Shown here: positions 1 through 64,000 of the stretch, in pieces
Numbering within the stretch: position 1 is the stretch's first letter
Layout: every line of letters begins with the position of its first letter
Assembly: GCF_022267535.1 (NCBI RefSeq)
Contig: NZ_JAHNZV010000013.1
Location: 1 to 64,000, forward strand
Source: Psychromonas antarctica
GTDB taxonomy: Bacteria; Pseudomonadota; Gammaproteobacteria; Enterobacterales; Psychromonadaceae
DNA length: 64,000 nt
Direction: 5' to 3'
The notes under the pieces: model-generated
Database searches by the model: none
Seen by the model: only the letters and a program-made list of their open reading frames with translations
Told to the model about the DNA's origin: nothing
Program-made: the position numbers and the translations under genes

Positions 1-184
1 TTCAAATTGAGCACTAAAAATAAACTTTATTTCTATTTCAGTTTCCATAATTTTTCCGAATAACCCTATTAAACGAGGATGCTACGATCCTAAAATCGCA
101 ATAATTAGTAAATTATACTAAATTCAGGTTCAAATGTGTGCAAAAGAAAGATAACATGCGGCAAATATTGCTGTTCAAGTTGAC

Positions 185-240
185 AATTTAGACTGTTATC
201 AAACTAAAACAAAATTTAGATTGTTATCAAACCAAAACAA
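185..240. repeat. 28-bp tandem duplication upstream of DUF47 gene
   Basis: Two directly adjacent 28-bp copies (185-212 and 213-240) differ at only two positions and share the core TGTTATCAAA. The second copy ends 11 bases before the start codon at 252, so the pair covers the likely 5' leader or promoter of the phosphate genes. The copies do not match the PhoB box well. Nothing else recognisable lies in 1-184. Confidence 0.8.
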
Positions 241-251
241 TAGGATAAATA

Positions 252-929
252 ATGCCAATTAATTCAATCTTTGGGGTCTTCGCTAAGTCGCCAATTCAAC
301 CCATTCAGTTGCATATGGATAAAGTAGCAGCCTGCTGTGAGTTACTTATTCCCTTTTTTAAGGCTTGCCATGAACAGAATTGGAGCGAAGCTGAAACAGT
401 AAGAAAAACAATATCCAAATTTGAAAAAGAAGCTGATGATTTAAAGCGTGAATTGCGATTAACATTACCCAAAGGGCTATTTATGCCTATTTCACGTGGT
501 GATTTTATCGAGCTTATAAATCGTCAAGATAAAATAGCAAATGCAGCAAAAGATATTTCCGGGCGAATCTTAGGTCGTAAATTACGCCTGCCCGATGAGA
601 TAGCTAATAATTTTATGACTTATCTGCAACGTTGCCTCGATGCCATTCAACAAGCAAAAAAAGCAATTGATGAGCTTGATGAATTGTTAGAGACAGGTTT
701 TAGAGGGCGAGAGGTCGACGTGGTCACAAAAATGATCGCCGAACTCGCATTAATTGAAGAAGATACAGATACGTTACAAAGAAAACTTCGCCGTGACCTT
801 TTGGCAGTAGAGCAGCATCACAACCCAGTTGATATTATGTTCCTTTACCAAATCATCGAGTGGGTAGGGCATCTTGCCGATCACTCTGAATTAATAGGTA
901 CGCAACTTGAGCTTATTCTCGTTAGGTAG
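252..929 (+). CDS. DUF47 family PhoU-like protein (Pit accessory, TIGR00153 type)
   Basis: This 225-residue, largely helical protein begins MPINSIFGVFAKSP and has the heptad-rich, charged PhoU-like helices of the DUF47 family throughout (for example IELINRQDKIANAAKDISGR and the C-terminal IIEWVGHLADHSELIG). Members of this family are typically encoded directly upstream of Pit-type phosphate transporters and are thought to modulate them. Here the pit gene begins 20 bases downstream, so the two very probably form one operon. The ATG at 252 follows an AGGATAA ribosome binding site. A full-length tandem 28-bp repeat lies just upstream. The family call is firm; the exact regulatory role is inferred from context. 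Confidence 0.9.
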   Translation: MPINSIFGVFAKSPIQPIQLHMDKVAACCELLIPFFKACHEQNWSEAETVRKTISKFEKEADDLKRELRLTLPKGLFMPISRGDFIELINRQDKIANAAKDISGRILGRKLRLPDEIANNFMTYLQRCLDAIQQAKKAIDELDELLETGFRGREVDVVTKMIAELALIEEDTDTLQRKLRRDLLAVEQHHNPVDIMFLYQIIEWVGHLADHSELIGTQLELILVR

Positions 930-949
930 TAACACTTAAAGGAATCATT

Positions 950-2215
950 ATGGATATTTTATCTTCTTATGGCAGTATTATAGTTATCTTTGCCGCTGCA
1001 GTGGGCTTTCTTATGGCCTGGGGTATTGGTGCAAACGACGTAGCCAATGCAATGGGTACGTCCGTGGGCTCAAAAGCACTGACCATCAAACAAGCCATTA
1101 TTATTGCAATGATCTTTGAATTTGCGGGGGCTTATTTAGCCGGTGGGGAAGTCACATCCACCATCCGAAAAGGCATTATTGATGCGAGCTTTTATGTCAA
1201 TCAACCCGAATTATTAGTTTTCGGTATGACCGCTGCACTATTAGCGGCGGGAATGTGGCTAATTATTGCTTCCTACTTTGGTTGGCCAGTATCAACAACG
1301 CACTCAATTGTCGGCGCTATCGTCGGCTTTTCTGCTGTCGGTGTGGGTATGGACAGCGTCGTCTGGAGTGGTGTTATCGGTATAGTGGGCAGCTGGATTA
1401 TCACACCTCTGATCTCCGGTATTATTGCTTACTTTATCTTCATGAGTTCGCAAAAATTAATCTTTAATACCCACGATCCGATCGCCAATGCAAAGCGTTT
1501 TGTTCCCTTTTATATGTTTCTTGCTGGCTTTATACTTTCACTGGTCACCATTAAGAAAGGTTTATCACATATAGGCTTAAATTTCAGCTCAAGTGATGCA
1601 TTGATAATGGCAACGGTTATCGGTATTACTATTGCGCTTGTTGGTAAATTTTACATTAATCGTATCAAGATCGACCCGAACGCTGACAAAGACATGCATT
1701 TCGCCAATGTTGAAAAAATATTTGCGGTGTTAATGATTGTAACCGCTTGTGCGATGGCTTTTGCACATGGTTCAAACGATGTGGCCAACGCAATAGGTCC
1801 ACTAGCTGCGGTTGTGAGTATTGTCGAGCACAATGGTGAAATAGCGAAAAAAGCAGCTCTAGCTTGGTGGATTTTGCCATTAGGTGGCGTCGGTATCGTA
1901 CTTGGTTTAGCTATTTTTGGCAGACGCGTGATGGCAACAATTGGCCAAGGCATTACTCACCTAACCCCAAGCCGCGGTTTTGCTGCTGAACTTGCAGCTG
2001 CTTCAACGGTTGTTATTGCATCAGGAACGGGGTTACCTATTTCAACGACACAAACACTTGTGGGTGCGGTATTGGGCGTAGGAATGGCAAGAGGGATCGC
2101 CGCGCTAAACCTAAGCGTTGTACGTAATATCGTTATCTCTTGGGTTGTGACCCTGCCCATCGGCGCAGGATTATCTATTATCTTCTTCTTTATGTTAAAA
2201 GCAGTTTTTAGCTAA
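950..2215 (+). CDS. pit: Pit family inorganic phosphate transporter
   Basis: A 421-residue polytopic inner-membrane protein of the PiT family (PF01384). It carries the duplicated signature of the family: GANDVANAMGTSVGSKALT near residues 28-46 and AHGSNDVANAIGPLAAV near residues 273-289. A short central hydrophilic stretch separates the two hydrophobic halves. It should import inorganic phosphate as a metal-phosphate complex driven by the proton gradient. It is preceded by AAGGA at a good distance and lies 20 bases after the DUF47 gene, its likely regulator. A MITE-like palindrome begins right at its stop codon, and a rho-independent terminator follows at about 2440-2462. Whether phosphate is the only substrate cannot be read from the sequence. 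Confidence 0.93.
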   Translation: MDILSSYGSIIVIFAAAVGFLMAWGIGANDVANAMGTSVGSKALTIKQAIIIAMIFEFAGAYLAGGEVTSTIRKGIIDASFYVNQPELLVFGMTAALLAAGMWLIIASYFGWPVSTTHSIVGAIVGFSAVGVGMDSVVWSGVIGIVGSWIITPLISGIIAYFIFMSSQKLIFNTHDPIANAKRFVPFYMFLAGFILSLVTIKKGLSHIGLNFSSSDALIMATVIGITIALVGKFYINRIKIDPNADKDMHFANVEKIFAVLMIVTACAMAFAHGSNDVANAIGPLAAVVSIVEHNGEIAKKAALAWWILPLGGVGIVLGLAIFGRRVMATIGQGITHLTPSRGFAAELAAASTVVIASGTGLPISTTQTLVGAVLGVGMARGIAALNLSVVRNIVISWVVTLPIGAGLSIIFFFMLKAVFS

Positions 2216-2217
2216 CT

Positions 2218-2412
2218 AACCTCAATTCTGGATAAGCTAAACGATACAGTACCGTTATTTACGCGTATTTCTGCGTTAAATCATCTAGCAATAACCAGTT
2301 ATTGCTGCGATGATTCGCCTTGAACTACGCAAAACTAACAGCACTGTATAATATGTTTTTTAACTTTTTGATATTTAATCTAATTTCGCTTCCATTATCC
2401 AGAACTGAGGTT
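2218..2412. mobile_element. MITE-like palindromic element, 195 bp
   Basis: The ends form an 18-bp imperfect terminal inverted repeat: AACCTCAATTCTGGATAA at 2218-2235 and its near complement at 2395-2412, with one mismatch. The inside is also palindromic: ACAGT and TTTGCGTA-like stretches and GATGATT/AATCATC arms pair across a centre at AGCAATAACCAGTTATTGCT, so the whole unit could fold into one long hairpin. Both ends are flanked by AACT (2214-2217 and 2413-2416), a possible 4-bp target duplication. There is no ORF inside. It is therefore a non-autonomous element or large palindromic repeat; the mobilising transposase is not in the window. Confidence 0.72.
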
Positions 2413-2437
2413 AACTAAAATCGCGGTAAATAAAATT

Positions 2438-2462
2438 AAAGAGAGCATCTGCTCTCTTTTTT
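2438..2462 (+). terminator. Rho-independent terminator after pit
   Basis: The stem AGAGAGC/GCTCTCT (2440-2446 and 2451-2457 approximately) has a short ATCT loop and is followed by six T residues on the plus strand. It lies downstream of the palindromic element and should end the DUF47-pit transcript. Confidence 0.8.
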
Positions 2463-2539
2463 ACATGTAGTGCTTCTCCTTAGTGACAATTACTTTTAGA
2501 ATGTATCTTCATCCATTATAGTTAACAGGATCTGCACCT

Positions 2540-3115
2540 TTGAAAACACTTAAAACTATTCTCGCTACACTCGCGCTGACACTTTGTATGAACCTATCTG
2601 CAGCCACTCGTTATGTAAGTGATGATCTCTTTATTTATCTGCACTCGGGCCCAAGCTTAGAATACCGTATAATCGGCACTCTTAAAGTCGGTGAAACTGT
2701 CAGTAGCTTAAAATATGATAGCAAGGCTAAATTTATGCAGGTAGAGACGCAAGAAGGTAAAACTGGCTGGGTAAAAAACAGTCAATTACAAGAAGCATTA
2801 CCGGCAAAAACCTTGCTACCTGAAATTAAAGAGCAGTTACAGGCTGCGCAAGCAAAACTTGCCAATATAGCCCAACAAAGCGACAACATAGAGCAACAAA
2901 AAATACAATTGATAACAGAAAAAGAACACTTGGTCGCCACTATTGACGATCTTAAAGCAAAAAATCGAGATCTAGAGCTACAACAAGATACTGAAGGTGA
3001 CCGCATAAAAATGGAGTGGCTACTTAATGGCGGAAGCGTTCTCTTCTTTGGCGTACTGCTTGGCTTGCTGCTTCCTTTTTTACCACGTCGAAAAAAACGT
3101 AAAGATAATTGGTAG
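2540..3115 (+). CDS. ygiM: YgiM-like SH3 domain membrane protein
   Basis: A 191-residue protein with an N-terminal signal peptide (about residues 1-21, ending SAA), a bacterial SH3-type domain from about residue 23 to 86 (YVSDDLFIYLHSGPSLEYRI through GWVKNSQLQ), a coiled coil from about 95 to 153, and one C-terminal membrane segment (VLFFGVLLGLLLPFLP) followed by a basic tail. This layout matches the TIGR04211/YgiM group. The start is a TTG at 2540 with AGGA about 11 bases upstream; the first ATG, at 2588, would destroy the signal peptide. In E. coli ygiM lies directly next to cca; here gspA and gspB separate them. Function is not established, though a cell-envelope role is likely. Confidence 0.85.
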   Translation: MKTLKTILATLALTLCMNLSAATRYVSDDLFIYLHSGPSLEYRIIGTLKVGETVSSLKYDSKAKFMQVETQEGKTGWVKNSQLQEALPAKTLLPEIKEQLQAAQAKLANIAQQSDNIEQQKIQLITEKEHLVATIDDLKAKNRDLELQQDTEGDRIKMEWLLNGGSVLFFGVLLGLLLPFLPRRKKRKDNW

Positions 3116-3137
3116 GTTATAAGTTCCGCTAATCACT

Positions 3138-3164
3138 AAAAAACGCACCTTGGGTGCGTTTTTT
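3138..3164. terminator. Bidirectional terminator between ygiM and gspB
   Basis: The stem ACGCACC/GGTGCGT (3143-3149 and 3153-3159) has a TTG loop and is flanked by A and T tracts on either side, so it can stop the plus-strand ygiM transcript and the minus-strand gspA-gspB transcript. Confidence 0.9.
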
Positions 3165-3184
3165 ATAATCCTCAGATTAGCGAT

Positions 3185-4000
3185 TTAATACCCTTTCCAA
3201 TCAGTTAATGACGCCAAACTGAAACTTTGCCTGCCTAAACGGAAAATAGTGCGGTTAAGTTGAATTTCAACGACTTGAATTTTACCCGAGCTGTCAAACT
3301 GCCCCTCTTGCAACGCCTCGCCATTAATCTTTATCCAGCGCTCTTTCGCATCTGACGAATACATATGCGCGTCATAACTGATGGTCGGTACTTTATCCTG
3401 AAATTCACTGGCCATCTGATGCACATCACTGCCGTCATTCAATTCTTTAGGAGCAGGCTCAACGACCTCTTTAGCATCATCTTTACTCATTAATAACGCC
3501 TGCTCAAACCGTTGCTGCAGATCGGCTGACGTATCACTATAATCAAGATCATCAATAAGCTGTTGTGATAATGCTTGCGCTTCAGGTTTATTTCCCGAAA
3601 CAGATAAAAGTGGTAATGCTTTTTTGTTAATCGGGACTTTTGAGGCGCTAATAACGGGTGTCACTTGCACCACTGTTTCCGTAGGTAAATCGATATCGTC
3701 TGCAGGAAGTATCGGCAGTGGCTGCAAGTCGAAGGTCATTTTTTTTATGCGTTTATCTTGTTCTGTTACAGAAGCTTTATTTCCCCCCTGCTCAGCCACG
3801 ATAGCGACAGCTAGCACTGCACTTTCATCTACAGGCTTAAGTAATAGATAAATAAGAATCAGCAGCAAACTGATAATGACCCCCAAGAAAGCAAATAAAG
3901 CCACTTTCCATTTTAAACTGGGTGCTTTTTCAACAAAACCAGAGACCGTATTGCATTGTCCCAATTTCTGTTTTTGCAGTGCACGTAAAATAGTAGACAT
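3185..4000 (-). CDS. gspB: GspB/ExeB type II secretion accessory protein
   Basis: A 271-residue single-pass inner-membrane protein. The N-terminal MSTILRALQKQK is the conserved short cytoplasmic motif of GspB proteins. It is followed by one membrane helix (about residues 31-55), a long low-complexity periplasmic linker, and the C-terminal T2SSB domain (PF16537) with GEALQEGQFDSSGKIQVVEI near residues 225-244 and a terminal LTDWKGY. GspB works with GspA to insert the secretin multimer GspD into the outer membrane past peptidoglycan. Its ATG overlaps the gspA stop codon by one base (TAATG), so the two are translationally coupled. The rest of the gsp operon is not in this window. Confidence 0.88.
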   Translation of the reverse strand: MSTILRALQKQKLGQCNTVSGFVEKAPSLKWKVALFAFLGVIISLLLILIYLLLKPVDESAVLAVAIVAEQGGNKASVTEQDKRIKKMTFDLQPLPILPADDIDLPTETVVQVTPVISASKVPINKKALPLLSVSGNKPEAQALSQQLIDDLDYSDTSADLQQRFEQALLMSKDDAKEVVEPAPKELNDGSDVHQMASEFQDKVPTISYDAHMYSSDAKERWIKINGEALQEGQFDSSGKIQVVEIQLNRTIFRLGRQSFSLASLTDWKGY

Positions 4001-5601
4001 TACTCTTCCCCATCTGTTAATCGCGGTAACATGGGATTAATTAATTGCATTAATGGCATCAGGGTTCTGGTGCCAACGATGCCATCGTCCTGCAACCCCT
4101 GCTCACGCTGAAAGAGGGTGACCTGCTGTAAGAGCGGCAGATCAAAGCGATCTTTATTTTCTGCCGGTAGACCTTGTAGCGTATTGAGCTGATTGACCAG
4201 CCACCTTATCTCCTCACTTTTTTGACCAAACTGTAATGTTCTCTGCAAAGCAAATGGAGTTTTCCACAGTAAGGTGAGTCCCCCATTCCAATAGTGTTTT
4301 AACCACGCTTCGGAAACCTCGATACTTTGATCTTCGATGAGTAATTGATAGTTCTCAGAAGCTTTATAAATAACCACATAAAGTTGTTTTTCACCATTTA
4401 TTAATTTAATTACAGCGGGATAGTTTAATTGCTTTAATTTATCAATATTACTACTTTCAGAGAAACATAATAACGATACAGCGGAGCCTTGTTCACAGTT
4501 TGCACTTTGCAAATCCACCTGGTAGCCCCAAATGGCATACAGAGTTTTTAGTGCGTGCGAGAACTCTACTTTACTCAAATCTAATTGCGGATAAGCATCA
4601 AACCAATCAAGTTGCTCACTGCCCTCCTGTTTGTTCGTTTCCTGTATTGTTTTGAGTTCTGTTATTGGTGCTTCTTTCACACTAAATTGCGCCAATATTT
4701 TAGGCGCTTGGAAAGCGCTAATAAGTATTAAAAGAAGCAAAAGAAGCAGCCGCCAAGTGCCTTTGAAAAAAGTACTAAAGTTGGAGTGAGTCTCCTCTAA
4801 CGCCATCTCCTGAGCTGCATTTTTTACCATTTTCGCGTTAACTTTAAGCGCGTTCTGCGTGTAGGCGGCTAATAAACTGCGATCACTTAAGAGATTAATT
4901 AAACGCGGGATGCCTTGACTTTTTTTAAATATTTGCCGCAAAGCACTGGCGTCAAAAATAGGGAATTTGACGCCAGCGACATGCAAACGGTGCTGGATAT
5001 AATATTCACTTTCTTGTTGAGTAAGCGGCAACAGATGATAACGGGCGGTGATCCGCTGCGCGAGTTGGCGTAACTCAGTCTGCTTTAGCTTTTGCTGCAA
5101 TTCCGTCTGGCCAATCAAAATAACCTGTAACGGTTTTTTATTATTCGACTCAATATTGGTTAATAAACGTAATTGTTCTAAAACTGAAAAGCTTAAATGC
5201 TGCGCTTCATCAATTAAGACAATCGCACCTCTCCCCGATAACAGATTACTCATCATCCAGGTGGTTAATGCATCAAATAATAATTTTAAACTGAGATCTT
5301 GTTTACGATATGCGATTTTAAATTCATCGCAAATTGTCGCCAGTAATTCAATCTCAGTTAACGCGGGATTTAAAATAAAGGCGATATCAATACTGGCAGG
5401 CAAATCTTGCAATAATGCCCGACACACCGTTGTCTTCCCAGTGCCAACTTCTCCGGTTAGCAATACAAAACCACCATTGCCCTGCAGACCATAAGTGAGA
5501 TGTGCCAACGCCTCTTTATGACGCTCACTTAAAAACAAAAAGTCGGGATCCGGCGAAATTGAAAAGGGTGCCTCTTTTAGGGAAAAGAAATCTTGATACA
5601 T
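4000..5601 (-). CDS. gspA: GspA/ExeA AAA ATPase with peptidoglycan-binding domain
   Basis: About 533 residues. The N-terminal MYQDFFSLKEAPFSISPDPD is the usual ExeA start; an AAA ATPase domain follows with Walker A GEVGTGKT near residue 50 and Walker B IVLIDEAQ near residue 125. A single membrane helix lies near 285-305, then a C39-peptidase-like periplasmic region, and a C-terminal peptidoglycan-binding domain (LFQREQGLQDDGIVGTRTL). With GspB it helps pass the type II secretin through the cell wall. The ATG at 5601 was chosen over a TTG 12 bases upstream because GGAA sits 6 bases before it and it matches the family start. It is transcribed away from cca, so the 75-base gap holds both promoters. 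Confidence 0.9.
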   Translation of the reverse strand: MYQDFFSLKEAPFSISPDPDFLFLSERHKEALAHLTYGLQGNGGFVLLTGEVGTGKTTVCRALLQDLPASIDIAFILNPALTEIELLATICDEFKIAYRKQDLSLKLLFDALTTWMMSNLLSGRGAIVLIDEAQHLSFSVLEQLRLLTNIESNNKKPLQVILIGQTELQQKLKQTELRQLAQRITARYHLLPLTQQESEYYIQHRLHVAGVKFPIFDASALRQIFKKSQGIPRLINLLSDRSLLAAYTQNALKVNAKMVKNAAQEMALEETHSNFSTFFKGTWRLLLLLLLILISAFQAPKILAQFSVKEAPITELKTIQETNKQEGSEQLDWFDAYPQLDLSKVEFSHALKTLYAIWGYQVDLQSANCEQGSAVSLLCFSESSNIDKLKQLNYPAVIKLINGEKQLYVVIYKASENYQLLIEDQSIEVSEAWLKHYWNGGLTLLWKTPFALQRTLQFGQKSEEIRWLVNQLNTLQGLPAENKDRFDLPLLQQVTLFQREQGLQDDGIVGTRTLMPLMQLINPMLPRLTDGEE

Positions 5602-5676
5602 AAGAAGTTCCAAACAAATAGAGATGATGGTATTAATTGCTTATAATAACTAAATTAGTGATAAAGAGGGGAAACA

Positions 5677-6945
5677 ATGCAAGTATTTTTAGTTGGGGGC
5701 GCAGTTCGAGATCAATTATTGCAACTTAACATCACAGATCGCGATTATGTGGTGGTAGGTAGCAACCCTAAACAACTTTTACAATTAGGTTATCGACAAG
5801 TTGGTAAAGAGTTCCCTGTTTTTTTACACCCGGCAACAGGTGAAGAATATGCACTTGCCCGCACTGAACGCAAGCAGGGATCCGGTTATACTGGATTTAC
5901 CTGCTACGCCGGAGAAGATGTTACTTTAGAAGATGATCTGTTGCGCCGCGATTTAACCATCAATGCGATAGCCTTCTCTGAGCACGGTGACTTTATTGAT
6001 CCCTATCGTGGTTTAGTGGATTTAAAAAACAAAATATTACGCCATATCTCACCCGCATTTAGCGAAGATCCCCTACGCGTACTGCGTGTTGCACGTTTCG
6101 CCGCACGTTTTCACCACCTCGGCTTTCAAATAGCCCCGGAAACATTGGCCTTGATGCACGAATTAACCGCCAGTGGAGAACTTAACCACCTAACGGCTGA
6201 GCGTATCTGGCAAGAAACGGCAAAAGCACTACAAAGTGATAGCCCACAAATCTATTTCCAAGTACTGCGTGAATGTGGCGCTCTAGCGGTTCTGTTTCCT
6301 GAAATTGAGCGTTTATTTGGCATCCCCGGCCCAAAAAAATGGCATCCTGAAATTGATACCGGTATCCATACGTTAATGGTCGTCGAGCAGGCGGTCAAAC
6401 TATCAGATTCGTTGGCTTTCCGCTTTGCCTGTTTAGTACATGATCTCGGTAAAGCGTTAACACCCAAAGAAAATTGGCCAAGCCATAAAGGGCATGGTTT
6501 TCTTGGTTTAGAAACAATTAAAGCATTATGTTTACGTCTAAAAATCCCCAATGAATGCCGTGACTTGGCTCTTTTGGTCAGTGAACACCATACAGTGATT
6601 CACAATGCCCTTGAGCTCAAAGCATCTACTTTAATTAAATTAATGGATAAGAATGATGCTTGGCGTAAACCGCAACGCTTTTTTCAGATGCTACAATGCT
6701 GTGTCGCCGATTCAAAAGGTAGAACGGGGTTTGAAGAGAAAGAGTATCCCAGTGCAGATTATATTTGGCAGGCGTTTCAGCTGGCCGACAAGGTCAATGT
6801 GCAGGAGATTATCAGTCAGGGCTATCAAGGTGCGCAGATTAAAGAAGCTTTATTAGCAGCGCGTATTTTAGTTGTAAAGCAGTACCAAGAAGAAATTCAA
6901 CAAGCGGGGGAAATAGTCCCCCGCACGGTGCTTAGCAAAGACTAA
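5677..6945 (+). CDS. cca: CCA-adding tRNA nucleotidyltransferase with HD domain
   Basis: A 422-residue class II nucleotidyltransferase that adds or repairs the 3' CCA of tRNAs. The N-terminal catalytic head shows [12 protein letters not shown] (residues 4-15), the acidic pair in DRDYVVVG (about 22-29), and [11 protein letters not shown] (about 90-100). The ERxxxE-like tRNA-binding helices are followed by an HD phosphohydrolase domain ([17 protein letters not shown] and CLVHDLGKA, about 226-265), as in the E. coli type, which also has phosphatase and 2',3'-cyclic phosphodiesterase activity. Length fits the family. The start follows GAGGGGAAAC. Its 3' end overlaps uppP on the opposite strand by 4 bases, as expected for the ygiM-cca-bacA neighbourhood. 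Confidence 0.96.
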
Positions 6946-7745
6946 TTCATTGCCAAAATATAAAATAGTGCGCCACCCAGCAACAGTCGATAGATAACAA
7001 ATGGCATCATGCCGACTTTATTGAGCAACAACAGGAAACCGTGAATACATAATAATGCGCTGGCAAAGGAGATACCTGCGCCAAGGTATAACGCGCTCCA
7101 GTCAACGTACTCGTCGGATAAAATAAGTTTCAGCAGATCGTAGCTTGAAGCCATCCCGATAATGGGGATCGACATAAGAAAAGAGAAACGCGCCGCGCCA
7201 CTGCGCGTTAACCCTAACATGAGCCCCGCAGTAATTGTGATTCCTGAGCGCGATGTTCCTGGAATCAGGGCGAGCACCTGAGCAAAGCCGATCAAAATCG
7301 CACCTTTAAGCCCTGTTTGGTATTCTGTCTTGATCTGCTTCGCTTGCGCATCCGCCCACCAAAGCAGCAGCCCAAAAATAACCGTGGTTACCGCAATGAC
7401 GTAACCACTACGCAGATAAGTTTCCACTAATGATTTGCCAAAAAAACCAACTACAGCCGCCGGAATAGTCGACCAAATAATCCACCAAGCAAGGCGGCTA
7501 TCTTGGGTTTTTCCTTGACCTCTCAGAGAGCCAACCCAAGCCACTGACATATTAACAACTTCAACACGGAAGTAGATCAGTACCGCAGCGAGTGTGCCGA
7601 TATTAAGAATAAGATCAAAGGCTAAGCCCTGATCTTGCCAGCCTAATAGCTGTGAAGGTAAAATTAAATGCGCAGAGCTAGAAATAGGTAAAAATTCAGT
7701 TAACCCCTGAATCAAAGCTAATACAACAATCTCAAGTAAGGACAT
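6942..7745 (-). CDS. uppP: Undecaprenyl-diphosphatase (BacA/UppP)
   Basis: A 267-residue integral membrane protein with the BacA family hallmarks: [18 protein letters not shown] at about residues 10-27 and [20 protein letters not shown] at about 162-181. It removes one phosphate from undecaprenyl pyrophosphate so the lipid carrier can be reused in peptidoglycan and other wall polymers, and it gives low-level bacitracin resistance. It is the last gene of a minus-strand cluster folB-folK-uppP; 17 bases separate it from folK. It ends convergently with cca. Length and hydropathy are normal. Confidence 0.95.
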
Positions 7746-7762
7746 GTTTGTTCTCTTTATGT

Positions 7763-8245
7763 TTAAAGGCCAGCATTAACTTGCCATAATTTTTGTTTAT
7801 CTTGGGGATAATTAGCCCACAAATGTTGGTATGTTTGCCCCAAAACAGGGTGTTCTAATAAGGGGGCTAGTTCAGCTAAAGGTTTTAACACAAATGCATT
7901 TTTAGTGATTTCTGCACGAGGTAGATCAATCGATAGGTCAATAAGCCGATCATATAAAAGCAGGTCTAAATCCAAGGTTCGGGGAGCGAATTTAAGCGCG
8001 TTTTTTGCACGCCCCAGTTTAACTTCAATCGCCTTTAGTTCACAAATCAGTGATTTGACCGGTAATTGGGTGGTTATCCCCACCACTAAATTATAAAAAT
8101 TGCATCCCGAAAAGCCGACCGCTTCACTCTCATAAATAGGGGAGAGAGTGAGTTCACCAAAGACTAACTCTAATGCGCCTAAGCCTAACTGGATATTTTC
8201 CCGTTTATTAATACTTGAGCCGACACCAATATAAACATTAGCCAC
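7763..8245 (-). CDS. folK: 2-amino-4-hydroxy-6-hydroxymethyldihydropteridine pyrophosphokinase
   Basis: A 160-residue HPPK. It starts NVYIGVGSSINKRENIQLGL, the conserved N-terminal strand and helix, and has the RTLDLDLLLYD signature (about residues 88-98) that supplies the Mg/ATP-binding aspartates. It transfers pyrophosphate from ATP to the pterin in folate synthesis, the step after FolB aldolase in the pathway. The upstream folB stop codon and the folK ATG touch or overlap by a base, suggesting coupled translation. Many gammaproteobacteria have a second folK elsewhere, and this copy is of the shorter type often linked to folB. Nothing odd was seen. Confidence 0.93.
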   Translation of the reverse strand: MANVYIGVGSSINKRENIQLGLGALELVFGELTLSPIYESEAVGFSGCNFYNLVVGITTQLPVKSLICELKAIEVKLGRAKNALKFAPRTLDLDLLLYDRLIDLSIDLPRAEITKNAFVLKPLAELAPLLEHPVLGQTYQHLWANYPQDKQKLWQVNAGL

Positions 8246-8598
8246 TAGCGAATACCGCGCTCAATCTGAACACCTAAACTTTGTGCTTTAGGTAGGGCTC
8301 CGGGCTTGTGCAGGGTAAGTCGTATCCAAGGCACGGAAAATTCCACCATAATTAATGCGGCGACCTGTTCGGCCATGGTTTCAAGCAGCTCGAAGTGATT
8401 ATTTTGGGCAAACTGATTAACCCTTTCAGAGACACTAAAATAATTCAGCGCTAAATTAATATCATCACTTGCCGCCGCAGGTCGGTTATCAAACGCCATC
8501 TCTAAATCGAAATAGAGCTTTTGCTGCACTGACTTTTCCCAGTTATACACGCCAATGGTGCTAATAACTTGTAACTGTTTAATAAAAACAATATCCAT
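8245..8598 (-). CDS. folB: Dihydroneopterin aldolase
   Basis: About 117 residues starting MDIVFIKQLQVISTIGVYNW, the usual FolB opening (recognition strand plus the catalytic-site glutamate/tryptophan area), with a conserved VSERVNQFAQNN helix and a C-terminal LHKPGALPKAQSLGVQIER strand pair that holds the catalytic lysine. It converts dihydroneopterin to 6-hydroxymethyldihydropterin and glycolaldehyde. The ATG at 8598 was chosen over an in-frame start 42 bases upstream because AAAGG lies 9 bases before it and the upstream residues do not fit the family. It is divergent from plsY, an arrangement also found in enterobacteria. Confidence 0.93.
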   Translation of the reverse strand: MDIVFIKQLQVISTIGVYNWEKSVQQKLYFDLEMAFDNRPAAASDDINLALNYFSVSERVNQFAQNNHFELLETMAEQVAALIMVEFSVPWIRLTLHKPGALPKAQSLGVQIERGIR

Positions 8599-8718
8599 TC
8601 TGAAGACCTTTAAAACGCTATCACTAACACAAAAATCCACGTACTATCTCAATAGCAATTAATATCAATGGACTGTAAAAATGATATATTTTACCCGATC
8701 GAAAAAAAATAAATACAA

Positions 8719-9312
8719 ATGATTATCCTGATCCTATTATTTGTTCTTTGTGCTTATCTATTTGGCGCCCTTAACGGTGCGATCTTGCTGTGTCGTTTCA
8801 AAGGTTGGCCGGATCCCCGTTTACAGGGTTCTCAGAATCCGGGCGCAACGAATATGTTACGCTTACACCACGCACAAGCCGCCAGTGCAGTGCTTATTTT
8901 TGACATTCTCAAGGGCACTTTGCCCGTTTACCTCGCCTATTTTTTTAATTATCACCCGCTAGTGATTGGTTTTATTGGCATTGCCACTTGTCTGGGACAT
9001 ATTTTCCCTCCCTATTTTCAATTTAAAGGCGGTAAAGGGGTTGCAACCGGTCTAGGTACGCTATTACCACTAGGCATGGATATGACCGGGTTACTTGTTT
9101 TAACCTGGTTGCTGACCATAGCGGTCAGTGGTTATGCTTCATTAGCCGCTATTATCACGGCAATCGCCGCCCCTTTTTTTGTGGAGCAGCTAAAACCTGA
9201 ATATACTCAGCCAGTGATCATGTTATCGATATTAATAATTCTTCGCCATATAAGTAATATAAAACGCTTATTAATGGGAAAAGAGAAAAAAATGGTGAAC
9301 TGGAAACAATAA
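8719..9312 (+). CDS. plsY: Acyl-phosphate glycerol-3-phosphate acyltransferase PlsY
   Basis: A 197-residue inner-membrane protein with about five membrane helices. It has the three PlsY motifs: AYLFGALNGAIL with the following WPDPRLQGSQNPGATNMLR (about residues 12-50), GHIFPPYFQFKGGKGVATGLG (about 94-114, glycerol-3-phosphate and acyl-phosphate binding), and a C-terminal ILRHISNIKRLLMGKEKK. It performs the first acylation in phospholipid synthesis from acyl phosphate made by PlsX. The ATG at 8719 has no strong Shine-Dalgarno sequence, but the N-terminal helix fits. It is divergently transcribed from folB. Confidence 0.95.
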   Translation: MIILILLFVLCAYLFGALNGAILLCRFKGWPDPRLQGSQNPGATNMLRLHHAQAASAVLIFDILKGTLPVYLAYFFNYHPLVIGFIGIATCLGHIFPPYFQFKGGKGVATGLGTLLPLGMDMTGLLVLTWLLTIAVSGYASLAAIITAIAAPFFVEQLKPEYTQPVIMLSILIILRHISNIKRLLMGKEKKMVNWKQ

Positions 9313-9393
9313 TCCAGATAAAGGGATTGGTAGTTACAAACAAGCCCGTTATAATTAACATTTTCACAACATAACAATTATTTGGAGTCTGCT

Positions 9394-9822
9394 GTGTACC
9401 TGATTAAACCTGTCACCCTAGTAATCATCTTAGCAATCAGTTTGGTCAGCACGGCAAGCTTCGCAGAAGACCTTTCAAAGCAAGCGATTGCGCAGCGCAT
9501 CGCTCCGGTGGGTAATGTTTATTTGCATGGCGATATTGCAACAGCAAGTCAAACAGCGGATGTCATTGTAGCTAGCGGTCCACGCAGCGGCGAAAAGGTT
9601 TACAATACTTATTGTGTTGCATGTCATGCAACAGGGGCTGCGGGTGCGCCACTCAAAGGGGATGCACTGGCATGGAAACCACGTGTTGATCAAGGTATGG
9701 AAACGCTCGTAAAACATGCCACAGAAGGCTTTAATGCAATGCCCGCCAGAGGAACCTGTGCAGATTGCAGTGACGAAGAGATAGCCGCTACTGTTAAGTT
9801 CTTAACCGCAGGGATTAATTAG
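9394..9822 (+). CDS. Cytochrome c5-type monoheme c cytochrome
   Basis: About 142 residues: a signal peptide (residues 1 to about 25, ending ASFA), then a c-type domain with the heme-attachment motif CVACH near residues 74-78 and a likely distal ligand methionine in AMPARGTCADC near the C-terminus. The CADC pair is typical of cytochrome c5, which has an extra disulfide. It is a periplasmic electron carrier. The start is taken as GTG at 9394, with GGAG 6 bases upstream; a TTG at 9382 would overlap that ribosome binding site. It stands alone between plsY and gloA, and the electron partners are not visible here. Confidence 0.9.
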   Translation: MYLIKPVTLVIILAISLVSTASFAEDLSKQAIAQRIAPVGNVYLHGDIATASQTADVIVASGPRSGEKVYNTYCVACHATGAAGAPLKGDALAWKPRVDQGMETLVKHATEGFNAMPARGTCADCSDEEIAATVKFLTAGIN

Positions 9823-9942
9823 TTAAGCGATACACGACTTAAGCAAATCAACTCTGAGTATTTTTTATCCCACAGACAAGCTGTGAAAATGCTAGATGAT
9901 CGGATAGACTCTATTTTTATAAAATAAAATCAGGGAGTTAAT

Positions 9943-10347
9943 ATGCGCTTATTACATACCATGTTACGTGTTGGTGACTTACAAAAATCGATCGGTTTTT
10001 ATACTCAGATTCTACAGATGAAATTACTGCGCCAGTCTGAAAATGCCGAATATAAGTATACTTTAGCTTTTCTAGGTTATGCGGATGAGTTAAATTCAAC
10101 GGTTCTTGAGCTCACCTATAACTGGGGTAACAGTGAATATGATCTGGGTAATGGTTACGGACATATTGCCATTGAAACAGATGATATTTATGCGACCTGC
10201 GCTAAAATAAAGCAGCAAGGGGGACAAATTACGCGTCAACCGGGGCCAGTAAAAGGCGGCACCACAGTGATCGCTTTTGTTAAAGATCCTGATGGCTATC
10301 TAATTGAACTGATTAATAAAAAAGATGCAGGAAACGGTCTAGGGTAG
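9943..10347 (+). CDS. gloA: Lactoylglutathione lyase (glyoxalase I)
   Basis: A 134-residue short glyoxalase I of the nickel-dependent bacterial type. It opens [20 protein letters not shown], and the four metal ligands of the family are present: His5, Glu in VLELTYNWG (about 56), His in [11 protein letters not shown] (about 75) and Glu in GYLIELI (about 123). It isomerises the methylglyoxal-glutathione hemithioacetal to S-lactoylglutathione in cytoplasmic detoxification. An AGGGAG ribosome binding site precedes the ATG. A strong hairpin terminator downstream is shared with galM from the other side. Length and motifs are complete. Confidence 0.96.
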
Positions 10348-10385
10348 GCAAGGCGCTCTAAGTAGCCGCCTCTCTGATAGCAAAC

Positions 10386-10415
10386 AAGCCGAAATTTTAT
10401 CCAATTTTTCGGCTT
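10386..10415. terminator. Bidirectional terminator between gloA and galM
   Basis: AAGCCGAAA at 10386-10394 pairs with TTTCGGCTT at 10407-10415 around a short AT-rich loop; T-rich DNA (AGTTTTATT) follows on the plus strand and A-rich DNA precedes it. It should end gloA and the galETKM transcript. Confidence 0.85.
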
Positions 10416-10430
10416 AGTTTTATTATCAGC

Positions 10431-11513
10431 TTAATCCTGAATTTCAAACTGATAAGAGGTTTGATAATGATATTGCTCACCCGCCGCTAAAATAGGGCTC
10501 GGCTGATCCCATTCCGGATGGTTAGGCGCATCAGGTAAAAATTGTGTTTCCAAGGCAAAGCCCGCATAGTTTTGATACTCACCCCCATTGCGCCTAGGCG
10601 CACCCGCCAAATAATTACCGCTATACAGCTGCAGCGCAGGTTTAGTTGTTCTAACGTTAAGCACAACTTTGCCATCTGCAGAGATACTCTTTGCGACAAT
10701 ATCGCAGCCATTTTGTGCTGATTTTTTGATAAGAAAACTGTGATCATAACCTGCGGCTAAATGTTGATCCGGCTCGCTCATAAGATCGCGGCCAATCGTT
10801 TTTAACTCTGTAAAATCAAAACTGCTCCCCTGTACTGTGCAAAAATCCCCCTTTGGAATGCCGTTCTTATCAGTCGCTAAGTAGTGATCCGCTTGAATCA
10901 TTAACTGGCTGTCTAGGCAAGATGGTGCATCACTGCCCATTAGGTTAAAGTAAGCATGGTTAGTGAGATTCACAGGGCATGCCTTATCGGTAATTGCCTG
11001 ATAATTCAAGGTTAGCGTATTATCTTCACTTAATTGATAATTAATTCTGACCTGTAAATTCCCCGGAAAACCTTGATCACCATCGGGCGAAGATAAGCTA
11101 AAGCTAACTGAGTTTTGGTCATGCTGAATGGCATTCCAACGACGCTGATCAAAACCTTGCGGGCCTCCATGCAGCGTATTCCCCCCTTGATTTGTCTGTA
11201 CTTGGTATACTTTACCATCGATCGCAAACTGTCCCCGAGCAATGCGGTTGGCAAAACGCCCTACGGTCGCTCCAAAATAAACACGCTGACGCAGATGATC
11301 CGCCATACTACTGACCCCGAGCAACATTTCACGCATCTGCGTAGCAACAGGGATTTCGCAACTTAACCAAGTTGCGCCGATATCCATCAAAGTAACACAC
11401 ATCCCCTGCTTATTTTTTAATACAAACAGCTTTGCAGGCTGACCATCCAGTGCGGGCTCAGTTAGCATGCTTTTCTGCAATCTCTGCTGCACGGCAGTTA
11501 AAGACATAGACAT
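10431..11513 (-). CDS. galM: Aldose 1-epimerase (mutarotase)
   Basis: A 360-residue galactose mutarotase with the family motifs: GATVGRFANRIARGQF (about residues 77-92), GGNTLHGGPQGFDQRRW (about 107-123), the catalytic-site histidine region LTNHAYFNLMG (about 180-190), and LYSGNYLAGAPRR with a late glutamate in FALETQFLPDAPNHPEW. It interconverts the alpha and beta anomers of galactose before GalK. It is the last gene of galETKM, 27 bases after galK. A second ATG at 11507 has better spacing to the GGGGGG upstream, so the true start may be two codons later. Confidence 0.95.
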   Translation of the reverse strand: MSMSLTAVQQRLQKSMLTEPALDGQPAKLFVLKNKQGMCVTLMDIGATWLSCEIPVATQMREMLLGVSSMADHLRQRVYFGATVGRFANRIARGQFAIDGKVYQVQTNQGGNTLHGGPQGFDQRRWNAIQHDQNSVSFSLSSPDGDQGFPGNLQVRINYQLSEDNTLTLNYQAITDKACPVNLTNHAYFNLMGSDAPSCLDSQLMIQADHYLATDKNGIPKGDFCTVQGSSFDFTELKTIGRDLMSEPDQHLAAGYDHSFLIKKSAQNGCDIVAKSISADGKVVLNVRTTKPALQLYSGNYLAGAPRRNGGEYQNYAGFALETQFLPDAPNHPEWDQPSPILAAGEQYHYQTSYQFEIQD

Positions 11514-11540
11514 CCCCCCGCTGTTCGGCTCACTAGGCGC

Positions 11541-12695
11541 TTATTCAACTAAACCAGCCCCAGCTTGGGCTTGGCAAACATAGATAGATTCTTTTAATCC
11601 CGTCCTTACCTGATATTGACTGATTAACGCGGCGGTAACTTGCTCAACTAAACTAGGTGGCACCAATGCAACGACGCAACCACCAAATCCGCCCCCGGTC
11701 ATACGCACGCCACCTAAGCGACCAATTTCAGCTTTAACAATATCAACTATCAGATCTACTTCTGGTACCGTGATTTCAAAATCATCACGCATTGAATTAT
11801 GCGATGCTTCCATCAGCTGCCCCATCAACTGCATATCACCTTTGGATAAAGCTATTGCGGCTTTTTCGGTACGATCATTTTCACTGATTACATGACGCGC
11901 TCGCTTAGCCACAACGGTATCTAATTCATTCATACGAGCATTAAACTGATCCATTGTGACATCGCGCAGGGCCTTAACGCCAAAGACGGATGCGGCTACT
12001 TCACACTGCAAACGACGGGTATTATATTCACTGTCCACCAGCCCGCGTTTTTTATTGGAGTTAATAATCATTACTGTCATATCCTTAGGCATAGAAACCG
12101 ACTGTGTCTGCAGTGAGCGGCAATCAAGCAATAGCGCATGGTGTTGCTCTCCACAAGCAGAGATTAACTGATCCATAATGCCGCAGTTGCAACCAACAAA
12201 CTCGTTTTCCGCTTGTTGACCGTTGAGCGCGATATCTACTTGGCTGATATCCAACGCATAAAGCTCTTTAAACGTTTGTCCGATTACCACTTCTAATGCT
12301 GCCGAGGAACTTAGGCCTGCACCTTGTGGCACATTACCGCTGACCACAATATCTGCGCCTTGAAAATGGTAACCACGCCCAAGTAAACACTTTACAACCC
12401 CACGGATATAGTTAGACCACATACAATCATCTTGGAATTCAATATTCTCGGTTAAATCAAATTGATTTTCCTGATTATCATAATCAACCGAAATAACACG
12501 TACTATAGAATCAGTACGCTTCGCGGCTGCCACCATTGTTTGATAGTTGATCGCGCACGGCAGCACAAAACCGTCATTATAATCCGTATGCTCACCAATT
12601 AAATTTACCCGCCCAGGGGCTTGAATTAGATGTGTTGCTGAGTAGCCAAATAGCGAGTTAAATACATTTGTTACGTTATTAATTAAAGTGTTCAT
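11541..12695 (-). CDS. galK: Galactokinase
   Basis: A 384-residue GHMP kinase. It has the galactose-binding signature [19 protein letters not shown] near residues 28-46, the ATP-binding loop [13 protein letters not shown] near 124-136, and the C-terminal GHMP motif [14 protein letters not shown] near 340-353. It phosphorylates galactose at C1 in the Leloir pathway. It follows galT by 38 bases and precedes galM in the same minus-strand operon. Length equals that of E. coli GalK within a few residues, and no catalytic residue seems altered. Confidence 0.97.
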
Positions 12696-12733
12696 TATTT
12701 TTGTCTCTTAGTCTGTGATCAAATAAGCAAGGG

Positions 12734-13789
12734 CTAACGTGCATCTTTATAGTGAATATCGCTAACATCCCGTAGCTTTTGTGCCGCTTGCTCCGCGGTT
12801 AAATCGCGCTGGCTTTCTGCCAACATCTCATAACCGACCATAAATTTACGAACGCTAGCAGAGCGCAGCAGAGGTGGATAAAAAAGGGCGTGTAATTGCC
12901 AATGATCGATATCCGTGCCCGCTTCAAAAAACGGCGCGTAATGCCAACCCATCGAGTAGGGGAAAGAGCAGTTAAATAAGTTATCGTAACGGCTAGTGAG
13001 TTTTTTAATGGCTAACGCTAAGTCATCACGCTGCTCGCCACTTAGCTCACTCATGCGACGAATATGGGTTTTAGGTAAGAGCAAGGTTTCAAATGGCCAT
13101 GCAGCCCAATAAGGCACGACAGCAAGCCAGTGCTCTGTTTCTACCACAGTACGCTGACCGTCTTGAAGCTCAGCCTGCACATAGTCAAGCAGTAGGTTGG
13201 ACCCATGCTTTTCTTGATAAGCTTTAAGCAACTGCTCTTTACGCTCAATTTCATTGGGTAAAAAGCTATTCGCCCATACTTGACCATGCGGATGTGGCTG
13301 TGAGCACCCCATAGTCGCGCCTTTATTTTCAAAAGCTTGCACCCACAAATAATCTTTACCCAATCCCTCAATCTGCTCATTCCAAGTATCTACCACAGAT
13401 CGGATCTTAGTAAGCGGCAGCTCAGGTAATGTTTTACTATGATCCGGTGAAAAACAGATAACCCGGCTTAACCCACGCACACCTTGTGTTTTAAATAGCG
13501 GATTATCAGAAACGGGCGCATCGGGAGAGTCTGGCATCAATGCCGCGAAGTCATTGCTAAAAACATAAGTGCCCTGATAACTTGGATTTTTATCACCAGA
13601 AATCCGAGTATTAGTGGGGCATAAAAAACACTCAGAATCATAATTTTCTAGTGTTTCGGTTGCCGGTTTTTCATCCTGACCACTCCACGGACGCTTTGCG
13701 CGATGCGGCGAAACCAAAATCCATTGTCCCGTTAACGGGTTATAACGGCGGTGCGGATGATCAATCGGGTTAAATGTTATTTCAGACAT
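12734..13789 (-). CDS. galT: Galactose-1-phosphate uridylyltransferase
   Basis: About 351 residues, class I GalT. The active-site HPHGQVW motif (about residue 165) is preceded by [11 protein letters not shown], and the metal-binding cysteines appear in [16 protein letters not shown] (about 49-64). It exchanges UMP between UDP-glucose and galactose 1-phosphate. The ATG at 13789, giving [20 protein letters not shown], was preferred to a TTG 18 bases upstream, because the AGAAGAG between them looks like the ribosome binding site. It is the second gene of the gal operon. A small GCCC/GGGC hairpin lies between galE and galT (about 13811-13827). Confidence 0.96.
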
Positions 13790-13862
13790 AATATTCTCTT
13801 CTTTCAATAAGCCCTTTTATAATGGGCATCTCTACTTTTTAAGTGATAGCTTGATCCGCTGG

Positions 13863-14885
13863 CTATTGTGAGTCCGGATAACCATGCGGATTAGTTGACT
13901 GCCAGCGCCAAGTATCTGCAGTCATCTCCATAAGCGTACGATTTGCCTTCCAACCCAGCTCCTTTTCTGCTTTCTCTGTACTCGCCCAGCACTGCGCAAT
14001 ATCTCCCGCACGGCGCGGGCAAATAAGGTAGGGGATCGGACGAGCAGAAGCGGTTGCAAAGGCATTGACCATCTCCAGCACGCTACTACCTTTGCCGGTG
14101 CCTAAATTATAAATATGCAAGCCCGCTTTTTTCCCGACAGCATTAAGAGCAGCAATATGCCCCTGCGCTAAATCGAGCACATGGATATAATCGCGCACGC
14201 CAGTACCGTCGGGCGTATCATAATCATTGCCAAAGACAGAAAGTGATTCTCGACGTCCCACCGCAACTTGTGCAATAAAAGGCATTAAATTATTAGGGAT
14301 CCCCTGCGGGTCCTCGCCCATAGTGCCGGACGGATGAGCACCAACAGGATTAAAGTAACGCAACAGCGTAATACTCCAGTCAGGCTCGGCGACCAATAGA
14401 TCTGCTAAGCACTGCTCCACCATATATTTACTGCGCCCATAGGGATTGGTTGTGGCGCCCGTCGGAGAGTTTTCAGTAATAGGTACGATTTGAGGATCGC
14501 CGTACACTGTTGCTGATGAGCTAAAAACCAGACTTTTCACCCCAGCATTACGCATAGCACGGACCAATACTAAGGAGCCATTGACATTGTTATCATAATA
14601 TTCTAATGGCTTTTGCACTGATTCACCGACCGCTTTAGAGCCAGCAAAATGGATCACTGAGCTAATTTCTTGCTCCTTAAAAATGTCATCAAGCAGCGCC
14701 TGATCGCGAACATCTCCTTGATAAAGAGCGGGTCTAGTCTGAGTTAACTTTTCAATACGATCTAATACCGCTAATTTACTATTGCTTAAGTTATCAATAA
14801 TAATGGGTTCAATACCTGCTGCTATCATTTCTATACACGTCAGGCTGCCGATATATCCCATACCACCTGTAACTAAGACCTTCAT
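13863..14885 (-). CDS. galE: UDP-glucose 4-epimerase
   Basis: A 340-residue short-chain dehydrogenase/reductase-type epimerase. The N-terminal VTGGMGYIGSLTCIEMIAAG holds the NAD-binding glycine motif; the catalytic Ser/Tyr/Lys set is seen in FSSSATVYGDP (about residues 121-131) and NPYGRSKYMVEQ (about 147-158). It interconverts UDP-galactose and UDP-glucose. It leads the galETKM operon. AGGAG lies 8 bases before the ATG. Upstream DNA carries a candidate -10, a CRP-like site and a perfect GalR-type palindrome in the same order as in the E. coli gal promoter, so regulation by GalR and cAMP-CRP is likely. Confidence 0.97.
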   Translation of the reverse strand: MKVLVTGGMGYIGSLTCIEMIAAGIEPIIIDNLSNSKLAVLDRIEKLTQTRPALYQGDVRDQALLDDIFKEQEISSVIHFAGSKAVGESVQKPLEYYDNNVNGSLVLVRAMRNAGVKSLVFSSSATVYGDPQIVPITENSPTGATTNPYGRSKYMVEQCLADLLVAEPDWSITLLRYFNPVGAHPSGTMGEDPQGIPNNLMPFIAQVAVGRRESLSVFGNDYDTPDGTGVRDYIHVLDLAQGHIAALNAVGKKAGLHIYNLGTGKGSSVLEMVNAFATASARPIPYLICPRRAGDIAQCWASTEKAEKELGWKANRTLMEMTADTWRWQSTNPHGYPDSQ

Positions 14886-14917
14886 TGCAATGACTCCTAA
14901 TGGTTACTGTGAGCCTG

Positions 14918-14923
14918 ATTTTA
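14918..14923 (-). promoter_or_regulatory. Candidate -10 of gal operon promoter
   Basis: TAAAAT on the minus strand, 33 bases before the galE ATG. If it is the -10, transcription begins near 14911, which puts the CRP-like site at about -42 and the GalR-type operator at about -61. The -35 is poor, as expected for a CRP-dependent promoter. Confidence 0.5.
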
Positions 14924-14945
14924 ACAATCAAAGAAGCCACAAGTC

Positions 14946-14961
14946 CGTGATCCCCCTCACA
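14946..14961. promoter_or_regulatory. CRP-like site upstream of galE
   Basis: CGTGA-N6-TCACA differs from the ideal TGTGA-N6-TCACA by one base. It lies 4 bases from the gal operator and at the distance from the candidate -10 expected of a class II activator site. CRP itself is not encoded in the window. Confidence 0.65.
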
Positions 14962-14965
14962 CAAG

Positions 14966-14979
14966 TGTAAACGTTTACA
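14966..14979. promoter_or_regulatory. galE operator: GalR-type operator upstream of galE
   Basis: TGTAAACGTTTACA is a perfect 14-bp palindrome of the LacI/GalR class with the central CG of this family. The GalR ortholog encoded at 20862 is the obvious ligand. Its centre is about 61 bases before the inferred start of galE transcription, the same offset as the external operator of E. coli gal. No internal operator was recognised within galE. Confidence 0.82.
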
Positions 14980-15172
14980 ATTACACGTAACTAAAAGGGG
15001 AGGCGCGCAGTTAAATAGCGATTCAACAGACAATGGCATTATCAATATCCTTTTATTCATCTACTTTACAGCCGCTTGCTTTTGTTATCTATTTTCACCC
15101 GATGAAGCTGTAAACGATTCCATTATATGCTATAAAGATATTCATTGATCTTATCTCTATTGGTTTTCTAAT

Positions 15173-17017
15173 ATGTCTGAAACACTGATTCCAAATATCG
15201 AACTATTTATAGCAAACATAGATCCTTTTAGTCGTTTGCCAGAGATATTGTTGAACAGAGTGACTTCAACAATTAAAATAATCTACCTTGCGCAAGGCGA
15301 GGTCGTGCCTCCCCCACAAACAGAGGAAGACAAATACTTATTTATTGTGAGAACTGGCGCGGTAGAGCAAAGATTGTCAGATGGGACACTTAGAGGTCGT
15401 CTAGAAGAAGATGATGTATTTGGTTTCAGCCTGTTTTCAGAATCAGAAACGCGTTACCAAATAAAAGCAATTGATAACACCCTACTATACTTGATTCCGG
15501 CGAAAACCATCTACCACATTCAGTCTAAATATCCTGAATATGCACAGCACTTTACCGCAAAACCTGAGGGCCGAATTCATTCAGCGGTCGAATCAATATG
15601 GAAAGATATCAATAGCAGCTCTTTCTTTAATACGGTTAAACAAGTCTCAAGCGATCAGCATAGCGAAGTTAACATCGAAGACTCCATTCGCACTGTTGCC
15701 CATATGATGCGTACGAAAAACACCTCCTGCGCGATTGTTAAAGATAATAATGAGCTCGTCGGTATCGTAACGGACACTGATCTTATCGATCGCGTCATTG
15801 CTGAAGGCAAAAGTACTGAATCACCTATCAGTGATATCATGAGCCCATTGCCGATAACAATTGCTCCTCATGAAACAGTTTTTGATGCAGCGATACGCAT
15901 GATGGAAAATAATATTAAAAACCTCCCTATCATAGAGGACGGTCATGTAATCGGTTTACTCTCTGTGCACCAACTTTTTCAAAATCAGCGCATACAGGCG
16001 ATTTATCTGATAGATAAGATAAAAAAATCAAGTAACGAAACTAAACTGGCTAGCTATATGCCTGAACGGGATAGTATCTTTCAGGCGTTGGCCAATGATA
16101 AGGTGCCTGCAGACCTGATAAGTACCATCCTGACTACCATTATGGACACAGTTAATCAGCGCCTGATCAATATTGCTATAGAGAGACTTGGCAGCGTACC
16201 CTGTGACTTTTCTTGGATTGTTGCCGGCTCTCATGCCCGCAAAGAAGCTAATATCCTCTCGGATCAGGATAGTGGTATTATTATGTCTGATAAGGCAACG
16301 GTAAAAGACAAAGTTTATTTTCAGCATCTGGCCATGATTGTCACCAAAGGGATGGATCTCTGTGGATATGAGCTCTGCCCTGGTAAATTTATGGCCGCCA
16401 CAGCAAAGTGGTGTCAGCCTCTATCTGTATGGCGAGAATACTATAAAAATTGGATTAAAAATCCAGAATCTGAACGCCTCTTAAATCTCAGCGTTTTCCT
16501 TGATACCCGCGTTATTTACGGTAATGACGAATATCGGACCATACTGATAAATGAATTTAAAGAGATGACCTCACATCGTTCTTTCCTTGCCAAGTTAATC
16601 AGAGATGCAGCAGAAAATCGTACCCCGTTAGGGGTGTTCCACAATCTAGTGTTAACCAAAAACGAAAATAATGAAAAAACACTTAATATTAAGCGTTACG
16701 GTATTAATATAATTGTAGATTTGGCGCGAATTTACGCGCTCTCAGCGAAATCTGATGCCTGTAACACGACGGAAAGATTAATCGACGTCAATAAAATGGG
16801 TCTTATTAACGATGCAACATTAAGTAATATTCTCAGTGCCTATAACTTCCTTAAAAGCTTCCGATTTTCCTATCAAGTTGACATGATGAATAAAGGTGCA
16901 ACGCCGAGTGGTCAGATAGATCCTAACTATTTTGGTAGTTTCGAGCGTAAGCATATCAAGGATGTTTTCCGTCTAATTGATGACTGGCAACAGTTTACTA
17001 AAATGAGATTTGGTTAA
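15173..17017 (+). CDS. cNMP-binding/CBS/DUF294 nucleotidyltransferase-like regulator
   Basis: A 614-residue cytoplasmic protein with four parts: an N-terminal cyclic-nucleotide-binding-like domain (about residues 20-125), two CBS domains (about 155-275, with VGIVTDTDLIDR and VIGLLSVHQL), a DUF294 nucleotidyltransferase-like domain with GSHARKEANILSDQDSGII (about 350-370), and the DUF294_C helical region to the end. The GS..DxD pattern resembles that of GlnD-like nucleotidyltransferases. Such proteins are usually encoded next to a DEDD exonuclease and often near acetate or solute symporters, as here. Function is unproven; signal-dependent regulation of a metabolic target is a guess. The ATG lacks a strong Shine-Dalgarno sequence. 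Confidence 0.87.
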   Translation: MSETLIPNIELFIANIDPFSRLPEILLNRVTSTIKIIYLAQGEVVPPPQTEEDKYLFIVRTGAVEQRLSDGTLRGRLEEDDVFGFSLFSESETRYQIKAIDNTLLYLIPAKTIYHIQSKYPEYAQHFTAKPEGRIHSAVESIWKDINSSSFFNTVKQVSSDQHSEVNIEDSIRTVAHMMRTKNTSCAIVKDNNELVGIVTDTDLIDRVIAEGKSTESPISDIMSPLPITIAPHETVFDAAIRMMENNIKNLPIIEDGHVIGLLSVHQLFQNQRIQAIYLIDKIKKSSNETKLASYMPERDSIFQALANDKVPADLISTILTTIMDTVNQRLINIAIERLGSVPCDFSWIVAGSHARKEANILSDQDSGIIMSDKATVKDKVYFQHLAMIVTKGMDLCGYELCPGKFMAATAKWCQPLSVWREYYKNWIKNPESERLLNLSVFLDTRVIYGNDEYRTILINEFKEMTSHRSFLAKLIRDAAENRTPLGVFHNLVLTKNENNEKTLNIKRYGINIIVDLARIYALSAKSDACNTTERLIDVNKMGLINDATLSNILSAYNFLKSFRFSYQVDMMNKGATPSGQIDPNYFGSFERKHIKDVFRLIDDWQQFTKMRFG

Positions 17018-17730
17018 TGCTACGCTTCTTTAAAAAAAAGAATCTGCTTCAGGGACTAGAAGAGCAACGGGCACAGTGCTTACAATACAACTTAGCAACG
17101 GTGCTTAAAGATAATTTGATGCAGCCCTTGCCTGATAAAAATACGCTTTTTCAGGTGCTGCCTTTTCTGGTGGTTGACTTTGAAACCACTGGTTTTGACG
17201 TAGAGACTAACGATATTATTAGTATTGGTTGGGTAGAGATTTCCAATATGCAGATAGACGTTGCGTCACAGAAGCACCTCTACATTAATAACGGTAAGCA
17301 GATTAATCACGAAACCGCAGTTATCAATCATATCGTCCCACAAATGGTCAGTCACGGAGTCACTCTAGAGGAGGCAATCAATACTCTATTGCATCATTCT
17401 AAAAATAAAATATTGGTGGTTCACGGTAAAACAATTGAGAAGCGCTTTATTGATTTTTATGCACAGAACAGCCTAGGTCTCCCGGAACTTCCTTTGATCT
17501 GGATTGATACGTTGATAATAGAAAAGTGGCATTTGCTGAAAATTGGGGCACAATTCAGTCAGGATAATCGCCTCTCCTCAGTCAGAAAACGTTATAATCT
17601 TCCACAATATACTGCTCATAATGCGCTGATAGACTCAATCGCAGCGGCTGAGCTTTTACTGGCGCAGATGGCGCACATTTATCGAGACAGAAAAGTAACA
17701 TTTGAACGCTTGTATGAAATAAGTCAGTAG
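17017..17730 (+). CDS. DEDD-family 3'-5' exonuclease
   Basis: A 237-residue protein with the DEDDh exonuclease fold: Exo I VVDFETTGFDVE (about residues 51-62), Exo II near HGKTIEKRFIDFYAQ (about 143-157), and Exo III HNALIDSIAAAELL (about 205-218), whose His and Asp are the family catalytic pair. It resembles DnaQ/epsilon-like nucleases that are not part of the replicase. Its ATG overlaps the stop codon of the CBS/DUF294 gene by one base (TAATG), so the two are coupled. The in vivo substrate, DNA or RNA, is not known. A bidirectional hairpin at about 17917-17941 lies downstream. Confidence 0.87.
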   Translation: MLRFFKKKNLLQGLEEQRAQCLQYNLATVLKDNLMQPLPDKNTLFQVLPFLVVDFETTGFDVETNDIISIGWVEISNMQIDVASQKHLYINNGKQINHETAVINHIVPQMVSHGVTLEEAINTLLHHSKNKILVVHGKTIEKRFIDFYAQNSLGLPELPLIWIDTLIIEKWHLLKIGAQFSQDNRLSSVRKRYNLPQYTAHNALIDSIAAAELLLAQMAHIYRDRKVTFERLYEISQ

Positions 17731-17912
17731 TTTGCATTACAGGCTTATTCTTTTATCTAAGTTGTCGACCCTCTTCTCTATTAAGCCGTTGCAGATAATT
17801 TATTAGTGCTTTTAAAATGATTAGCAGTCGCACGACCCCTGTTTTTTTTATTATCAAGCGAAAATTCCGTTAACACACTTTTTTGTCTTTTATTACAGCC
17901 AATCTTACTTAT

Positions 17913-17941
17913 AAAAAAGCGCCTTCTATGTGAAGACGCTT
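17913..17941. terminator. Bidirectional terminator between exonuclease and sglT
   Basis: AAGCGCCTTC at 17917-17926 pairs with GAAGACGCTT at 17932-17941 with one mismatch and a 5-base loop. Six T residues follow on the minus strand and a weaker ATTTT tract on the plus strand, so it best serves the symporter gene. The rest of the 17731-17988 gap holds no gene I can support. Confidence 0.83.
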
Positions 17942-17988
17942 ATTTTAAATCCGTTAAAACACTGGCTTTAAAAGCCTGCGATTAACTT

Positions 17989-19821
17989 TTACCAGAATAT
18001 AATATACAGGACAACAGTCAGAATACAGATTCCGATACCCCAATTACGAGCGGCCGTAGACGGCGTCATATCAAGTGTCGTTATTGATGTAAACTCGACT
18101 CTTTCATCTTTAAATATCATGCCGTATACAGTAAGGATAGCAAGTACTGCAATCAGACAGTAAGACATACTGTACAGAAAGTGTACATCTGCATATGCAG
18201 CCTGCAGGTAACCATAAATAACGGCGTTGGCTAAAATACCGATAACACCCGCCCATTTACCAGAAGTCCGGTTAATCAGTCCATAGATAAATACCGCAAG
18301 AATACCTGTTGATACATATCCTTGGAATGACTGAATAAAGCCAAAGATACTCTTAAAGTCAGCCAGCATTGGCGCAATAACACAACCAATAACAACGAAG
18401 ACACCGATACAGATACGACCAAATGTGACGAACTCATACTGCTTCGCTTCTGGGCGAATGTAGCGTTGGTATACATCCATCGTAAATAGTGTTGAAGCGG
18501 CATTCAGAATAGCTGCAAGAGATGAGATAATAGCGCCCATCAATGCCGCAATCACGAAACCAAGGATACCGACATCTTTAGGTATAAGCTTAGTAATTAA
18601 AAGTCCCATTGCTGAGTCGTATTTGTACGGGTTGATCGCCTCACTTACAACGGCCTCTTCTCCAAGACGATCAACAACAGTACTGTTGTATGTATTAATC
18701 TCTTGTGCTTTTTCAGGGTGTGCAACGGCATACTTTGAATCCAGCATAAAAATGACATTCGTATCGACATTAACCGCCGCTTGTTCATAGCTGGCAAATA
18801 CATTCCCACCGGCATCAATGTTGGCACTTTCTTCCATTTCAGTTGAGAAAAGGTTAAATGCAATAATCCCAGGAATAACGATGATAAACGGAATGACAAG
18901 TTTAAGACCCGCAGCTAAAACCAAACCTTTCTGACCATCAGCAAGAGAAGCAGACCCAAGCACACGTTGTGATATATATTGGTTAAGGCCCCAGTAGTAG
19001 AAATTGGGGATCCAGATACCAAGAACGAGTACCGGCCATGGCATCGCGGGAGTATCCATATGCATTGCCGCACTATTCAACATCGAGAACTTATCGACAG
19101 CGCCCACTCCGGCATCGAGAGCGGCAGCAGCCCCTGTTGTTGCAGCTGCACCCGTTGAGTCTACCAATGTCGCAATATCCGTTGCACCAAGCGCAACGAA
19201 TGCAAAGTAAGTAATAACACCACCACCAAGAATCAAAGCAGATCCCTGAAGAAGGTCAGCCCAGGCACACGCTTTAAGACCACCAAAGGCAACATAGATA
19301 GCAGCGGTACCTCCTAGGATCCAACATGCTAAAGGTAAAGAGACATCATAACCGAACTCAAGGAATAACCTCGTCATGGTAATCGCACCAGCGTAGATAA
19401 CGCCAATAAGACTCACACCAATAAGAATAAGTGTCATAGAAAGCGTCATCACAAGGCGAGCCCAGTGGTTATAACGAACTTCTAAAAATTCAGGAATTGT
19501 TGAAATGCCAGTACGCAGGAAGTATGGCAGAAGGAAAAAGGCCACGACGACAAGCGTGATCGCTGCAATCCATTCCCAGCTAGCAACAGATAAACCTTCA
19601 AGTCCTGCCCCTTGCCCCGACATTCCGACAAATTGCTCTGCAGAAATATTTGCGGCAATAAGAGAGAAACCAATAAGCCACCAGCTAAGACCTCGACCAG
19701 CTAGGAAATAGTCTGTTGCACCGTGTTCACTGTGCGTTTTCTCACCCCGACTTTTAATCATCCCAACGCCGATCACGCTGAGCATGAAAATTACTGCTAC
19801 TGCAATATCAATTGCACCCAT
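17989..19821 (-). CDS. sglT: SglT-like sodium/sugar (probably galactose) symporter
   Basis: A 610-residue SSS-family (PF00474) transporter with about 14 membrane helices. LIAANISAEQFVGMSGQGAG (about residues 55-74) and ASTLFTMDVYQRYI (about 435) closely resemble Vibrio vSGLT, which moves galactose or glucose with Na+. It is longer than vSGLT (about 540), mainly through a region of about 60-80 extra residues after FNLFSTEMEESANIDAGG and an Ala-rich loop near 215-240. The promoter carries a CRP site and two GalR-type operators, tying it to galactose use. The exact sugar is inferred from context. The gene is followed by a strong terminator. Confidence 0.87.
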   Translation of the reverse strand: MGAIDIAVAVIFMLSVIGVGMIKSRGEKTHSEHGATDYFLAGRGLSWWLIGFSLIAANISAEQFVGMSGQGAGLEGLSVASWEWIAAITLVVVAFFLLPYFLRTGISTIPEFLEVRYNHWARLVMTLSMTLILIGVSLIGVIYAGAITMTRLFLEFGYDVSLPLACWILGGTAAIYVAFGGLKACAWADLLQGSALILGGGVITYFAFVALGATDIATLVDSTGAAATTGAAAALDAGVGAVDKFSMLNSAAMHMDTPAMPWPVLVLGIWIPNFYYWGLNQYISQRVLGSASLADGQKGLVLAAGLKLVIPFIIVIPGIIAFNLFSTEMEESANIDAGGNVFASYEQAAVNVDTNVIFMLDSKYAVAHPEKAQEINTYNSTVVDRLGEEAVVSEAINPYKYDSAMGLLITKLIPKDVGILGFVIAALMGAIISSLAAILNAASTLFTMDVYQRYIRPEAKQYEFVTFGRICIGVFVVIGCVIAPMLADFKSIFGFIQSFQGYVSTGILAVFIYGLINRTSGKWAGVIGILANAVIYGYLQAAYADVHFLYSMSYCLIAVLAILTVYGMIFKDERVEFTSITTLDMTPSTAARNWGIGICILTVVLYIIFW

Positions 19822-20002
19822 GGTTGTCCCCTTTGTATAAAAAATATTTAATTAAATCTGTTTAAGGTCAGTCACTAATCTCTCGTCTAAATCGACCAAA
19901 TAAATCTAACCTTTCGGAATATAAGCATTTACAACAACTTAGTTAACAAAGTGATGTAATAGCCGGATAAATATATAAAACAACTTACAGCGAGCCCTTT
20001 AA

Positions 20003-20016
20003 TGTAAACGTTACCA
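20003..20016. promoter_or_regulatory. GalR-type operator 2 (sglT)
   Basis: TGTAAACGTTACCA, extended to ATGTAAACGTTACCAC, resembles the E. coli gal external operator. Its centre lies 84 bp from that of the other sglT operator, on the far side of the CRP site and probably downstream of the transcription start. Confidence 0.65.
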
Positions 20017-20068
20017 CGGCAGAATATGCGCTCTTGTAATTTAAATAACCAGAAAAACACACACGGAA

Positions 20069-20084
20069 TGTGAGCACGATCACC
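20069..20084. promoter_or_regulatory. CRP site upstream of sglT
   Basis: TGTGA-N6-TCACC matches 9 of 10 conserved CRP bases. A TATTTA at 20042-20047 (minus strand) could be the -10, placing this site near -41.5. The site lies 2 bases from the GalR-type operator at 20087. Confidence 0.75.
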
Positions 20085-20086
20085 AA

Positions 20087-20100
20087 TGTAAACGATTACA
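20087..20100. promoter_or_regulatory. GalR-type operator 1 (sglT)
   Basis: TGTAAACGATTACA has perfect TGTAA/TTACA arms. It sits next to the CRP site, as the gal operator does at galE, so both transcription units look like one regulon. Confidence 0.78.
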
Positions 20101-20684
20101 TGTGGGCTGTGTTGTGTTTTAAAGCTGGCGAATGTTGAAGAATATTTATCTGCGGGGGGATCGACCACCAATAATATTTATGATCGAGTGATGTCACCAA
20201 AAGCCATTAAAGCCATTAAAACCATCCAGAATGAACGAGCACCTAAATTCATAAAAGCAGATTTAATATACTCTGCAATTTTGTTCACTTAGGATTAACG
20301 AATGCTTATATTAACTTCTAAAAATTCTTATTATAAATTTTAGCGTCTTCCTTTACTCACAGTGCAATGGTAAATGATTTTCTTAATAAATATCGGCAAT
20401 TCACTAGAATTGATGTGATGTGATGGCATGCCCGCACTCGCATGAGGTGATTATTCCAATAAAGATCAAGACCTAGCTAGCAAATTCCATTATGTGCAAA
20501 AAGCTTAGTCCTTGTGTTACCTTCGACATTATTTTACCTTTCAGATATTAGGGAACAAAATTGTAAATGTTACATCTTGACCAGAATAGCACGAGCTAAT
20601 TTCATTGCCGTAGAAAATAGAAATAATGTCTAAAGAGCTTGTAAAAAACCCTAAAGATGCGATAAAAATGGTTGAAACAAAGTA

Positions 20685-20722
20685 TTTATTATATATTCAT
20701 ATAATAAATGAAAGCGATTACA
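20685..20722 (+). promoter_or_regulatory. Candidate galR promoter with auto-operator
   Basis: A perfect 10-bp inverted repeat TTTATTATAT/ATATAATAAA (20685-20694 and 20699-20708) contains TATAAT, a possible -10. Directly after it comes TGAAAGCGATTACA (20709-20722), a half-perfect GalR-like site. Autoregulation of galR would fit, but no good -35 was seen. Confidence 0.45.
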
Positions 20723-20861
20723 AAAATGACGATTTAATGAGTCATAAAGAGAGAAAGTAGCATTTACAAAAAAACACATAGATGTCGATTTAACGTACGC
20801 TAATAATAGGTATCGTAAACAAACGCAGTAAACAAATTAAGTTATTTTAATGAGGTAAGTC

Positions 20862-21863
20862 ATGTCAACAATCAAGGACGTTGCAAAAGAGGCTTGTGTC
20901 TCTATTGCTACTGTATCACGCGTTATCAATAAATCGCCTAAAGCCAGTAAATCAGCTATTGATGCAGTGACTAATGCAATGAACAAGCTCGCTTATCGCC
21001 CGAATGCAGCCGCAAAAGCATTAGTGAGTCAAAATACTAATACGATCGGCGTGCTGGTCGGTGACGTCTCAGATCCCTTCTTTGGCACCTTGATCAAAAC
21101 AGTTGATACTGTTGCTCAACAAAATGGTAAACATACCTTGATAGGTAACGGCTATCATGACCACCAGCAAGAGTTAGAAGCAATCGAACTATTGATTAAT
21201 AACCGCTGCGAGGCGCTTATTATCCACTCTAAGGCGCTAAGCGATGATGAATTAATCAGCTATGCTAATGAAATAAAAGGGCTGGTACTGATCAACCGCC
21301 ATATTGAAAAACTGGCAGACCGATGCATTTCTCTGGATAACTATAAAGGAGCCTATCTAGCGACGGAATATCTGATTCGCCACGGTCACACAAAAATAGC
21401 CTGTATCGCGTCAAATCACCCCATTGAAGATACCGATGAACGTAGGTTGGGTTATCTTGCAGCACTGCAAGACAACGGGATAAAATTGTCAAAAGACTAT
21501 ATCGAATCAGGCACTCCGGACAGCGAAGGTGGCGAGATGGCGATGACCAACTTGCTGACAAAATCTATTGAGATGACAGGCGTAGTAGCTTACAACGACC
21601 ACATGGCGGCAGGTGTGTTATCAGTTGCCCACGAGAATGGCATTCAAGTTCCGGAGAAACTTTCAATCATAGGTTTCGATGATGTTCTAATTGCACGCTA
21701 TCTATACCCGCGTTTAACGACGGTACGTTACCCAATAGAAATGATGGCCGAAAAAGCGGCAATACTTGCATTAAAACTGGCCAGTGGAGAATCCATTGAA
21801 CCTGAAGCAATGCATTTTACGCCGACAATTGTCCGTCGAGACTCTGTCGGTAAGCGAAACTAG
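20862..21863 (+). CDS. galR: GalR-type LacI family transcriptional repressor
   Basis: A 333-residue LacI-family regulator. The N-terminal helix-turn-helix and hinge (MSTIKDVAKEACVSIATVSR, then NKLAYRPNAAAKALVSQ) precede a periplasmic-binding-protein-like sugar domain. From memory it aligns with E. coli GalR along its whole length (VGDVSDPFFGTLIKTV, IGNGYHDHQQELEAIE, VRRDSV at the end). It should repress galETKM and sglT and release on galactose. Binding sites of the expected type occur at both promoters and near its own. AGGTAAGTC precedes the ATG. GalS-type isorepressor is a less likely alternative. Confidence 0.92.
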   Translation: MSTIKDVAKEACVSIATVSRVINKSPKASKSAIDAVTNAMNKLAYRPNAAAKALVSQNTNTIGVLVGDVSDPFFGTLIKTVDTVAQQNGKHTLIGNGYHDHQQELEAIELLINNRCEALIIHSKALSDDELISYANEIKGLVLINRHIEKLADRCISLDNYKGAYLATEYLIRHGHTKIACIASNHPIEDTDERRLGYLAALQDNGIKLSKDYIESGTPDSEGGEMAMTNLLTKSIEMTGVVAYNDHMAAGVLSVAHENGIQVPEKLSIIGFDDVLIARYLYPRLTTVRYPIEMMAEKAAILALKLASGESIEPEAMHFTPTIVRRDSVGKRN

Positions 21864-21946
21864 AGCAGTGACTTGATGCCCGATGAGATTTTCAAGAACA
21901 TCCCCATTAAACAGCATCAGAATAACAGTCTCGCTAAATAATATTC

Positions 21947-21997
21947 ATACCATGATACTTCTCGGTACCAAATCAGCACCTGGAATTATCATGGTAT
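21947..21997. repeat. Short palindromic element between galR and trpS
   Basis: ATACCATGATA (21947-21957) and its exact complement TATCATGGTAT (21987-21997) enclose a 29-base loop containing CGGTACC. There is no T tract, so it is not a classical terminator. The ATACCA... ends and the size resemble the element at 55667, so it may belong to a dispersed palindromic repeat family. Confidence 0.55.
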
Positions 21998-22004
21998 ATA
22001 ACAA

Positions 22005-23006
22005 CTATTTTGGCAGAAAACCTATTTTCTCGTAAACATCCGCTAAGGTAACAGCGGCGCGTTCACGTGCTTTTTCAGCACCGATACGTGCAACCGCTAA
22101 CAATGAACTTTCATCTTGGCGTAATGCCTTAAAACGTGCTTGAATCGGCTCTAATAAGCTCACTACCGCATCGGCGGTATCTTTTTTCAGATGACCATAC
22201 ATTTTATCCTCATATTCGAGGGTCAGTGTTGGAATTGATTTACCTGTTGAACAGGAAAGTAAACTGAGCAAGTTTGATACGCCCGGCTTATTTTCTGCAT
22301 CAAAGTAAATACGGGCTTGTTCATCCGAATCTGTCTCTGCACTTTTTATTTTCTTTAAAATCACTTTAGGGTCTTCTAATAAGCCGATGAAATTTTTACC
22401 ATTATCATCGGATTTAGACATCTTTTTAGTCGGCTCCTGCAAGCTCATAATGCGTGCGCCATGCTCAGGAATATACGGATCAGGCACCACAAATGTATCG
22501 CCATAAGCATTATTAAAACGTGTTGCGATATCACGCGCCAATTCAAGATGCTGCTTCTGATCGCTGCCAACAGGTACGCGATTTGGATTGTAAAGCAGAA
22601 TATCCGCAGCCATCAACACCGGGTAACTAAATAAACCCACATTAATATTGGAGGTGTTCTTTTGCGATTTGTCTTTAAACTGCGTCATGCGATTTAATTC
22701 GCCCATTTGCGTATAACAGTTCAAAATCCATGAAAGCTCAGCATGTTCAGGTACTTGAGACTGGATAAACATAGTGCTTTTATTCGGATCAATGCCCACC
22801 GCTTGATACATCGCTAAGCCGTCGTAAATAGCATGACGTAGCGCTTTAGGATCTTGACGTACCGTAATAGCATGCAAGTCGACTAAGCAGTACAGGCAAT
22901 CATGAGTTTGTTGCATCTCAACCCATTGACGTAGCGCCCCCATATAATTACCTATGGTTAATGATCCTGAGGGTTGGCATCCGCTTAATACTACAGGTTT
23001 AGTCAT
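22005..23006 (-). CDS. trpS: Tryptophanyl-tRNA synthetase
   Basis: About 333 residues, class Ic aminoacyl-tRNA synthetase. It starts [20 protein letters not shown], with the HIGH-equivalent TIGN, and carries the KMSKS loop as [11 protein letters not shown] near residues 193-203. It also shows [17 protein letters not shown], the ATP-side helix. The ATG at 23006 was chosen over one 21 bases upstream because AAGGA lies 8 bases before it and the extra residues cover that ribosome binding site. It closes the aroKB-damX-dam-rpe-gph-trpS cluster, as in E. coli. No clear terminator was identified. Confidence 0.96.
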
Positions 23007-23027
23007 TCTACTGTCCTTACGCTGCAT

Positions 23028-23699
23028 CTACAGCAGCTCTAATAATTCATTAAATTGATTAATAATAAAATCTGGATTAAGCGTCGCAACCGATTTACCA
23101 TAGTTATAACCATAAGTTACCGCAATGGTGCGCACATTGGCATTTTGCCCGGCCAGAATATCGTTAAGTGAATCTCCCACCATCACTGTTTTCGTTTTAC
23201 TTACCGCAAAGTGTTTACAGGCATAGTCGACCTGCATAGGGTCGGGTTTGTTTTTGGCAAGGGTATCACCACCAAGCAGTAGATCGAAATGATCCGCTAT
23301 CTCAAAGCCAGCTAATAAATCGGCTAGAAACTGTTCTGCTTTATTGGTAATTAGTGCAATTTTGTAGCCACGTTCTTTTAATACTTGCAGCGTTTCAGCA
23401 ACCCCCTCATATAAGCAAGAGGCGCTATTTAAATAATGCTGATAGTGTTGTTCAAATAGGTTTAGCGCGGCAACAAAAAAGGGCTGATCGACATCGGTTT
23501 TACCTACATATTTAAGGGCTCGCTCAACCAACTTAGGCAGACCATTACCGACCCACTTTTTTATTTCTCGATCTTGACAATGCGGTAGCTGAAATTGATC
23601 AAGCATTGCATTTAGCGCAAGGCGTAGATCCGGAACGCTATCAACCAGCGTACCGTCAAGATCAAAGCAGATCAGTTTAATATTGTTTATACTCGCCAT
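23028..23699 (-). CDS. gph: Phosphoglycolate phosphatase
   Basis: A 223-residue HAD-superfamily hydrolase. The nucleophile motif I CFDLDGTLVDSVPDL is at about residues 11-25, motif II ALITNKA near 118, and motif III/IV KPDPMQ with MVGDSLNDILAGQNA near 150-187. It dephosphorylates 2-phosphoglycolate, formed for example in repair of 3'-phosphoglycolate DNA ends. It lies 9 bases from rpe and directly before trpS on the minus strand, the conserved gammaproteobacterial order, which supports gph over other HAD phosphatases. Confidence 0.94.
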   Translation of the reverse strand: MASINNIKLICFDLDGTLVDSVPDLRLALNAMLDQFQLPHCQDREIKKWVGNGLPKLVERALKYVGKTDVDQPFFVAALNLFEQHYQHYLNSASCLYEGVAETLQVLKERGYKIALITNKAEQFLADLLAGFEIADHFDLLLGGDTLAKNKPDPMQVDYACKHFAVSKTKTVMVGDSLNDILAGQNANVRTIAVTYGYNYGKSVATLNPDFIINQFNELLELL

Positions 23700-23708
23700 C
23701 AGAGAGTC

Positions 23709-24377
23709 CTAAACGCTTGCTAGTTGACTGCGCATCTGATCAATAACAGCTTTATAATCTGGTTGGCTAAAAATAGCGGAGCCAGCAACAAACATATCCG
23801 CACCCGCTTCTGCAATCTCTTTAATATTATCAACCTTAACCCCACCATCGACTTGCAGGCGAATATCGCGTCCACTTGCTTTGATCAGCGTTTTGACTTG
23901 ACGTAACTTTTCCAGTGTATGGGGAATAAAAGATTGGCCGCCAAAACCGGGATTAACTGACATCAGCAGGATAACATCTAATTTATCCATCACATGAGCT
24001 AAAACGTCTAGTGAAGTGGCCGGATTTAAAACCAACCCCGCTTTACAGCCATGATCTTTAATCAGTTGTAAACTACGATCAACATGGTCAGAGGCTTCTG
24101 GATGAAAGGTGATAATAGAAGCGCCAGCTTTAGCAAATTCAACAATCATAGTATCAACGGGTTTAACCATTAGATGCACATCAATGGGTGCACTAATACC
24201 GTATTCTCGCAGCGCTTTACAAACCATAGGCCCAATCGTTAAATTAGGTACATAGTGATTATCCATCACGTCAAAATGGACCACATCGGCACCATCTCTT
24301 AGTACTTTTTCTACATCTTCGCCTAAACGAGCAAAATCAGCAGAAAGGATTGAGGGGGCAATTAAGTAGTCGGTCAT
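23709..24377 (-). CDS. rpe: Ribulose-phosphate 3-epimerase
   Basis: A 222-residue TIM barrel. Family motifs are [14 protein letters not shown] near residues 9-22, [19 protein letters not shown] near 32-50 with metal-binding His and Asp, HLMVKPVD near 67, and [14 protein letters not shown] near 139-152. It interconverts ribulose 5-phosphate and xylulose 5-phosphate in the pentose phosphate pathway. GGAAG precedes the ATG. It stands between dam and gph, with a 97-base gap to dam. Nothing is unusual. Confidence 0.96.
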
Positions 24378-24474
24378 GGTTTGCTTCCAGTGTCTGAATT
24401 AAAGGGGGTATTCTACCGAAGCAAAAGCCAACAGACTATTTTTTATTTTAAGCTTGTCGGCGAGCTATACAAAT

Positions 24475-25284
24475 TTACCCAGCAGAAAAGAGTGCAAATA
24501 TCTCAGCAGCAGGTAGGCGAGTAGAGGACTTGCTACTAATTGTACGTGAAACCAACACTTGATCACACTGCGCATCATGGTATAACGCTTGAGTAACGGG
24601 GGTATCATGATTACTCAACAATACGCAGCATTTTGATTCCCTTGCTAACTGTGCAAGATTAGCTTGATCCTCTAATGTAAAACCACAGCTTGCATAGCAA
24701 GTAAATGATGCACTTTTACTCAGGGGCACATAAGGTGGATCACAGTAGATAACATCATCGTCACGCAAATGCTGGAAGAGCTTTTGATAGGATTTGCAAG
24801 TGAAGGTCGCTTTTTTCGCCTTTTCAGCAAAAAACAGCAGTTCTTTTTCTGGGAAATAGGGCTTTTTATAACGCCCAAAAGGAACATTAAAACCACCACT
24901 TTGATTGTAACGGCATAGCCCGTTATAACCATGACGATTCATATAAAGAAATAATAACGACCGTTTGTAAAAATCATCACTCGCATTGAATTCAGCGCGA
25001 AGCTCATAATAGGTCGTTTCATCATTAAATTTATCTTGAAAATAATATTTTGCATCAATAATAAACTGTTTCGGTTTACGTTTGATGATTTTATACATTT
25101 CAATCAGATCAGGGTTAATATCATTAAGTAGATACTCATCAAAATCACTATTTAAAAATACGGAGGCCGCACCGACAAAAGGCTCAATTAAGCGTCTCCC
25201 TTTCGGTAAACGCTGGTTAATTTGCTCTGTTAGTGAAAATTTACCACCCGCCCACTTCAGAAATGCTCTATTCTTTTTATTCAT
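24475..25284 (-). CDS. dam: DNA adenine methyltransferase Dam
   Basis: A 269-residue N6-adenine methylase of the alpha group. The N-terminal FLKWAGGKFSL and FVGAASVFLN form the S-adenosylmethionine site, and CDPPYVPLS near residues 182-190 is the catalytic DPPY motif. TRD residues such as NRHGYNGLCRYN are as in Dam, which methylates GATC and guides mismatch repair, replication initiation and gene expression. It overlaps the end of damX by 8 bases. The neighbourhood damX-dam-rpe is that of E. coli, making orthology very likely. The ATG has a weak ribosome binding site, consistent with coupling to damX. Confidence 0.95.
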   Translation of the reverse strand: MNKKNRAFLKWAGGKFSLTEQINQRLPKGRRLIEPFVGAASVFLNSDFDEYLLNDINPDLIEMYKIIKRKPKQFIIDAKYYFQDKFNDETTYYELRAEFNASDDFYKRSLLFLYMNRHGYNGLCRYNQSGGFNVPFGRYKKPYFPEKELLFFAEKAKKATFTCKSYQKLFQHLRDDDVIYCDPPYVPLSKSASFTCYASCGFTLEDQANLAQLARESKCCVLLSNHDTPVTQALYHDAQCDQVLVSRTISSKSSTRLPAAEIFALFSAG

Positions 25285-26953
25285 TGTTTAATTGTAAATC
25301 CTGGTGCACAAGCTGGTACTTTTTAATCCAAATGTTCATGTTTTTCAAAGAACCTGGCAATGATTTAGCCGCCATTTTAGCTAACTGTCGGCTTTTATAC
25401 TCACCAAAAATAATCACATACAGAGTTCTCTCTTTGTGTGTCGTTTGATAAATATAAACATCTTTTCGTGGCAAATTATGCTTAGCAATAAATTTAATCA
25501 ATGAATCCTCCGCACTTAATGCGGCGAGTTGTAATGTGTAGTGTGACGGTGCAATCGCTAATAACTGCGCGCGCTCAGTGAAGACTGGATTATCTTTTGC
25601 CACGAGCCCACTTTTTTCATCTTTTATCGCTTTACTTTGCTTAAGTTTTAAAGCGCTGTCAGCAGGCTTATTCTCGGCAATAAGTCCTTCTGCATCAGGA
25701 GGGTTATTATTCTCTTCTGGTTGTTGTAGAGCACTTTCTACATTCTTCGCTTTAATAATTTTAGCAACAAGTCCGCTATCTAAGGCATCGTTTTGTGCTG
25801 TGTCCATGGCAGGATCATGTACTTCTAACATTACCCTGCTGCTATCTTTGTTAACAGCTTCTTTAATAGGGTCGTTATACACCAAGCTTTTTTTATCTTC
25901 GGCTAAGTTTAATAGTTGCGGTTCAGAAATAATGATCCGCTCAACGCTTTTATCACTGATCCCGACAGCTAGTGGGTTATCGTTAATTTCTGACTGTTTT
26001 GACCAATTTCCCGCCAACTTCTCTAGGGTCGCAGGTGTTTCGTCTGCTGTATCGGCATCATTACCCGCGACTAGCGGCATCTCATTAGGTGTACTTGGTA
26101 ACGATGCATCATCCTCAACTGCTTCAATATCAGTAATTGGCTTTAATGAATTAGCATATTTAGGGTAGAGGTAATAGACAAGTCCTGCAGCAACGATTAT
26201 TAAAGCAAGCATTAATAAAATCGCCGGAAAACGCTGTTTCAGCCAAGAAGGTTCTTTGCTTTCAATCTGTCCTTCACTAATTTGCTCTGCCAATTGAATT
26301 ACTTTTTGCGGAATGCCGGCACAAGCAGTTAACTGTTTTAGTAGCGCATCTTGATGCTGCACTTCTGGCTGATAACCTATCTGTGTGAAAATATGGCTAA
26401 GCAAACTCTTAGATTCATCGAGTGCAAGTTGCTCTATTTTAAATTCTAAATAAGTTGTCTTTTGCGCAGTCTGTTTTATAAGGGAGATCATTTGCTGTTT
26501 ATTATCATCATCAGCCAGCAATATAAGATTAATCTCACTTTCTCCCAGTTGCGCTTTATGGGTAATAACATCTGCTAATTCGACGAGCAAATCTGCTTTC
26601 ATAAAATGTGCATTATCTAAAATAATCACACAATGCGCTTCCCGACTGTGCTTTTCCTGCAATAATAACATTGAGGTCAGCAAGCTATCCTCTACGTTAA
26701 ATAGAGGTTGTTTATACAGCTGCTGGATAATTTTCTGTCTTATCTGCGAGTTTGAAAGCTGCTCATTGAGCTGAATAAACACTTCCTGAATATTGCTAGG
26801 GAGACAGTTTGATAGCTGCTCGACCAAGGTGCTTTTACCTGAGCCCGTTTCACCCGAAATAAAAATTAGAGAAGAGGATAAATAAATAAGATGCTGCAGT
26901 CGATCAATCAACTGCAATTGCGACGGGAGAGAGATTAATCGACGTTCGACCAT
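25277..26953 (-). CDS. damX: DamX cell-division protein with AAA ATPase and SPOR domain
   Basis: A 558-residue protein. The N-terminal AAA ATPase-like part has Walker A ISGETGSGKSTLVEQL near residues 33-48 and Walker B VIILDNAH near 109. A single membrane helix (FPAILLMLALIIVAAGLVYY, about 245-264) is followed by a long acidic linker and a C-terminal SPOR domain (YTLQLAALSAEDSLIKFIAK near 478-497), which binds denuded peptidoglycan at the septum. E. coli DamX lacks a clear ATPase signature; many marine gammaproteobacteria keep it, as here. It lies between aroB (5 bases upstream) and dam. Confidence 0.9.
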   Translation of the reverse strand: MVERRLISLPSQLQLIDRLQHLIYLSSSLIFISGETGSGKSTLVEQLSNCLPSNIQEVFIQLNEQLSNSQIRQKIIQQLYKQPLFNVEDSLLTSMLLLQEKHSREAHCVIILDNAHFMKADLLVELADVITHKAQLGESEINLILLADDDNKQQMISLIKQTAQKTTYLEFKIEQLALDESKSLLSHIFTQIGYQPEVQHQDALLKQLTACAGIPQKVIQLAEQISEGQIESKEPSWLKQRFPAILLMLALIIVAAGLVYYLYPKYANSLKPITDIEAVEDDASLPSTPNEMPLVAGNDADTADETPATLEKLAGNWSKQSEINDNPLAVGISDKSVERIIISEPQLLNLAEDKKSLVYNDPIKEAVNKDSSRVMLEVHDPAMDTAQNDALDSGLVAKIIKAKNVESALQQPEENNNPPDAEGLIAENKPADSALKLKQSKAIKDEKSGLVAKDNPVFTERAQLLAIAPSHYTLQLAALSAEDSLIKFIAKHNLPRKDVYIYQTTHKERTLYVIIFGEYKSRQLAKMAAKSLPGSLKNMNIWIKKYQLVHQDLQLNNE

Positions 26954-26958
26954 TAGCC

Positions 26959-28029
26959 TTACTGTTCAATAACGCGACGCAGCACTGCTTCGCTTACATC
27001 GTCAAATAACTCACTAGTGCCGATAGATGTTGGCAGCACCAAACGTAATTTCCCATTGAGTACTTTTTTATCAAGCAGCATATGCTCCGCATAGTGTCTA
27101 TATTTCATATTGTCAGGAGAGCGTAATGGCAAATTAAACTGCTTAATTAACGAACGAATCTTGTCAACTTGTGCCGTATCAATTAAGCCTAGAATTAATG
27201 CAGTTTCGGCTGCTAAAATCATTCCCACAGCAACGGCTTCTCCATGCAGCCAATTACCATAACCTTGTTCGGCTTCTATCGCATGGCCGAATGTATGTCC
27301 AAGGTTTAGTAATGCTCGAATACCTTTTTCTTTTTCATCTAACGACACCACCTGTGCTTTAATTTCACAACAGCGTTTAATCATATAAGTGATCGCATCA
27401 GGGTGTAACGCTTTAATATCTGCAATATTATCTTCTAACCAAGTGAAAAAAGAATGATCGTAAATGATCCCATATTTAATCACCTCGGCCATTCCCGCAG
27501 CAAATTCACGGGCCGGTAAAGTTTTAAGACAGTTAATATCAATAATAACAGCTTGAGGCTGGTAAAATGCACCAATCATATTTTTCCCAAGGGGATGGTT
27601 GACCGCTGTTTTACCGCCAACAGAAGAGTCCACTTGCGATAAAACCGTCGTCGGTACCTGGATAAAAGCGATACCTCGCTGAAAACACGCGGCAGCAAAT
27701 CCGGCCATATCACCAATAACCCCACCACCAAGCGCCACAATCGTGGTATCACGACCATGTTTTTTTGCAAGCAATGCGCTTAAAATCGTTTCAAAGGTCG
27801 ATAAATTTTTATGTTTTTCACCATCAGGTAAAATAAGCACATCAAGCTGAAATGCTTTTAAAGTTTCTTGGCAGATCTGTAGATAAAGGGGCGCAACCAC
27901 ATCATTGGTGACAATCATCACTTTTTTGCCCGTTATTGCGCTGCAAAAAAGAGACGTTTTTTTAAGTAAATTTTCTCCAATTGAAATTGGGTAACTTCTT
28001 TCACCTAAATCGACAATTAGCTTATCCAT
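26959..28029 (-). CDS. aroB: 3-dehydroquinate synthase
   Basis: A 356-residue NAD- and metal-dependent enzyme. The NAD-binding [10 protein letters not shown] near residues 68-77 and [20 protein letters not shown] near 96-115 are clear, as are the metal-ligand region [11 protein letters not shown] near 242-252 and HGEAVAVGM near 262. It makes 3-dehydroquinate from DAHP, step two of the shikimate pathway. Its ATG overlaps the aroK stop codon (TAATG), so the pair is coupled. Length and motifs are complete. Confidence 0.97.
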
Positions 28030-28544
28030 TAAAAATCCAATAGCGCGATGATCTGACTGGCTACAACTTTAGCGCTCTGCTCGTCTGTTTCAATAGTGTA
28101 ATCTGCCACCTCGCTGTATAACACATTGCGTTCTTCAGCCAACGCTTCCAGCACAGAGCGTGGGTCATCGCTTTGCAATAATGGTCGGCGTTTATCTTTT
28201 AAGGTACGCGCCAGCTGCTTGTTAACACTGGTTTTTAAGTAAACCACAATACCTCTAGCAGACAGATAAGCTCTGTTTTCGGGGCGAATAACGGCACCGC
28301 CCCCTGTCGCTAATACAATGCCATGTTTTTGGGTTAACTCATCGATCATCTCTTGCTCTCGATTGCGAAAGCCTTGTTCGCCTTCCACATCAAAAACCCA
28401 TGCGATATCTGCGCCGGTTTTTTTCTCTATCTCAGCGTCTGAATCATGAAAATTAAGATGTAACATTTGTGCCAAATGACGGCCGATTGTGCTTTTACCA
28501 GCGCCCATTGGGCCAATTAAGAAAATATTGCGTTGCTCTGCCAT
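28029..28544 (-). CDS. aroK: Shikimate kinase I
   Basis: A 171-residue P-loop kinase. Walker [15 protein letters not shown] is at residues 11-24; [11 protein letters not shown] near 34-44 and FRNREQEMI near 58 bind shikimate; GGGAVIR near 80 and the DKRRPLLQ lid near 115 are as in the family. It phosphorylates shikimate at O3. It starts the aroK-aroB-damX-dam-rpe-gph-trpS run, 171 bases after pilQ, with a hairpin terminator in the gap, so it likely has its own promoter. Confidence 0.96.
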
Positions 28545-28649
28545 GTTGAATTATTACTCAAGTGATTGATTACAGGGAAGCCCCTTTATAAAAAAGAAGT
28601 ATTACGTATTATCGCAATTGTTAATAACTTATTGCAAGCCTATAAAACA

Positions 28650-28680
28650 AATAAGCCTGAATATTAATTTCAGGCTTATT
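28650..28680. terminator. Hairpin terminator between pilQ and aroK
   Basis: AATAAGCCTGAA (28650-28661) pairs perfectly with TTCAGGCTTATT (28669-28680). On the minus strand the stem is followed by TGTTTTATAGG, a moderate T tract. It should end the pilMNOPQ transcript. Confidence 0.78.
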
Positions 28681-28715
28681 CTCTACTTTGACAACATTTT
28701 ATAAAGAGGGTCTAA

Positions 28716-30848
28716 TTAATATTTAGTTTCCATGACAATCCGTGGTGTTACAAAGATCAGTAACTCGGACTTGGCATTCTCTTCAATGGTGGTTCTAAAG
28801 AAATAACCTAGGTAAGGAATATCACCCAATATTGGTACTTTACTTACTGAATTGGTAATTCGCTGCTGGTATATACCACCCAAGACAAGCGTTTCACCAT
28901 TTTCAACCAGTACCTGTGTGCCTATCTCTTGTGTATCAATTGACACAGCGGTTCCTGTTCCTGTTGGTATAATGTCGCCTTTTGAATCTTGAGTGATAAC
29001 AAGGTCTAAGATAACTTTATTATCGGGAGTGATTTGCGGTGTCACTCTTAAACTTAATACCGCTTTTTTAAAGCTAACAGAGGTTGCGCCAGAGGATGCT
29101 GATTCAACATAAGGGATCTCTGCACCTTGCTCAATGTAAGCCGTTTGTTGATTGGCGGTGGTGATACGGGGACTAGCGATAATTTCAGCTTTATTTTCTT
29201 TCTCTAAAGCAGAAAGCTCTAAATCTAATATCTGACCATCAGCTAGTTTAGCCACTTGAAAAGCAATTGTGCCCGCGGCTCCCGTCACTGGAAGGTTCAC
29301 ATTTAAACGATCTGCGACACTACCTGTCGAACCACCATTGGCAGCTTCAGCACCCGCCAATGAACCAGACACCGCACTATCACCGCCGGTTGCCGTCACG
29401 CCCCATTTTATTCCCAACTCTTCACCAACAGAATCACTAACAGTTACCATACGCGCTTCAATGACTACTTGGCGCACTGGAACATCTAACACTTCAATCA
29501 TCTCTTTTACTGCGTCAATAACGCTTGCAGTATCTTTTAATAACAAAGTGTTAGTGCGAGTATCCGTACTGACTGTGCCACGCGCAGACAGTAAGCTGGT
29601 ATTGCCGCTCGAGAGTAGGCTAGCAATGTCAGCCGCTTTGGCGTAATTGATTTGGATAAATTCCGCATAAAGAGGCGCCAAATCGGCCACTTCTTTGTCT
29701 GTTTCTAACTGTTCACGTTCTTTTGAGGCTAATTCGGCTGCAGGTGCAATCATTAACACATTACCATCCATCCGTTTACCAAGGCCTTTTACCCTTAATA
29801 TGATATCGAGCGCTTGCTCCCATGGAACATCATCTAAACGTAGTGTGATATTACCACTTACCGAATCAGTAATGACCAAATTAAAGCCGTTAAAATCAGC
29901 AATTAACTGTAATACGGTACGCACGGGGATGTCTTGAAAGTTAAGCGAAATCGCCTTGCCTTGATAAACACTCTCTTTCTCATCTTTTGGTTTTTCTGCC
30001 ACCTCAATCATAAACAAAGTATCTAACTGGTCGTAACGGTAGTTGTACTCATTTTTAATAGTAAAAACAAAACGTGTTTTGCCATCTTCTTTAAAGGTTT
30101 CTATCTTTTCTACAGCGGTAGCAAAATCAACAACATCCATAATATATAATAATTCATCAGGAATATAAGTGCTTTGGAACTCGGCAATTAATTGTTGATC
30201 TCTACGACGGATATCTACAGCGACACTGGAATTATCAAGGTACACAAGTAGTTTGCCTTGTCCTTCAGAGCCACGCTTAAAATCAATTGATTTTATATTA
30301 TTTACATAGCCTTTGGGGGTTGCTTTGGGCGCTGCTGATACGGGCGCTTTTGTTGCGCTGTTTTTTGCAACAACAGCCGCCTGACTACTACTATTCTGCG
30401 TCACAGCAGAGGCCAGAGCCATATCTATAGCACTCATGGGCTGTAATTCAGTGGTCACCTCTCCAAAACGAACAAATAACTGTTGGCCTTCACTGACGAC
30501 TCGATAAGGCATCAGCATATCGAGTGAAATAATTAAACGCAGTCCATCAGCTGTTCTTTTAGCTGCAACGCTTTCCACTCCATTTTTACCAATCTCAATG
30601 GGGTTAAGCTTGAGCACTGAACTCGCATCATCAATATCAATAACGAGTTCATTGGGCCGGTAGTTAAGCTTGTCCGCATAACCACTAATCGCTTCATTAA
30701 ATTCAAACTGTAACTCGAACTTGCCATCAATCAGCGGATTGACATTGAGTTTAGTCAGTTGTGATTCAGCAAATACCATTGAAGAAGAAAACAACACTCC
30801 TACTAGAGAGAGAATTTTCGTCACGTGCATTAATTTTATACTTTTCAT
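28716..30848 (-). CDS. pilQ: Type IV pilus secretin PilQ
   Basis: A 710-residue outer-membrane secretin. A signal peptide ends near VFAES (about residue 28), then two AMIN peptidoglycan-binding domains (about 30-140 and 185-290), an STN/secretin N0 domain (about 300-370), a secretin N1 domain with YAEFIQINYAKAADIASLLS, and the C-terminal secretin domain (about 455-705) with the VPILGDIPYLGYFFR signature. It forms the gated pore for the pilus fibre. It is the last gene of pilMNOPQ and sits 28 bases after pilP. The Ala/Pro-rich linker near 155-180 varies in the family. Confidence 0.95.
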   Translation of the reverse strand: MKSIKLMHVTKILSLVGVLFSSSMVFAESQLTKLNVNPLIDGKFELQFEFNEAISGYADKLNYRPNELVIDIDDASSVLKLNPIEIGKNGVESVAAKRTADGLRLIISLDMLMPYRVVSEGQQLFVRFGEVTTELQPMSAIDMALASAVTQNSSSQAAVVAKNSATKAPVSAAPKATPKGYVNNIKSIDFKRGSEGQGKLLVYLDNSSVAVDIRRRDQQLIAEFQSTYIPDELLYIMDVVDFATAVEKIETFKEDGKTRFVFTIKNEYNYRYDQLDTLFMIEVAEKPKDEKESVYQGKAISLNFQDIPVRTVLQLIADFNGFNLVITDSVSGNITLRLDDVPWEQALDIILRVKGLGKRMDGNVLMIAPAAELASKEREQLETDKEVADLAPLYAEFIQINYAKAADIASLLSSGNTSLLSARGTVSTDTRTNTLLLKDTASVIDAVKEMIEVLDVPVRQVVIEARMVTVSDSVGEELGIKWGVTATGGDSAVSGSLAGAEAANGGSTGSVADRLNVNLPVTGAAGTIAFQVAKLADGQILDLELSALEKENKAEIIASPRITTANQQTAYIEQGAEIPYVESASSGATSVSFKKAVLSLRVTPQITPDNKVILDLVITQDSKGDIIPTGTGTAVSIDTQEIGTQVLVENGETLVLGGIYQQRITNSVSKVPILGDIPYLGYFFRTTIEENAKSELLIFVTPRIVMETKY

Positions 30849-30875
30849 AAGCTTACTTTCATCCCTGCTTTAATA

Positions 30876-31394
30876 TCAATCAGACTGCAGCGTAATCTGA
30901 GTGATACGCTCTTGCCAACAACCATCTTTATCTGAAACCAATTCGAGTAATTCAACTTTCTCTTTGGTGATTTTCAACACTTTACCGTGATTTAATCCTA
31001 GGTAATAGCCTAACTTGACCTTGTGCAGCTCTCCACCCGTTATTTGCACCAGCGCCCATAATATATTATCTATACGTAATGTACCTCGCATGATCAGATT
31101 ATCAAGTGAATACATCTCTAAAGGTTGCTTTTTACGCTCAAAATCAGGCTGAGGACAACTTTTAGGTGCATTTCGCACCGGAGCCGCAACTTCCATTTTC
31201 GGTTCTGAAAATGGATTACGTCCTTCTTCTTGGGTGAAAATCATGGCATCAATTTTCTTTAAGTCAGGAACATTATCGTTAACGGGATAAATTTGAACCT
31301 TTGCTTTAGCAACAAAATCATTTAAATCATCGACATTGGCATCCCCGCAAGAAAACAAAGGTAAAGTTATAAGTAGCAGAATTAAAGATCTCAT
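30876..31394 (-). CDS. pilP: Type IV pilus lipoprotein PilP
   Basis: A 172-residue lipoprotein. The short signal peptide ends in a lipobox LFSC with the acylated Cys at residue 16, followed by Gly-Asp. The C-terminal half (about 90-165) has the PilP beta-sandwich features, RNPFSEPK upstream, LEMYSLDNLIMRGTL and VKLGYYLGLNHGKVL. PilP links the PilN-PilO inner-membrane complex to the secretin PilQ. It overlaps pilO by 4 bases. Orthology rests on the operon and motifs together. Confidence 0.93.
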   Translation of the reverse strand: MRSLILLLITLPLFSCGDANVDDLNDFVAKAKVQIYPVNDNVPDLKKIDAMIFTQEEGRNPFSEPKMEVAAPVRNAPKSCPQPDFERKKQPLEMYSLDNLIMRGTLRIDNILWALVQITGGELHKVKLGYYLGLNHGKVLKITKEKVELLELVSDKDGCWQERITQITLQSD

Positions 31395-31960
31395 TTTTCC
31401 TCCTTATAACGGTATGTCTTAGCGATAACATTTAAGGTTAATAAGTCACCTTTTCCTTTGGATAATTTAATATCATCCAAAACCACAATTCGCGGTAAAG
31501 CTGCTATATCAGCAGCAAACTTACCAATCTGCTGATAGCGTCCAACAACTTGGAGGCTAATGGGAACTTCAACTGACAACTCCCGATCTTTAACTACCCC
31601 CCAGTTAATACTTCTAAACTGCAACCCATTATTGGCACCAATGAAACTAATATCATCAAGTAAACTAGCCACCTCTTTTTTGCTTGGCAATTTATTTAGC
31701 AAGCCCTCGAAAATAGTGTTAATTTCAGTCATTTGAGCACGATAAACTTCTAAATTTGCAGATAAAGCGGCTTTGACCTTAAAGGTGTTTTTAAGAGAGA
31801 TCTCCTGCGCCCTCACAGTATCCAATTTTTCTAATTGCGGGGTGGTGACATAATAGAAAAAGAGGCCGCTAAGAATAACGCAAACAACAGCTATAAAGAC
31901 AGCGCGATAAAGCGCGGGCCAACTACCGACTGTTTCAAAATCCAATTCATTTATATTCAT
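31391..31960 (-). CDS. pilO: Type IV pilus inner-membrane protein PilO
   Basis: A 189-residue bitopic protein: a short cytoplasmic N-terminus, one membrane helix (AVFIAVVCVILSGLFFYYV, about residues 20-38), a coiled coil (about 45-90), and a ferredoxin-like periplasmic domain with SIGANNGLQFRSINWG-type features near 105-120. It dimerises with PilN and helps connect the assembly platform to PilP and PilQ. It overlaps pilP and pilN by 4 bases each, as expected of a tight operon. Confidence 0.92.
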   Translation of the reverse strand: MNINELDFETVGSWPALYRAVFIAVVCVILSGLFFYYVTTPQLEKLDTVRAQEISLKNTFKVKAALSANLEVYRAQMTEINTIFEGLLNKLPSKKEVASLLDDISFIGANNGLQFRSINWGVVKDRELSVEVPISLQVVGRYQQIGKFAADIAALPRIVVLDDIKLSKGKGDLLTLNVIAKTYRYKEEK

Positions 31961-32517
31961 TGCTTGTCCCCTTTAATTTCAGGGATAACGCTAAAAGTCA
32001 TTATAAATTTACTCAACTTAATAGGTTTGACGGGACCTGCGACAATAGAACTAACATTTGCGTCACCTAGCCAACCTGAACTATCAATATTTCTAACCAT
32101 TTTAGCCAAGCGATTATTTGACTCGCTCATCCCAATTACATCGACCTTTTCATTAGAAAATCCGATATTATTTAAATAAATACCGGCAGGGACCACATCA
32201 ACTAAATCATTAAATAAGTGCGTTGCATAGTTACGTTTTTCTTCTAATTGTTGGATCACTCGAATCCGCTTTTGCAGCTCTGCTTTCTCTTTTTTGATTT
32301 GGCTAATTTCAGCGATTCGGCGATCTAAAACAAGCGTTTGAGTTTGTAGATATTCATTACGCTGCTCTTGAGCAGCAGTCAAAATATCAACGTACATTTT
32401 GCCAGCATATGAGAGTCCGAGGACAACACAGGCAGTCAACAGCAACGTCACAAAGAACTGCGTTTTCTTTTTCTTTTTATAGTCATCACGCCATGGCAAT
32501 AAATTAATATTAGACAT
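31957..32517 (-). CDS. pilN: Type IV pilus inner-membrane protein PilN
   Basis: A 186-residue bitopic protein. The conserved cytoplasmic N-terminus NINLLPWRDDYKKKKK binds PilM. It is followed by a membrane helix (about residues 22-41), a coiled coil (about 42-95), and a periplasmic ferredoxin-like domain with VPAGIYLNNIGFSNEKVDVI. It links cytoplasmic PilM to PilO. Its ATG meets the pilM stop codon at the same base, giving coupled translation. Confidence 0.94.
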   Translation of the reverse strand: MSNINLLPWRDDYKKKKKTQFFVTLLLTACVVLGLSYAGKMYVDILTAAQEQRNEYLQTQTLVLDRRIAEISQIKKEKAELQKRIRVIQQLEEKRNYATHLFNDLVDVVPAGIYLNNIGFSNEKVDVIGMSESNNRLAKMVRNIDSSGWLGDANVSSIVAGPVKPIKLSKFIMTFSVIPEIKGDKQ

Positions 32518-33575
32518 TACTGACTCCCTCTTAATGCTAATCCTAATGCGGTCATATATTTCACACCAACTTCACGAAGCAAAACTTTATCTGATTCGTT
32601 TTTATACTCAAAACCAATAAACGGATTCGCTATTTCAACATTAAGCGCCAGCTCTTCGGCCAATCGCGAGACCAACTCTGGCATTAATTGCCCCCCTCCC
32701 GTGAGAATAACTTTTTCAACTGGGATGTTATGAGGAGCGTTAGTAAACATGCGCAAATCAAAACGCAAATGATTGACCGTCATATTAATAAAGGGGGCAA
32801 TAACATCAATATCACAATCGACAGGCCAATTTCGTTCTGTTTTTATTTTTTCGGCTTCATTGAAACTAAAGCCATAACGATCAGCCATCATCTGGGTACA
32901 GATAGCACCACCGTGATTTTTAGAACGGGAAAAAATAACATTACCTTTATGTAAAATATTAAGTCTCATTTGCGACGCGCCAATATCAACAACCGCAATC
33001 CCTTTATCATAATCATCACGTTCAAATAAAAGTTCACAAGCCCTTGCTAATGCATGGCTAGCGACATCAACAACTTTGACGGTTAAATTTGCAGCCTCAA
33101 CACAGTCAACTTGTGACAGCACGGTCTCTTTACGGGCAGCGCTGACCAATATATCGTTTAATTCTTTGTTATTGGCATTTTCAGAAAGCACTTCAAAATC
33201 TAAAAATATTTCATCAAGTGGGAAAGGGATACTACTTTCGGCTTCAAGCTCTACTTGAGCTTCTAGCTCTAATTCATTTAAATCGGCATTCATTGCAATA
33301 ACTTTGGTTATCACATCCGCGCCAGTCACTGCAATTGCGACATTTTTGTATGAAGAAGGGAAATTTTTACGTAATTGACTAATGACTTGAGTTAGCTTGG
33401 TAATATCTTCAAAATGATTCTCAACAATCAAACCTTTTGCAATACCAGCTTCGGCAACAGCGTCAATTTGAAAAGTCCCTTTGTCTTTGGAAATAGCAAT
33501 CGCTTTGATCGAATTTGAACCGAAATCTATACCGATTAACGCATTTGAATTGTTTTTTTTCATATTTTCAAACAT
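32517..33575 (-). CDS. pilM: Type IV pilus assembly ATPase-like protein PilM
   Basis: A 352-residue actin/FtsA-like protein (PF11104). It has the phosphate-1 loop ALIGIDFGSNSIKAIAIS near residues 11-28, VVDIGASQMRLNILHKG near 195-211, and VILTGGGQLMPELVSRLAEE near 290-309. It binds nucleotide and recruits PilN on the cytoplasmic face. It leads pilMNOPQ and is divergent from mrcA, the usual gammaproteobacterial layout. The ATG at 33575 has AAGGG just upstream; a second ATG four codons in is possible. Confidence 0.94.
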   Translation of the reverse strand: MFENMKKNNSNALIGIDFGSNSIKAIAISKDKGTFQIDAVAEAGIAKGLIVENHFEDITKLTQVISQLRKNFPSSYKNVAIAVTGADVITKVIAMNADLNELELEAQVELEAESSIPFPLDEIFLDFEVLSENANNKELNDILVSAARKETVLSQVDCVEAANLTVKVVDVASHALARACELLFERDDYDKGIAVVDIGASQMRLNILHKGNVIFSRSKNHGGAICTQMMADRYGFSFNEAEKIKTERNWPVDCDIDVIAPFINMTVNHLRFDLRMFTNAPHNIPVEKVILTGGGQLMPELVSRLAEELALNVEIANPFIGFEYKNESDKVLLREVGVKYMTALGLALRGSQ

Positions 33576-33774
33576 ACCGCCCTTGTCTAAGTAAATTTCG
33601 CAATACAGCTATCAACTTCGAGTCACTTATAATAAGACGAAAGTCAGTAACTTCCAATAAGATAAGAACGTATTCCTCTTTATCTCCCAAGATATCACTA
33701 TATACTGTGCGCTAGGTCTAAGAAAAATCAACTTGGGTCAACTCGTTACAAGCAATATTTGAGGTATATATAAA

Positions 33775-36342
33775 ATGATCAAATGGATAAAACGCTTTTT
33801 TTGGGTTTTTATTATCTTTAGCATAGTGGGAATAGGCACAACAATTGCTATTTATTATCACGTTAAAGCGGATCTACCCGATGTCGCATCAATTAAAGAT
33901 ATTAAACTTCAAGTCCCCATGAAAGTATTCAGTATTGATGGCGAATTGATCTCTCAGTTTGGTGAAAAACGTCGCATTCCCTTGACCATCAACGAGGTGC
34001 CTAAACAATTAATCAATGCTTTCATTGCGACCGAAGATAGCCGTTATTATCAACATTTTGGTATAGATCCGATCGGAATTCTTCGTGCAGCCCTAGTTTA
34101 TGCCTCAACGGGTTCAGCAAAACAAGGTGCAAGTACCATCACCCAACAAGTGGCTCGCAACTTTTTTTTAACCCGCGAAAAAACATTTATTCGTAAAATA
34201 AAAGAGATTTTTATCGCTATTCAAATTGAGCACATTTTAACTAAAGATGAGATTTTAATGCTTTATTTGAATAAAATATCTTTAGGACACCGTTCCTATG
34301 GAGTGGGTGCAGCGGCTCAAGTTTATTATGGAAAAACTGTCTCTGAATTAACTCTCGCTGAAATGGCCGTCCTAGCGGGCCTGCCTAAAGCACCTTCTAA
34401 CTTAAACCCAATATCTTCACCAGAAAATGCTAAAAATCGCCGTAATACCGTCTTAATGCGCATGCTTGATGAGTTATACATAACCCAAGCTGAATATGAA
34501 CAGGCAATCAATAGCCCAATAACGGCTAAATACCATGGTGCTGAAATCACTTTGTCTGCGCATTATGTCGCGGAAATGGCGCGCAGCAAGCTGATTGAAC
34601 TTTACGGCGAAGAGCGAAGCTATAATGATGGTTTTAACGTTTATACAACCATTAATAAGTCAGCCCAAGATGCGGCTAATAAGGCTATCACTAATAATTT
34701 ACATGAGTATGATAAACGCCATGGCTATCGAGGAGCTATAAAAAAATTATGGGCCGCGCCGGAGAAGAGCTGGTCTATTGATGAAATTGTAAGTCGATTA
34801 CAAAAACAGCCTAGTTTTGGCGATTTATCCCCCGCAGTTGTAATCGAGGTTAATGAAAATTCGATTAAAATTATAAACCAGTCTAGTGGTAGTGAAGTAC
34901 AGGAAATCAATTGGGATGGCTTAAAGTGGGCACGTGCTTTTAAAAGTGACTCGGTACAAGGCAATGAACCCAGTACAGCATCGGATATCGTTGCTGTTGG
35001 TGAACAGATTTGGGTACGTCAGATAGAGCAAGCATTAGAACTTTCGCAATATCCAGATGCAACCGCGGCCTTTGTCTCTCTCAACCCACAAGATGGTGCA
35101 ATCACATCGCTGGTTGGCGGGTTTAGTTTTGTACAGAGTAAATTTAACCGGGCAATTCAAGCAAAACGTCAAGTTGGCTCAAATATCAAACCTTTTATTT
35201 ACTCCGCCGCGCTTGATAATGGTTACACACTTGCAACTTTAGTCAATGACGCCCCCATTAACCAATGGAGTGGCAGCAAAGCTTGGCGTCCCAAAAACTC
35301 GCCGGAAAGATATGCGGGGCCAATTCGTCTGAGACGCGCTCTCGGGCAATCCAAAAATGTCATTTCGGTGCGTTTAGTGCAAGATCTCGGTATAACAAAA
35401 GTAATCAATCAACTGCAAAAGTTTGGCTTTGATAAAGAGGATTTACCCCACAACTACTCCCTTGCCCTTGGCTCAGCATCACTGACCCCATTAGAGCTTG
35501 TAACCGGATATGCGATTATAGCGAACGGTGGTTTTAAAATAGAACCTTACATTATCGAGCGCATTGAAGATGCCTATGGGACGGTACTTTATCAAGCAGC
35601 ACCTAAAATTGTCTGCTCTTATTGCAACGCACTATATGAACAACAGCAGGCTTCCGACGAACTTATTGAACAGCAAGCAAATGCGCAGGGCGTTACTGGT
35701 ATTTGCTCAGTAGCCCCCATTAGTAAGGATCAAGTCGCAGCATCTGCGATTAGTGAAGAAACAGCATTCTTAACAAGAGAGCTGCTTAATAGTGCCATTT
35801 TTGGTGGTGGTAGTTGGCAGCATAAAACAGGTTGGAATGGTACCGGCTGGCGTGCCATGCGAGCGATTAAACGCCAAGATATCGGTGGAAAAACAGGGAC
35901 AACAAATGACTCAAAAGATGCATGGTTCTCTGGCTATGTTGGCAACACTGTCGCTACATCTTGGGTTGGTTTTGATGACTTTGGTCGTGATTTGGGACAC
36001 TCTGACTATAATAATAATCTCGACAAATCACAATCTTATGGGGGAGAGTTTGGTGCGGTCACCGCACTACCTGCATGGATTGAGTTTATGCAAAACAGTA
36101 CCCTATCGGATCCGCTAATGTCTCCTGAAAAACCGCTCTCAATTTCAACCGCTCGCATCGATCTTGCAACGGGTTTGTTAAGCAAAAAGACAGATTATAC
36201 AACACGCTTTGAATACTTTAAGCGCGGCTCAGTACCCACAGAATACGTAGAACAGCGAACCACTCACGAAGAAAATCGTATAAATCAACAGGACGACAAA
36301 AACGCAGAGAGTAAAAGAGGTAATGAATATGAGCTATTTTAA
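33775..36342 (+). CDS. mrcA: Penicillin-binding protein 1A
   Basis: An 855-residue bifunctional class A PBP. It has an N-terminal membrane anchor (about residues 7-29), a GT51 glycosyltransferase domain with ATEDSRYYQHFGIDPIGILR near 82-101 and GASTITQQVARNFFL near 118-132, an OB-like insert, and a transpeptidase domain with SxxK as GSNIKPFIYSAALD near 460-475, SxN as GQSKNVIS near 523-530, and KTGTTNDSKDAWF near 706-718. It polymerises and cross-links peptidoglycan. It is divergent from pilM, as in E. coli. Length is normal. Confidence 0.96.
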   Translation: MIKWIKRFFWVFIIFSIVGIGTTIAIYYHVKADLPDVASIKDIKLQVPMKVFSIDGELISQFGEKRRIPLTINEVPKQLINAFIATEDSRYYQHFGIDPIGILRAALVYASTGSAKQGASTITQQVARNFFLTREKTFIRKIKEIFIAIQIEHILTKDEILMLYLNKISLGHRSYGVGAAAQVYYGKTVSELTLAEMAVLAGLPKAPSNLNPISSPENAKNRRNTVLMRMLDELYITQAEYEQAINSPITAKYHGAEITLSAHYVAEMARSKLIELYGEERSYNDGFNVYTTINKSAQDAANKAITNNLHEYDKRHGYRGAIKKLWAAPEKSWSIDEIVSRLQKQPSFGDLSPAVVIEVNENSIKIINQSSGSEVQEINWDGLKWARAFKSDSVQGNEPSTASDIVAVGEQIWVRQIEQALELSQYPDATAAFVSLNPQDGAITSLVGGFSFVQSKFNRAIQAKRQVGSNIKPFIYSAALDNGYTLATLVNDAPINQWSGSKAWRPKNSPERYAGPIRLRRALGQSKNVISVRLVQDLGITKVINQLQKFGFDKEDLPHNYSLALGSASLTPLELVTGYAIIANGGFKIEPYIIERIEDAYGTVLYQAAPKIVCSYCNALYEQQQASDELIEQQANAQGVTGICSVAPISKDQVAASAISEETAFLTRELLNSAIFGGGSWQHKTGWNGTGWRAMRAIKRQDIGGKTGTTNDSKDAWFSGYVGNTVATSWVGFDDFGRDLGHSDYNNNLDKSQSYGGEFGAVTALPAWIEFMQNSTLSDPLMSPEKPLSISTARIDLATGLLSKKTDYTTRFEYFKRGSVPTEYVEQRTTHEENRINQQDDKNAESKRGNEYELF

Positions 36343-36661
36343 GAGAAACAGAATGCGGCAATAAAGATACATCAGCTTTGCAAACACCACCGTTCCCGAT
36401 AAAAACGCTGGTGTTTGCAAGAAATAACCAGCGCAAACAATTTAATAGCTTTCTACACCGCTACAATCTCACTTTTTCCCCTAGGTAATTAATAAAAATC
36501 TCTTTCGATTATAACGTACTAATAATTAGCTATTCACTTATCTAGCCTAACTGTTTAGAGTTAGGCTGCGGACGGCTTTTCTTATTTGTGCGTTTTCAGT
36601 CGTTTATTTTGGAATCGTTGTAATAAAACGATTGTGTTTCACTTTAAAAATCAGAGTACTA
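36343..36661. other. Intergenic region with two strong hairpins between mrcA and rmuC
   Basis: This gap has a 12-bp perfect inverted repeat TTGCAAACACCA/TGGTGTTTGCAA (36378-36389 and 36409-36420) with a 19-base loop, and a 9-bp repeat AGCCTAACT/AGTTAGGCT (36544-36552 and 36559-36567) with a 6-base loop. Neither is followed closely by a long T run, though CTTTTCTTATTT follows the second, so the second may be a weak terminator for mrcA. No gene was seen here. Confidence 0.6.
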
Positions 36662-38023
36662 ATGATCTCTCTATCAAATGAAGCCACCTTATACAGTCTG
36701 TTAGCAGCCATTGTTCTACTTACCCTGCTCTCCCTTTACCTCTATATCCATTTTCAGCAGATCCGCAGCGCCCTTAATTTAAAACTTGAATTAAGCGAGC
36801 AAGCTTTGCATTTTCAGATGGAGCTTAACCTCGATAAAGAAGAGCAACTACAAGAAAAACAGCTACGTATCGATTCGTTACAACTGCAAGTGAATAAACT
36901 TACAACAAGAATACGTGAATCAGAGGTGCGCTTGCAGAGCGGCGAACAGCGTTTACGTGATCAGCAATTAAGCGAAGAAAAACTAGGTGATCAGTTTGAA
37001 TTATTATCACAACGTATTTTTAATGATAAATCAGCGCAGTTTAAGGCTCTCAATCAAGACAGCCTGAATCAGCTCCTTAGCCCATTAAAAGTGCAGCTGG
37101 AAGGGTTCAAACAACAGGTCAGCCACTTTTATTTAAGTGAAAGTAAAGAGCGTTACAACCTACAAAATGAAGTCTCTAAACTAGCAAAACTGAATGAATT
37201 AATGCAACAAGAGACCAGTAACTTGACCAATGCATTAAAAGGCGATAATAAACAACAAGGCAACTGGGGAGAGGTTATTTTACAGCGGATATTAGAGTCA
37301 TCAGGACTGCGCGAAGGCCATGAGTACCACACACAAAGCAGCTTTAAAAATGACAATGGTGACCGCTTACAACCTGATGTCATTGTTAATTTGCCAAAAA
37401 ATAAAAATATTATTATTGATTCAAAAGTGTCATTAGTGGCTTATGAACGTTTTTTTAATGCAGATTCAACACAAACGCAACAGGAAGCCTTGCAGGCCCA
37501 TATTCTTTCGGTTCGTCAGCATATTAAAGGGTTAGGCAAAAAAGATTATCAAAAGTTAATCGGTACCAATAGCCTCGATTACATACTCTTATTTGTGGCC
37601 GTTGAGCCCGCCTTTATTGCCGCGATTGAGCACGATAGAGGGCTTGTGAAGCTGGCACTTGATAACAACATATTACTTGCCAGCCCGACTAACTTGATGA
37701 TTGCATTGCGCACCATTGAAAATCTGTGGCGCTTTGAACAGCAAGAAAAAAATGGTCGTTTAATTGCCAAGCAGGCCGGGAAATTATATGACAAACTACG
37801 TCTTTTTACTCAAAACCTGCTCGATCTGGGCGCTCAGCTAGGGAAGGCACAAAGCAGTTATGATCATGCACTCAAACAGTTAAGCCAAGGACAAGGGAAT
37901 ATCATTTCCCAAGCCGAGAACTTAAAAGAGATGGGCGCGCCGATCAAAAAGTCATTACCTGATACATTAGTGGCACAGGCAAACCTACTTTATGAACCTA
38001 GCGACGCCAAAAATGACGGGTAA
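36662..38023 (+). CDS. rmuC: DNA recombination protein RmuC
   Basis: About 453 residues. An N-terminal membrane helix (about residues 10-30) and a long coiled coil (about 35-120) precede the RmuC core (PF02646), with GNWGEVILQRILESSGLREG near 204-223 and the nuclease-like IIDSKVSLVAYERF near 261-274. RmuC limits recombination at inverted repeats and is related to restriction-type nucleases. The ATG at 36662 was preferred to a TTG 30 bases upstream; neither has a strong ribosome binding site. Its last 26 bases overlap the end of trkH on the other strand. Confidence 0.9.
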   Translation: MISLSNEATLYSLLAAIVLLTLLSLYLYIHFQQIRSALNLKLELSEQALHFQMELNLDKEEQLQEKQLRIDSLQLQVNKLTTRIRESEVRLQSGEQRLRDQQLSEEKLGDQFELLSQRIFNDKSAQFKALNQDSLNQLLSPLKVQLEGFKQQVSHFYLSESKERYNLQNEVSKLAKLNELMQQETSNLTNALKGDNKQQGNWGEVILQRILESSGLREGHEYHTQSSFKNDNGDRLQPDVIVNLPKNKNIIIDSKVSLVAYERFFNADSTQTQQEALQAHILSVRQHIKGLGKKDYQKLIGTNSLDYILLFVAVEPAFIAAIEHDRGLVKLALDNNILLASPTNLMIALRTIENLWRFEQQEKNGRLIAKQAGKLYDKLRLFTQNLLDLGAQLGKAQSSYDHALKQLSQGQGNIISQAENLKEMGAPIKKSLPDTLVAQANLLYEPSDAKNDG

Positions 38024-39443
38024 ATAACACCACCACGGTGAGTATTTCTAAGCGCCCCATCAACATACAAACAGATAATATCCATTTTGAAATATCAGGG
38101 AAATCAGCAAAGTTACCCGATGGGCCAATTGATGGAGCAAGCCCAGGACCGACGTTAGACACCGCAGTGATAGCGGCAGTCAAAGCAACCATAGAGGTCG
38201 CCCCGAACAGCGTCAATAACAGCGTGGCGACAATAATAGTGGCAAGATAAGCCAGAACAAAAGCGATTAGGGAGCGTAAAATTTCATCACTCACGGTGCG
38301 GTTATTGTATTTTTGTGGGAAGATTCCATGTGGGTGCATCAGCAACATCAGTTGACGCTTTAATAAACTCATCGCAATTTGGAAACGGAATATTTTCATC
38401 CCCCCCGCAGTTGAACCCGAGCAAGCCCCAAAAAATAGTAAACCAAAGAAAACCATGACACTGAAATCTCCCCAAGTGATAAAATCATCTAGGCCAAATC
38501 CAGTGGTTGTCAACACAGAAACAACATTGAATAGGCTTAATCTGATTGCATCAGAAAAGGAAAACTGACCCGTTAAAGTCAGATAAGCTGTTAAACTTGC
38601 AGTGCATACAACAATCACCTTAATAAAACCGATAACCTGCGCATCATTAATAAGATACAAAAAGTTACGGTGATTAAAGGCTCGAATAAAGAGTAAAAAA
38701 GGTAAGCCCCCGAGAAACATAAAGATAATGGCATTCCAATGCGCACCGACAGAAAAATGGCCCATTGAGCCATCCGATGTTGAATAACCACCTGTTGAGA
38801 TAGTCGTCATAGCATGATTTAACGCATCAAAACCACTCATTCCAGAAGCACGATAACCGATAAAACAACATAACGTTAAAATAAGATAAACAAGTAAGAT
38901 ATCAATCGCTACATTACGTGTTTTTGATTCCGCTTTATCCGACCAATCAGAAGACTCTGTTTGGAATAGACGCATACCACCGACGTTTAAAAAAGGTAAA
39001 ATAGCTACCCCCATGACAATAAAGCCGACACCACCTAACCATTGCAGAATAGATCGCCATAATAAAATACTTGGGTGCATAGTATCTAAATTATGTAATA
39101 CCGTACTACCCGTCGTGGTAATGCCTGACATTGTTTCAAAAAAAGCATCGCTATAACTGATATGTTGAATGAGTACAAAGGGTAAAGCGGCAAATAGACT
39201 GGCTAAGACCCAAACCCCAGTGGTTAATAAAAACATTTCGCGCACACCTAAGCGCGAACGGTTTTCCTCCCCGCCTAAAAAAATAAAAATGAAGGAAGCC
39301 AAATGAGTAATAATAATTGCCGATAAAAATTCAACCCCCCCTAACCCGCCATTGTAAAACGCCAGGGCCATTGGGAAATACATAAAGACTGCCATTTTTG
39401 ACAGTACCAAACCGGTAATAAAAATGAGTGGACGGTAGACCAT
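37998..39443 (-). CDS. trkH: Trk potassium uptake membrane subunit TrkH
   Basis: A 481-residue polytopic K+ channel-like protein made of four related pore units. Selectivity-filter segments are recognisable, such as ETMSGITTTGSTVL near residues 103-116, ALNHAMTTISTGGYSTSDGS near 206-225 and NVVSVLTTTGFGLDD near 304-318. With cytoplasmic TrkA it takes up potassium. It lies 15 bases after trkA on the minus strand, so both are expressed together; in E. coli trkH is elsewhere, but Vibrio-like genomes keep them adjacent. Its 3' end overlaps rmuC convergently. Confidence 0.95.
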   Translation of the reverse strand: MVYRPLIFITGLVLSKMAVFMYFPMALAFYNGGLGGVEFLSAIIITHLASFIFIFLGGEENRSRLGVREMFLLTTGVWVLASLFAALPFVLIQHISYSDAFFETMSGITTTGSTVLHNLDTMHPSILLWRSILQWLGGVGFIVMGVAILPFLNVGGMRLFQTESSDWSDKAESKTRNVAIDILLVYLILTLCCFIGYRASGMSGFDALNHAMTTISTGGYSTSDGSMGHFSVGAHWNAIIFMFLGGLPFLLFIRAFNHRNFLYLINDAQVIGFIKVIVVCTASLTAYLTLTGQFSFSDAIRLSLFNVVSVLTTTGFGLDDFITWGDFSVMVFFGLLFFGACSGSTAGGMKIFRFQIAMSLLKRQLMLLMHPHGIFPQKYNNRTVSDEILRSLIAFVLAYLATIIVATLLLTLFGATSMVALTAAITAVSNVGPGLAPSIGPSGNFADFPDISKWILSVCMLMGRLEILTVVVLFTRHFWRR

Positions 39444-39458
39444 AAAAGTGACCCTGCG

Positions 39459-40835
39459 CTATAAAAAGAAGGGGCTAGGTTGGAATAATTTTTCGATATC
39501 ACTAATAAACTTTTTATTTACTAGGAACAAAATAACGTGATCGTCTGTTTCGACTACAGTGTTATCGTGTGCGATTAATACTTCCTCATTACGCACAATA
39601 GCGCCAATACTTGTTCCTTTAGGTAATTTGAGCTGCCCCAGCTCTTTACCCACTACTTTAGAGGTCATACTATCACCTCGCGCAACGATCTCTATCGCTT
39701 CGGCAACACCTTCGCGCAATGAATAAACATTTTTCAAATCGGCTTTACGCACATGCGTCAATAGTGCAGAAAGCGTCGCTTGTTGTGGAGAGATGGCGAT
39801 GTCTAAAACGCCCCCATGCACCAGATCAACATAGGCATTACGCTGAATTAGCACCATCGCCTTACGTGCTCCCATCCGTTTCGCTAACATAGCGGACATA
39901 ATATTAGCTTCATCGTCATTGGTTACCGCAATAAACAGATCAATTTGCTCAATATGCTCCTCTGCAAGTAACTCTTGATCCGATGAATTACCACAAAAAA
40001 CGATGGTATTAGAAAGATTTTCAGATAGTTCTTCTGCTCGTTTTAAATTTTTTTCAATCAGTTTAACGGAATTTTCTTTTTCTAGACGTTTCGCTAAGCT
40101 TTCGCCAATATACCCCCCACCAACGATCATAATCCGCTTGTAGGGCTGTTCTGGTTTTTGCATCTCACTCATAATCGCACGGATATGCTGGCTCGCTGTA
40201 ATAAAAAAAACCTCATCATCCGCTTCGATAATAGTGGTGCCTTGTGGCCTTATCGCTTTGCCCCGCCTAAAAATCGCCGCAACCCGTACTTCGATATTGG
40301 GCATATGTACCCTCAAAGCAGAAATGGCATTGCCCACCAGCGTTCCGCCGTAATAAGCTTTAATCGCCACCAAGCCGACTTTACCCTCTGCAAAACTGGC
40401 GACCTGTAATGCGCCAGGATGTTCGATCAAACGTGCTATATAATCACTAACCAATTTTTCAGGAGCAATAATATGATCAATGGGGAAAGCATCGCTATTA
40501 AATAGCTCTTTTTCGTACATGACAATGCTTTGTGAACGTATGCGCGCAATCTTTTTAGGAACGTTAAACAGGGTAAAAGCTATTTGACAGGCAACCATAT
40601 TAACTTCATCAGAGTTAGTGACCGCGATAAGCATATCCGTATCATCGGCCCCCGCATCTTTTAATACTCTCGGGCTAGAAGCATTGCCCTGTACCACTCG
40701 GAGATCAAAACGGTCTTGCAACGCTTGTAAACGCTCATTGGAAGAATCGACAACAGTAATATCGTTATTTTCACCAACAAGATTTTCAGCCAAGGACGCG
40801 CCTACTTGCCCAGCACCTAAAATAATAATTTTCAT
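39459..40835 (-). CDS. trkA: Trk potassium uptake regulatory protein TrkA
   Basis: A 458-residue peripheral protein with two RCK units. Each half has an NAD-binding fold, [18 protein letters not shown] at the start and [18 protein letters not shown] near residues 234-251, followed by a TrkA-C domain (about 140-225 and 370-455). It gates TrkH according to nucleotide binding. It follows rsmB after a 117-base gap that contains a small hairpin (40914-40936), then runs directly into trkH. The order def-fmt-rsmB-trkA matches E. coli. Confidence 0.96.
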
Positions 40836-40913
40836 GCGACTCGATTATCCATCTGTTAATTTACGAAAAAATTGAACGCAGTTTGTGATACTGGCGTAAA
40901 AGAAAAGCCTGTC

Positions 40914-40936
40914 AAAACCTGAGTCAGTTCAGGTTT
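40914..40936 (-). terminator. Weak hairpin between rsmB and trkA
   Basis: On the minus strand AAACCTGAA pairs with TCAGGTTTT around a 5-6 base loop. The T tract is only four bases and is part of the stem, so partial termination or attenuation between rsmB and trkA is as likely as full termination. Confidence 0.5.
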
Positions 40937-40952
40937 AGTTGTTTACCATTTT

Positions 40953-42257
40953 CTACAATGCTTTTTGTAACTTAGCATAATAAAAGCCATCCATCCCATC
41001 TTCATTAGGTAGTAACTGGCGCCCATGAGCTTGGCTATTATATTGACTAGAAAGCGCTATTAATGAGGCATCACTTCTATTTTGTAAAAAGCTTTTTATC
41101 TGCAGCTCATTTTCATCAGGCAAAACAGAGCAGGTGGCATAAAGCAAAATGCCACCAGGTTTCAATTTATCCCATAACGCATTCAATATACGTTTTTGTA
41201 ACGCAACTAGCTCTGCAATATCACTGTCTCGGCGCAACCAGCGAATATCAGGATGACGGCGAATCACACCAGTCGCACTACAAGGAGCATCGCAAAGAAT
41301 TCGATCAAATAGCTCACCACTCCACCAGCTATCAGGTTGAGATGCATCGCCATGAATAACCGTTGCCGATAACTGCAGACGATTTAAGTTCTCCTGCACG
41401 CGAACTAAACGCTTCTGATCCGCATCAACTGCAACCATCTCTTTTATTGCGGGCTGTAACTCTAAAGCGTGTACGGTTTTCCCCCCTGGGGCGGCGCAAG
41501 CATCTAAAATCAATTCGCCTGCTTGGGTATCTAAATAATGAGCCGCTAACTGCGCCGCACCATCTTGTACGGAAACCCAACCTTGCTCAAACCCGGGCAG
41601 CTTATACACATCAGTGGCTTTTTCTAAGCGCAAGGCATTGCTATTTTCGGCATCTTGCGCAACAAAGCTAGGCAGCTCAGTAGCACTTAATAATGCTTGA
41701 TACTGATCGCGATTATGATGAAGTGCATTTACACGCAGCCACATCGGCGCTTGTTGATTATTTTCATTCATAATTTGGGCAGCAAGGTCAGTACCATAAG
41801 CGGCTTGTAGGCGCTTAACTAACCAGCTAGGGTGGCAATAAACCAGTGCATCTTGTTTATCTGCTTGCGCGATTAAACTTTCTTGCTCACGTAAAAAGCT
41901 ACGCAGTACACCATTAACCATTCCTTTCAGGGCTGGCTTTTTCAGTGCTTTAGTACCATTAACCGTTTCACCGACAGCTGCATGACTAGGGATGCGAGTA
42001 TAAAGAAGCTGGTAAAATCCCACTAAAATAAGGAAGTGCATTACCCGTTGTTTGCCTGTTAACGGTTTTTTCATCAATGAACGGCAGAAAAAATCTAAGC
42101 GCGGTAATGTACGCAGCACCCCGTAACAAAACAGCTGTAGTAACGCTTTATCTTTAGGAGAGAGATCTTGCTGAGCTGGCGGCAATGCCTGTGATAACGA
42201 TTGCCCCTGTTCGACGACTTGATTTAATACTTTAGCGGCTAACGCTCTAACACTCAT
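40953..42257 (-). CDS. rsmB: 16S rRNA m5C967 methyltransferase RsmB
   Basis: A 434-residue Fmu/Sun protein. The N-terminal NusB-like RNA-binding domain (about residues 1-140) is followed by a Rossmann methylase with [18 protein letters not shown] near 252-269. The two family cysteines appear in [20 protein letters not shown] near 318-337 (catalytic) and [14 protein letters not shown] near 377-390. It methylates C967 of 16S rRNA. It overlaps the end of fmt by 4 bases (ATGA), so translation is coupled. Confidence 0.96.
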
Positions 42258-43219
42258 ACTGATGACCCTTGTTGCTGCTGTAAGTTAGTACCCAGCGCAA
42301 ACAATTCACGGCGAGAGTTTAAAATATCTTGTACAGGCAGTGCTTTTTTACCCGCAAGCTGGATCACCTCAAGGTTTAATACTCCTTGCCCAGTGACAAC
42401 TTGAATGCCCTTTTTATCGGCACTAATAATCGTACCGATATCTTTTTCACTGATGATAGGAAGTAAGCTTGCTTGATGCACTTTTACCGCCTCTCCTGAT
42501 AACAGAAAATAGCTTATTGGCCAAGGGTTAAAGGCGCGAATACAGCGCTCGATAAAAGCCCCCTCGCAGGACCAGTCGATCAAAGCCTCTGTTTTACTAA
42601 GCTTTTTAGCGTAATTAGCTGATTTTTCATCTTGAACCTCAGTGTTTAGTTTACCTTCAAGCAATTTTTTAATTGTATCGACTAAGGCCAATGGAGCCTG
42701 TTGTGCGAGTTTTTCATAAAGTGATTCACTAGTCTCATCACTATTGATCGAACACCGCACCTTACTGAGCATATCTCCCGTATCTAACCCTTCATTCATT
42801 TGCATGATGGTGACCCCCGTTTCACTGTCACCAGCCCAAATAGCACGCTGAATTGGCGCAGCGCCACGCCAGCGAGGTAATAAAGAGCCATGTACATTTA
42901 AACACCCTAAACGCGGCGCCTCTAATACGACTTTGGGGAGAATCAAACCGTAGGCAACCACAATCAGCAGATCGGCATTTAACGCGACAAGTTGATCGAC
43001 ATCAGTCGCTTCTTTAAAATTTTGAGGTTGATAAACCGGGATATTATGCGCAATAGCCACCTCTTTAACGGCACTTGCTGTTAATCTTCTTCCCCGTCCT
43101 GCCGGCCTGTCTGGCTGCGTATAAACAGCAACCACATTAAATTCAGATTCCAGCAAAACAGTAAGATGTTGAGCTGCAAAATCTGGCGTGCCAGCAAAAA
43201 CAATATTTAATTTTTCCAC
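42254..43219 (-). CDS. fmt: Methionyl-tRNA formyltransferase
   Basis: A 321-residue two-domain enzyme. The N-terminal formyltransferase domain has [16 protein letters not shown] near residues 8-23, [20 protein letters not shown] near 108-127 with the catalytic Asn/His/Asp set, and [17 protein letters not shown] near 137-153. The C-terminal domain binds tRNA. It formylates initiator Met-tRNA. It lies 44 bases downstream of def, whose product later removes the formyl group, and overlaps rsmB. Confidence 0.96.
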
Positions 43220-43263
43220 AAGTAGCCTTAGAGATAGGTGAAGATTTTAAAGCCGAACAAATA

Positions 43264-43776
43264 TTATACAAACTTGTCGTTTTGATGTTGCAGTTTTTCA
43301 AGTTTGGTTTTGATTCTTTTTTGCTTAAACGGCGACAGATAATCAATAAATAATTTGCCTTTAAGATGATCCAGTTCATGTTGAATACAGACGGCCAGTA
43401 AACCATCGGCTTCTATTACCCGAGTGTTACCATCAAGGCCTAAGTACTCTAATGTCACAAATTCTGAGCGTTTAACATTAGCGTTGATCTCAGGAACAGA
43501 AAGACATCCCTCTTCCGACACTTCTTCGCCTGATTTATCTATAATCAAAGGATTAATAAGCACCATTGGTTGATCTCGACTTTCAGAGACATCAATAACA
43601 GCGATTCGCTGATGAATATTAACTTGTGTTGCAGCAAGACCAACGCCATTTTCTTGATACATAGTTTCAAGCATATTTGCAGCTATATCTCTAATCTCAG
43701 GTGTGATCTGAGCGACAGCTTTGGCAACTGTTCTGAGTCGTTGGTCTGGAAAATGTAATACTTCTAGTAAAGCCAT
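43264..43776 (-). CDS. def: Peptide deformylase
   Basis: A 170-residue metalloprotease-like enzyme with all three PDF motifs: GVGLAATQV near residues 45-53, EEGCLSVPE near 88-96 (Cys ligand), and [12 protein letters not shown] near 131-142 (two His ligands and Glu). It removes the N-formyl group from nascent proteins. It begins the minus-strand def-fmt-rsmB-trkA-trkH run and is divergent from the LysM gene across a 97-base gap, as in Vibrio-type genomes. Confidence 0.96.
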
Positions 43777-43873
43777 GATATTATCTTGTTCTATAGTTAA
43801 CGTTAAAGAATATTAATTCTAGTCATTTCCTTACACAAAAAACAGTTTTATTACTCACAAGACAGGGATTGTT

Positions 43874-44956
43874 ATGAAATTCAAACTAATTAGCGCTTTC
43901 TTATTAGGTGTTGCCCTCTCGATCGGTGCTTTTGCCGATCAGATCACCCTAAAAGAAAATCATCCTGAAACGTATACTGTCGTAAAAGGTGATACGTTAT
44001 GGGATATTTCAGCTCATTTTTTAAATACGCCTTGGTTATGGCCTCGTTTATGGCAAGCAAATAGCCAAGTTGCAAACCCTCATCTTATCTACCCTGGCGA
44101 TGTTTTAACCCTTATCTGGGTTGATGGTGAGCCTAAATTAGCACGTAAGCAGTTGAAGAAATTATCTCCAACGCCACGCTTAGTCGAAAAAAGTGAAGCA
44201 ATACCCGCCATTTCGCTTGCGGCAATCTCCGCTTTTTTATCCAAAGACCATATTATTGATCCCGCATTGCTAGCTGACGCTCCGCGTTTATTAGGTGATG
44301 CCATCGCGACTCCGCGCTTCTTTGAGGGGGATGTTTTTTATGGGCAGGGGAAATATGACAAAAATAAATTATACGGCGTTTACCGTTTAGGAGAACGCTA
44401 TAGAGATCCTGTAACCGCTGAGTTTCTAGGCACCGAGCTTACTTTTATTGGCAATTCACAAGTCTCTAAAAACCCCAATGTCACTGCGACAAGTAAAATC
44501 ACTCCACATGACTTTTTAAAAAGCGCAAGAGAAGCCCGTCAGGGAGATCTAATTTTACCTATTCCTGAATATGAAAGCATGCCAGCATTTTTCCTACCTC
44601 AGCCAGTTCCAGCCTCCACCCAAGGACAAATTCTCGCCGCATTGAATAACGCAAGAGCTATTGGTAAGTGGGATGTGGTTGTTATCAATAAAGGGAAACG
44701 AGAAAAAATTCAAATTGGCTCTATGTTTTCCATATTACAATCCGGCCCCGGGGTGTTAGTAAACAAAAATAATATTGTCTATCACGATGATGCCGATAAG
44801 TTTGCACAACTTAGTGATTCTGATTTAGTGATTCCCGCTGAACGTGTCGGTGAACTGATGGTCTTCAAAGTCTACGAAAAAGTGAGTATCGCTCTGGTGA
44901 TGCGCAGTACTAACGTTATGGGCGCTCACTATAAAATACAAGGTTTAGAGTTCTAA
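43874..44956 (+). CDS. LysM domain periplasmic protein
   Basis: A 360-residue secreted or envelope protein. It has a signal peptide (about residues 1-21, ending AFA), an N-terminal LysM domain (YTVVKGDTLWDISAHFLNTP near 34-53, ending PHLIYPGDVLTLIW near 73-86) and an unnamed conserved C-terminal region (about 130-360). LysM binds peptidoglycan glycans. This protein type is often found between def and dprA in gammaproteobacteria. It should sit in the periplasm; the biochemical role is unknown. AGGGA precedes the ATG. A strong but T-poor hairpin follows at 44964-44991. Confidence 0.85.
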   Translation: MKFKLISAFLLGVALSIGAFADQITLKENHPETYTVVKGDTLWDISAHFLNTPWLWPRLWQANSQVANPHLIYPGDVLTLIWVDGEPKLARKQLKKLSPTPRLVEKSEAIPAISLAAISAFLSKDHIIDPALLADAPRLLGDAIATPRFFEGDVFYGQGKYDKNKLYGVYRLGERYRDPVTAEFLGTELTFIGNSQVSKNPNVTATSKITPHDFLKSAREARQGDLILPIPEYESMPAFFLPQPVPASTQGQILAALNNARAIGKWDVVVINKGKREKIQIGSMFSILQSGPGVLVNKNNIVYHDDADKFAQLSDSDLVIPAERVGELMVFKVYEKVSIALVMRSTNVMGAHYKIQGLEF

Positions 44957-44962
44957 TATAAG

Positions 44963-44992
44963 TAACCACTTGCTGCTCGCGGCAAGTGGTTA
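44963..44992. terminator. Hairpin downstream of LysM gene
   Basis: TAACCACTTGC pairs with GCAAGTGGTTA around an 8-base loop. Only TAAAACC follows on the plus strand, so termination would be inefficient and read-through into dprA is possible. Confidence 0.55.
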
Positions 44993-45021
44993 AAACCGTT
45001 ATCTTATAAAGGATAATTAAA

Positions 45022-46146
45022 ATCGATCTGTTTACACAAGAAAATAACATCTTACATAATGAACAGCATCTTAACTATTGGCTGCAATTAGATAGCATTC
45101 CAGTACTATCCAAAAGCACCATTTTCAAATTACTTTCTCGTCATTCCATAGCGCAAATTTTTCATCTTTCCAGACAACAATTACAACTTTACAATTTAAA
45201 AGAACAACAAATTAGCGCACTACGCAACCCCGATCCGCAACAAATAGAAACTAGTTTAGAGTGGTTAAAAATAGGCTCCGACAAACAGATAATCTGCTTT
45301 GACAGCCCCCTCTATCCCAAACAACTTAAAGAAATAAGTAGTCCTCCTTTATTGCTTTATTTGCAAGGCGATAGCGCGCTCTTATCGCAACCACAAATTG
45401 CATTAGTGGGAAGCCGCCAATGCACGCCTTACGGGCAAGAAAAAGCCTATCAGTTTGCCGGATCATTAAGTGCAGCCGGTTTTACTATCACCAGTGGATT
45501 GGCTATCGGTATCGATGGTTTAGCACATCAGGGCGCGCTCGACAAACAGGGTAAAACAGTCGCTGTTTTGGGAACTGGATTGGATAACATTTACCCCAAA
45601 CGCCATAGCAAACTTGCGCAACAAATTATTGAAAATGGTTTGCTGGTTTCAGAATTCCGCCCCGCCACCCCCGCTTTACCCAGTAACTTCCCGCGCCGTA
45701 ATCGCATTATTTCAGGGTTAAGTTTAGGCGTACTGGTGATTGAAGCGTCAAAGCGCAGCGGCTCACTGATCACTGCTCGTTATGCGATGGAACAAAATAG
45801 AGACGTTTTTGCCCTGCCGGGTTCAATTGATAATCCCGAAGCCTGCGGATGCCACCAGTTGATTCAGCAAGGGGCCAAACTAATCGTTAATGCACAAGAC
45901 ATTTGTAACGAATATAACCATATCCCCCTTATTAAGCCGCTTATAACTAAACCAAAAAACAATCAGAAAACAGCACATCCTCTACTGGCACACATTGACT
46001 TTCACCTCACCACACTTGAGCAGCTACTTAGCCGTAGCGGTTTAGATCTGCTTAGCTTACAAAATCAGTTAATAGAACTGGAGATAACTGGTACTATTAC
46101 GGTAACAGCACAAGGTTACATTAAACTAGCAAACTCAACAGGCTGA
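45022..46146 (+). CDS. dprA: DNA-processing protein DprA, probable non-canonical start
   Basis: About 374 residues. The Rossmann-like DprA core (IALVGSRQCTPYGQEKAYQF, SGLAIGIDGLAHQGALDKQG, FPRRNRIISGLSLGVLVIEA) is complete, and a C-terminal winged-helix-like part follows. The N-terminal SAM-like part (YWLQLDSIPVLSKSTIFKLL onward) is in the same open frame back to the stop at 45007-45009, but that stretch has no ATG, GTG or TTG before about 45109. AAAGGA (45008-45013) is placed 8 bases before an ATC at 45022, the likeliest start; ATT at 45016 or CTG at 45028 are alternatives. A TTG at 45352 would delete the N-terminal domain. DprA loads RecA on incoming single strands in transformation. Confidence 0.82.
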   Translation: MDLFTQENNILHNEQHLNYWLQLDSIPVLSKSTIFKLLSRHSIAQIFHLSRQQLQLYNLKEQQISALRNPDPQQIETSLEWLKIGSDKQIICFDSPLYPKQLKEISSPPLLLYLQGDSALLSQPQIALVGSRQCTPYGQEKAYQFAGSLSAAGFTITSGLAIGIDGLAHQGALDKQGKTVAVLGTGLDNIYPKRHSKLAQQIIENGLLVSEFRPATPALPSNFPRRNRIISGLSLGVLVIEASKRSGSLITARYAMEQNRDVFALPGSIDNPEACGCHQLIQQGAKLIVNAQDICNEYNHIPLIKPLITKPKNNQKTAHPLLAHIDFHLTTLEQLLSRSGLDLLSLQNQLIELEITGTITVTAQGYIKLANSTG

Positions 46147-46185
46147 TAAGTAACCACCTATCTCGTTGAAAGTGAAAGGCTAAAT

Positions 46186-46659
46186 ATGTTTGAAGTTATC
46201 ATATATCTGTTTGAAAGTTACATGCAAATTGAACAAACCATGGAGCTCGACGCACAGGAGATCACCGATGAATTATTGGAGGAGGGGTTTCAAAAAAACG
46301 AGATTTCCGGCGCTCTCGCTTGGCTTGATAATCTCGCTAGCCTGCATCAGCAAAATTTACAAAGTAAAACACAATTAGCAAAACCAAGCTCGCTGCGTAT
46401 CTATAGTAGCAGCGAACAATATCGATTATCAATTGAATGTCAGGGTTATATTTTCTACTTAGAGGAAGCCGACATATTAAATACGCATACTCGCGAGATA
46501 GTCATTGATTGTGCGATGTCTTTGGATATCAACACATTGCAACTTTATGATCTTAAATGGCTAATATTAATGGTGCTGTTTAACGATCCGAGTAGTAGCG
46601 ATGCGTTCCTACAGCTTGAGTCGATGCTAATGGATTACGAAGATGGGCTTATCCATTGA
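46186..46659 (+). CDS. smg: Smg family protein (DUF494)
   Basis: A 157-residue acidic protein of the Smg/DUF494 family. It opens MFEVIIYLFESYMQIEQTME and ends VLFNDPSSSDAFLQLESMLM then a short acidic tail, like E. coli Smg. The family has no established function. It follows dprA by 39 bases, with AAAGG 7 bases before its ATG, and precedes the zinc-ribbon gene directly, the same order as dprA-smg-yrdD in E. coli. Confidence 0.92.
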   Translation: MFEVIIYLFESYMQIEQTMELDAQEITDELLEEGFQKNEISGALAWLDNLASLHQQNLQSKTQLAKPSSLRIYSSSEQYRLSIECQGYIFYLEEADILNTHTREIVIDCAMSLDINTLQLYDLKWLILMVLFNDPSSSDAFLQLESMLMDYEDGLIH

Positions 46660-46660
46660 T

Positions 46661-47221
46661 ATGAGCAAAAGTATGCAAGCTTTAAATACTGACCACCACC
46701 AACATGAGCTCTGTCCTGAATGTGCCGCTGTACTGCATATTCGCAATGGTAAACAAGGACCATTTTGGGGCTGTACAAACTATCCAGAATGTAACTATTT
46801 ACGTCCTTTACACGAAAAAAGTGAGATAAAAAAAGTACTTGCTGGCAGCAGCTGCCCTTTATGCGAAAAAGAGTTAGTTTTAAAACAGAGCCGTTACGGT
46901 TTATTTATCGGTTGCAGTGGATACCCTGATTGCTTGCATACGCAACAACTTTCACAACAAAAAGAAAAAACACCAGAGCAATCTGGTATCTCCTGCCCGT
47001 TATGTAAAAAAGGACAATTAATTAAACGCCAGTCACGCTACGGGAAGACTTTCTATGCCTGCGATAATTACCCCAGCTGTAAATATGCAGTCAATGACAA
47101 ACCTGTTAATGAATTCTGCCCAGATTGCCACTGGCCAATCATGGTTGAGCGGAAAACGGCCAGTGCATTCCGCATAATATGTCCTAAAAAAGGGTGTGGT
47201 TACCGCAGTAAGCCTATATAA
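46661..47221 (+). CDS. yrdD: YrdD-like protein with topoisomerase-type C4 zinc fingers
   Basis: About 186 residues made of repeated zinc-ribbon units like those at the C-terminus of topoisomerase I: CPECAAVLHIRNGKQGPFWG then CTNYPEC, CPLCEKELVLKQSRYGLFIG then CSGYPDC, CPLCKKGQLIKRQSRYGKTF then CDNYPSC, and a last diverged CPDCHWPIMVERK...CPKKGC. It probably binds single-stranded nucleic acid; no enzyme domain is present. The ATG at 46661 directly after the smg stop was chosen; an ATG at 46643 overlapping smg is possible. The smg-yrdD pairing supports orthology. Confidence 0.88.
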   Translation: MSKSMQALNTDHHQHELCPECAAVLHIRNGKQGPFWGCTNYPECNYLRPLHEKSEIKKVLAGSSCPLCEKELVLKQSRYGLFIGCSGYPDCLHTQQLSQQKEKTPEQSGISCPLCKKGQLIKRQSRYGKTFYACDNYPSCKYAVNDKPVNEFCPDCHWPIMVERKTASAFRIICPKKGCGYRSKPI

Positions 47222-47267
47222 TTATCCGCTCTCGAAAGTAAATAAACTCTGCAAGGAAACTATTATT

Positions 47268-47777
47268 ATGTCTAAACCTTTTGTTGCTATTTTAATGGGA
47301 TCAGATTCAGATCTTCCCGTCATGCAAAGTACGATTGATGTACTCAAATCTTTTGATATTACTTTTGAAGCAAAAGTAACCTCTGCACACCGCACCCCAG
47401 CAGCGACTCATGCTTATGTCACCGATGCTGAAGCGCGCGGCTGCAAAGTGTTCATCTGTGCGGCTGGACTTGCTGCACATTTGGCGGGCGCCGTTGCCGG
47501 AATAACGACTCGCCCTATTATTGGCGTGCCAATTGATTGCGGCCCATTACAAGGTCATGATGCGCTACTTTCAACGGTTATGATGCCTGCTGGCGTGCCC
47601 GTTGCAACGGTTGCTATCGGCAGTGCTGGTGCAAAAAATGCAGCTTACCTTGCTGCGCAAATACTGGCTGTCGCAGATGACAAATTGGCACAGCGTGTTA
47701 TTGATAATCGCGCTGAAAATGCCAAAGCGGTATTAGCCAAAGATGCGGCATTGCAAATTAAATTAGCGAAGATGTAG
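47268..47777 (+). CDS. purE: N5-carboxyaminoimidazole ribonucleotide mutase
   Basis: A 169-residue class I PurE. MSKPFVAILMGSDSDLPVMQ opens the protein with the nucleotide-binding SDSDLP, SAHRTPAATHAYVTDA near residues 42-57 has the catalytic His, and ATVAIGSAGAKNAAYLAAQI is near 124-143. It moves the carboxyl group of N5-CAIR to C4 in purine synthesis. AAGGAAAC lies 8 bases before the ATG. purK, usually its partner in an operon, does not follow; tsaC does, 14 bases later. purK must be elsewhere, or CAIR is formed differently. Confidence 0.95.
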   Translation: MSKPFVAILMGSDSDLPVMQSTIDVLKSFDITFEAKVTSAHRTPAATHAYVTDAEARGCKVFICAAGLAAHLAGAVAGITTRPIIGVPIDCGPLQGHDALLSTVMMPAGVPVATVAIGSAGAKNAAYLAAQILAVADDKLAQRVIDNRAENAKAVLAKDAALQIKLAKM

Positions 47778-47791
47778 ACGACCATTGAAAA

Positions 47792-48355
47792 ATGAATAAC
47801 ATAGATCTCTCGCACGCCCTGAGCGCATTAAATACGCAGGGCGTTATTGCCTACCCTACAGAATCTGTTTTTGGTCTTGGTTGCGATCCAGATTGTGATC
47901 GCGCCATTGTAAATCTTCTCAAGTTAAAAAAAAGACCCGTTCATAAAGGGCTAATTTTGATTGCTGCTAATATAAACCAGCTAGACAATTATGTGGATCT
48001 TTCTTCTTTAAATGACAACCAATTCGCCACCATACAGAAAACATGGCCAGGCCCTGTCACTTGGGTTGTCCCTGCGAATAAGAATCTTTCTGCATTAATC
48101 AGTGGTGATTTTTCGAGTGTTGCAGTGCGGGTCACAGCGCACCCAACTGTTCAGCAGTTATGTTTAGCGTTCGCTAAGCCAATCATCTCCACAAGCGCAA
48201 ATTTATCAGGCTTCGCTCCCTGCGTAAATAGCCGCCAAGTGGCAGATATGTTCGCCAATCAGCCATTATTAACGACTATTGTTGATGCGCCCGTTTCCGG
48301 ATCACCTACCCCGTCTCAAATTTATGACGCGCTATCTGGAAAACGTTTACGCTGA
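47792..48355 (+). CDS. tsaC: Threonylcarbamoyl-AMP synthase TsaC
   Basis: A 187-residue YrdC-type protein. The N-terminal GVIAYPTESVFGLGCDPDCD near residues 17-36 and the KKRPVHKGLILIAANINQL loop near 46-64, with PGPVTWVVPA, SVAVRVTAHP and PIISTSANLSG later, form the ATP/threonine/bicarbonate-binding cleft. It makes threonylcarbamoyl-AMP for t6A37 of tRNAs. The order yrdD-(purE)-tsaC-aroE follows E. coli apart from purE. The ATG has a weak ribosome binding site close to the purE stop, suggesting coupling. Confidence 0.95.
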   Translation: MNNIDLSHALSALNTQGVIAYPTESVFGLGCDPDCDRAIVNLLKLKKRPVHKGLILIAANINQLDNYVDLSSLNDNQFATIQKTWPGPVTWVVPANKNLSALISGDFSSVAVRVTAHPTVQQLCLAFAKPIISTSANLSGFAPCVNSRQVADMFANQPLLTTIVDAPVSGSPTPSQIYDALSGKRLR

Positions 48356-48445
48356 TTTCTGTCGCTTGTGTATATATTTCCACTGCACCTTAATAAGTGC
48401 TAAATTAGCGCAATAAGTACACCCCCCTTTTATTTTGGAGCTTTT

Positions 48446-49264
48446 ATGGATCACTATGCTGTTTTTGGCAATCCCATTAAACACAGTAAGTCACCCTTTA
48501 TTCATACACTTTTTGCCACGCAAACAGCGCAACAGATGGTTTATAACGCGATAGAAGCCCCCCTTGATGACTTTAAGGGTACCTTAGATGTTTTTTTTGC
48601 AGGGCAAGGCAAAGGTTGTAATATTACCGTGCCCTTTAAGGAACAAGCCTTTAAATATGCACAACAACTTACTGAACGCGCCACATTGGCGGGTGCAGTC
48701 AATACGCTGAAGTTGACCGATGACGGCCTTATTATTGGTGATAATACCGATGGTGCGGGATTAGTTTTAGATCTTAAAAACAACCATGTCACACTTAAAA
48801 ATGCTCGTATTTTACTATTGGGCGCAGGAGGCGCGGCCCGAGGAGTCTGCGGTCCGTTACTCGCAGAGATGCCGAAACAGTTAGTGATAGCTAACCGAAC
48901 ACACTCTAAAGCGCAAACACTAGCCGCAACTTTTACACCCGTAGGTGAAATAACAGCCTGCAAATTTGAACAATTATCTGGGCATTTCGATCTTATTATC
49001 AATTCAACATCTGCCAGTTTAGACGGTAAAATACCCCCCATCAGTCCTGATCTGATACATCCAGAAACAGCAGTTTACGATATGATGTATAGCGCGCAAG
49101 CAACCGCATTTAACAGCTGGGCAAAAGAGCAGGGATCGAGACTCGTGATTGATGGGCTAGGAATGCTGGTCGGTCAAGCGGCAGAAAGTTTTGCAATTTG
49201 GCGAGCAATCAAACCCAGCGCAAAACAAGTTTTAAATGAATTACGTCATAATTTAGCATTGTAA
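48446..49264 (+). CDS. aroE: Shikimate dehydrogenase
   Basis: A 272-residue NADP-dependent enzyme. The substrate site [16 protein letters not shown] near residues 9-24 and [14 protein letters not shown] near 59-72 contains the catalytic Lys; [11 protein letters not shown] near 100-110 has the catalytic Asp; the nucleotide motif [20 protein letters not shown] is near 120-139. It reduces dehydroshikimate to shikimate, the step before AroK. A TTGGAG ribosome binding site precedes the ATG. It follows tsaC by 90 bases and precedes yihD. Confidence 0.96.
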
Positions 49265-49316
49265 AAAAGACATTAACCCACCACTGTTAAGTGGTTTACC
49301 TAAAAAGGAATAAGCA

Positions 49317-49580
49317 ATGGACTCACATCGCGTCAATGAACTACTTGAACTACTAAAACCTTATTGGTTAAAAAATAAAGAATTAAGCTTAATGGAACTA
49401 TTAACCTTACTTTCTAAAGAAAGCGGATTTGAAAAGCCGATCCAACAGCTCGGTGATGAAGTGATTATTTATCATCTCAAAATGGATCAAACAGCAAAAG
49501 GAGAGATGATCCCAGGTATCGCTAAAGACTGTGAAGATGACTTTCAATCTGCTCTATTAAAAGCTCGAGGTTTGCTCTAG
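49317..49580 (+). CDS. yihD: YihD family protein (DUF1040)
   Basis: An 87-residue soluble protein resembling E. coli YihD over its length: RVNELLELLKPYW, LLSKESGFEKPIQQLGDEVI, IYHLKM and MIPGIAKDCEDDFQSALLKA at the end. Function is unknown. In E. coli yihD is directly before srkA and dsbA; here the same genes follow with ccoG in between, so orthology is strong. AAAAAGGAA precedes the ATG. Confidence 0.92.
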   Translation: MDSHRVNELLELLKPYWLKNKELSLMELLTLLSKESGFEKPIQQLGDEVIIYHLKMDQTAKGEMIPGIAKDCEDDFQSALLKARGLL

Positions 49581-49689
49581 CTCACAAGCAGAAAATAGCC
49601 TTATTGTTAACGATATTACTTTTATTTAACATCTTTAGTTTATGTTAGTATCTCTGATACTTTAGGTTAATTATTGTAGGCAATTGACG

Positions 49690-51093
49690 ATGAATCAACG
49701 CATTAATATCAAAGAGCTAAAAACAACACATAAAGACAGTGCGGATCGTTTTAACCCTAGCAAGCGAATATATGTGCGCGCAGCGTATGGTTTATTCCAA
49801 AAATTACGGCGTTATACTGGCGCAATTTTGATTTTATTGTTTGTGTCACTGCCCCTTATCCGCTGGCATGGCAAGCAAGCGGTATTGTTTGATGTCGCCA
49901 AACAACAGTTTCACCTCTTTAATATGACACTATTTCCGCAAGACTTAACATTACTTGCTTGGATTTTTATTATTGCCGCCTTTGCACTGTTCTTTGTCAC
50001 CACCTACCTAGGGCGAATATGGTGTGGTTACACTTGTCCACAAACTGTTTGGACATTTATTTTCATCTGGTTTGAAGAGCGTTTTGAAGGATCAGCTAAT
50101 AAACGCAAACGTTTAGATCAAATGCCTTGGAATTTTAATAAAATATGGCGAAAAACGGCTAAGCATACAGGTTGGTTACTCGTATCCCTATTGACTGCAC
50201 TGGTTTTTTGCTCTTATTTTGTACCCGTTGAACAGTTATATAGTGATTTTTTCACTCTCAATAGCAGTCCTTTTATCCTGCTGTGTATTTTCATTTTTAC
50301 CTTTTCCACTTATGCAAATGCAGGCTGGATGCGCTCTATTTTTTGTATCCATATGTGCCCTTATTCACGCTTTCAATCTGCGATGTTTGATAAACACACT
50401 TACAGTGTTGCTTATGATGCCAAACGTGGAGAACAGCGCGGACCAAGAAGCCGTAAGGTCGATCCTAAAAAAATTGCGTTAGGAGACTGTGTAGATTGCG
50501 ATCTTTGTGTACAAGTTTGCCCTACTGGTATAGATATTCGCGATGGCTTACAGTACGAATGTATTAATTGTGGCGCTTGTGTGGATGCTTGTGACCAGAC
50601 GATGGATAAGATGGGCTATCCACGCGGACTCATCTCATACACCTCAGAGCAAAAGCTGGCAGGTAAAGAAACGAACTTATTGCGTCCTAAAATTATTGGC
50701 TATGGACTGGTACTGTTAATTATGATGACCATCTTCGTTGTCAATATAGTCAATTTAAGCACCGCTGAGATGGAAATAGTACGAGATAGAACTGCCTTGT
50801 ACCGTGAAAATAGCGAAGGATTAATTGAAAATACATATACCTTAAAAATTCTCAACAAAACCATTGAAACACAAACTTACCAGCTATCAATCATGGGCTT
50901 GCAAGATGCCCTGCTAATTGGGCCTGAGCAGATAGTGGTAAAATCAGGGGAGGTATTAACCCAACCGATTGCGATTGCTGTCGACCCTTATAATATAAAA
51001 GAGAAAAAGCGTATGATCACTATTATATTAACCAAAAAAGAGGGTGATTTTGAGCAGATAAAACAACAGAGCCCTTTCTTCTTAGGTCTCTAA
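49690..51093 (+). CDS. ccoG: CcoG/RdxA/FixG-type ferredoxin membrane protein
   Basis: About 467 residues. Several membrane helices come first (about residues 40-60, 90-110, 160-180, 195-215), with GRIWCGYTCPQTVWTFIFIW near 115-134. Two 4Fe-4S sites, CVDCDLCVQVCP and CINCGACVDACDQ, lie near 258-300, and another membrane helix and an IgFixG domain end the protein. Proteins of this type help mature the copper site of cbb3 oxidases, but no cco genes are in the window, so the partner is inferred. The ATG at 49690 was chosen over a TTG two codons upstream. It sits between yihD and srkA. Confidence 0.88.
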   Translation: MNQRINIKELKTTHKDSADRFNPSKRIYVRAAYGLFQKLRRYTGAILILLFVSLPLIRWHGKQAVLFDVAKQQFHLFNMTLFPQDLTLLAWIFIIAAFALFFVTTYLGRIWCGYTCPQTVWTFIFIWFEERFEGSANKRKRLDQMPWNFNKIWRKTAKHTGWLLVSLLTALVFCSYFVPVEQLYSDFFTLNSSPFILLCIFIFTFSTYANAGWMRSIFCIHMCPYSRFQSAMFDKHTYSVAYDAKRGEQRGPRSRKVDPKKIALGDCVDCDLCVQVCPTGIDIRDGLQYECINCGACVDACDQTMDKMGYPRGLISYTSEQKLAGKETNLLRPKIIGYGLVLLIMMTIFVVNIVNLSTAEMEIVRDRTALYRENSEGLIENTYTLKILNKTIETQTYQLSIMGLQDALLIGPEQIVVKSGEVLTQPIAIAVDPYNIKEKKRMITIILTKKEGDFEQIKQQSPFFLGL

Positions 51094-51161
51094 TTTAAAC
51101 AAAGGTGAGTAGTCACTCACAATAACACTACTCGTTAGTGTCTTCTCTTTTAAGGTCAATT

Positions 51162-52154
51162 ATGACAGACGCCAATTTTAGCTATTTATCACTGACGCCC
51201 GAAGTTCAACTGGACGCACTCGCGAGTATCGGAATTTATCCCGAAAGTGGGCTAATTGCACTCAACTCTTATGAGAATCGAGTTTCACTCTTTACAGATG
51301 AAAATAAGATTCGCTACGTGGTAAAGTTTTATCGCCCGCAGCGCTGGAGTGCAGCACAGCTGCAAGAAGAGCACCAATTTACCTTGGCATTACAACGACA
51401 AGGAAGTCATGTTGCGGCCCCTATTGAAATCGATCAACAGACCTTATTCCGCTTTAACGGCTACTATTTTGCATTATTCCACAGTTTATCAGCACGTTCT
51501 CTGCAACTTGATAATATTGATCAGCTCTTTGATATTGGCAGTGCCTTGGGTAAAATGCATCGTGTTGGCGCACAGAGCAAATTTAAAGAAAGAGAGCGCC
51601 TCGATGTCACCACTATGATATCGGCACCGTTCCAAACATTACAAACAAGCAAACTTATCCCTAAGTTTATTCGAGATCCCTTGTTTGCGACATTAACGCG
51701 ACTAGAACAGCAAGTACACAAGCAGTTAAGCCAAGATAAGAGTAAAATCATATGCCTACACGGAGATTGTCATGCGAGTAATATTTTAATTAAGGCAGAT
51801 ATCCCCTACTTTGTAGATTTTGATGATTGCAAAATGGGCCCTGCCATACAAGATATATGGATGCTACTAAGCGGTTCGCGAGTAGAAAAACAGCTTCAGT
51901 TATCAATCTTGTTAGATGGTTATCAAGAAGAATACGACTTCGATTTAAAAGAGTTGCACTTAATTGAATCATTGCGCAGTATGCGTATGATCAATTATGT
52001 GGGCTGGATCAATAAGCGATGGGCAGATCCGGCTTTTCCAATGAACTTTCCATGGTTCACAACTGACCAATACTGGAAAGAGTTGTTACAATCGCTGCAA
52101 CAGCAAACAAGCGCAATCAAAGAAGCCCCGCTTTCTTTGCAACCGAGTTATTAA
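51162..52154 (+). CDS. srkA: Stress response kinase A (YihE/RdoA)
   Basis: About 330 residues, aminoglycoside-phosphotransferase-like kinase fold. The N-terminal lysine-bearing strand is in YVVKFYRPQRWSAAQLQEEH near residues 56-75; the catalytic loop is ICLHGDCHASNILI near 196-209 and the metal-binding motif VDFDDCKMGPAIQD near 216-229. E. coli SrkA is a Ser/Thr kinase of the Cpx stress response. The ATG at 51162 has AAGGTC 5-10 bases before it, so the GTG 24 bases upstream is not preferred. It precedes dsbA, as in E. coli. Confidence 0.93.
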   Translation: MTDANFSYLSLTPEVQLDALASIGIYPESGLIALNSYENRVSLFTDENKIRYVVKFYRPQRWSAAQLQEEHQFTLALQRQGSHVAAPIEIDQQTLFRFNGYYFALFHSLSARSLQLDNIDQLFDIGSALGKMHRVGAQSKFKERERLDVTTMISAPFQTLQTSKLIPKFIRDPLFATLTRLEQQVHKQLSQDKSKIICLHGDCHASNILIKADIPYFVDFDDCKMGPAIQDIWMLLSGSRVEKQLQLSILLDGYQEEYDFDLKELHLIESLRSMRMINYVGWINKRWADPAFPMNFPWFTTDQYWKELLQSLQQQTSAIKEAPLSLQPSY

Positions 52155-52221
52155 TTAAGCTCATTATAAAAAACAACAATATATAAACAAAACAACGAAT
52201 ATTTTAATAAGGGAACATACA

Positions 52222-52830
52222 ATGAACAAATTTTTTGCACTGATCGCGGCTTTGATACTACTTCCACTAACCGCGAATGCGATTGAGTACAAAGAAGGCA
52301 CTCATTATGAAATCGTTAAGCAAACGGCAACAGCAACACCCGAGGTGATGGAGTTTTTCTCTTTCTACTGCCCACACTGTTTGCAATTCGAACCGCTAAT
52401 GAACACCCTAAAAGATCACTTACCTAAAAATGTGAAGATTAAAAAGAACCACGTAGACTTTTTAGGTCGAGAGATGGGCCCCGAGATTACCAAAGCCTTC
52501 GCAGCGTCACAACTACTGCAAGTCGAAGATAAAGTAACGGATATTATCTTTGACCAAATTCAAAAACAACGTAAAGCAATTACCAGTGAAAAAGACATCC
52601 TCGCGATATTCAAGACAGCGGGAATTTCTGAGAAAGAAGCTAAAGGTGCTTTAGAGAGCTTCCCCGTCAACGGACTGGCATCGCAAATGAAACGCAATAC
52701 AGAAACATTTCGTATCAGTGGCGTGCCAACAATCATTGTTAATGGGAAATACAAAGTCAATACAGGCTCCATAAGTAGCACGGCAGAATTTATCGATTTG
52801 GTTGATTTTCTAACTCAAAAGAAAGATTAA
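52222..52830 (+). CDS. dsbA: Periplasmic thiol:disulfide interchange protein DsbA
   Basis: A 202-residue secreted thioredoxin-fold oxidase. The signal peptide ends near ANA (about residue 20). The active site FSFYCPHCLQFEP has CPHC near residues 50-53, and the cis-proline loop is GVPTIIVNGKYKV near 166-178. It introduces disulfides into periplasmic proteins. It follows srkA by 67 bases, and GGGAAC precedes the ATG. A clean hairpin terminator lies 30 bases downstream. Confidence 0.96.
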   Translation: MNKFFALIAALILLPLTANAIEYKEGTHYEIVKQTATATPEVMEFFSFYCPHCLQFEPLMNTLKDHLPKNVKIKKNHVDFLGREMGPEITKAFAASQLLQVEDKVTDIIFDQIQKQRKAITSEKDILAIFKTAGISEKEAKGALESFPVNGLASQMKRNTETFRISGVPTIIVNGKYKVNTGSISSTAEFIDLVDFLTQKKD

Positions 52831-52859
52831 ATCAGCATTAGAATTTAAAAATCGGTTTC

Positions 52860-52884
52860 AAGGTCACTGATGTGACCCTTTTTG
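52860..52884 (+). terminator. Rho-independent terminator after dsbA
   Basis: GGTCAC (52862-52867) pairs with GTGACC (52872-52877) across a TGAT loop, followed by CTTTTTG. It ends the srkA-dsbA transcript. Confidence 0.85.
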
Positions 52885-52938
52885 TGCCTCATTCTTTTCA
52901 TGGCATAATGGCAATATATCAATAAAGGAGCAGTATCG

Positions 52939-53613
52939 TTGAAAACCGTATTTAATAATGCAGCGCAAATAAAATCTGTTTTACGTGATCTGCACAATCA
53001 AAAAGAGTCATCAAAAGCACTGATTATTGCAATTAGTGGCATTGAGGGGTGTGGAAAACGCGCATTGACTGAAAAAGTTGCGGCAGCCTTAATACTTGAA
53101 GGTGTTTCCGTTGCCGTTATCCATGGAGATGACTGGGAAGCATCAGAGAGCGTGCGCTTTAATGTGATGAGCAGTCCAGAAGAGTATTACTTAAACGCTT
53201 ATCGTTTTGATGAAATGTTTGAGCAACTCATTTTACCGCTAAAACTGTTTGGTAGCATTAAAACATCGGTCACTCTTGATGATGTAATGAATCCACGTAC
53301 CGTTGAGTATGATTTTAATGATATTGATATCATACTTATTGAAGGTGTTTACCTATTACAGGAAGCCTATTTAGATCTGTATGATTACACTTGTTGGGTT
53401 GATAGTGATTTTGATGCGGCTTTCGCGCGTTTAGTCAGGTTAAAAAATATCGAACAATCCCAAGATGCACTGATCAGGCTTTTTGAACTATTAATTAAAC
53501 CTGCTGGCCAATATCATATTTATTCAGATAACCCCCAAGGCCATGCTAAATCGCTTTATATCGAACAAGAAACGAATGAAGATGAAAATAAAACAGTCCC
53601 AAAATCAGCATAA
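52939..53613 (+). CDS. Uridine-kinase-like P-loop protein with altered Walker A
   Basis: A 224-residue cytoplasmic protein. [20 protein letters not shown] near residues 29-48 is a P-loop of the uridine kinase/phosphoribulokinase type, but the residue after the P-loop Lys40 is Arg41 rather than Ser or Thr. HGDDWE near 67-72 and [20 protein letters not shown] near 133-152 fit the rest of that fold. The start is TTG at 52939 with AAGGAG 8 bases upstream. Its end overlaps the likely start of coaA by about 32 bases, so the two may be coupled. The substrate is unknown; a kinase or a regulatory NTPase is possible. Confidence 0.7.
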
Positions 53614-54544
53614 TATGCATAGCGCCTATATGCATTTTGAGCGAACACAATGGGCAAAACTGCGTGATGATGTCGAGCTTACTCTTTCTGAAGATAATCT
53701 AAAACAGCTGCAGGGGATCAACGAATCGCTATCTATTGATGAGGTGATTGATATTTATCTACCACTCTCTCGTTTACTCAGTTTATATGTAAAAGCACAG
53801 CAGTATAGACATACTGTGCGTGATAAATTTTTAAATAGTAAAAATGACAATGTGCCTTATATTATTGGTATTGCAGGCAGTGTCGCGGTAGGTAAAAGTA
53901 CTACCGCGCGTATTTTACAAGCGTTGTTATCTCGTTGGTCTGAGCATCCGAAAGTAGCTCTGGTGACAACAGATGGTTTTTTACGATCCAATCAAGATCT
54001 GGTTGCCCGCAACCTGATGCACAAAAAAGGCTTTCCAGAGAGCTTTGATATTAAAGCCTTAGTAGACTTCGTTGCCGCCATAAAATCGGGCGAAGAACAT
54101 GTTTCAGCGCCAATCTACTCCCATCTGACTTACGATATATTGCCGGATCAATCGATTTCTGTTGAAAAACCCGATATCGTTATTTTAGAAGGCCTGAATG
54201 TACTACAAACCGCAACCAACTATCCGGATCACCCGTATCGTGTTTTTGTCTCCGATTTTGTCGATTTTTCTATTTTCGTTGATGCTGATACCCCGCTATT
54301 AAAACAATGGTATATCCAGCGCTTTTTAAAGTTTCGAGAAGGGGCATTTACCGACCCCAAGGCTTATTTTCATAGCTATTCGAAGATGGATAAAAAAGAA
54401 GCCATGGCCATAGCCGATAAAATTTGGGATGAAATTAACGGCATTAATTTAGAAGAGAATATCCGTCCGACACGAGACAGAGCAAACTTGATCCTAAAAA
54501 AGGCGCTTAATCATCAAGTATCAAGTGTCAAGTTACGCAAATAG
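53582..54544 (+). CDS. coaA: Pantothenate kinase type I
   Basis: About 320 residues. The P-loop [20 protein letters not shown] is near residues 95-114, and [38 protein letters not shown] and [20 protein letters not shown] follow, all as in E. coli CoaA. It phosphorylates pantothenate, the controlling step of CoA synthesis. Several in-frame ATGs exist (53543, 53576, 53582, 53615). 53582 gives an N-terminus ([10 protein letters not shown]) most like E. coli, but no ribosome binding site decides it. It overlaps the upstream P-loop gene. A bidirectional terminator follows. Confidence 0.93.
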
Positions 54545-54583
54545 CAGCCAAAAGTCGATAAAGAGGTTGTGAAAATAACAGAC

Positions 54584-54612
54584 AAAAAAGGCGCTCAAAG
54601 AGCGCCTTTTTT
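54584..54612. terminator. Bidirectional terminator between coaA and glpX
   Basis: GGCGCTC (54590-54596) pairs with GAGCGCC (54600-54606) across an AAA loop with A6 before and T6 after. It serves coaA on the plus strand and glpX on the minus strand. Confidence 0.93.
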
Positions 54613-54626
54613 GTGGTGATGAATGA

Positions 54627-55637
54627 TTAAAAAATAATTTCTTTTAATTTTGGATCTTTACGATCCAGATAATGAGTAGAACGAATACGACGTACTGTAC
54701 GTGACTTTCCTCGCACCAATAACGTCTCAGTTGTTGCTAAACGACCATTTACCGAAACACCTTCGAGTAAATCCCCCTTCGTAATACCCGTTGCAGAAAA
54801 GATAATATTGTCATTTTTAACGAGATCTTCAAGTTTTAAAACTTTGTTTACCTCAATACCAGCCTCTTTGCAGCGCGCAATCTCTTCTTCGCCAATGCGA
54901 ATGTTCTCTTCCGTTGGCCCTTTAACCATCGGGCGAGGGATTAATCTAGCCTGCATATTGCCATCTAATGCACGCACAACCGCAGCTGAAATGACGCCCT
55001 CTGGTGCTCCACCAATACAGTAAAGAACATCCACTTGGCTATCCGGCATACAAGCAAGTACAGCGATCGCTACATCACCATCGGGAATCGCAAAAACACG
55101 TACGCCTAAGCCCTGCATCTCTTTAATGATGCGATCATGACGCGGCTTCGCAAGTGTCGCAACCGTTAATTCCCTTAATGGTTTACCTAACGCCAGCGCA
55201 ATTGCTTTTAAATTCTGCTCCAAGGAAAGCTCTAAATTAATGGCATCTTTGGCATTTGGACCAACAATTAACTTTTCCATATACATATCAGGTGCGTGTA
55301 AAAAACTACCTTTTTCACCAACAGCAAGTACCGCTAATGCATTGGACTGGCCCATTGCGGTCATACGAGTACCTTCGATAGGATCAACTGCGATATCGAC
55401 AGCGCCCCCTTTACCCGTGCCCACATGCTCACCAATATATAACATTGGTGCATCATCAATTTCACCTTCACCAATCACGATCTCGCCATCAATATCAATC
55501 TGATTAAAAATCAAACGCATCGCTTCTACCGCTGCGCCATCGGCAATATTTTTATCACCTCTTCCTAGCCATTTATACCCTGCTAATGCAGCGGCTTCTG
55601 TTACTCGAGAAAATTCAATTGCTAGTTCGCGTCTCAT
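54627..55637 (-). CDS. glpX: Class II fructose-1,6-bisphosphatase
   Basis: A 336-residue GlpX-type phosphatase. It starts MRRELAIEFSRVTEAAALAG, then WLGRGDKNIADGAAVEAMR, GEIVIGEGEIDDAPMLYIGE near residues 50-69 and VDIAVDPIEGTRMTAMGQ near 78-95, the metal- and substrate-binding region. It hydrolyses fructose 1,6-bisphosphate in gluconeogenesis. The ATG at 55637 was chosen because GGGAGC lies 8 bases before it and it equals the E. coli start. It stands alone here, not with glpFK. Confidence 0.95.
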   Translation of the reverse strand: MRRELAIEFSRVTEAAALAGYKWLGRGDKNIADGAAVEAMRLIFNQIDIDGEIVIGEGEIDDAPMLYIGEHVGTGKGGAVDIAVDPIEGTRMTAMGQSNALAVLAVGEKGSFLHAPDMYMEKLIVGPNAKDAINLELSLEQNLKAIALALGKPLRELTVATLAKPRHDRIIKEMQGLGVRVFAIPDGDVAIAVLACMPDSQVDVLYCIGGAPEGVISAAVVRALDGNMQARLIPRPMVKGPTEENIRIGEEEIARCKEAGIEVNKVLKLEDLVKNDNIIFSATGITKGDLLEGVSVNGRLATTETLLVRGKSRTVRRIRSTHYLDRKDPKLKEIIF

Positions 55638-55666
55638 TTTGAGCTCCCAATTCGACATACTGTTTC

Positions 55667-55709
55667 ATACCAAGCCCGGTAGAAATAGATATTCGGATGG
55701 CTTGGATAT
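55667..55709. repeat. Short palindromic element upstream of glpX
   Basis: ATACCAAGCC (55667-55676) pairs with GGCTTGGATAT (55699-55709) with one bulge, and the inner CCGGTAG...TATTCGG also pairs in part. The size and the ATACCA...GGTA layout recall the element at 21947. It lies in the leader of glpX, so it could be a dispersed repeat or a regulatory stem. Confidence 0.5.
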
Positions 55710-55786
55710 AGATTAAAATTCTGTGCTAACTTTACGCCTCGATTATAGAGGCTATAGAGTAACAATTCGTTGTTTTTATATTATTT

Positions 55787-57004
55787 TTATGACATTAGTG
55801 TTATCGCTTGCACAGCCGCTCTAAATTTGACCATTGCTTGCTTTATTTGTTCGTTACTAATATTGAGTGCTGGCGCAAAACGGATAACATTAGCACCCGC
55901 GATCAACACCAACAGACCTTGCTCTACACTCGCTAAAAGGAAATCTTTAGCCCGACCTTGATATTGCTCATTTAAGACCGCGCCTAATAGCAGCCCAGCA
56001 CCACGTATTTCTTTAAAAACAGCGAACTCATCATTAATCTTAGCTAGTAAATCACGGAATAAAACCTCTTTATCTTTGACCCCCCGCAACATCTCAGGCG
56101 TATTAATAAGCTCAAAGGCTTTATTGGCAACCGCACAAGCCAGGGGGTTGCCACCAAATGTCGTGCCATGAGTACCCGGTGTTAGGCTGTTGGCAAACTT
56201 GCTAAGTGTTAGCATAGCGGCAATAGGGAACCCGGCACCGAGAGACTTCGCAGAGGTCAACACATCAGGCGTCACCCCTAATCCCATATAGGCAAATAAG
56301 TCACCAGTACGCCCCATTCCGGTTTGTACTTCATCAAATATCATTAACGCATTATATTTATCACATAAAGCCCGCACTCCTTGTGCGAATACTTTATCGA
56401 TGGGTAATATACCGCCCTCGCCCTGCAATGGCTCTAAAATAACCGCACACGTTCTCTCTGATATCGCGTTTGTTAACGCCTCTAAATCATTATATTCAAG
56501 GTGAGTAATGTCGCCAGGTTTGGGTCCGAAGCCATCAGAGTAAGTCGCTTGTCCACCTGCCGTAACTGTAAAAAAAGTACGCCCGTGGAAGCCTTTGTAA
56601 AAGGCTATAATTTCGCTTTTATCTTTACACGCATTATCAAAAGCAAAACGACGTGCAAGTTTTAATGCTGCTTCATTTGCCTCTGCGCCTGAATTAGCAA
56701 AAAACACCTTTTCCGCGAAGGTATAGTCGACTAATTTTTGCGCTAACATTAAGGCCGGTTCGTTAGTATAAATATTACTAACATGCCATAATTTTTTTGC
56801 TTGCTCCGTTAATGCTGCAACTAATTCAGGGTGTGCATGGCCGAGTGCATTAACCGCTATCCCACCGGTTAAGTCTAAATATTCATTATCTTCCTGATCC
56901 CAAACAAGTGATCCTTGACCGCGCACAGGGATCATATTTAACGGCGCATAATTAGGCACCATAACTTGATCAAAAAGTGCACGAGTGATTTGTGTGTTTG
57001 ACAT
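55787..57004 (-). CDS. argD: Acetylornithine/succinyldiaminopimelate aminotransferase
   Basis: A 405-residue class III PLP aminotransferase. It has [20 protein letters not shown] near residues 44-63, [20 protein letters not shown] near 101-120, [20 protein letters not shown] near 224-243, and the PLP lysine in [18 protein letters not shown] near 249-266. It makes N-acetylornithine in arginine synthesis and probably acts in lysine synthesis too. It follows pabA by 68 bases, a pairing also found in E. coli (pabA-fic-argD). AstC is a close alternative, but no ast genes are present. Confidence 0.92.
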
Positions 57005-57072
57005 AAGAAAATCCTTTAACCCTATTAAATAAAAGCAGATAGACTAGAAACTAAAGTGACTAATATACGCAC

Positions 57073-57657
57073 TTATTTTTTGAAACCAATACCTTGCACA
57101 AGAAAATTGTTCAACAATTTCAAACCTTGCTCAGACATAATACTCTCAGGATGAAATTGTACTCCCTCCAGCATCAAAGTGTTATGGCGAATTGCCATTA
57201 TCTCATTGCTGTTAATGACCGTCGCCGACACGTTAAAGCAATCAGGTAAGCTGTCGGGATCGACCACCAGACTGTGGTAGCGCGTAATATCCAACGGATT
57301 ACGTAGCCCGCTAAAAACACCTTTGCCATCATGCTCAATAAGTGAATTTTTGCCATGCATCACTTTATCTGCACGTACGACTTGCGCACCAAACACTTGA
57401 GCGATACTTTGATGACCTAAACAGACTCCCAGCAAAGGTATTTGCCCCGCAAAACGCTCTATTGCCGCCAACGAAATACCCGCATCATTGGGCGTACAGG
57501 GACCTGGTGAGATCACCAAATAATCAGGATTTAAATCAGCAATCTCTTGTAAACTAATTTGATCATTTCTTTTTACGATAACCTGCTGTTTTAATTCGCC
57601 AAAATATTGCACTAAGTTATATGTAAAAGAATCGTAATTATCGATCATCAAAAGCAT
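57073..57657 (-). CDS. pabA: Aminodeoxychorismate/anthranilate synthase glutaminase subunit
   Basis: A 194-residue class I glutamine amidotransferase. It opens [20 protein letters not shown]. The oxyanion strand is [15 protein letters not shown] near residues 46-60; the catalytic Cys is in [16 protein letters not shown] near 75-90; the His/Glu pair is in [14 protein letters not shown] near 168-181. It supplies ammonia to PabB (folate) and possibly to TrpE. Neighbouring argD supports PabA over TrpG. It is divergent from the yfcH-type gene. Confidence 0.93.
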
Positions 57658-57743
57658 AAAGGGTCTAACCTATTTATTAAGTTACAAACTATTATTTTAA
57701 CATCAGCATTCACGCTAACGTAATTATTTTATCCGGAGTTCGA

Positions 57744-58640
57744 ATGAACAATAAAACGGTACTTATTAGTGGCTCTTCCGGCCTAATTGGCTCGGCATTG
57801 GTCCCTTTTTTAGAAAAAAAAGGATTCATTGTTGGGCGTCTACTACGCAAACCACAGGCACAACATCCCTATTGGGATATTAACAATAAATCATTGCAGC
57901 TAAAGGCATTTGCAAATCCAGATGTGGTCATTAACTTAGCCGGTGAAAGTATCGCCAGCGGACGCTGGACAAGGCGTAAGAAACAACAATTGATAGACAG
58001 TCGAATTTCATCAACAAAATTACTTGTTGACCACTTTCAAACGGTTTCTCCGCCGCCAAAACTATTTATCAACGCCTCGGCTATTGGATTTTATGGCGAT
58101 AAAGGTCAGCAACAAGTAACTGAAAATGCGCCTGTTGGAAAAGATTTCGTGAGTCAACTGGCCTGTCAGTGGGAGCAAGTGGCTGAAGGGATTAAATCTA
58201 CTGATACTCGCCTAGTAAATTTACGCACGGGTATTGTGATGAGTAAAGAAGGAGGTGCATTAGCCAAAATGCTGCCAGCCTTTAAACTCGGGCTGGGTGG
58301 CCGTATCGGCTCGGGGCAGCAAATAATGAGCTGGATTGATATCAATGATCTGCTTGAGGCAATTTTTTTTATTATTGAGACCCCTCAAATACAAGGTCCG
58401 GTGAATTTAGTATCACCCAATCCCATATCCAACCGACAATTTAGCCAGTTACTCGCAACACAACTGAAACGCCCTTGCTTACTGCCTCTCCCTGCTTTTT
58501 TAGTCAAATTATTATTTGCCCAAATGGGTAAAGAATTGTTACTTAGCAGTACAAATGTTTTTCCGAGGAAGTTAATCGATGCACAATTTAAATTTGAATA
58601 TGAGAAACTACAGCAGAGTTTAGCAAAACAGTTGTCTTAG
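57744..58640 (+). CDS. TIGR01777 family epimerase-like protein (YfcH type)
   Basis: A 298-residue extended short-chain dehydrogenase-like protein with an N-terminal VLISGSSGLIGSALVPFLEK, then VVINLAGESIASGRWTRRKK near residues 60-79, SAIGFYGDKGQQQVTENAPV near 112-131, and a C-terminal DUF1731 region. E. coli YfcH belongs here, and plant relatives act in cell division, but the bacterial function is unknown. A TCCGGAG ribosome binding site precedes the ATG. It is followed on the other strand by the CsrB-type RNA, whose terminator begins 31 bases after the stop codon. Confidence 0.88.
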   Translation: MNNKTVLISGSSGLIGSALVPFLEKKGFIVGRLLRKPQAQHPYWDINNKSLQLKAFANPDVVINLAGESIASGRWTRRKKQQLIDSRISSTKLLVDHFQTVSPPPKLFINASAIGFYGDKGQQQVTENAPVGKDFVSQLACQWEQVAEGIKSTDTRLVNLRTGIVMSKEGGALAKMLPAFKLGLGGRIGSGQQIMSWIDINDLLEAIFFIIETPQIQGPVNLVSPNPISNRQFSQLLATQLKRPCLLPLPAFLVKLLFAQMGKELLLSSTNVFPRKLIDAQFKFEYEKLQQSLAKQLS

Positions 58641-58670
58641 TATAGATTATAAAATCATTGAAAATCAGGC

Positions 58671-58696
58671 AAAGGAAAGGGTAGCCGAAGCTACCC
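58671..58696 (-). terminator. Terminator of csrB
   Basis: GGGTAGC/GCTACCC stem (58690-58696 and 58679-58685 on the minus strand) closed by a stable UUCG loop and followed by TTTCCTTT on the minus strand. Confidence 0.9.
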
Positions 58697-59107
58697 TAGG
58701 TTTAGTCATACCATCTAACTCCATGATGGTTTATGCGTCCTGCTAACATCCCTTTTGACTAAGGCCCATCTAGGCTTCCATTTCCCAATCCTTTGGGTAC
58801 ATCCTTTTTATATCCTTATTTGATAAACGGTCCTGTTCATCAACCTCTCCCATCCATTAGGAGGTGTCCATTTTTCGTCATCCTGACCTAATAATAACCA
58901 TCCTGATCATTATTAACCTTCAATCCTAGAAGGTGATCCCTACTATCCTTATATAAAGCAATCCTACTTTATAAGCTCTTATTCTAAGAGCGTCCTTGGT
59001 CTTCCTGACAAGATAAATAATCCTTATTTATCTTTAACAACATCCTGTTTCTTTTCTTAAATAGAAAATTGCTTGCTCTACATCCTGTAAAGCCGCCTTT
59101 CTTCTTG
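58671..59107 (-). ncRNA. csrB: CsrB-family small RNA (CsrA-sequestering)
   Basis: The minus strand of this gene-free stretch carries about 20 GGA triplets (about 15 as AGGA), many in loops of small hairpins: CTTTACA/TGTAGAG around GGA (59076-59092), AGATAAATAA/TTATTTATCT (59011-59033), TATAAAG/CTTTATA (58952-58973), ACCTTC/GAAGGT (58916-58934). This is the defining design of CsrB/CsrC/RsmZ RNAs, which bind many CsrA dimers and relieve CsrA control. It ends in a GGGTAGC-TTCG-GCTACCC terminator. Length, about 437 bases, is near that of CsrB. The 5' end is inferred from a TATTAT -10 at 59114-59119. No reading frame explains the pattern. The csrA gene is not here. Confidence 0.88.
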
Positions 59108-59113
59108 TTAAAG

Positions 59114-59119
59114 ATAATA
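59114..59119 (-). promoter_or_regulatory. Candidate -10 of csrB
   Basis: TATTAT on the minus strand; the start would be about 59107, 15 bases before the first GGA hairpin. The -35 (TCCTTT at about 59137-59142) is weak, as expected of an activator-dependent promoter. Confidence 0.5.
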
Positions 59120-59275
59120 CGCAGTTATAAAGCTCAAAAGGATATTAAAATAAAAACATTTTCATTCTCAACGAGATAAAAAACAACAAACCAATTAAAA
59201 ACAAAGACATACAATAACTTTTTATTTTAAATAGACGCAATAACCATGCTAATAATAACAATATCACCAGTCAGG

Positions 59276-59293
59276 AATGGTCGATCTCTTACA
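59276..59293 (-). promoter_or_regulatory. UvrY/GacA-like half-site upstream of csrB
   Basis: TGTAAGAGATC at 59293-59283 on the minus strand equals the left half of the UvrY/GacA box (TGTAAGAGATCTCTTACA); the right half is degenerate. It lies about 175-180 bases upstream of the inferred csrB start, close to the distance known for E. coli csrB. Confidence 0.5.
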
Positions 59294-59308
59294 AGCTAAA
59301 TTTAGCAC

Positions 59309-59333
59309 AAAAAAAACCCAGCTATTTGCTGGG
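59309..59333 (-). terminator. Rho-independent terminator of the porin gene
   Basis: CCCAGC and GCTGGG (59317-59322 and 59328-59333) form a stem with a 5-base loop, followed by eight T residues on the minus strand. It lies about 34 bases after the porin stop codon. Confidence 0.92.
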
Positions 59334-59366
59334 ATTTTCTTTGTAAATCAGAGTGTAAAGTGTTCT

Positions 59367-60314
59367 CTAGAAATCGTAACGCGCAGCAAAAGTTAAGGCA
59401 TCTTCATTACCTTCAGCTTGGTCTGCAACATATTCTCCGACAATACGGAATTGTTTGGTAAATTTGTATGCAGCACCAAAAGTAACTTGATCAACAGCAA
59501 GATCAGCTTGGCCATCGATATCTTTTTGTAAATAACGACCGACAACGGTTATCTTATCAAACTGGTAAGCAAGTGATGTTTCGATTGCAGTATGATCCGC
59601 ATCGTTTTCTTGATCCGTCAAATCAAAGACAACAGCAGCGGTTACATCTGCTATTTTATATTGAGCGCCCAATAAAGTAGTTGTCGTATCTACTTCGTTG
59701 TTTGTCTCAATACCATAAGTAGCACCGAGATCTAGACCAAAATTAGTAGCGTAAACCGCTCCCATACCAAAACCTGATTTTTTACCCGTTTCTTCTTGGT
59801 TATTCTCAAGTTGTACATGCGCACCGACGGTTAATGCCTTAATATATGTCCCTTGGAATTTTAATACATTTGATTCACGTCCGAACTCATTGAGTGCATC
59901 ATTTCCAGGCACATTTGAAACAGCCGAGTCAGTCCAATCAGCCACAAGTTCATCCGTAACATATTGACGACCAAAAGTAATCACCCCCCAATTTGCTTCT
60001 GTACCGACATAAGCCAGACGCGTTTTAGTCTTATCTTGCTTCTCTTTATCTGCAATAGCCCATTGTATTTCAAGTTCAGAAATACCCGTTAAGCTATCGC
60101 TTAATTGTGACTTCGTTTTGAACCCCAAGCGAAAATAAGCGTCGGAGTTACCGTTACTGACTTCATCCTCATTATTTTCCTGGTTCACATAACCAGCATA
60201 AACACGCCCTTTTAAATCTATCTGGTTAGTGTCATTTTTAAATACCGTTACACTCGCTTGCGCGGCAGAAACGAAACTGGTTAAAATTGTTACAGCTAAT
60301 AGTGTCTTTTTCAT
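59367..60314 (-). CDS. Outer membrane porin (OmpU-like)
   Basis: A 315-residue beta-barrel precursor. The signal peptide (residues 1-20, ending AQA) is followed by a 16-strand-type porin sequence: IDLKGRVYAGYVN at the first strand, repeated aromatic girdle patterns (VITFGRQYVTDELVADW, FAARYDF) and the C-terminal Phe that the BAM complex reads. It is of the Gram-negative porin family PF13609/OmpU. It passes small hydrophilic solutes through the outer membrane. ACGGAA precedes the ATG. It has a long leader with a structured region at 60462-60534, and CsrA/CsrB effects on it are possible but unproven. Confidence 0.9.
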   Translation of the reverse strand: MKKTLLAVTILTSFVSAAQASVTVFKNDTNQIDLKGRVYAGYVNQENNEDEVSNGNSDAYFRLGFKTKSQLSDSLTGISELEIQWAIADKEKQDKTKTRLAYVGTEANWGVITFGRQYVTDELVADWTDSAVSNVPGNDALNEFGRESNVLKFQGTYIKALTVGAHVQLENNQEETGKKSGFGMGAVYATNFGLDLGATYGIETNNEVDTTTTLLGAQYKIADVTAAVVFDLTDQENDADHTAIETSLAYQFDKITVVGRYLQKDIDGQADLAVDQVTFGAAYKFTKQFRIVGEYVADQAEGNEDALTFAARYDF

Positions 60315-60461
60315 AATGATTCCGTATTAAGTGGGTTAATGTTTTTTAGTTTTCCAGCTCTCAGGCTGTTTACGAAATAAAGCTTAACGACACTCTGTTA
60401 CACTATTGCGACATTACCGTGACATAATCATGACGATAGCCAAGCTAGCAACGATTGAAAA

Positions 60462-60534
60462 GGGAAGCATCCGGGTGATGCCCTGAATCAGCATCTCGAG
60501 GTAGTTTAGATATATACCCTCTAGAGATGCAGGG
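60462..60534 (-). other. Structured region, possible leader or sRNA
   Basis: On the minus strand CCCTGCATCTC pairs with GAGATGC plus a later CAGGG, with an inner GAGG/CCTC stem, and is followed by GCATC-ACCCG-GATGC and TTCCCTTTTC, which looks like a terminator. It sits about 150-220 bases before the porin ATG in the same direction, so it may be an untranslated leader with attenuation or a separate small RNA. Confidence 0.4.
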
Positions 60535-60710
60535 ATGTGAAATAAAAAATGAGAATGAGGAATAAATGACTTAAAGCAAAAGCGTCAGTAAACAGCGGAT
60601 ATAATCCATCAAGACTAATACAAAAAATGGATTAGAAGGCAAAACACTGATAGTAAGCACTCACACACAACAATGGCGTTGTAACAAGAGAACAAACGTT
60701 ATAGTAATAG

Positions 60711-60733
60711 AAAAAGCCGTAGATTAACGGCTT
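60711..60733 (-). terminator. Terminator of mnmE
   Basis: AAGCCGT/ACGGCTT stem with a 6-base loop; on the minus strand TTTTT overlaps the end of the stem and TCTATT follows. It lies 18 bases after the mnmE stop codon. Confidence 0.85.
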
Positions 60734-60751
60734 CAGGCTGACATAAACAGG

Positions 60752-62119
60752 TTATTTGCCAATACAAAAACTTGAGAAAATCCGTCCCAGTAGATCATTT
60801 GAGCTAAACTCTCCCGTTATTTCACTAAGGCATTGTTGAGTTAAACGCAGCTCTTCAGCTAACAGTTCTCCCGCTTGAAACTCTTCAAGTTGAATTTTTC
60901 CTTCAAGTAGATGTGCCTGCGCATTATCGATAGCTTCTAAATGGCGACGACGCGCCATAAAACCGCCTTCGCTATTACTTTGATAGCCCATTATATCTTT
61001 CAGATGAGCTTTTAAAGCATCGACACCTAATCCTGTTTTAGCTGAAATAGGATACACAGGATACTTATTGTCTTTTGTCACGGCTAATGTTTCCCCCGTT
61101 AAATCTGCTTTATTGCGTACAACAGTTAAGCCGATATTCTCAGGCAGTTTATCGATGAAATCAGGCCAAATCTCATGTGGATCTTGTGCATCTGTGGTGG
61201 TCGCATCAAGCATAAAGAGGATCCTGTCTGCGCTATTTATCTCATCCCAAGCGCGCGCGATTCCTATTTTCTCTACTTCATCCGTGCCCTCTCGCAGTCC
61301 CGCAGTATCAATAATATGCAATGGCATACCATCGATATGAATATGCTCACGCATGACATCACGCGTCGTACCTGCGATATCTGTAACAATAGCGCTCTCT
61401 TTGCCCACTAGGTTATTAAGTAAACTCGACTTACCTGCATTAGGTCGGCCAGCAATAACGACCTTCATCCCTTCACGTAAAATAGCACCTTGTTTTGCTT
61501 GTGCTTGTACCGCATCTAAATTAGCAATAATCTGATAGAGATCATTGGCAATTTTACCATCACTTAAGAAATCAACCTCTTCTTCTGGGAAATCAATGGA
61601 CGCTTCGACATAAATGCGTAAATGGATAAGACTTTCTACGAGATCATAAATTTTAGCTGAAAATTCGCCTTGCAGCGAGTGTAAGGCGCTTTTAGCCGCT
61701 TGCTCTGACGTAGCATCAATCAGATCCGCAATCGCCTCAGCTTGAGCAAGATCAAGCTTATCATTCATAAAAGCACGCTCAGAAAACTCACCCGGCTTTG
61801 CGCTACGAATATTTTTAATCGTTAAAATAGCTTTGATAAGCATATCCATTACGATCGGCCCACCATGACATTGCAGCTCTAATATATCCTCACCCGTGAA
61901 CGAGTTGGGCGCCTTAAACAGCAGCGCAATCCCCTGATCTAACGCTGCTTGATTATGATCGTTAAACTGTAAATATTCGGCATAACGTGTTTTTGGCACT
62001 TTACCTAAAATCACTCTTGCAACCGTTTCTGCAGCGGGCCCTGAAACGCGAATAATACCGACACCGCCACGACCTGGCGCAGTCGCTTGAGCTACAATTG
62101 TGTCGTTAGCTATGAGCAT
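60752..62119 (-). CDS. mnmE: tRNA modification GTPase MnmE
   Basis: A 455-residue GTPase. The N-terminal tetrahydrofolate-binding domain begins [20 protein letters not shown]; the inserted G domain has [18 protein letters not shown] near residues 219-236, the G3 [13 protein letters not shown] near 270-282 and G4 NKAD near 338-341; the protein ends in the family CIGK, whose Cys is essential. With MnmG it makes the cmnm5U34 group of tRNAs. It follows yidC after a terminator and keeps the yidD-yidC-mnmE order near the origin. It has its own short upstream region. Confidence 0.96.
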
Positions 62120-62152
62120 AAGCTGTTCCTATTGATTGAATCATCCAGATAT

Positions 62153-62180
62153 AAAAAAGGCGGCTTAAATAAGCCGCCTT
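62153..62180 (-). terminator. Terminator between yidC and mnmE
   Basis: AAGGCGGCTT (62157-62166) pairs perfectly with AAGCCGCCTT (62171-62180). On the minus strand TTTTTT follows, so it ends the yidD-yidC transcript and implies a promoter of its own for mnmE. Confidence 0.92.
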
Positions 62181-62208
62181 GTATGTTAACGCTGCCTTAT
62201 CGACAAAG

Positions 62209-63885
62209 CTATTTCTTCTTCTTCTCGTTCAACCCTTGCTTTTCAAAACTGCGATAGATTAATGTTTGTTGAATAAGGGTAACAATATTACTCATTAACC
62301 AATATAAAACCAAACCGGCAGGGAACATAACGAAGAAACCAGTGAAGATTATCGGCATAAATTTCATCACTTTCTGCTGCATTGGATCTTGCACTGTTGT
62401 TGGCGACATCTTCTGGATAAAGAACATGCTCACCCCCATCAAAACAGGTAGAACATAGTAGGGATCTTGTACCGATAAATCTTGAATCCAGAGCATAAAG
62501 GGGGCATGTCGTAGTTCAACCGATTCCATTAATGACCAGTACAAGGCAATAAAGATAGGCATTTGCAGCAAGATAGGGAAACAACCACCAAGCGGATTCA
62601 CTTTCTCTTTTTTGTACAACTCCATCATCGCTTTAGAGACTTTCTGTTTATCTCCGTCAAAACGATCACGTAACTCCTTAATCTTAGGCTGCAGTAAACG
62701 CATTTTTGCCATTGAGGTATATTGTGCTTTAGTGAGCGGATAAAGGGCTCCTTTTACCGTAAAGGTAATAAGAATAATCGCAAGTCCCCAGTTACCAACG
62801 ATGCTTTGAAAAAACAGCAGCAATTTAAACATCGGCTGCGCAAGAAACCACAACCAACCGTAATCAACGGTCAGATCAAGATGGTCCGCAGTTTCAGCCA
62901 TTTGACTCTGTAATTTAGGTCCAACCCATAATTGCGCATTAATTTCTGCAACACTATTGGCATCAATCGTTTTAATCGGCGCTCTAAAGCCTATATTGGC
63001 ATCTTTCTTATTGGCTGAAATAGAGCTGTAAAGTTTATTTTCCTCTGTCGCCACAGGAATCCATGCAGATACAAAGTAATGCTGTAACATTGCCACCCAG
63101 CCACCTTGGGTAGTGACATTCAATGCTTCGTCTTGCATATCATCAAATTTGTACTTACTGTAACGCGTCTCTGCGCCAGAGAAAGCACCACCACGGTATA
63201 TGGGCATCATCATATTACCCGATTTACCTTGCTCAATACTTTCTTTTAACTGGCCGTATAACTGCACATTAAATGCACTGTCAGTATTATTTTCAATTTT
63301 GTAAGAAACTGTTACCACATATTCACCACGTTTTAGGGTGAACGTTTTAACAAAAATATTACCGTTATCATCAGTAAAAGTTAATGAGGTAGAAACGCTA
63401 TTTTGACCCTCAGTTAATACAGATTCGTTATTATTTGCAGTATAAACTGGGCGGCCTTTTTTATTTGCATCAGGCCCTTGTGCAATCAAACCACTTTGTG
63501 CGATGTAAGTGAAGCCATTACCACTGTCTAACAAACGGAAAGGAACACCAGAATCAAGTTCATCATCATGCTCTAAGAGATCAGCAGAGATAACATCACC
63601 ACCAATTAAAGAGATAGACAGACGTAATTGGTCATTTTCTAGAATAACCGATCGGCTCGCACTCTGCTGCGCAGGAATATCACTGCTCGGCACTATTTCT
63701 GACGAAACCGGAACATCAGCACTAAAGTTGCTGCTAGTAAGAACAGAAGAGCTGCTATCTTGCGTCTCTTGTGTTGTTTGCGCTTGCGCAACGGGTTGAG
63801 GATTGTGTTCAACAACCCATGCTTGATAAAGCAAAAAGCTAACAAACAGCAGAGCGAGTAGAAGTAAATTGCGTTGGGATTCCAT
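62209..63885 (-). CDS. yidC: Membrane protein insertase YidC
   Basis: A 558-residue Oxa1-family insertase. It has an N-terminal membrane helix (LLLLALLFVSFLLYQAWVVE, about residues 7-26), a Ser/Gln-rich linker, the periplasmic P1 beta-supersandwich (about 75-335), and a C-terminal five-helix core with WGLAIILITFTVKGALYPLT near 362-381, including a conserved core Arg in the cytoplasmic-facing groove area, then FPILLQMPIFIALYWSLMES near 432-451. It inserts and folds inner-membrane proteins with or without Sec. It follows yidD by 17 bases, as in the conserved rpmH-rnpA-yidD-yidC operon. Confidence 0.96.
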   Translation of the reverse strand: MESQRNLLLLALLFVSFLLYQAWVVEHNPQPVAQAQTTQETQDSSSSVLTSSNFSADVPVSSEIVPSSDIPAQQSASRSVILENDQLRLSISLIGGDVISADLLEHDDELDSGVPFRLLDSGNGFTYIAQSGLIAQGPDANKKGRPVYTANNNESVLTEGQNSVSTSLTFTDDNGNIFVKTFTLKRGEYVVTVSYKIENNTDSAFNVQLYGQLKESIEQGKSGNMMMPIYRGGAFSGAETRYSKYKFDDMQDEALNVTTQGGWVAMLQHYFVSAWIPVATEENKLYSSISANKKDANIGFRAPIKTIDANSVAEINAQLWVGPKLQSQMAETADHLDLTVDYGWLWFLAQPMFKLLLFFQSIVGNWGLAIILITFTVKGALYPLTKAQYTSMAKMRLLQPKIKELRDRFDGDKQKVSKAMMELYKKEKVNPLGGCFPILLQMPIFIALYWSLMESVELRHAPFMLWIQDLSVQDPYYVLPVLMGVSMFFIQKMSPTTVQDPMQQKVMKFMPIIFTGFFVMFPAGLVLYWLMSNIVTLIQQTLIYRSFEKQGLNEKKKK

Positions 63886-63902
63886 AGCGTTTTTTTATCT
63901 CT

Positions 63903-64000
63903 TTATTTAGGTTTATTTTTATTAGCGCAACAAGTAGGCACAGGATCGTAACCACCTTCATTTAAAGGCTGACATTTTATAAGACGCAAGCCAGCGAGCC
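63903..64000 (-). CDS. yidD: YidD membrane protein insertion factor, 3' end only
   Basis: The frame from 64000 to the TAA at 63903-63905 encodes the last 31-32 residues of YidD, reading LAGLRLIKCQPLNEGGYDPV and then a short hydrophilic tail. LIKC-P-GG-DPVP is the end of the YidD domain (PF01809). The start and the CCRFxPSCSxY-type part lie outside the window. YidD helps YidC insert inner-membrane proteins. Its position 17 bases before yidC supports the call. Confidence 0.9.
   Translation of the reverse strand, partial: LAGLRLIKCQPLNEGGYDPVPTCCANKNKPK

Follow-up and report, generated by a model that had tools for sequence, protein, structure and literature searches.

Within the 64,000-nt stretch of Psychromonas antarctica DNA analysed here (the window), the gene order is coaA, glpX, argD/astC, pabA, yfcH, csrB, porin, mnmE, yidC. 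The yfcH gene (57744-58640, plus strand) belongs to the TIGR01777 family, scoring 317.6 bits against a cut-off of 207.35, and is convergent with the sRNA gene. Upstream of csrB and on the same, minus strand lies a gene for a porin-like protein (59367-60314), whose scores with the PhoE, OmpF and OmpC models (56 to 48 bits) are all far under the cut-offs. 3′ of the porin gene and before csrB, the minus strand has a terminator-like hairpin (59317-59333) with 8 T behind it. The initial annotation described the sRNA region as otherwise gene-free, and no ORF of at least 60 aa is listed between 58641 and 59366. Here, we present evidence that the minus strand of 58671-59107, with an inferred transcript of ~437 nt, is very probably a csrB gene, of the kind known to bind up CsrA. 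RNAs of this kind are well known, and the P. antarctica copy is an additional CsrB member. Psychromonas are marine bacteria, most of them cold-living. CsrA-regulating sRNAs were reportedly predicted in a computational study in 2006, and a literature search confined to open-licence papers, represented in part by excerpts, turned up one paper that names both CsrB and Psychromonas but no description of a Psychromonas csrB.

CsrB-type RNAs are expected to contain many GGA triplets, mostly in loops or otherwise unpaired, and to end in an intrinsic terminator, and this is what the sequence and its predicted fold contain. The minus strand of 58671-59107 holds 23 GGA, 15 AGGA and 11 AGGAT, the plus strand only 2 GGA. 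In 5000 dinucleotide shuffles the mean counts were 14.9, 5.9 and 1.6, and the observed numbers were reached in 5, 0 and 0 shuffles, respectively. The initial estimate of about 20 GGA compares with the 23 counted, and the excess over shuffled sequence that had been suggested as a check is present. The runner-up among 437-nt stretches, with both strands of the window considered, reaches 11 GGA. The RNA is predicted to fold stably (minimum free energy z = -6.3 versus 100 shuffles, for 58667-59107), with a mean unpaired probability of 0.78 at GGA versus 0.41 overall. In this predicted fold, 15 of the 23 GGA are unpaired over their full length, yet hairpin loops wholly contain no more than 10, so the earlier description of most triplets as sitting inside small stem-loops does not strictly hold. 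The UUCG-loop terminator noted earlier is present at the 3′ end: the terminator scan places an 8-bp stem, closed by UUCG and followed by TTTCCTTT, at 58678-58697 on the minus strand. Terminator-like sites number 3 in 58500-59500, versus 0.5 expected.

A covariance-model search, proposed at the outset as a test of the CsrB assignment, was positive by E-value, though under the curated cut-off. The Rfam CsrB model (RF00018) matches 58973-58667 with 38.9 bits (E = 4.4e-9), spanning the whole model (positions 1-356 of 356), one stretch of which is not aligned base by base. A second, partial match lies at 59050-58976 (20.1 bits, E = 0.0021). At Rfam gathering scores, there is no match in the whole 64,000-nt window; the gathering score of RF00018 is 71 bits, and csrB falls short of it. 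In a whole-genome search allowing E up to 10, the csrB locus accounts for both matches, and RF00018 finds no second csr sRNA elsewhere in the genome at that threshold. Among 14 control genomes, 8 give a match at E up to 10 and only E. coli at E up to 0.01. Plasmid records were also searched, with no match. When 60 relatives were scanned using stricter filters, the P. antarctica genome gave no match, while 19 of 24 Psychromonas genomes did, 11 of them above the gathering score. With a curated score cut-off, csrB can go unflagged in many members of a single genus, here in 13 of 24 genomes under these filters. Two Psychromonas copies that do pass the gathering score, L016 and L019, adjoin yfcH and pabA, as the window csrB does. 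Because the latter is below that score, its assignment to RF00018 rests on homology to these copies in the same place.

For a more sensitive comparison we used R1, a covariance model made from 20 Psychromonas csrB copies with the window sequence excluded. R1 matches the window at 58671-58837 with 158.9 bits (E = 5.8e-32, a rough value, as for all R1 E-values, because calibration was shortened). With at most 119 first-look candidates scored per genome, matches of at least 100 bits occur in 24 of 24 Psychromonas genomes, 49 in total, with 1 to 3 in each genome when those at contig ends are counted separately. The window csrB is the single strong match in the P. antarctica genome; a further, weak one lies at C233 (33 bits, E 6.5e-4). 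Covariation was examined in alignment A1, which holds 22 hand-picked copies, including that of the window, out of 34 extracted; the 12 omitted are near-duplicates and some long ones, and the copy at L038 is absent because extraction required an upstream box. A second alignment, A2, holds 20 of these 22, without the window copy and one from P. marina. The structure obtained from A1 by RNAalifold, minus four dropped long-range pairs (columns 42-45 with 569-572), comprises 12 helices made up of 60 pairs, with 97.1% of cells paired across the 22 copies. Changes on both sides are seen in 22 of the 60 pairs, compared with a shuffle mean of 9.0 (0 of 500 shuffles as high), while slid controls give 3 to 7, although the structure is favoured over the slid controls since it was derived from the same alignment, and the shuffles overstate the case since tandem paralogues and related species are among the copies. 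Helix 12 is the terminator stem, and all 22 aligned copies retain its pairs.

A UvrY/GacA box well upstream of the promoter is expected of CsrB-type genes, and a candidate motif is found here. In E. coli, as given in PMC4682653, an 18-nt UvrY box lies ~180 bp before the start of csrB and csrC; that of csrB, TGTGAGAGATCTCTTACA, is centred at -183/-182, and that of csrC, TGTGAGACATTGCCGATA, is less symmetric. The initial annotation reported a half-site about 180 bases upstream of the sRNA. A site is indeed there, on the minus strand at 59276-59293, its centre ~177 bp upstream of the inferred csrB start, but it is part of an 18-nt motif, TGTAAGAGATCGACCATT, rather than a half. Its left half, TGTRAGAGAT, is as in E. 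coli csrB and its right half is near that of csrC (PMC4682653); unlike the csrB box of E. coli, it has no palindromic right arm. Since the E. coli csrC box is itself less symmetric, we read the window motif, by resemblance, as a complete, asymmetric, csrC-like UvrY box. The exact palindromic GacA box, TGTAAGN6CTTACA, is absent, and the closest sequence in the 450 nt upstream departs from it by 4 mismatches. Between box and promoter there is no IHF-like site above chance level, the best match having 2 mismatches, equalled in 986 of 1000 shuffles.

The box is recurrent. The pattern TGTRAGAGATYGACYATT, which the window fits with 0 mismatches, has 43 sites at up to 1 mismatch in 22 of 24 Psychromonas genomes, versus 2 sites for the reversed control pattern, and the P. 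antarctica genome holds one site only. At 32 of 33 sites examined (out of the 43), a 350-nt stretch with at least 20 GGA follows within 750 nt. The exception (L133 2407; G022:C1:2957073) has at most 5 GGA in 350 nt within the 594 bases behind it, and perhaps marks a lost csrB copy or another target. The two genomes without the motif at up to 1 mismatch are G008, whose copies (L020) carry box variants such as TGTGAGACATTGACCATA, and G017, which agrees with the MAG locus L038 in coordinates and score and has no clear box. Boxes at 0 or 1 mismatch also precede csrB in other families of the order (L006, L011, L012, L013). A putative -10 element, TATTAT (59114-59119, minus strand), is placed by comparison, with a predicted start near 59107 and no clear -35. 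The plausible -10 of the initial annotation corresponds to this element, and the string GTANTAT or GTATTNT stands at its place in 31 of 34 extracted Psychromonas copies; the promoter scan, however, did not list it, and the promoter-like sites it found are no commoner than chance (3 versus 3.6).

The position of the gene is also shared. Among the best 80 of 112 yfcH loci, the six closest relatives of the window yfcH are from Psychromonas (57-73% identical), and csrB adjoins yfcH in four of the six (L034, L036, L037, L038). There is no csrB within the yfcH locus L035, and L033 is uninformative on this point because it ends 158 bases after yfcH. Another 17 Psychromonas csrB loci (within L009-L032) span at most ~1.5 kb either side of the gene; 8 of these have a yfcH match and 13 match one or more of pabA, yfcH, porin and mnmE, while L009, L025, L027 and L031 match none of the four. 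A porin gene lies between csrB and mnmE in L034, L036 and L037, its product 26-29% identical to the window porin. The window porin is only ~24-29% identical to the porin matches in related loci, compared with ~78-95% for the pabA and mnmE matches (some over short stretches), which suggests fast change or replacement of the porin. The initial annotation raised the possibility that neighbours such as the porin are CsrA targets. A special link between csrB and the porin is unsupported, because several csrB loci near mnmE have no porin match. By eye, two GGA occur within 58 bases before the porin start codon, one of them at the likely ribosome-binding site.

It could be asked whether the GGA-rich stretch is simply the tail of the porin mRNA, as the porin gene is directly upstream on the same strand. 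We give this almost no credence. The hairpin and 8 T at 59333-59317 intervene between the two, as do the box and the -10 string, both of which recur in Psychromonas, and at L038, where yfcH and mnmE flank csrB, there is no porin match. It is also conceivable that the window holds a decaying csrB copy that has lost transcription or CsrA binding. The RF00018 score of 38.9 bits is below that of many Psychromonas copies (up to 90.3), and a remnant-like match of 86 nt adjoins csrB in L034, so copies of the gene may decay in this genus. Yet the window csrB is the only strong match in its genome, at 158.9 bits with R1, and it retains 23 GGA, a box without mismatch and an intact terminator, making decay very improbable. 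A csrB gene in its own right, as first proposed, is the reading that accords with the RF00018 and R1 matches, the covariation, the recurrent promoter motif, a partly conserved gene order and a genome that also encodes csrA, uvrY and barA. Points that weigh against it are the RF00018 score under the gathering cut-off and the missed match under stricter filters, the box without a palindromic right arm, a -10 that the promoter scan passes over, a best CsrD match below cut-off and an IHF-like site no better than chance.

The protein partners expected of a CsrB-type RNA are indeed encoded by P. antarctica. There is one copy of csrA; UvrY, in an intact frame, reaches 393.2 bits (cut-off 280), and BarA, in a frame of 957 aa, 1231.8 bits (cut-off 890). 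No CsrD is found above cut-off in the genome, the best match to NF008281, which we take to be the CsrD model, having 198.9 bits against 663. By analogy, csrB RNA most likely acts by sequestering CsrA under the control of BarA/UvrY. As in E. coli and Shewanella, BarA/UvrY would control csrB, with UvrY binding followed by transcription. The RNA would then present CsrA with numerous sites in its loops and unpaired segments, several CsrA dimers would bind it, and CsrA would be drawn off its mRNA targets. In this way, csrB would complete the Csr circuit of Psychromonas on the RNA side.

E. coli CsrB and CsrC carry many GGA in loops and sequester CsrA. The window csrB is diverged from these, as its 38.9 bits to RF00018 attest, and the gene neighbourhood of the E. 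coli genes presumably differs from the yfcH-porin-mnmE setting. In Shewanella oneidensis, according to PMC3171408, CsrB1 and CsrB2 are ~420 nt long and contain numerous AGGA motifs, a UvrY box is predicted for them, and mutants of uvrY and barA show a more than 100-fold drop in their expression. The same paper describes two csrB genes with a transposase gene between them (PMC3171408), whereas the window has one strong copy, between yfcH and the porin. The Pf1 sRNA of Pseudoalteromonas fuliginea, a CsrB-family RNA of a polar marine host, has 21 GGA and a putative GacA box and is reported to bind CsrA (PMC9927453). Its 260 sequence matches are given there as all in Pseudoalteromonas (PMC9927453), and it is by description that we liken it to csrB.

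Copy number varies within the genus. In P. marina (L036 5954-7990), three tandem csrB copies are found, each with its own box and terminator. One may speculate that Psychromonas tunes CsrA titration by csrB dosage, such that arrays at an ancestral mnmE-yfcH site, driven by the asymmetric csrC-like UvrY box, expand and decay by species, and P. antarctica represents the one-copy end; we regard this proposal as rather doubtful. A recurrent asymmetric box combined with variable copy number offers a handle on UvrY recognition and csrB dosage. A second csrB subtype, represented by L025 and L132, is without the GGACACCTCC block, and its loci have no pabA, yfcH, porin or mnmE match; it is perhaps a CsrC-like paralogue. 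The 86-nt csrB-model match in L034 (6730-6815, 54.4 bits) lies between the porin and csrB and resembles what is left of a tandem copy. Short csrB-model matches of this sort are also present in G005 and G021.
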